Assembly: GCA_017512625.1 (NCBI GenBank)
Contig: JAFWFB010000015.1
Coordinates: 1-16,345 of the forward strand
Length of the DNA: 16,345 bases
Origin: Erysipelotrichaceae bacterium
Lineage (GTDB): Bacteria; Bacillota_I; Bacilli_A; Erysipelotrichales; Erysipelotrichaceae
Reading direction: 5' to 3'
Shown here: positions 1 to 16,345 of the stretch, piece after piece
Layout of the letters: the number at the start of each line of letters is the position of its first letter
Position numbering within the stretch: position 1 is the first letter of the stretch
Translations under genes and position numbers: made by a program
Notes under the pieces: generated by a model
What the model was told of the DNA's origin: nothing
Database searches by the model: none
Seen by the model: the letters and a program-made list of their open reading frames with translations, nothing else

Positions 1-1
1 A

Positions 2-709
2 GATCCTGAGTACGCCTGCTTAAGTACCCTGCTTGCTCTTGACAGCGATCTGAAGGTGATCAAGGATTACCGCTGCTCTTTATCCAAAGAGTCAACTTCA
101 AATATCATCATTCGTTACAAGGATGCTAACAAGATCAAGAACAATCACATCGTTTGCGACTACATCCTTTATAATCAGAACGACAAGGTCGTAGTTCTGG
201 GTTCTGATTATATTTACGCCAAGGCTCTGTTCTATGTCCTTAGCGAAACACCAAACGTCTTAACCGATTACCGAAAGGATACTCTGGTATTGGCTTACGA
301 TACAGATCCTGAAGCAGTTAAGGACGGATATGGAAGGCTTAAAGGAAACGCCATCTTTATCCAGCAGGAAATCGACAAGCAGTATCTGGGCACTTATGAA
401 GAGATCTCCAACACTCTGACCGCCCGTTCTGAAGCGATCATGAATGAGATCAAAAACTACGAATACAACCACGATGTAAAGCGCTTCGCTTTCATTGAAG
501 ATAAGATCATCAAGACCTTCCTGCTCAAGAAGTTCATCTATGTGCATTACATGCTCGATCGCAATGTCTTAAAGAACGTTCATCAGATGAATGTCAAGGA
601 ACAGCGTACTGAAGCTAAGAGATTATCCAATCTCGTCCGTTTCATTCCTTTCCAGGAGATGTGGGAATACACCAACAATAACAGAAGAAGTGAAGAAGAG
701 GCTGAGTAA
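2..709 (+). CDS. Unrecognised protein, 5' end outside the window
   Basis: The reading frame is open from base 2 with no stop before the GTG at 56, so this is the C-terminal part of a longer protein and that GTG is probably not its start. About 235 residues are visible. I do not recognise the family. It begins with an alternating hydrophobic segment (around VVVLGSDYIYAKALFYVL, encoded near 188-240) that looks like an alpha/beta domain. Its second half is charged and helical, rich in Lys, Glu and Asn, and the tail is acidic (EEEAE). It has no signal peptide or membrane segment in the visible part, so it is probably cytoplasmic. A terminator overlapping the stop codon separates it from the next operon. 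I assign no function. Confidence 0.75.
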   Translation, partial: DPEYACLSTLLALDSDLKVIKDYRCSLSKESTSNIIIRYKDANKIKNNHIVCDYILYNQNDKVVVLGSDYIYAKALFYVLSETPNVLTDYRKDTLVLAYDTDPEAVKDGYGRLKGNAIFIQQEIDKQYLGTYEEISNTLTARSEAIMNEIKNYEYNHDVKRFAFIEDKIIKTFLLKKFIYVHYMLDRNVLKNVHQMNVKEQRTEAKRLSNLVRFIPFQEMWEYTNNNRRSEEEAE

Positions 710-723
710 TCAGCCTTTTTATT
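700..723 (+). terminator. Rho-independent terminator with the stop codon in its loop
   Basis: GGCTGA (700-705) pairs with TCAGCC (710-715), followed by TTTTTATT. The four-base loop GTAA holds the TAA stop codon (707-709) of the upstream gene, so the transcript ends almost at the end of the coding sequence. Confidence 0.85.
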
Positions 724-753
724 GGCTACATTTAGTGTGAGATTCTTATAAAA

Positions 754-769
754 TGCTATAATAATTTAT
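754..769 (+). promoter_or_regulatory. Extended -10 promoter for a leaderless mRNA (XpaC-like operon)
   Basis: TGC-TATAAT at 754-762 is a perfect -10 box with the TGn extension. I see no good -35 box at 16-18 bases upstream, as is common for extended -10 promoters. Seven bases separate the -10 from the ATG at 770, so transcription should start at or next to the A of the start codon. No Shine-Dalgarno sequence is present. Confidence 0.75.
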
Positions 770-1696
770 ATGAGAAGAAGAAGCTTTTTTCCGTGGGGAT
801 TATTCATATTCCTGATGTTATTCGGCGGTGGCGAATACATCTTTGGCTCAGTCATAGCCCTGGCATTCACCCTGTTACCGATCGCGATCATCGTTCAGAT
901 CATTAGATCGATTGTCGGTGATACCGCCAAAATCACCAATTCAAGAACCAACAGAAGAACTACTACCAAAAAGAGAAACGAACAGGCCGGTACTAAGGTC
1001 AATACCTACAGGATCGAACGCCGCCTGAATGAATATTTCAAGGAGAATTACAAGCTCCCGATCATCGGTGAGATCGCTTTGACGACCATCAATGGCAAGT
1101 TCAGCACGATCGATGATCTCTATATCACCGTCAATGATGAATTCATCTGTAATCTGGGACAGTTCAAGCTGAAACACATGTCCACCTATTACAGCATCCT
1201 TAATCTGCTCGATGTTTTCAGCAAGCAGAATGACGATGTCCTCAAGCAGGAAGTAAATGTCAATGCTCCTAAGGAAGTCAAGGTCAGCAAGCGCTCCGAT
1301 GCGCAAGACTATATCGATAAGATCAATCAGCTCAACGAAGCCATCCCGCACGCTGAGATCACCAGTTCCCTCAACCAGACCTGTGATTATCTGCGTAAGA
1401 TCGATTCCGCTTCATCGAAAGATGACAATAAACTGAGAAAGCTTTACGATTATTATCTCCCGATCCTGGTCAACATCCTGGAAAACTACAAGAAGTTACA
1501 GGTCAATCAGGAAAATGAGGAATTCAAGAGAACAGAGAATGAGCTTATCAAGCTGACCATCCTGATCAACGAAGCCTTAAAGGAGATCAACAATTCCCTG
1601 CACAACGAAGAATATATCAACCTCAACGCTGATATGAAGACTTTAGAGTCCCTCCTTAAGAAGGATGTGCTGGTAGATGAAGGATTAAGAAAATGA
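770..1696 (+). CDS. Membrane-anchored protein with XpaC-like C-terminal domain
   Basis: 308 residues. Two hydrophobic segments (about 8-20 and 26-46) anchor the N-terminus in the membrane. A basic Arg/Lys/Thr-rich linker follows (about 55-75), then a middle domain (about 78-150). A helical C-terminal domain (about 170-302) contains KLRKLYDYYLPILVNILENY and ends in a helix of the form TLESLLKKD. That C-terminus resembles the XpaC family (5-bromo-4-chloroindolyl phosphate hydrolysis protein, Halogen_Hydrol), whose true biochemical role is unclear and which is often encoded with TelA-type proteins. The assignment is from memory of the family pattern. The start at 770 is fixed by the promoter and lies downstream of an in-frame stop at 749. 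The gene overlaps the next by 4 bases (ATGA), so the three genes to 4190 form one coupled operon. Confidence 0.8.
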   Translation: MRRRSFFPWGLFIFLMLFGGGEYIFGSVIALAFTLLPIAIIVQIIRSIVGDTAKITNSRTNRRTTTKKRNEQAGTKVNTYRIERRLNEYFKENYKLPIIGEIALTTINGKFSTIDDLYITVNDEFICNLGQFKLKHMSTYYSILNLLDVFSKQNDDVLKQEVNVNAPKEVKVSKRSDAQDYIDKINQLNEAIPHAEITSSLNQTCDYLRKIDSASSKDDNKLRKLYDYYLPILVNILENYKKLQVNQENEEFKRTENELIKLTILINEALKEINNSLHNEEYINLNADMKTLESLLKKDVLVDEGLRK

Positions 1697-2193
1697 AAGA
1701 TATCGAAACAATATTAGCTGATCTGGAACGACAGATCGGGGATACCAAATCCATCGATCAGATCAAGGACAGCATTACCCAAAGCAGTGATGACCTGATC
1801 TCGATCAACCGCCGTTACCAAGGCGAACACCGGGGTGTTTTCAAGATCCCGGTCGTCAATGAGACCTACAAGCACAACACCTATTACACCCGTCATGAGT
1901 ACTTCGTTAACTACATTGCGAGCGTAAACTATGAAAATACCGACAACGTTGAGTATGTTCAGGCTCATCTGCAGGCGCTTAACAAGTACCTCAAGCAAAA
2001 CGAAGTCAATAACCGTAACCTGGTCGTCATCGAATCGATCCTCAAGCAAGAGATCGTTGAAAACGAGCATAACAAGACTACGGTTGCTGCAAAGGGCTAC
2101 TATGACGGACTTCGTTATGTCCTTTCCGCGATCAACTATTCCCGTGACAAGATGATGGACAGCATCGACCTGCGGATCAAGAGTGAACTATGA
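1693..2193 (+). CDS. Unrecognised small cytoplasmic protein in the XpaC-AAA+ operon
   Basis: 166 residues, no signal peptide, no membrane segment. The N-terminal 40 residues look like a coiled or paired helix (LADLERQIGDTKSIDQIKDS). A Tyr/His/Asn-rich central stretch (about 50-85, including NTYYTRHEYFVNYIASVNYE) precedes more helices. I do not recognise a family. Its ATG overlaps the TGA of the upstream gene by 4 bases, and its own TGA overlaps the AAA+ gene start by 4 bases. A weak AAGGA at 1680-1684 may act as its ribosome binding site. The tight coupling suggests it is a partner or adaptor linking the membrane protein to the AAA+ protein, but this is inferred from context only. Confidence 0.8.
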   Translation: MKDIETILADLERQIGDTKSIDQIKDSITQSSDDLISINRRYQGEHRGVFKIPVVNETYKHNTYYTRHEYFVNYIASVNYENTDNVEYVQAHLQALNKYLKQNEVNNRNLVVIESILKQEIVENEHNKTTVAAKGYYDGLRYVLSAINYSRDKMMDSIDLRIKSEL

Positions 2194-4190
2194 AAAAAGA
2201 AGACAAAGAAAAATTAATGAATGAGGTTTTGAACAAGCGTCGTGAAGTCAACAAGATCGGTGATGACACGATCAGTCTTTTGACATCCTTGGAAGCAGAA
2301 CTTGATGAACTGCTTAAGAAAAACCAGGAGGATGCCAAAAAGATCCAGAATGAACTGGGCCTCAGTGAAGATTACATAAAGGGAGTCGAAAAGGAGATCG
2401 CTTCTGATTTCAACCTGCAGGAAAAGCAGGCTGTGGAAGTGGTAAGAGGCAAGGACAGTAAGGAAGTATTCGATAAGATGGCTGAAGAGGTCAAGGTCAA
2501 TGTCCTTGGACAAGATGAAGCTGTCGATGCGATCTTAAGAGCAGTCCGTCGTCCTTATGTCACCGGATTCGACGCCAAGAAGCTTAAAAACAGCATGATC
2601 GTTACCGGCTCTGACGGCTCCGGCAAGCACTATCTGATGCAGGAGATCGCCAAGGCCTTAAATAATAACAACCTCTCGCTTTCTCCTGATCTGGCTTATC
2701 TCGATATGAGCCGGTATCAGAATTCCTCAAGTGAGACCTTATTCCTGCAGGACTTCTATGCAGCTTTGGAAGGACCGTGCGAGTTCATCGTCATTGAAAA
2801 CTTTGCGGTCTCAAGTCCGGTCTATAACCGTATGCTATCGGAGATGGTCATCAACAATAAGATCGTCTTAAGCAAGCGATACAGTCTTAAAAACGGACAG
2901 CTGGAAGAAGTTACTACCAAGCTTACCGGTGATATCATCGATACCTTATATGGCAATTCCAAATATCTGGTCTTCATCAATGAGGGCAAGGAATCCTCAT
3001 TGCTCGATTATTTCGGCAAGAATTTCATCGATGCGATCCACGACAAGGTCAAGGTCAAGACCTTTGAGGGTGAAGTCGTCGATCAGCTGATCCAGCGTGA
3101 ACTGGAACTTCTGGAAAAGAAGTGTGAAGCTCAGCTGGAGATCGATCTGATCATCGATCCAACCATCAATCAGGATATCAAGGATAAATATGAAAAGATC
3201 CGTGGCATCAAGAGCATCAGGGAACCGATCAACCGTATCTATAACGATCTGGTAAATCTGGCCTTAGCCAAGGATATCGATGTCGTTACCGTCAAGGAAG
3301 AAGCAGATAAACTGATCGCTGTCTATGGCGATGAGATCATGTCCCTTAGCGATGACGATGCTAACAAGGAAAGGGAAGAGATCCAAAAGGAACTCGATGC
3401 GATCGTTGGTCTGGATCAGGTCAAGGAATACCTGCTTTCCTTAGAAGATCTATTAAAGATCAATACCCTTCGTAAACAAAAAGGCATGAAGACCGCCGAG
3501 GTCAGCAAGCACATGGTCTTTACCGGCAACCCTGGTACGGGTAAGACGACCATCGCCAGGATCGTTTCCCGTCTGATGAAGGCCTGTGGCATCCTAAAGA
3601 CCGGTCAGTTGGTCGAAGTTACCCGAAGCGATCTGGTCGGACGCTATGTCGGTCATACCGCTCCGCTTACCGCATCAGTAATCGAGTCAGCCATCGGTGG
3701 AGTCTTATTCATCGATGAAGCCTATTCACTTTACCGTGGTCACGATGATTCCTTCGGTCTGGAAGCCATCGATACCCTGGTCAAAATGATGGAAGATCAC
3801 CGTGATGATCTGATCGTCATCCTGGCCGGATACTCCAGGGAAATGGCGGAATTTTTGGAAGCCAACAGCGGTCTTAAGAGCCGTTTTGCGAATATCATTC
3901 ACTTCCCGGATTATACCGGTGAAGAACTGGCTAAGATCGCTGTATCGATCGCGACCGGTAAGGATTACAAGATCGATGATGATGCCTATCAGAAACTGAT
4001 CGTCTACTTTACCAAGGTCCAGGCCAAGGGCGATTCCACTTCCGGTAATGGCCGTCTGGCCCGTAACGTTGTCGAAGACGCGATCCTTAAGCAATCACAG
4101 CGCATACTAAACGATCCGGATAAGCCGATGGATCTGTTGCTCACTGAAGATTTCGTCGAACTTAACGACATTGAATTACCTAAAGAGTAG
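2190..4190 (+). CDS. Double AAA+ protein: degenerate ClpB-like module plus CbbX/SpoVK-type ATPase
   Basis: 666 residues. A helical, highly charged N-terminal region (1-95) precedes a first AAA+ module (about 100-300) resembling a Clp/AAA_2 domain (VLGQDEAVDAILRAVRRP). Its P-loop is GSDGSGKH (140-147) with His instead of Thr/Ser after the Lys, and its Walker B reads FIVIEN (199-204) instead of hhhhDE, so it is probably inactive in hydrolysis. A helical linker leads to a second module (about 403-640) of the CbbX/SpoVK type. This one has intact motifs: Walker A GNPGTGKTT (446-454), Walker B VLFIDEAYSL (505-514), arginine-finger-like SRF (564-566) and a sensor-2 region GNGRLARNVVEDA (619-631). 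CbbX-type ATPases are ring-forming remodelling machines. The substrate here is unknown, but the upstream membrane protein is an obvious candidate partner. SpoVK itself is a sporulation protein, but nothing here shows a sporulation role. No clear terminator follows. Confidence 0.88.
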   Translation: MKKEDKEKLMNEVLNKRREVNKIGDDTISLLTSLEAELDELLKKNQEDAKKIQNELGLSEDYIKGVEKEIASDFNLQEKQAVEVVRGKDSKEVFDKMAEEVKVNVLGQDEAVDAILRAVRRPYVTGFDAKKLKNSMIVTGSDGSGKHYLMQEIAKALNNNNLSLSPDLAYLDMSRYQNSSSETLFLQDFYAALEGPCEFIVIENFAVSSPVYNRMLSEMVINNKIVLSKRYSLKNGQLEEVTTKLTGDIIDTLYGNSKYLVFINEGKESSLLDYFGKNFIDAIHDKVKVKTFEGEVVDQLIQRELELLEKKCEAQLEIDLIIDPTINQDIKDKYEKIRGIKSIREPINRIYNDLVNLALAKDIDVVTVKEEADKLIAVYGDEIMSLSDDDANKEREEIQKELDAIVGLDQVKEYLLSLEDLLKINTLRKQKGMKTAEVSKHMVFTGNPGTGKTTIARIVSRLMKACGILKTGQLVEVTRSDLVGRYVGHTAPLTASVIESAIGGVLFIDEAYSLYRGHDDSFGLEAIDTLVKMMEDHRDDLIVILAGYSREMAEFLEANSGLKSRFANIIHFPDYTGEELAKIAVSIATGKDYKIDDDAYQKLIVYFTKVQAKGDSTSGNGRLARNVVEDAILKQSQRILNDPDKPMDLLLTEDFVELNDIELPKE

Positions 4191-4250
4191 TGAAAATATT
4201 TTCAAAGATTGAAAATAATTGCATTAATTATCATTGAAAACTGTTGCATT
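4191..4250 (+). promoter_or_regulatory. AT-rich repeats and dyads, possible operator region
   Basis: This region precedes the T-box promoter. It holds a perfect 14-base palindrome TGAAAATATTTTCA (4191-4204). It also has a direct repeat of ATTGAAAA-nnn-TTGCATT at 4208-4225 and 4233-4250 with a 25-base period; the second copy contains the likely -35 box. A further dyad ATAATT-n5-AATTAT spans 4215-4231. Some of these resemble ARG boxes (TGAATwwwwATTCA), with 12 of 14 matches for the first palindrome. The region is very AT-rich, so chance is a real alternative. Confidence 0.4.
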
Positions 4251-4271
4251 TATGTTTTTTGATGTTATTAT
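4244..4271 (+). promoter_or_regulatory. Promoter of the T-box / amino-acid importer operon
   Basis: TTGCAT (4244-4249), a 16-base spacer and TATTAT (4266-4271), with a TGT extension at 4263-4265. Transcription should start near 4278, just ahead of the T-box stem I. Confidence 0.6.
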
Positions 4272-4283
4272 GTACTCATAAAT

Positions 4284-4503
4284 CTTTAGATTCGGAGAGT
4301 AGTTATCCCTATCCAGCAAGCGAATAAGGACAGAGTGGAAGCCTTACTATGGTAATGATAGCGAAGCGCACCGATGAAGAGCTGTTTCGAATAAAGTAGA
4401 TACAGACGTCAATCTGCGTTAATGATCGAGGTGGTCTGATTCATTCAGACAATTTGAGTGGTACCGCGATATTTAAGTCGTCTCATTGTGAGACGACTTT
4501 TTT
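4284..4503 (+). ncRNA. T-box riboswitch leader, probable arginine (CGC) specifier
   Basis: The T-box motif GAGTGGTACCGCG lies at 4456-4468, followed by an intrinsic terminator. Stem I closes by CTTT/ATTCG (4284-4287, 4290-4294) pairing with CGAAT/AAAG (4388-4396). It contains GAGAGTAG (4295-4302), an AG-bulge-like AGCAAGCGA, and the distal-loop motif AGAGTGGAAG (4332-4341). A helix TTATC (4303-4307) / GATAG (4357-4361) puts GAA (4363-4365) in the specifier loop opposite AGTA. Then come G, CGC (4367-4369) and A, followed by a K-turn-like GATGA (4373-4377). CGC would mean arginine. The UGGU at 4459-4462 pairs with an ACCA tRNA end, so the tRNA should have A at the discriminator position; this argues against His (CAC overlaps the same loop but tRNA-His has C73). 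A further hairpin lies at 4434-4450. T-box identity is near certain; the specifier is a manual reading. Confidence 0.93.
4475..4503 (+). terminator. T-box regulated terminator
   Basis: AAGTCGTCTCA (4475-4485) pairs perfectly with TGAGACGACTT (4489-4499) around a TTG loop, followed by a T run to 4503. In T-box leaders, uncharged tRNA binding favours a competing antiterminator built on the T-box sequence. Confidence 0.93.
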
Positions 4504-4507
4504 GTTT

Positions 4508-4517
4508 AAAGGAGGAG
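4508..4517 (+). promoter_or_regulatory. Ribosome binding site that fixes the binding-protein start at 4521
   Basis: AAAGGAGGAG lies 3 bases before the ATG at 4521. It overrides the longer open frame beginning at GTG 4458, which lies inside the T-box motif and would put translation through the terminator. Confidence 0.9.
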
Positions 4518-4520
4518 TAT

Positions 4521-5372
4521 ATGAAAAAACTGGTAACTTTATTGTTAACAATCTCTATGGCATTGATTTGCCTGTCTGGCTGCAAGCAGCAGGAAACTGC
4601 TTACGCCAATAAGCTGGAGGAGATCCAGGCTAAGGGAGTATTGGTTTTAGCTACCAGTCCGGACTATGCTCCAATGGAATTCATCGATCCGAATAAATCC
4701 GGACAGGAACAGTATGTAGGTTCTGACATCGCCTTGGCTAAGTATATTGCGGAAGCGCTGGGTGTGACCCTGGAGATCAAGGCCATGGATTTCGATGCTG
4801 TACTTACAGCCATCTCAACCGATAATGCGGACATCGCGATCTCCGGCTTTGGCTGGAAGCAGGAAAGGGAAGATAATTATGAACTTTCCATCGGTTACAA
4901 CCAGGATGGCGAATCAAGCTGTCAGGGACTGATGGTCAAGGCTGACCAAGTCGAAAACTACAAGACCCTTGCTGATTTCAATGGCAAGAAGATCGTTGCC
5001 CAGCCGGGTTCCTTACAGGAAGGCTATGTCAAGGAACAGATCGAAGATGCTGAGATCACCCTGATGAGTACCCTTGATGCCGCATTGATGATGCTTAAGA
5101 CCGACAAGGTCGATGGCTTTGCCTGCTCATGCGATCAGATCTATGTCTATCAGAATTCCAATCCGGATCTGGCTAAGGCTACCCCGGAATTTGATACCAC
5201 TTTGGAAGACATGCACGCCGGAAATGTATTGGCTGTTAAAAAGGGTGAGACTGAACTGATCGCAAAGATCAACGAGATCCTGGCCCAGGTCAACGAATCA
5301 GGAATCTATCAGACCTGGTCTGATGAAGCTAAGGCCATTGGCAAAGCCTTAGGCATGGACTTTGAGGAATAA
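4521..5372 (+). CDS. Amino-acid ABC transporter substrate-binding lipoprotein
   Basis: 283 residues. The N-terminus is a lipoprotein signal peptide: MKK, a hydrophobic stretch (about 4-17), then lipobox LSGC with the lipidated Cys at 21. The rest matches the polar amino acid (family 3, HisJ/ArtJ/FliY-like) binding proteins: KGVLVLATSPDYAPMEF near the start, YVGSDIALAKYIAEALG, ADIAISGFGWKQERE with Arg116 at the usual carboxylate-binding position, and a C-terminal GIYQTW helix. It should sit on the outer face of the membrane and deliver an amino acid to the permease encoded next. The T-box points to arginine; the protein alone does not identify the ligand. Length is normal for the family. Expression depends on the T-box immediately upstream. 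Confidence 0.93.
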   Translation: MKKLVTLLLTISMALICLSGCKQQETAYANKLEEIQAKGVLVLATSPDYAPMEFIDPNKSGQEQYVGSDIALAKYIAEALGVTLEIKAMDFDAVLTAISTDNADIAISGFGWKQEREDNYELSIGYNQDGESSCQGLMVKADQVENYKTLADFNGKKIVAQPGSLQEGYVKEQIEDAEITLMSTLDAALMMLKTDKVDGFACSCDQIYVYQNSNPDLAKATPEFDTTLEDMHAGNVLAVKKGETELIAKINEILAQVNESGIYQTWSDEAKAIGKALGMDFEE

Positions 5373-5374
5373 TC

Positions 5375-6052
5375 ATGGATCTTACCGAGATCATTGATGT
5401 TGCGATAAAATACTGGGACATCTTTCTGGAAGGAGCATGGGGAACCTTGCAGCTATCCTTCATAACCGTATTTCTGGGAAGTCTGTTAGGAATCTTTGTC
5501 TCATTGGGCAAGATGTCCAAGTTTAAACCATTAAGTGCAGTTTGCAGCTTCTATGTCAATCTGATCAGGGGAACCCCGATGCTGGTACAGCTATACATCT
5601 TTACCTTCTTCGTTCCTCAGTTCTTTACCGGACTTAAGAGCCTCAATCTGTCTGATTACTTCTATGTCGTCTTCTCGCTGGTCATCAACTCTTCAGCCTA
5701 TGTATCCGAGATCATCCGTTCGGGTATCCAGGCTGTCGATCCGGGACAGCAGGAAGCAGCCAAGTCACTTGGACTTACCGACTATCATGCCTTTACCAAG
5801 ATCGTATTGCCGCAGGCAGTCAAAAATATCCTGCCTGCATTAGGCAATGAGTTTATCACGATGATCAAGGAGACCTCCCTGGCATCGACCTTCTATATCA
5901 ATGAACTGATGAGGACCAGGACCATCCTGATGTCCACCTATTTCCTTAGCTGGCAGCCGCTTTTTGTAGTAGCGATCATCTACTTCATCATGACTTCGGT
6001 ACTGAGCAAGGGAGTACAGCTTTTGGAAAGGAGGCTGATGCTAAGTGACTAG
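5375..6052 (+). CDS. Amino-acid ABC transporter permease (HisMQ family)
   Basis: 225 residues, the normal size for the His/Glu/Gln/Arg permease family. It is highly hydrophobic, with membrane spans around 22-45, 60-85, 93-115 and 187-212. The family signature [15 protein letters not shown] is present, as is the cytoplasmic EAA loop (EAAKSLG at 127-133, ending in IVLPQAVK) that docks the ATPase. The ATG lies 2 bases after the stop of the binding-protein gene, with GAGGA (5363-5367) as ribosome binding site. It probably forms a homodimeric channel, since only one permease gene is present. It overlaps the ATPase gene by 8 bases. Confidence 0.95.
6025..6034 (+). promoter_or_regulatory. Ribosome binding site supporting the GTG start at 6045
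   Basis: GGAAAGGAGG lies 10 bases before GTG 6045. The ATG at 6038 is out of frame with the ATPase, so the GTG is the start. The site lies within the permease gene. Confidence 0.85.
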
Positions 6053-6776
6053 TCTGATCGAAGTTAAAGGGCTGAAAAAGAATTTCGGTAAGCTCGAAGT
6101 CCTTAAGGGGATCAACCAGACGATCGAAAAGGGCGAAGTCGTCTCGATCATCGGTCCTTCCGGCTCCGGCAAGTCGACTTTCCTAAGATGCCTTAACATG
6201 CTTGAGACACCGACGGAAGGCCAGGTTCTTTTTGAAGGAACGGATATCAGTGCCAAGGGAGTCGATCTGGACCTGCATAGAAGAAAGATCGGCATCGTCT
6301 TCCAGCATTTCAATGTTTTCCCACATCTTACCGTCTTAGAAAATATCACCTTAGCTCCGACCCTGGAGAAGAAAATGCCAGTGAAGGAAGCGGAGAATAT
6401 CGCTGACCAGTTGCTGGCTAAAGTCGGACTAAGCGATAAGAAACACGAATATCCACGCAAGCTAAGCGGTGGACAGAAACAGCGTCTGGCCATTGTCAGA
6501 GCTTTAGCCATGAATCCGGATGTAATGCTCTTTGATGAACCGACCAGTGCCCTGGACCCGGAAATGGTCAAGGAAGTACTGGAAGTCATCCGCCAGCTGG
6601 CAGTCGAAGGCATGACCTGTGTCATCGTCACGCACGAGATGAACTTCGCTAAGCAGATCAGTACCAGAGTCCTGTTTATGGATGACGGTATCATTGCTGA
6701 AGAAGGTACGCCGGACGAGATCTTCAATCATCCGAAGAATCCGAGAACGATCGAATTCCTCTCCAAAGTCCTGTAA
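6045..6776 (+). CDS. Amino-acid ABC transporter ATP-binding protein
   Basis: 243 residues, typical for the GlnQ/HisP/ArtP family. All nucleotide-binding motifs are intact: Walker [10 protein letters not shown] (37-45), Q-loop Gln87 ([10 protein letters not shown]), signature LSGGQKQR (140-147), Walker B MLFDEP (161-166) with D-loop SALDP, and H-loop His197. It powers the importer from the cytoplasmic side of the membrane. It starts with GTG, 8 bases before the end of the permease gene, and is followed after 11 bases by the carboxypeptidase gene, so the four genes appear to form one T-box-controlled operon. Confidence 0.96.
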
Positions 6777-6787
6777 GGAGGATCATC

Positions 6788-8467
6788 ATGAAGACAACAT
6801 TTAAATACGATCACTACTTCCTCTTTGAAGAGATCAAGAAGATCCTGGAGTATTTCCGGGAAAACTATCCCAAGCTGTTTAGCTACGAGAGCATCTGTAC
6901 CACAGTAAAGGGCCTGGAAGTATATGCCTGTACTATCGGCTATGGTGACAATGCTCATAAGAAAGCGATCTATATCGATGGCAATACCCATGCGGGTGAA
7001 GTTACCGGTTCGATGGCTGCCATGCATACCCTGGATTATCTGGTGACCAACAGTGATGATCCTAAGATCTGTAAACTGCTTACTGATACCACTTTCTATA
7101 TCATTCCCAGAGTTTCTCCGGATGGAGCCGAAAAATACCTGAGCTCAGAGATCACCTCCCATTCTCTGCGCTCAGTGGACCGTCCTTACTATGAAGATCT
7201 TAAGGGCCTTCTGGAGCAGGATCTCGATGGCGATAATACCATCAGGATGATGAGGATCAAGGATCCGCATGGCGTCTTTAAGAAAAGCGAAAAGGATCCG
7301 CTGATCATGGAAAAAAGACTTCCGGATGATACAGAAGGTGAATTCTATAATGTCTATTTCGAGGGCCTGTACAAGGATTATGATGGAAACATCATTTATC
7401 CTTCCAAGTCTCCTTATGGCAGGGATTTCAACCGTAATTATCCTTATGGCTGGTTTGCTGAAGCAAGACAGCCGGGTGCCGGTGAGTATCCGTTAAGCAA
7501 TCCTGAGACCAAGGCGATCGTGGACTTTGTCCTAAGCCATCCAAATATCGGTGTGGTAGCGACCCACCATACCCATGGCGGATTCCTACTCTTCCCGCCG
7601 GGAACCAGACCATCAGTCAGCGCTCCTAAGCAGGACATGGAATTCTATAAGGAGATCGGAGCCATGGCCAAGGAGGAATGCGATTATCCTTGTGTCAATA
7701 TCTTCGACTGCTTTATGGAAGATCAAAGCAATTACGATTCCGGCGCCTTCGATGACTGGTGCTATCAGACCCAGGGAATCTTAGCCTATACCGTCGAACT
7801 TTGGGACTTTGACAAACTGGTCGGTAAGACCTGGGATCGGACCAAGAGCTATACACCTAGCTTGGAAGAAGAAAACGAAGTACTGATGTTAAGGATCAAG
7901 TGGCTCAAGGAACATTATCCGGAAGCCATCAAGCCTTGGACGGAATATGATCATCCGCAATTCGGAAAGGTGGAGATCGGTGGCATCGGTGTCAAGTTCA
8001 CCAGCCAGAACCCTCCGGCCTTCCTGCTTAATAATGAAGTGGAGAAGATGACCAGTTTCACCTTGCGCTATGCGAAGGTATTGCCTGAACTATGCATTGA
8101 AAACACCCAGTGCACGCAGGTAGGAGATGATGTCTATAAGATAACGGTCAAAGTTGCTAACAACGGTTATCTGCCTACCAATATCAGCGAGGAAGCCATC
8201 AATCTGAAAGTGGCCAAGGAAGTTAAAGTTAAGATCGAGGGCGAGATCGAGATCATCGAAGGCAAAGCAGAGACCGGTATCGGCAACCTTGGCGGTTATG
8301 GCCAGATCAAGGCGATGATGGGTTACAGTGCCGGATATGAGTCACTGATCACAGTCGCCCCGATCAAGGAAGTTACCTGGATAATCAAGGCAAAAAAAGG
8401 CAGTGAGGTAACGATCAAAGCCTATCAGATCAAGGCCGGTGAAGCCTGCGCCAAGATCGTTCTGTAA
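6788..8467 (+). CDS. Cytoplasmic M14 zinc carboxypeptidase, carboxypeptidase-B-like selector residue
   Basis: 559 residues, with AAGGAGG five to six bases before the ATG. The N-terminal 370 residues are an M14 metallocarboxypeptidase domain with all key residues: zinc ligands His68 and Glu71 (THAGEVTG), substrate-binding Asn215-Arg216 (RDFNRNYPYG), third zinc ligand probably His261 (THHTHGG), and catalytic Glu337 (AYTVELWD). Aligned by eye to pancreatic enzymes, FDDWCY (321-326) puts Asp322 at the position (255) where carboxypeptidase B has Asp to select C-terminal Arg/Lys and carboxypeptidase A has Ile. The C-terminal 170 residues include a beta-rich domain (about 440-559). There is no signal peptide or membrane segment, so it should act in the cytoplasm on imported or internally produced peptides. 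It lies in the T-box operon. Arg/Lys specificity is inferred. Confidence 0.9.
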   Translation: MKTTFKYDHYFLFEEIKKILEYFRENYPKLFSYESICTTVKGLEVYACTIGYGDNAHKKAIYIDGNTHAGEVTGSMAAMHTLDYLVTNSDDPKICKLLTDTTFYIIPRVSPDGAEKYLSSEITSHSLRSVDRPYYEDLKGLLEQDLDGDNTIRMMRIKDPHGVFKKSEKDPLIMEKRLPDDTEGEFYNVYFEGLYKDYDGNIIYPSKSPYGRDFNRNYPYGWFAEARQPGAGEYPLSNPETKAIVDFVLSHPNIGVVATHHTHGGFLLFPPGTRPSVSAPKQDMEFYKEIGAMAKEECDYPCVNIFDCFMEDQSNYDSGAFDDWCYQTQGILAYTVELWDFDKLVGKTWDRTKSYTPSLEEENEVLMLRIKWLKEHYPEAIKPWTEYDHPQFGKVEIGGIGVKFTSQNPPAFLLNNEVEKMTSFTLRYAKVLPELCIENTQCTQVGDDVYKITVKVANNGYLPTNISEEAINLKVAKEVKVKIEGEIEIIEGKAETGIGNLGGYGQIKAMMGYSAGYESLITVAPIKEVTWIIKAKKGSEVTIKAYQIKAGEACAKIVL

Positions 8468-8494
8468 CAGCCATATCTATCAAATACTTATTTA

Positions 8495-8521
8495 AAAAAA
8501 GCGGCCTAAAGTCGCTTTTTT
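8495..8521 (+). terminator. Rho-independent terminator of the importer-carboxypeptidase operon
   Basis: AAAAAAGCGGC (8495-8505) pairs with GTCGCTTTTTT (8511-8521) with one G-T wobble and loop CTAAA. The A-rich 5' arm means it could also stop transcription from the other direction. Confidence 0.88.
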
Positions 8522-8566
8522 ATCTTGCTTATAGTCGATGTTTAAGGTCGCCGTCAGTCCTCAAAT

Positions 8567-8602
8567 TTGACATTTTAGGGTCAGATTAAGTAGAATTAGA
8601 AC
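8567..8602 (+). promoter_or_regulatory. Promoter for a leaderless mRNA (NlpC/P60-like gene)
   Basis: Consensus TTGACA (8567-8572), an 18-base spacer and TAGAAT (8591-8596). Only 6 bases separate the -10 from the ATG at 8603, so transcription should start at the start codon. There is no Shine-Dalgarno sequence. An imperfectly placed inverted repeat TGAC-n8-GTCA (8568-8583) covers the -35 box and could be an operator. Confidence 0.82.
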
Positions 8603-9376
8603 ATGCTAAAAAAACTGATCGTCTGTAACATGGCGCTTCTGCTGCTGATCGGGCTCGCATTACTCGATCTTAACTATCTGCTCAATGAGAAGCTGGAAGC
8701 TCAGTCCAATGTTACCGAACCAACATTTAGAAATATCTCGGATTACTACTTGATAGAAGCCGGTACCGATTTGGATTTCAGTGATGCCTACTACATCGAT
8801 GGACGCAATATCGTTCACCGTGTGTACTTCGCTGAGAACATCAATACCTATGTACCGGGAACCTATAAACTTACCGCAATCGTTAAAAACAGCGAAGAAT
8901 ATGTCTCCAAGGGTGTTACCGTCAAGATCGAGGAACCGGATTGCAGCTCCAGATTAAGCGGCGGATATTATGATCCGGATAAGGGGACTTGCGTTGTTAG
9001 CGGCGGAGCTACCCTGTTCTATAACACAGGAAGTTATTCGACTTATACCGATGCGACCGACGTTTACGGTATCGCTGAGTCATTGCTTGGCGTTACCGGC
9101 AGTTGTCAGGATGTCATGTGCATGTTCTATAACAAGTACTTTGGAAGGCAGCTGCTTACCATCAGGGCCAATTACATCTCTTATGAGGAAGCCCTTCCTG
9201 GCGACATGATCTTCTACATGAACGGCGGTAATGGCTATACTCATGTCGCGGTATACCTGGGTGATGGCATGGCCTTACAGGGCAACTACTCAGGAAGAGC
9301 GGTCATCCGCAGTATCTATCTGCCTAGGGCAACGGAACCGATGTTTGCCCGGGTAATACCTGAATTTGCTGATTGA
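8603..9376 (+). CDS. Exported NlpC/P60-like cysteine hydrolase with Ig-like domain
   Basis: 257 residues. The N-terminus is a signal peptide or membrane anchor (basic MLKK, hydrophobic 5-22). A beta-rich segment of bacterial Ig-like character follows (about 38-110, including YVPGTYKLTAIVKN). A short Cys/Gly-rich stretch (112-136) precedes a C-terminal domain (about 150-257) with the layout of NlpC/P60 enzymes: a Cys at the start of a helix (Cys168 in GSCQDVMCMFYNKY), LPGDMIFY, a His (His214 in YTHVAVYLGDG) and a polar third residue, probably Gln226. NlpC/P60 enzymes cut peptide links in the cell wall. The usual DCSG motif reads SCQD here, so it could be a divergent or non-peptidoglycan member. 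The start is forced by an in-frame TAG at 8597. It is a single gene with its own promoter and no clear terminator before the next promoter. Confidence 0.82.
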   Translation: MLKKLIVCNMALLLLIGLALLDLNYLLNEKLEAQSNVTEPTFRNISDYYLIEAGTDLDFSDAYYIDGRNIVHRVYFAENINTYVPGTYKLTAIVKNSEEYVSKGVTVKIEEPDCSSRLSGGYYDPDKGTCVVSGGATLFYNTGSYSTYTDATDVYGIAESLLGVTGSCQDVMCMFYNKYFGRQLLTIRANYISYEEALPGDMIFYMNGGNGYTHVAVYLGDGMALQGNYSGRAVIRSIYLPRATEPMFARVIPEFAD

Positions 9377-9383
9377 TTAGGTG

Positions 9384-9395
9384 TATAATTAAAGT
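9384..9395 (+). promoter_or_regulatory. -10 promoter for a leaderless mRNA (PUA-like/mnmG operon)
   Basis: Perfect TATAAT at 9384-9389, 6 bases before the ATG at 9396. No strong -35 is visible; any would lie in the end of the upstream gene. An in-frame TAA at 9390 forces the start at 9396, and there is no Shine-Dalgarno sequence. Confidence 0.7.
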
Positions 9396-10235
9396 ATGAG
9401 TAGTATCGCTTATATCAGTGATGCCAAAATGCTGGAATTTCACCGTCTGCAAAACAACAGAAAGATGAATTTTTGGCGCCTTAATAATAAAGGGTTTACG
9501 GATTTTTGCCAGGGAGAATTCATCTTTTTTCTTTCCAAAGACCGCCGGATGATGCGCAACAGGGAAAAGGGCATTATCGGTTACGGTACCCTGGAAGGGA
9601 TCGATTCCTTGTCTGTGCGCAAGATGTGGAACAAGTATGGCTCCTATAACGGTTATAGCAGCTATGAGGAATTCAGCGAGACCTTAAATAAATTAAGCGA
9701 TAAAGGGGAGACGCCGAAAAAGATCAGTTCCCTGGTCGTTGGTGATGTCGTCTTTTTCCAGGGCCCGATCTATCTAAGCGAATTTGACTATAACATCTCC
9801 CGCAATATCGAATCTTACATCTATCTGGAAGATAAGGTGACCGTCTCCATCCTTAAGAAGGCCAGCGAGATCGGTCTGGATGTCTGGACGCATCCGGAAA
9901 AGGAAAACAAGGTCGATCTGGATATCATCAGGGTAGAGTTGTTTGAGGCATTGGACACTGTAAGAGCGCTGGAATACAAAAAAAGCGAACTAAAAGCGAT
10001 CCGTTCGCTGATTCCTGATCGGTGCGAGATCTTAAAAGATCATCAGGATCTCGGCTTTGAGATAGACGAGAACAGGGTCATCATCCACGCTTTTTTGATC
10101 AATGATAAATATCAAAATGAACTGACCGGTTATCTGGTACTGCTTAAAAAACAGATTTTGGGTATTCTTGATAAGGAAATCGTTATAGAATTTAATACAG
10201 GCAACGACCTTATGGATGAAATACTCAATGATTGA
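9396..10235 (+). CDS. Unknown protein with PUA/EVE-like N-terminal domain
   Basis: 279 residues, no signal peptide or membrane segment. The first 150 residues carry NFWRL (25-29), GEFIFFL (40-46), IIGYGTLEG (60-68), MWNKYGSYNGYSSYEEF (77-93) and VVGDVVFFQGPIYL (114-127). The layout 'FWR / GE-FFF / I-GYG / W-K-G--NG / F' resembles the PUA-like/EVE superfamily domains that bind modified bases or RNA and are found in some nucleases and in stand-alone proteins. The C-terminal part (about 170-279) contains a long charged helix (178-205) and a mixed alpha/beta region, and shows no nuclease motif I recognise. It begins an operon that ends with mnmG, a tRNA modification gene, which fits an RNA-related role. 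Family placement is by eye and uncertain. It overlaps the next gene by 8 bases. Confidence 0.8.
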   Translation: MSSIAYISDAKMLEFHRLQNNRKMNFWRLNNKGFTDFCQGEFIFFLSKDRRMMRNREKGIIGYGTLEGIDSLSVRKMWNKYGSYNGYSSYEEFSETLNKLSDKGETPKKISSLVVGDVVFFQGPIYLSEFDYNISRNIESYIYLEDKVTVSILKKASEIGLDVWTHPEKENKVDLDIIRVELFEALDTVRALEYKKSELKAIRSLIPDRCEILKDHQDLGFEIDENRVIIHAFLINDKYQNELTGYLVLLKKQILGILDKEIVIEFNTGNDLMDEILND

Positions 10236-10563
10236 AGAATTAAGAAAACACAAAATATATATCGATGACATCATCGATAGATTCGAAAACGAGAATGAAT
10301 ATCTGAAATGCGTCAGGATCTATCTTACTGACGAGTTTTTCGATGAATTAAAGGAACTGATAAGGATCGGTGATTTTGCCATTGCCATTGATGCCCTTAA
10401 GGGTCTTTATATCCTTGCCCTTGATCTGCGTTTGATGGATCTCTACTGGCTTTTGGTAGATATCTATGAAGCCTTGGTCGAAGAGGATTATGTAGGGATC
10501 GATGACAAACTGGAAGATATCCTTGTAGAACGTCAGCGTCTGATGGAGGTCTTTCATGTTTGA
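10228..10563 (+). CDS. Small unrecognised acidic protein upstream of mnmG
   Basis: 111 residues from ATG 10228; an in-frame ATG at 10216 would add four residues. I prefer 10228 because it gives an 8-base overlap with the upstream stop, the same arrangement seen at other junctions here. Neither start has a strong ribosome binding site, so coupling to upstream translation is likely. The protein is mostly alpha-helical, acidic (EEDYVGIDDKLEDI) and rich in Leu, Ile and Tyr, with a hydrophobic helix around LYILALDLRLMDLYWLLVDI that is more likely a buried core than a membrane span. No known domain is recognised. It overlaps mnmG by 8 bases and contains the GGAGGT that serves mnmG. Confidence 0.75.
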   Translation: MIEELRKHKIYIDDIIDRFENENEYLKCVRIYLTDEFFDELKELIRIGDFAIAIDALKGLYILALDLRLMDLYWLLVDIYEALVEEDYVGIDDKLEDILVERQRLMEVFHV

Positions 10564-12406
10564 TGCGATCGTTGTCGGTGCCGGACATGCGGGATGCGAA
10601 GCTGCCCATATCCTGGCGAAAATGGGCAAGAAGACTGCTTTGATAACCATCAATCTTGAACATATCGCTAAAATGCCCTGCAACCCCAGTATCGGTGGAC
10701 CGGCTAAGGGGATCGTCGTCCGTGAAGTAGATGCCCTCGGTGGCATCATGCCAAGGATTGCTGATAAGACTGCACTGCAGTTTAAGATGCTAAACAGTGC
10801 CAAGGGTCCGGGAGTAAGGGCCCTTAGAGTTCAAAGCGATAAGCTGGCCTATTCAGCCTTGATGCGCAAGACTCTGGAACAGATGGATGATCTTACCATC
10901 ATCGAGGATATCGTTGAAGGTCTGATCGTTGAAGATAATAAATGTGTCGGTGTAAAACTATCATCTAAAGATATCTATGCCAAGGCAGTGGTTTTAACGA
11001 CCGGTACCTACATGGACTCGCTGGTCATGATCAGTGATGAAGTAAAAAGCAGCGGTCCGGATGGTGATAAGACGACCAAGAACCTGTCAAAGTGTCTCAG
11101 TGATCTGGGATTGGAATTATTCCGTCTTAAGACCGGTACCCCGCCAAGGGTCTATACCGACTCCATCGATTTTTCCAGGACGGTTTTGGAAAAGGGTGAC
11201 GATGAATTCTTGCATTTTGCCCAGGAGACTACCAAGGACGAAGTATTGCCACCGGAAAAGCAGCTTCCTTGTTACCTGACTCATACCACCCTAAAGACCA
11301 AAGAGATCATCCAGAATAACATGCACCGCTCCTCAATGTATAGCGGTGTGGTAAAGGGCGTCGGACCGCGTTATTGTCCATCGATCGAAGACAAGGTCAA
11401 GCGTTTTTCCGATAAGGATGTCCACCAGATCTTCCTGGAGCCGGAATCACTGGAACTGGATACCACCTATATCCAGGGCTTCAGTTCTTCCTTACCTAGG
11501 GAAGTGCAGGAAGAGATGCTGGTAACGGTGACCGGTCTGGAACATGCCAGGATCAAGAAATACGCTTATGCGATCGAATACGATGCCATCAATCCGTTGG
11601 ATGTCAAGATCAATCTGGAGACCAGGAAGATCGAGAATCTGTTTATCGGTGGCCAGATCCTGGGTACCAGCGGCTATGAGGAGGCAGCCGGCCTCGGTAT
11701 CATGGCCGGTATCAATGCCTGCCTTAAGATCGATGGCAAGGAGCCTTTCATACTTAAAAGAGATGAGGCTTACATCGGTGTCATGATCGATGATCTGATC
11801 ACCAAAGGAACCAATGAACCATACCGTCTTCTGACCAGCAGAGCGGAATACCGTCTGCTTCTAAGACATGATAATGCGGAGCAAAGACTGATAAGCTATG
11901 CCCACAAGCTTGGTACGGTAAGCGATCTACGCTATCAGAATTATCTTGATAAGGAACATCGCAAGGAAAAGGCGATCGAGACCCTTAAAAATATCAAGTT
12001 CCCGGTCGATTCCAGGATCAATGATTATCTCACTGAACTGGGCTTTGAACCGCTAAGTGTCGGTACCAATGGCTATGAACTGCTTAGAAGACCGAAAGTT
12101 TCGATCTGTAAGCTCAACGAATTTACCGATGACCCGATCGACGAGGATATCATAAATGAGCTGGAGATCGAGACCAAGTATGAAGGTTACATCGCCAAGG
12201 CTAAAAGAGAAGCAGAAAAGATGCGAAAGAATGAGAAGATCTCGCTTAGAAAGATCGAAGATTACCAAAGCGTGCCAAACCTTTCTCTCGAAGCCATCAC
12301 CAAACTTAATAAGATCAAGCCGGAAACGCTTGGTCAGGCTTCCCGGATCAGTGGTATCAACCCTAGCGATTTGGAAGTTATCATGATTTATCTTAAGAGG
12401 TCCTAG
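10556..12406 (+). CDS. mnmG: tRNA uridine-5-carboxymethylaminomethyl modification enzyme MnmG
   Basis: 616 residues, typical for the long bacterial MnmG (GidA). It is an FAD protein that, with MnmE, installs the cmnm5/nm5 group on wobble uridine U34 of certain tRNAs, using methylenetetrahydrofolate. Visible markers: FAD-binding VVGAGHAGCEAA (6-17), the signature CNPSIGGPAKGIVVREVDALGG starting at residue 42, TGTPPRV (193-199), the conserved Cys in RYCPSIEDK (Cys274), GTSGYEEAAGLGIMAG, and SRAEYRLLLRHDNAEQRL near the C-terminal third. A GGAGGT at 10545-10550 lies 5 bases before the ATG. The stop codon sits in the loop of the terminator that follows. In most Firmicutes mnmE lies directly beside mnmG; here mnmE comes two genes later in a separate transcription unit. 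Confidence 0.98.
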   Translation: MFDAIVVGAGHAGCEAAHILAKMGKKTALITINLEHIAKMPCNPSIGGPAKGIVVREVDALGGIMPRIADKTALQFKMLNSAKGPGVRALRVQSDKLAYSALMRKTLEQMDDLTIIEDIVEGLIVEDNKCVGVKLSSKDIYAKAVVLTTGTYMDSLVMISDEVKSSGPDGDKTTKNLSKCLSDLGLELFRLKTGTPPRVYTDSIDFSRTVLEKGDDEFLHFAQETTKDEVLPPEKQLPCYLTHTTLKTKEIIQNNMHRSSMYSGVVKGVGPRYCPSIEDKVKRFSDKDVHQIFLEPESLELDTTYIQGFSSSLPREVQEEMLVTVTGLEHARIKKYAYAIEYDAINPLDVKINLETRKIENLFIGGQILGTSGYEEAAGLGIMAGINACLKIDGKEPFILKRDEAYIGVMIDDLITKGTNEPYRLLTSRAEYRLLLRHDNAEQRLISYAHKLGTVSDLRYQNYLDKEHRKEKAIETLKNIKFPVDSRINDYLTELGFEPLSVGTNGYELLRRPKVSICKLNEFTDDPIDEDIINELEIETKYEGYIAKAKREAEKMRKNEKISLRKIEDYQSVPNLSLEAITKLNKIKPETLGQASRISGINPSDLEVIMIYLKRS

Positions 12407-12417
12407 GACCTCTTTTT
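12395..12417 (+). terminator. Terminator overlapping the mnmG stop codon
   Basis: AAGAGGTC (12395-12402) pairs with GACCTCTT (12407-12414), with the loop CTAG containing the TAG stop (12404-12406), followed by T to 12417. As at 700-723, the transcript ends within a few bases of the coding sequence. Confidence 0.9.
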
Positions 12418-12430
12418 AAATTGATAATAG

Positions 12431-12445
12431 TGTTATACTTAACGT
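12431..12445 (+). promoter_or_regulatory. Extended -10 promoter for a leaderless mRNA (membrane regulator-mnmE operon)
   Basis: TGT-TATACT (12431-12439) with 6 bases before the GTG start at 12446. No good -35 is seen. GATAAT at 12423-12428 is a weaker alternative -10 that would give a leader of about 10 bases. There is no Shine-Dalgarno sequence. Confidence 0.68.
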
Positions 12446-14203
12446 GTGAATTCGCTTCCCAACAAACTTTTAACCTTAAGAAAGCACTATAACTTCTCCC
12501 AGGGTTTTGTAGCCAAGAATGTCGGTATGGACATCTTCAGCTACATGGCCGTGGAAAACGGAAGAATGATGGCTGATTACGAACAGTTACGCAAGATAGC
12601 TGCTTTTTATCATCTGGATATCGCGGAGCTGATCGATAACCGCAAGGAAGTGACTTTAAAGGAATACAACAAGCATTACGATACCGACAAGATCGATCTG
12701 ACCATGATCGGCAAGGAATTGAAACCGAAAAAGACTTTAAAGGAGATCCTTGGTTCCAGCTACTTCTTTGCCATTATCGTAGCCCTGATCTTTATGGTGG
12801 TCATCGTTCATTTCCTGCCTAAGAATGCAAATAACAGTCTGGAACAGATCTTCAGTCCGATCGATCAGTTAAGTGCTTCGGATACTTCTGTTGTCTATCT
12901 ATATGGCAATCAGCTTTTATCCCGCGGCGATAACAGCAACGGTCAGCTGGATTATGCCCAGATCGATAACGTCCTAAAGGCCAAGGAAGGAACCAATTTC
13001 ACCATCATCCTTAAAAAGGACGGATCCCTGGCTAGCGCCGGTCTTAACAGCAAATACCTGGAAGAAGTCGGAAGGATCGATGATGCTTTGGATATCGCAG
13101 CCGGTAAGACCCATGTTCTGATCCTGCACCGCAATCACAGTGTCAGCGCCATCGGTTCCAACAATTTCGGCGAGTGTGATACGCAAAAATGGGAAGGCAT
13201 CAGAAATATCTATGCGGGAGAATACGGTTCAGTAGGCATCAGCGACAAGCAGGTCTATGTCAGCGGCATCGTTCCTTTTGCTGAAGAGATCAAGACCGAT
13301 ACCAAGGGAGTCTATTTCGATAATGACAGCCTGTTTCTGATCAATGCGGATAATACCGTATCCTGCTTTTCACCTAATAATTACATAACCTCCTACTGGG
13401 AGAATGTCATCGATATTGCCATCGGCGAGAATTTCGTCGCAGGACTGCGCAAGGATGGCAAGGTCTACATCCTGATCGATAACTACCTGATCGAAAACGA
13501 AGTCGAGCAGTGGACCGGTATCCAGGCGATCGAAGCCGGAAAGGATTATCTGGTCGCCTTTGACGGTACCCAGGTCTATGGTGTGGGCAACAACAACTAT
13601 GATCAGTTCGATAAGAGTGCTGCTTCCATTCAGCAGCTTCCTGATGTACGCAACATCCATCTGACACCGGATGGCGATGTCTTAAGGATCACCTTTGATC
13701 CGGTCATGGATGCTACCTCCTATCAGATCGAGATCGATCTGGGCATCGGTTACAGCGTCAAGGTCGACGAACCAAAGGCCGAGGTCGAACTAAGCCGGTT
13801 CAATGATGATCAGCAATATCTGATCAGGATCACTGCCTTATCCGATTCCGGTCAGTTTACCAAATCGGATACGTCTTTTGCGGTATTCACCAAGCCGAAG
13901 AAACAGCCGGAGACCACACCAAAGGATGATGAAGAACCGCTGGTCATCGAGATCCCGTTTAAGATCGATGTGCTGGAAGGAAAGACCGTCAATAATTTCA
14001 ATGCCTATATAAGCGGGCTGGGTGTCGATCCTGGCAAGGTAAGCGGCCATGAGGATGAAAGCCCATGTGCCAAGGGACAGAATGAGCCGATCATCATCAG
14101 GGTCATTGGTCTGACGAGCAATGAATCGATCACCAAGACTGAATTATTTGAAAGAGAAATTGAGTATTATTACTGCAAGCTGGTAAACGAAGATGAGCAA
14201 TAA
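12446..14203 (+). CDS. Transmembrane XRE-type regulator with extracellular RCC1-like propeller and FnIII-like domain
   Basis: 585 residues starting at GTG. An in-frame TAA at 12440 and the position of the HTH domain force this start. The N-terminus (about 6-62) is an XRE/Cro-type helix-turn-helix (LLTLRKHYNFSQGFVAKNVG ... VENGRMMADYEQLRKIAAFYHLD). A charged linker leads to one membrane span (105-124). The rest should be extracellular. Residues 147-395 have RCC1-type propeller repeats, each running 'kdGsl-a-G-N--Gq---w--I--i-aG--h-v-L' (for example SAIGSNNFGECDTQKWEGIRNIYAG). A fibronectin-III-like domain (about 400-483, VLRITFDPVMDATSYQIEI) follows, then a Pro-rich linker and a C-terminal domain (500-585) of possibly PASTA-like fold with two Cys (541, 577). 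The design suggests an external signal transmitted directly to a DNA-binding domain at the membrane. Signal and target are unknown. It heads the operon that includes mnmE, so autoregulation is plausible. Confidence 0.85.
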   Translation: MNSLPNKLLTLRKHYNFSQGFVAKNVGMDIFSYMAVENGRMMADYEQLRKIAAFYHLDIAELIDNRKEVTLKEYNKHYDTDKIDLTMIGKELKPKKTLKEILGSSYFFAIIVALIFMVVIVHFLPKNANNSLEQIFSPIDQLSASDTSVVYLYGNQLLSRGDNSNGQLDYAQIDNVLKAKEGTNFTIILKKDGSLASAGLNSKYLEEVGRIDDALDIAAGKTHVLILHRNHSVSAIGSNNFGECDTQKWEGIRNIYAGEYGSVGISDKQVYVSGIVPFAEEIKTDTKGVYFDNDSLFLINADNTVSCFSPNNYITSYWENVIDIAIGENFVAGLRKDGKVYILIDNYLIENEVEQWTGIQAIEAGKDYLVAFDGTQVYGVGNNNYDQFDKSAASIQQLPDVRNIHLTPDGDVLRITFDPVMDATSYQIEIDLGIGYSVKVDEPKAEVELSRFNDDQQYLIRITALSDSGQFTKSDTSFAVFTKPKKQPETTPKDDEEPLVIEIPFKIDVLEGKTVNNFNAYISGLGVDPGKVSGHEDESPCAKGQNEPIIIRVIGLTSNESITKTELFEREIEYYYCKLVNEDEQ

Positions 14204-14387
14204 GATTTTTAGATACCGAAAAGGCAAGGAAGTAAGCGACCCGATCAGCGAAGAAGAACTGATCGAACTGATCAGGGAAAAGATGCTTGACGATGAAGTC
14301 ATGATCAAGACCCGTGAACTGAAGGAATGGATCAGGATCGCTGATAGCATCTATGAGTATTACTTCCGGGAGAGCGACAATGTTTGA
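14193..14387 (+). CDS. Small protein with GYF_2-like fold
   Basis: 64 residues. The pattern FRYRKGKEVSDPISEEELIELI ... MLDDEVMIKTRELKEWIRIAD matches the layout of GYF_2 (DUF4339) domains: an opening strand with a Gly, 'xPxSxEEL', a short helix, 'lxxDxxI', and a closing 'W--I'. Such domains are usually peptide-binding modules attached to membrane proteins; here it is a whole protein. It overlaps the propeller-regulator gene by 11 bases and mnmE by 8 bases, which supports it being a real translated gene although it lacks a strong ribosome binding site. It could be a binding partner of the upstream regulator. The domain call is by eye. Confidence 0.65.
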   Translation: MSNKIFRYRKGKEVSDPISEEELIELIREKMLDDEVMIKTRELKEWIRIADSIYEYYFRESDNV

Positions 14388-15696
14388 GACCATCGTGGCG
14401 ATCAGCACCGCCGTCAATGACAATGCGATAGCCATCATCCGCCTAAGCGGTGATCAGGCGATCGAGATCGTCGATGGCATCTATTCCAAAGATCTGAGCC
14501 AGCAGGATGGTTTTACCATGTCGCACGGCTATATCCAGGATGGAGAAGAGATCATCGATGAAGTGCTGGTCTCGGTTTTCAGAGCGCCTAATAGCTATAC
14601 CAGGGAGGATATCGTTGAGATCAATACCCATGGCGGCGCCTATGTTACCCGCAAGATCTTCAATCTTTTGCTTACCAAGGGTGCCAGGATGGCTGGCCCG
14701 GGCGAATTTACCAAAAGAGCCTATCTCAATGGCCGGATCAACCTAAGTCAGGCGGAATCGATCAATGATCTGATAAATGCGAACAATGAAGCCAAGGCCG
14801 TATCTTCCATCAAGGGCGTAAACGGCTCGATCAGCCGTCTTATCGAACCGCTGCTGGAAGAACTGATGCAGGTGATCGGTACCATCGAGGTCAATATCGA
14901 TTATCCGGAATATGATGATGTAGTCATCATGACTAACGAGAAGGTACTTCCTTTATTAAAGGATTTCCTTATTAAGGCCAATGACATCGTCGATAAGGCC
15001 AGAAGATTCAGAGTCATTAAGGATGGCATCAAGGTCGCCATCGTTGGCAAGCCGAATGTCGGTAAATCGTCCCTGCTCAATGCCTTGGTCCAAAAGGATA
15101 AGGCGATCGTTACCGATATTCCGGGTACGACCAGGGACCTGATCGAAGATACGATCAATTTAAAGAACATCAGTCTGCATCTCATCGATACCGCCGGTAT
15201 CAGGGAAAGCGATGATATCATTGAAGCCGAGGGCATCAACCGTTCCCTGAAGGCGATCGAAGAAGCCGATCTGATCCTTTTTGTGATCGATCATACCTAT
15301 AACGAAGAAGACGAAAAACTGTTTGAATATATCAAGGACCGCAACTATCTGATCGTGCGCAATAAAAAGGATCTCGATGATAGCGGTAGCCAGATCAAGA
15401 TCGCTGCCAGAGAAAAGGATATCAGCGAACTGACCGACTACCTGGAGCAGCAATACGCTGATGATTATTCCCTGATCAATGAGGATGTCCTTAACAATGA
15501 GCGCCAGATCTCCTTGATGGTCATGGCCGCTAACGAGATCAAGGAAGCGATCGAAGCGGTCAATGAAGGAAGAGAGATCGATCTGATCAGTGATGATCTT
15601 TATTCCGCCTATCACTATCTGAAGGAAATATTGGGAGAGGAGAGCAGAGACGATCTGATCGATTCCTTGTTCAGGAATTTCTGCCTGGGTAAATAA
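14380..15696 (+). CDS. mnmE: tRNA modification GTPase MnmE
   Basis: 438 residues from ATG 14380. The upstream in-frame ATG at 14353 would add nine residues not typical of the family, whereas 'MFETIVAISTA' is the expected start and has GGGAG (14368-14372) upstream. It partners MnmG in modifying wobble uridine of tRNA. The N-terminal tetrahydrofolate-binding domain (1-118) has NSYTREDIVEINTHGG and GPGEFTKRAYLNGRINL. The inserted G domain (about 216-375) has G1 GKPNVGKS (223-230), G2 with TT (250-251), G3 DTAG (270-273) and G4 NKKD (328-331). The C-terminus is FCLGK, with the conserved Cys, against the usual FCIGK. It overlaps the small GYF-like gene by 8 bases and is followed after one base by the tatD-family gene. 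Confidence 0.98.
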   Translation: MFETIVAISTAVNDNAIAIIRLSGDQAIEIVDGIYSKDLSQQDGFTMSHGYIQDGEEIIDEVLVSVFRAPNSYTREDIVEINTHGGAYVTRKIFNLLLTKGARMAGPGEFTKRAYLNGRINLSQAESINDLINANNEAKAVSSIKGVNGSISRLIEPLLEELMQVIGTIEVNIDYPEYDDVVIMTNEKVLPLLKDFLIKANDIVDKARRFRVIKDGIKVAIVGKPNVGKSSLLNALVQKDKAIVTDIPGTTRDLIEDTINLKNISLHLIDTAGIRESDDIIEAEGINRSLKAIEEADLILFVIDHTYNEEDEKLFEYIKDRNYLIVRNKKDLDDSGSQIKIAAREKDISELTDYLEQQYADDYSLINEDVLNNERQISLMVMAANEIKEAIEAVNEGREIDLISDDLYSAYHYLKEILGEESRDDLIDSLFRNFCLGK

Positions 15697-15697
15697 G

Positions 15698-16345
15698 ATG
15701 TATATCGATGCGCATACTCATATCACCGGGCAAGAGTTTCCCGAAGAACTGGCGATCGCCCGCAAGGACCTGGAAAAGATCCTGCTTACCTCGACATCGA
15801 TCGATGAATACCAAAAGGCCCTGACCTATCAGGACCAGATGGTCGATCTGGCTTACGGGATCTTTCCCGATGAGTGGAAGCAGACCGATGAAAAAGCCTT
15901 GGCTGAACTTGAAGAAGTCCTGAAACAGAAAAAGATCACGGCCTTGGGCGAGATCGGGCTTGATTATCACTGGTATCCGGATAACAAGGAAGTACAGAAG
16001 CAGATGTTTGCTTCCCAAATAAGGTTAGCGGATAAATACGGTCTTCCTATCGTCATCCATAGCCGGGAAGCTACGGCTGATACCTTTGAAGTGGTTAAAA
16101 ATACCCCAAACAGACGTAAGGGCATGCTTCACTGTTTTAGCGGCTCCTTGGAAGTAGCCAGAGAATATACCAAGATCGGTTATTATATCTCCCTGGGTGG
16201 CGTATTGACTTTCAAGAATGCGAAAGAGCCGAAAAGGGTATTGCAGGGGATCGATCTCAATTATCTCTTGTTTGAGACTGATGCCCCATACCTGACACCG
16301 GTCCCTAACCGGGGCAAGCCCAATAAGACCTATTATGTCAAGGAT
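15698..16345 (+). CDS. TatD-family metal-dependent hydrolase, 3' end outside the window
   Basis: 216 residues are visible and the frame is still open at the window end. The family is recognised by metal ligands of the TIM-barrel amidohydrolase fold: DAHTH (His6, His8), GEIGLDYH (Glu85), VIHSRE (His121), LHCFSG (His145) and ETDAPYL (Asp195). TatD/YcfH-type proteins are cytoplasmic, metal-dependent and have been assigned DNase activity. The usual GxHP motif reads GIFP here (54-57), losing a conserved His that is not one of the core metal ligands. The gene starts one base after the mnmE stop, with only a weak GGGT sequence upstream, so it is probably cotranslated with mnmE. Full family members are about 255-265 residues, so most of the protein is present. 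Assignment to a particular TatD paralogue is not possible. Confidence 0.94.
   Translation, partial: MYIDAHTHITGQEFPEELAIARKDLEKILLTSTSIDEYQKALTYQDQMVDLAYGIFPDEWKQTDEKALAELEEVLKQKKITALGEIGLDYHWYPDNKEVQKQMFASQIRLADKYGLPIVIHSREATADTFEVVKNTPNRRKGMLHCFSGSLEVAREYTKIGYYISLGGVLTFKNAKEPKRVLQGIDLNYLLFETDAPYLTPVPNRGKPNKTYYVKD

Follow-up and report, generated by a model that had tools for sequence, protein, structure and literature searches.

How are the messages of four genes begun in a 16,345-nt stretch of an Erysipelotrichaceae genome (the window), where a promoter-like -10 box lies only a few bases before each start codon? The gap, meaning the number of bases between the box and the start codon, reads 7, 6, 6 and 6 at genes 770, 8603, 9396 and 12446 (each named by its first position), and the coordinates that the first-pass annotation gave for the four pairs match the re-read sequence exactly (Table 1). 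We put at about 0.87 the probability that all four are sigma-A-type promoters for leaderless or nearly leaderless mRNAs, since boxes this close to a start codon make it most likely that RNA polymerase sets off on the codon's first base or only a few bases away. On this reading, ribosomes would initiate on a 5'-terminal AUG or GUG without a Shine-Dalgarno (SD) site, and the genome would be a mixed one, its leaderless genes outnumbered by genes whose leaders can accommodate an SD site.

Table 1 Promoter elements, predicted leaderless genes and neighbouring signals in the window
Feature	Position	Strand	Remarks
-10 box TATAAT	757..762	+	Extended -10 (TG 754-755); gap 7 to ATG 770
Predicted leaderless gene	770..1696	+	308 aa; no Pfam hit
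T-box leader of SD-bearing gene 4521	4278..4488	+	Leadered contrast within the same window
Intrinsic-terminator-like hairpin	8495..8521	+	Upstream of 8603
-35 box TTGACA	8567..8572	+	18 nt from TAGAAT
-10 box TAGAAT	8591..8596	+	Gap 6 to ATG 8603
Predicted leaderless gene	8603..9376	+	NlpC/P60 domain; 257 aa; in-frame TAG 8597-8599
-10 box TATAAT	9384..9389	+	Gap 6 to ATG 9396; without clear -35
Predicted leaderless gene	9396..10235	+	279 aa; no Pfam hit; in-frame TAA 9390-9392
Intrinsic-terminator-like hairpin	12395..12414	+	3' of mnmG; 31 nt left to GTG 12446
-10 box TATACT	12434..12439	+	Extended -10 (TG 12431-12432); gap 6 to GTG 12446
Predicted leaderless gene, GTG start	12446..14203	+	HTH and RCC1-like repeats; 585 aa; in-frame TAA 12440-12442

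Gene 770 heads a three-gene set whose last member encodes an AAA ATPase (2190-4190), gene 9396 precedes gene 10216 and mnmG, and gene 12446 precedes mnmE. The four start codons (ATG, ATG, ATG and GTG) are all of the two kinds expected of leaderless genes. Two of the four -10 boxes match at five of six positions, and a good -35 box is found at 8603 only, where the promoter is the top-scoring match listed for the window (11/12). The terminator-like hairpins that precede 8603 and 12446 count in favour of the promoter reading. In-frame stops just upstream, which had been said to force three of the starts, are indeed present, and the count proves too low, as all four starts are the first start codon after a stop.

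The SD scores at 770, 8603, 9396 and 12446 are 0, 0, 4 and 0, the score of 4 reflecting an AGGT that lies 5' of the -10 box, 13 bases ahead of the ATG. Because a -10 box at a gap of 6-7 occupies the SD position, the two elements are mutually exclusive, and we rejected the lack of an SD site as independent evidence, since it follows from the geometry. The same exclusion is visible in related genomes, where an SD match of at least 5 accompanies 3 of 113 starts at gaps 6-7 vs 51 of 121 at gaps 18-21. Among the 15 window starts scored, a match of at least 6 occurs at four, namely 4521, 6045, 6788 and 10556; these had been described as internal operon genes with strong SD sites, which is right as to the sites but not as to the position of 4521, which follows a T-box leader. 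Nor do strong SD sites hold as a general rule for the other window genes, given that 2190, 10216, 14193 and 15698 also score 0.

The first-pass annotation had held that a plot of -10-to-start distances should peak sharply at 6-7 bases if the starts are leaderless, and such a plot for relatives of the window, which MnmG (at most 67% identical between them and the window) places among uncultured Erysipelotrichaceae, has this peak: 99 sites at -10-to-ATG gaps of 6-7 vs 27 expected (P 1e-26; 1.29 Mb from 18 genomes). Away from mnmG the peak persists, with 53 sites vs 16 expected. Composition alone was rejected as its source, the outgroup G022 being without a peak (4 and 8 sites at gaps 6 and 7; other gaps average 5.0). 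In G013, where sites are too sparse for a verdict, there are 3 at gap 6 and none at gap 7 vs an average of 0.36 elsewhere. Across whole genomes, the ratio of TATAAT-(6-7)-ATG to TATAAT-(12-13)-ATG has a median of 2.11 in 43 close relatives and 1.35 in 227 other family members, with overlap on both sides: it is below 1.5 in 6 of the 43 (below 1 in G218 and G219) and at least 2 in 36 of the 227. These others omit G141 and G145 and include G116, G118, G125, G128, G129, G135, G138 and G190, which are listed beside the clade, have MnmG cut or missing, and show ratios of 2.5-4.0. When the first genes are sorted into score-based classes, 57 of 515 fall at gaps 5-9 vs 26 at 12-16 and 21 at 0-4, the corresponding numbers in G009 being 7 of 134 vs 6 and 7. 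For GTG starts, the pooled relatives show a weak excess at gaps 6-7 (14 vs 7.3, P 0.017).

Orthologues of individual genes carry the argument further. In a count that is somewhat permissive, as it takes any in-frame start close to the aligned one, gaps of 6-10 are kept at 35 of 37 loci of 770 (gaps 6-7 in 16, none in 2) and at 38 of 42 loci of 12446 (gaps 6-7 in 28, none in 4), and the SD score is 0 at all 73 positive starts. The 12446 orthologues come from 41 of 43 genomes and amount to 42 full-length loci; for 770, 38 genomes matched, of which G136 (22% identity) was not read, and in G218 and G219, which match only from residue 54-55 on, the start was not located. The geometry also recurs at rsmG, in all 9 of the grouped genomes and in all of 15 further genomes, and is kept even though the 47 nt upstream are just 33% identical; the rsmG motif was missed in 7 of 15 outgroups, all recovered with a looser motif. 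Of the 23 genes read that precede mnmG in relatives, 21 have gaps of 7-10, all 21 with an SD score of 0; this count, for which a start was found in 23 of the 24 genomes tried (G012 failed the pattern), omits G001, G002, G003, G188, G193 and G195, which have a 9396 relative upstream, and G217, which had no match row. A GTG start, called unusual for leaderless messages, is no rarity here, standing at gap 6 in 11 of the 42 loci of 12446 and in 5 of the 24 clade rsmG genes. Gene 8603 is matched only in part, mostly in its C-terminal domain, by 17 of the 43 genomes. The earlier claim of promoters that predict leaderless mRNAs is supported by the 6-7 peak, the gap-6 pyrimidine described below and the orthologues of 770 and 12446, but not by relatives of 9396, none of which (0/7) has a box at gaps 6-10 and five of which have SD scores of 4-7; a search of genome contigs for 9396 relatives gave no match.

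The base before the start codon bears on how short the leaders may be. In the relatives, a pyrimidine precedes the ATG in 49 of 56 genes at gap 6 vs 331 of 541 controls, as if transcription began at the A of the ATG. At gap 7, this signature was not found in the relatives (17 of 43); a purine precedes the ATG in the other 26, as if it were the first transcribed base. Together with gaps of 8-10 in 19 of 37 orthologues of 770, this makes leaders of 1-4 bases possible, with a tight promoter and a polymerase that starts just before the start codon; gaps of 8-10 in 10 of 42 loci of 12446 and at 12 of the 23 genes that precede mnmG point the same way. We regard such very short leaders as a serious contender, albeit one with the odds somewhat against it, because gap 6, at which the pyrimidine prevails, is the spacing at three of the four sites in the window, which themselves have C, T and T. 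What the sequences show is the geometry, its peak in related genomes, its conservation at orthologues of 770 and 12446, and the pyrimidine at gap 6, which lends indirect support to 5' ends on the start codon; the actual transcription start sites and translation from the first bases are predicted.

How large a share of genes would be read in this way is a separate matter. In the relatives, 87 of 710 first genes (12%) have the geometry before background is removed, and about 6% of genes remain as excess; that leaderless or near-leaderless messages would form a minority class of this size is well supported, and leaderless initiation as the main mode of the lineage, a notion that the first-pass annotation had touched on, is not supported by these numbers. 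That this species has gone beyond its relatives and uses it as the main mode is very unlikely: the geometry is present in four of the five genes counted as first in the window, and 4 of 15 genes compares with about 8.6% expected from relatives (P = 0.035), but the window is small and was chosen because the pattern was noticed, the class is a minority in relatives, and 4521, 6045, 6788 and 10556 have their strong SD sites.

Chance accounts poorly for the four window pairs. With the upstream 60 nt shuffled by dinucleotide and any of 10 TATAAT-like hexamers counted, the P values for a hexamer at gap 6 or 7 are 0.038 (770), 0.0065 (8603), 0.018 (9396) and 0.025 (12446), and in the window such hexamers fill 4 of 30 cells (15 gene starts by gaps 6-7, with mnmE entered one base off, at 14381 for 14380) vs 3 of 885 at the remaining gaps 0-60 (Fisher P 3e-5). 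That the hexamers are chance AT-rich matches, with promoters farther upstream and SD-independent initiation, is scarcely credible, for although the -10 boxes are imperfect, -35 boxes are mostly absent and the whole-genome ratio is near 1 in some family members (175/181 in G020, 324/344 in G022), the joint probability is small and the geometry is kept at the orthologues of 770 and 12446 and at rsmG, despite its diverged upstream sequence.

Leaderless genes are a known phenomenon. In the bacterial survey of Zheng et al. (2011, PMC3160421), a TANNNT signal precedes the start of such genes by about 12 bp, and among Firmicutes they occur in 56 of 209 genomes (average 4.2%, range 2.4-16.6), with a concentration in Lactobacillales and Mycoplasma. 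The candidates here resemble those genes in having a -10-like box at an equal distance (a first T about 12 bp upstream corresponds to gap 6), in being a minority beside SD-led genes and in the TATAAT-like consensus of low-GC genomes. In mycobacteria, both ATG and GTG serve leaderless messages (Shell et al. 2015, PMC4633059); the predicted use of either codon as the first transcribed base and the mingling of leaderless and leadered genes are alike, whereas the mycobacterial case rests on RNA-seq, ribosome profiling and reporters and ours, in Bacillota, on sequence alone. Cappable-seq of gut bacteria assigned 10% of start sites in Akkermansia and 15% in Bifidobacterium to leaderless messages (PMC4782308), which share with our candidates the gut habitat, a minority fraction of similar order and a YR motif at the start site, but belong to other phyla and have mapped starts. 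The string "erysipelo" is absent from the main text of PMC3160421 and from the text of PMC4782308, and, among the matches listed, we found no report in the open-licence literature of leaderless genes or start sites in Erysipelotrichaceae or Erysipelothrix, or of a leaderless rsmG. A gut Bacillota lineage would join those with leaderless genes, and in annotating these genomes, gene finders guided by SD sites can put such starts in the wrong place.

G218 and G219 have lost the arrangement at 12446, and most outgroups at rsmG; there, some 16-24 bases separate the -10 box from the start, and an SD site usually falls within them. Single genes that are of predicted leaderless type in most close relatives examined and have a longer, usually SD-bearing leader in some offer a matched natural comparison, which lets one ask when and why a gene changes its mode of initiation. 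More speculatively, and in our estimate improbably, the clade might keep a near-fixed leaderless set, made up of rsmG, the gene that precedes mnmG, and the genes for the 12446 HTH-RCC1 protein and the 770 protein; a gain or loss of about a dozen bases would then switch the initiation mode, and the state of the ribosome could feed back on rRNA- and tRNA-modifying enzymes via messages that share one mode of initiation.

Re-reading of the window recovers four gene starts that follow a -10 box at a gap (the number of bases between box and start codon) of 6-7, from which leaderless or near-leaderless mRNAs would arise (table). The first-pass annotation had taken three of these starts to be forced by in-frame upstream stops; this holds for all four, each being the first start codon after a stop, and the stop lies two codons 5' of the starts at 8603, 9396 and 12446. 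The GTG start of 12446 is supported because the HTH match of its protein begins at residue 7. Across the 15 gene starts of the window, TATAAT-like hexamers fill 4 of the 30 gap 6-7 cells, compared with 3 of the 885 at other gaps. A good -35 box accompanies 8603 only among the four sites, and the -10 is of the extended type at 770 and 12446. Shine-Dalgarno (SD) scores are 0 at 770, 8603 and 12446 and 4 at 9396, where the match lies 5' of the -10 box; the -10/start geometry itself forces a lack of SD sites, which hence lends no separate support. The gene at 4521 has a strong SD site in the same window; its description as internal to an operon does not stand, as a T-box leader precedes it.

Promoter/start pairs and other features of the window
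Feature	Position	-10 box	Start	Shuffle P	Product or match
770	770	TATAAT 757-762	ATG	0.038	308 aa, no Pfam match; first gene of 770-4190
1693	1693				No Pfam match; within 770-4190
2190	2190				AAA ATPase and AAA lid matches; within 770-4190
T-box leader	4278-4488				RF00230, 119 bits; ahead of the ABC transporter run
ABC transporter run	4521, 5375, 6045				Amino-acid type
6788	6788				M14 zinc carboxypeptidase, next after the run
8603	8603	TAGAAT 8591-8596	ATG	0.0065	NlpC/P60
9396	9396	TATAAT 9384-9389	ATG	0.018	279 aa, ahead of 10216 and mnmG
12446	12446-14203	TATACT 12434-12439	GTG	0.025	N-terminal HTH joined to RCC1-like repeats

The MnmG of the window is 63-67% identical to that of 12 uncultured Erysipelotrichaceae loci, and a search across the family reached 272 genomes. 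Seven proteins share 97-100% identity with the product of 9396 and imply that the species has been sequenced elsewhere too. The plot of -10-to-start distances suggested by the first-pass annotation, run on 1.29 Mb from 18 relatives (1,154 genes, called as non-overlapping ORFs with a simple rule; gap from any of 10 allowed TATAAT-like hexamers to ATG), has a peak, with 56 genes at gap 6 and 43 at gap 7 against an average of 13.5 over gaps 0-5 and 10-17. A second, broad hump sets in from gap 18, along with frequent SD sites (51/121 at gaps 18-21, 22/144 at 10-17 and 3/113 at 6-7). Away from mnmG the peak holds (53 sites versus 16 expected). The outgroup genome G022 has no peak (4 and 8 sites at gaps 6 and 7, mean 5.0), and another, G013, has too few sites in the histogram. 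In whole genomes, the ratio of TATAAT-(6-7)-ATG to the frame-matched control TATAAT-(12-13)-ATG has a median of 2.11 among the 43 genomes whose MnmG identity is 62% or higher, compared with 1.35 among 227 others; the median excess is 67 sites in the former and 21 in the latter. The difference is a statistical one: ratios of at least 2 also occur in 36 of the 227, and G218 and G219, of the 43, fall below 1.

That the transcripts of the four sites are leaderless is a prediction. Gaps of 8-10 are common at the conserved genes, and short leaders of 1-4 bases are therefore a live rival. The base before ATG, which stands apart from how sites were selected, bears on this: transcription start favours a pyrimidine before a purine (YR motif; PMC4782308), and in relatives a pyrimidine precedes ATG in 49/56 genes at gap 6 compared with 331/541 at gaps 0-5 and 10-30 (P = 6e-5), a pattern that agrees with transcription of gap 6 genes beginning at the A of ATG. 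At gap 7 the count is 17/43, and transcription of many of these genes perhaps begins one base before ATG.

Orthologues of the 12446 protein (31-40% identity) occur in 41 of the 43 close genomes, G122 having two of the 42 near full-length loci; gaps are 6-7 at 28 (GTG at gap 6 being the start in 11), 8-10 at 10 and neither at 4 (G005, G009, G218 and G219). In G218 and G219 (L204 and L208) an SD site of score 6 precedes the start instead, and the -10-like box sits at gap 24; this agrees with the low whole-genome ratios of the two, as if the leaderless class were reduced there. The 770 protein, found in 38 of the 43, has gaps 6-7 at 16/37 loci and 8-10 at 19, the start not being located in 2; SD scores are 0 at all 73 positive starts of both families. 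Conversely, 0/7 relatives of 9396 have the tight geometry and five have SD scores of 4-7, and 8603 has partial matches only (17/43 genomes). Upstream sequences thus lend strong orthologue support to two of the four sites, 770 and 12446, and none to 9396.

Leaderless initiation as the main mode of the lineage is not borne out: the excess at gaps 6-7 amounts to 6.2% of genes in relatives, and the geometry occurs in 87/710 first genes with background still included. The window is somewhat richer (4/15 genes, P = 0.035), but it was picked because the pattern stood out there. The same -10-like signal is described by Zheng et al. (2011, PMC3160421) for 56/209 Firmicutes genomes, chiefly of Lactobacillales and Mycoplasma, PMC9581028 quotes 21.6% as the share of bacterial species with leaderless use, and PMC10783764 prints 74 for Erysipelotrichia, which, taken here as the percentage of genes with an SD match, agrees with a minority leaderless class. 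Our literature search found no report of leaderless genes in Erysipelotrichaceae; this is therefore a known kind of gene start in a lineage for which no report was found.

Genes with the box at gaps 6-7 share this geometry with their reciprocal best partners in 128/218 directed pairs, versus 20/424 for other first genes, although the pairs lack independence and the sample is weighted towards mnmG. For rsmG, TATAAT lies at gaps 6-7 in 9/9 grouped genomes, whose 47 upstream nucleotides are only 33% identical, and it lies at gaps 6-8 in 15/15 further genomes, none among the 18 sampled (14 belong to the 43; G191 stands at 61%); GTG is the start codon of 5 of the 24 clade genes. Among 15 outgroup genomes (L131-L141, L144, L146, L147 and L160) the box is at gaps 16-22 in 11, where the SD score is 5 (eight genomes), 4 (G026 and G075) or 0 (G061); the exceptions are gap 6 in G013 and G014 (TATACT), gap 9 in G024 and no box found in G039. 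rsmG is thus a candidate switch of initiation mode, with mostly 16-22 bases and usually an SD site between box and start in outgroups versus 6-8 bases in the clade. An ABC ATPase gene has gaps 6-8 in 8/8 genomes, two with GTG and seven with TAAAAT. In 21/23 relatives the gene that precedes mnmG carries a -10 box at gaps 7-10 (9, 5, 5 and 2 genomes at gaps 7, 8, 9 and 10), with an SD score of 0 in all 21. In G001, G188, G193 and G195 a 9396 homologue, without a tight promoter, directly precedes the homologue of 10216 and then mnmG; in 21/23 other relatives the tight promoter is on the 10216 homologue itself.
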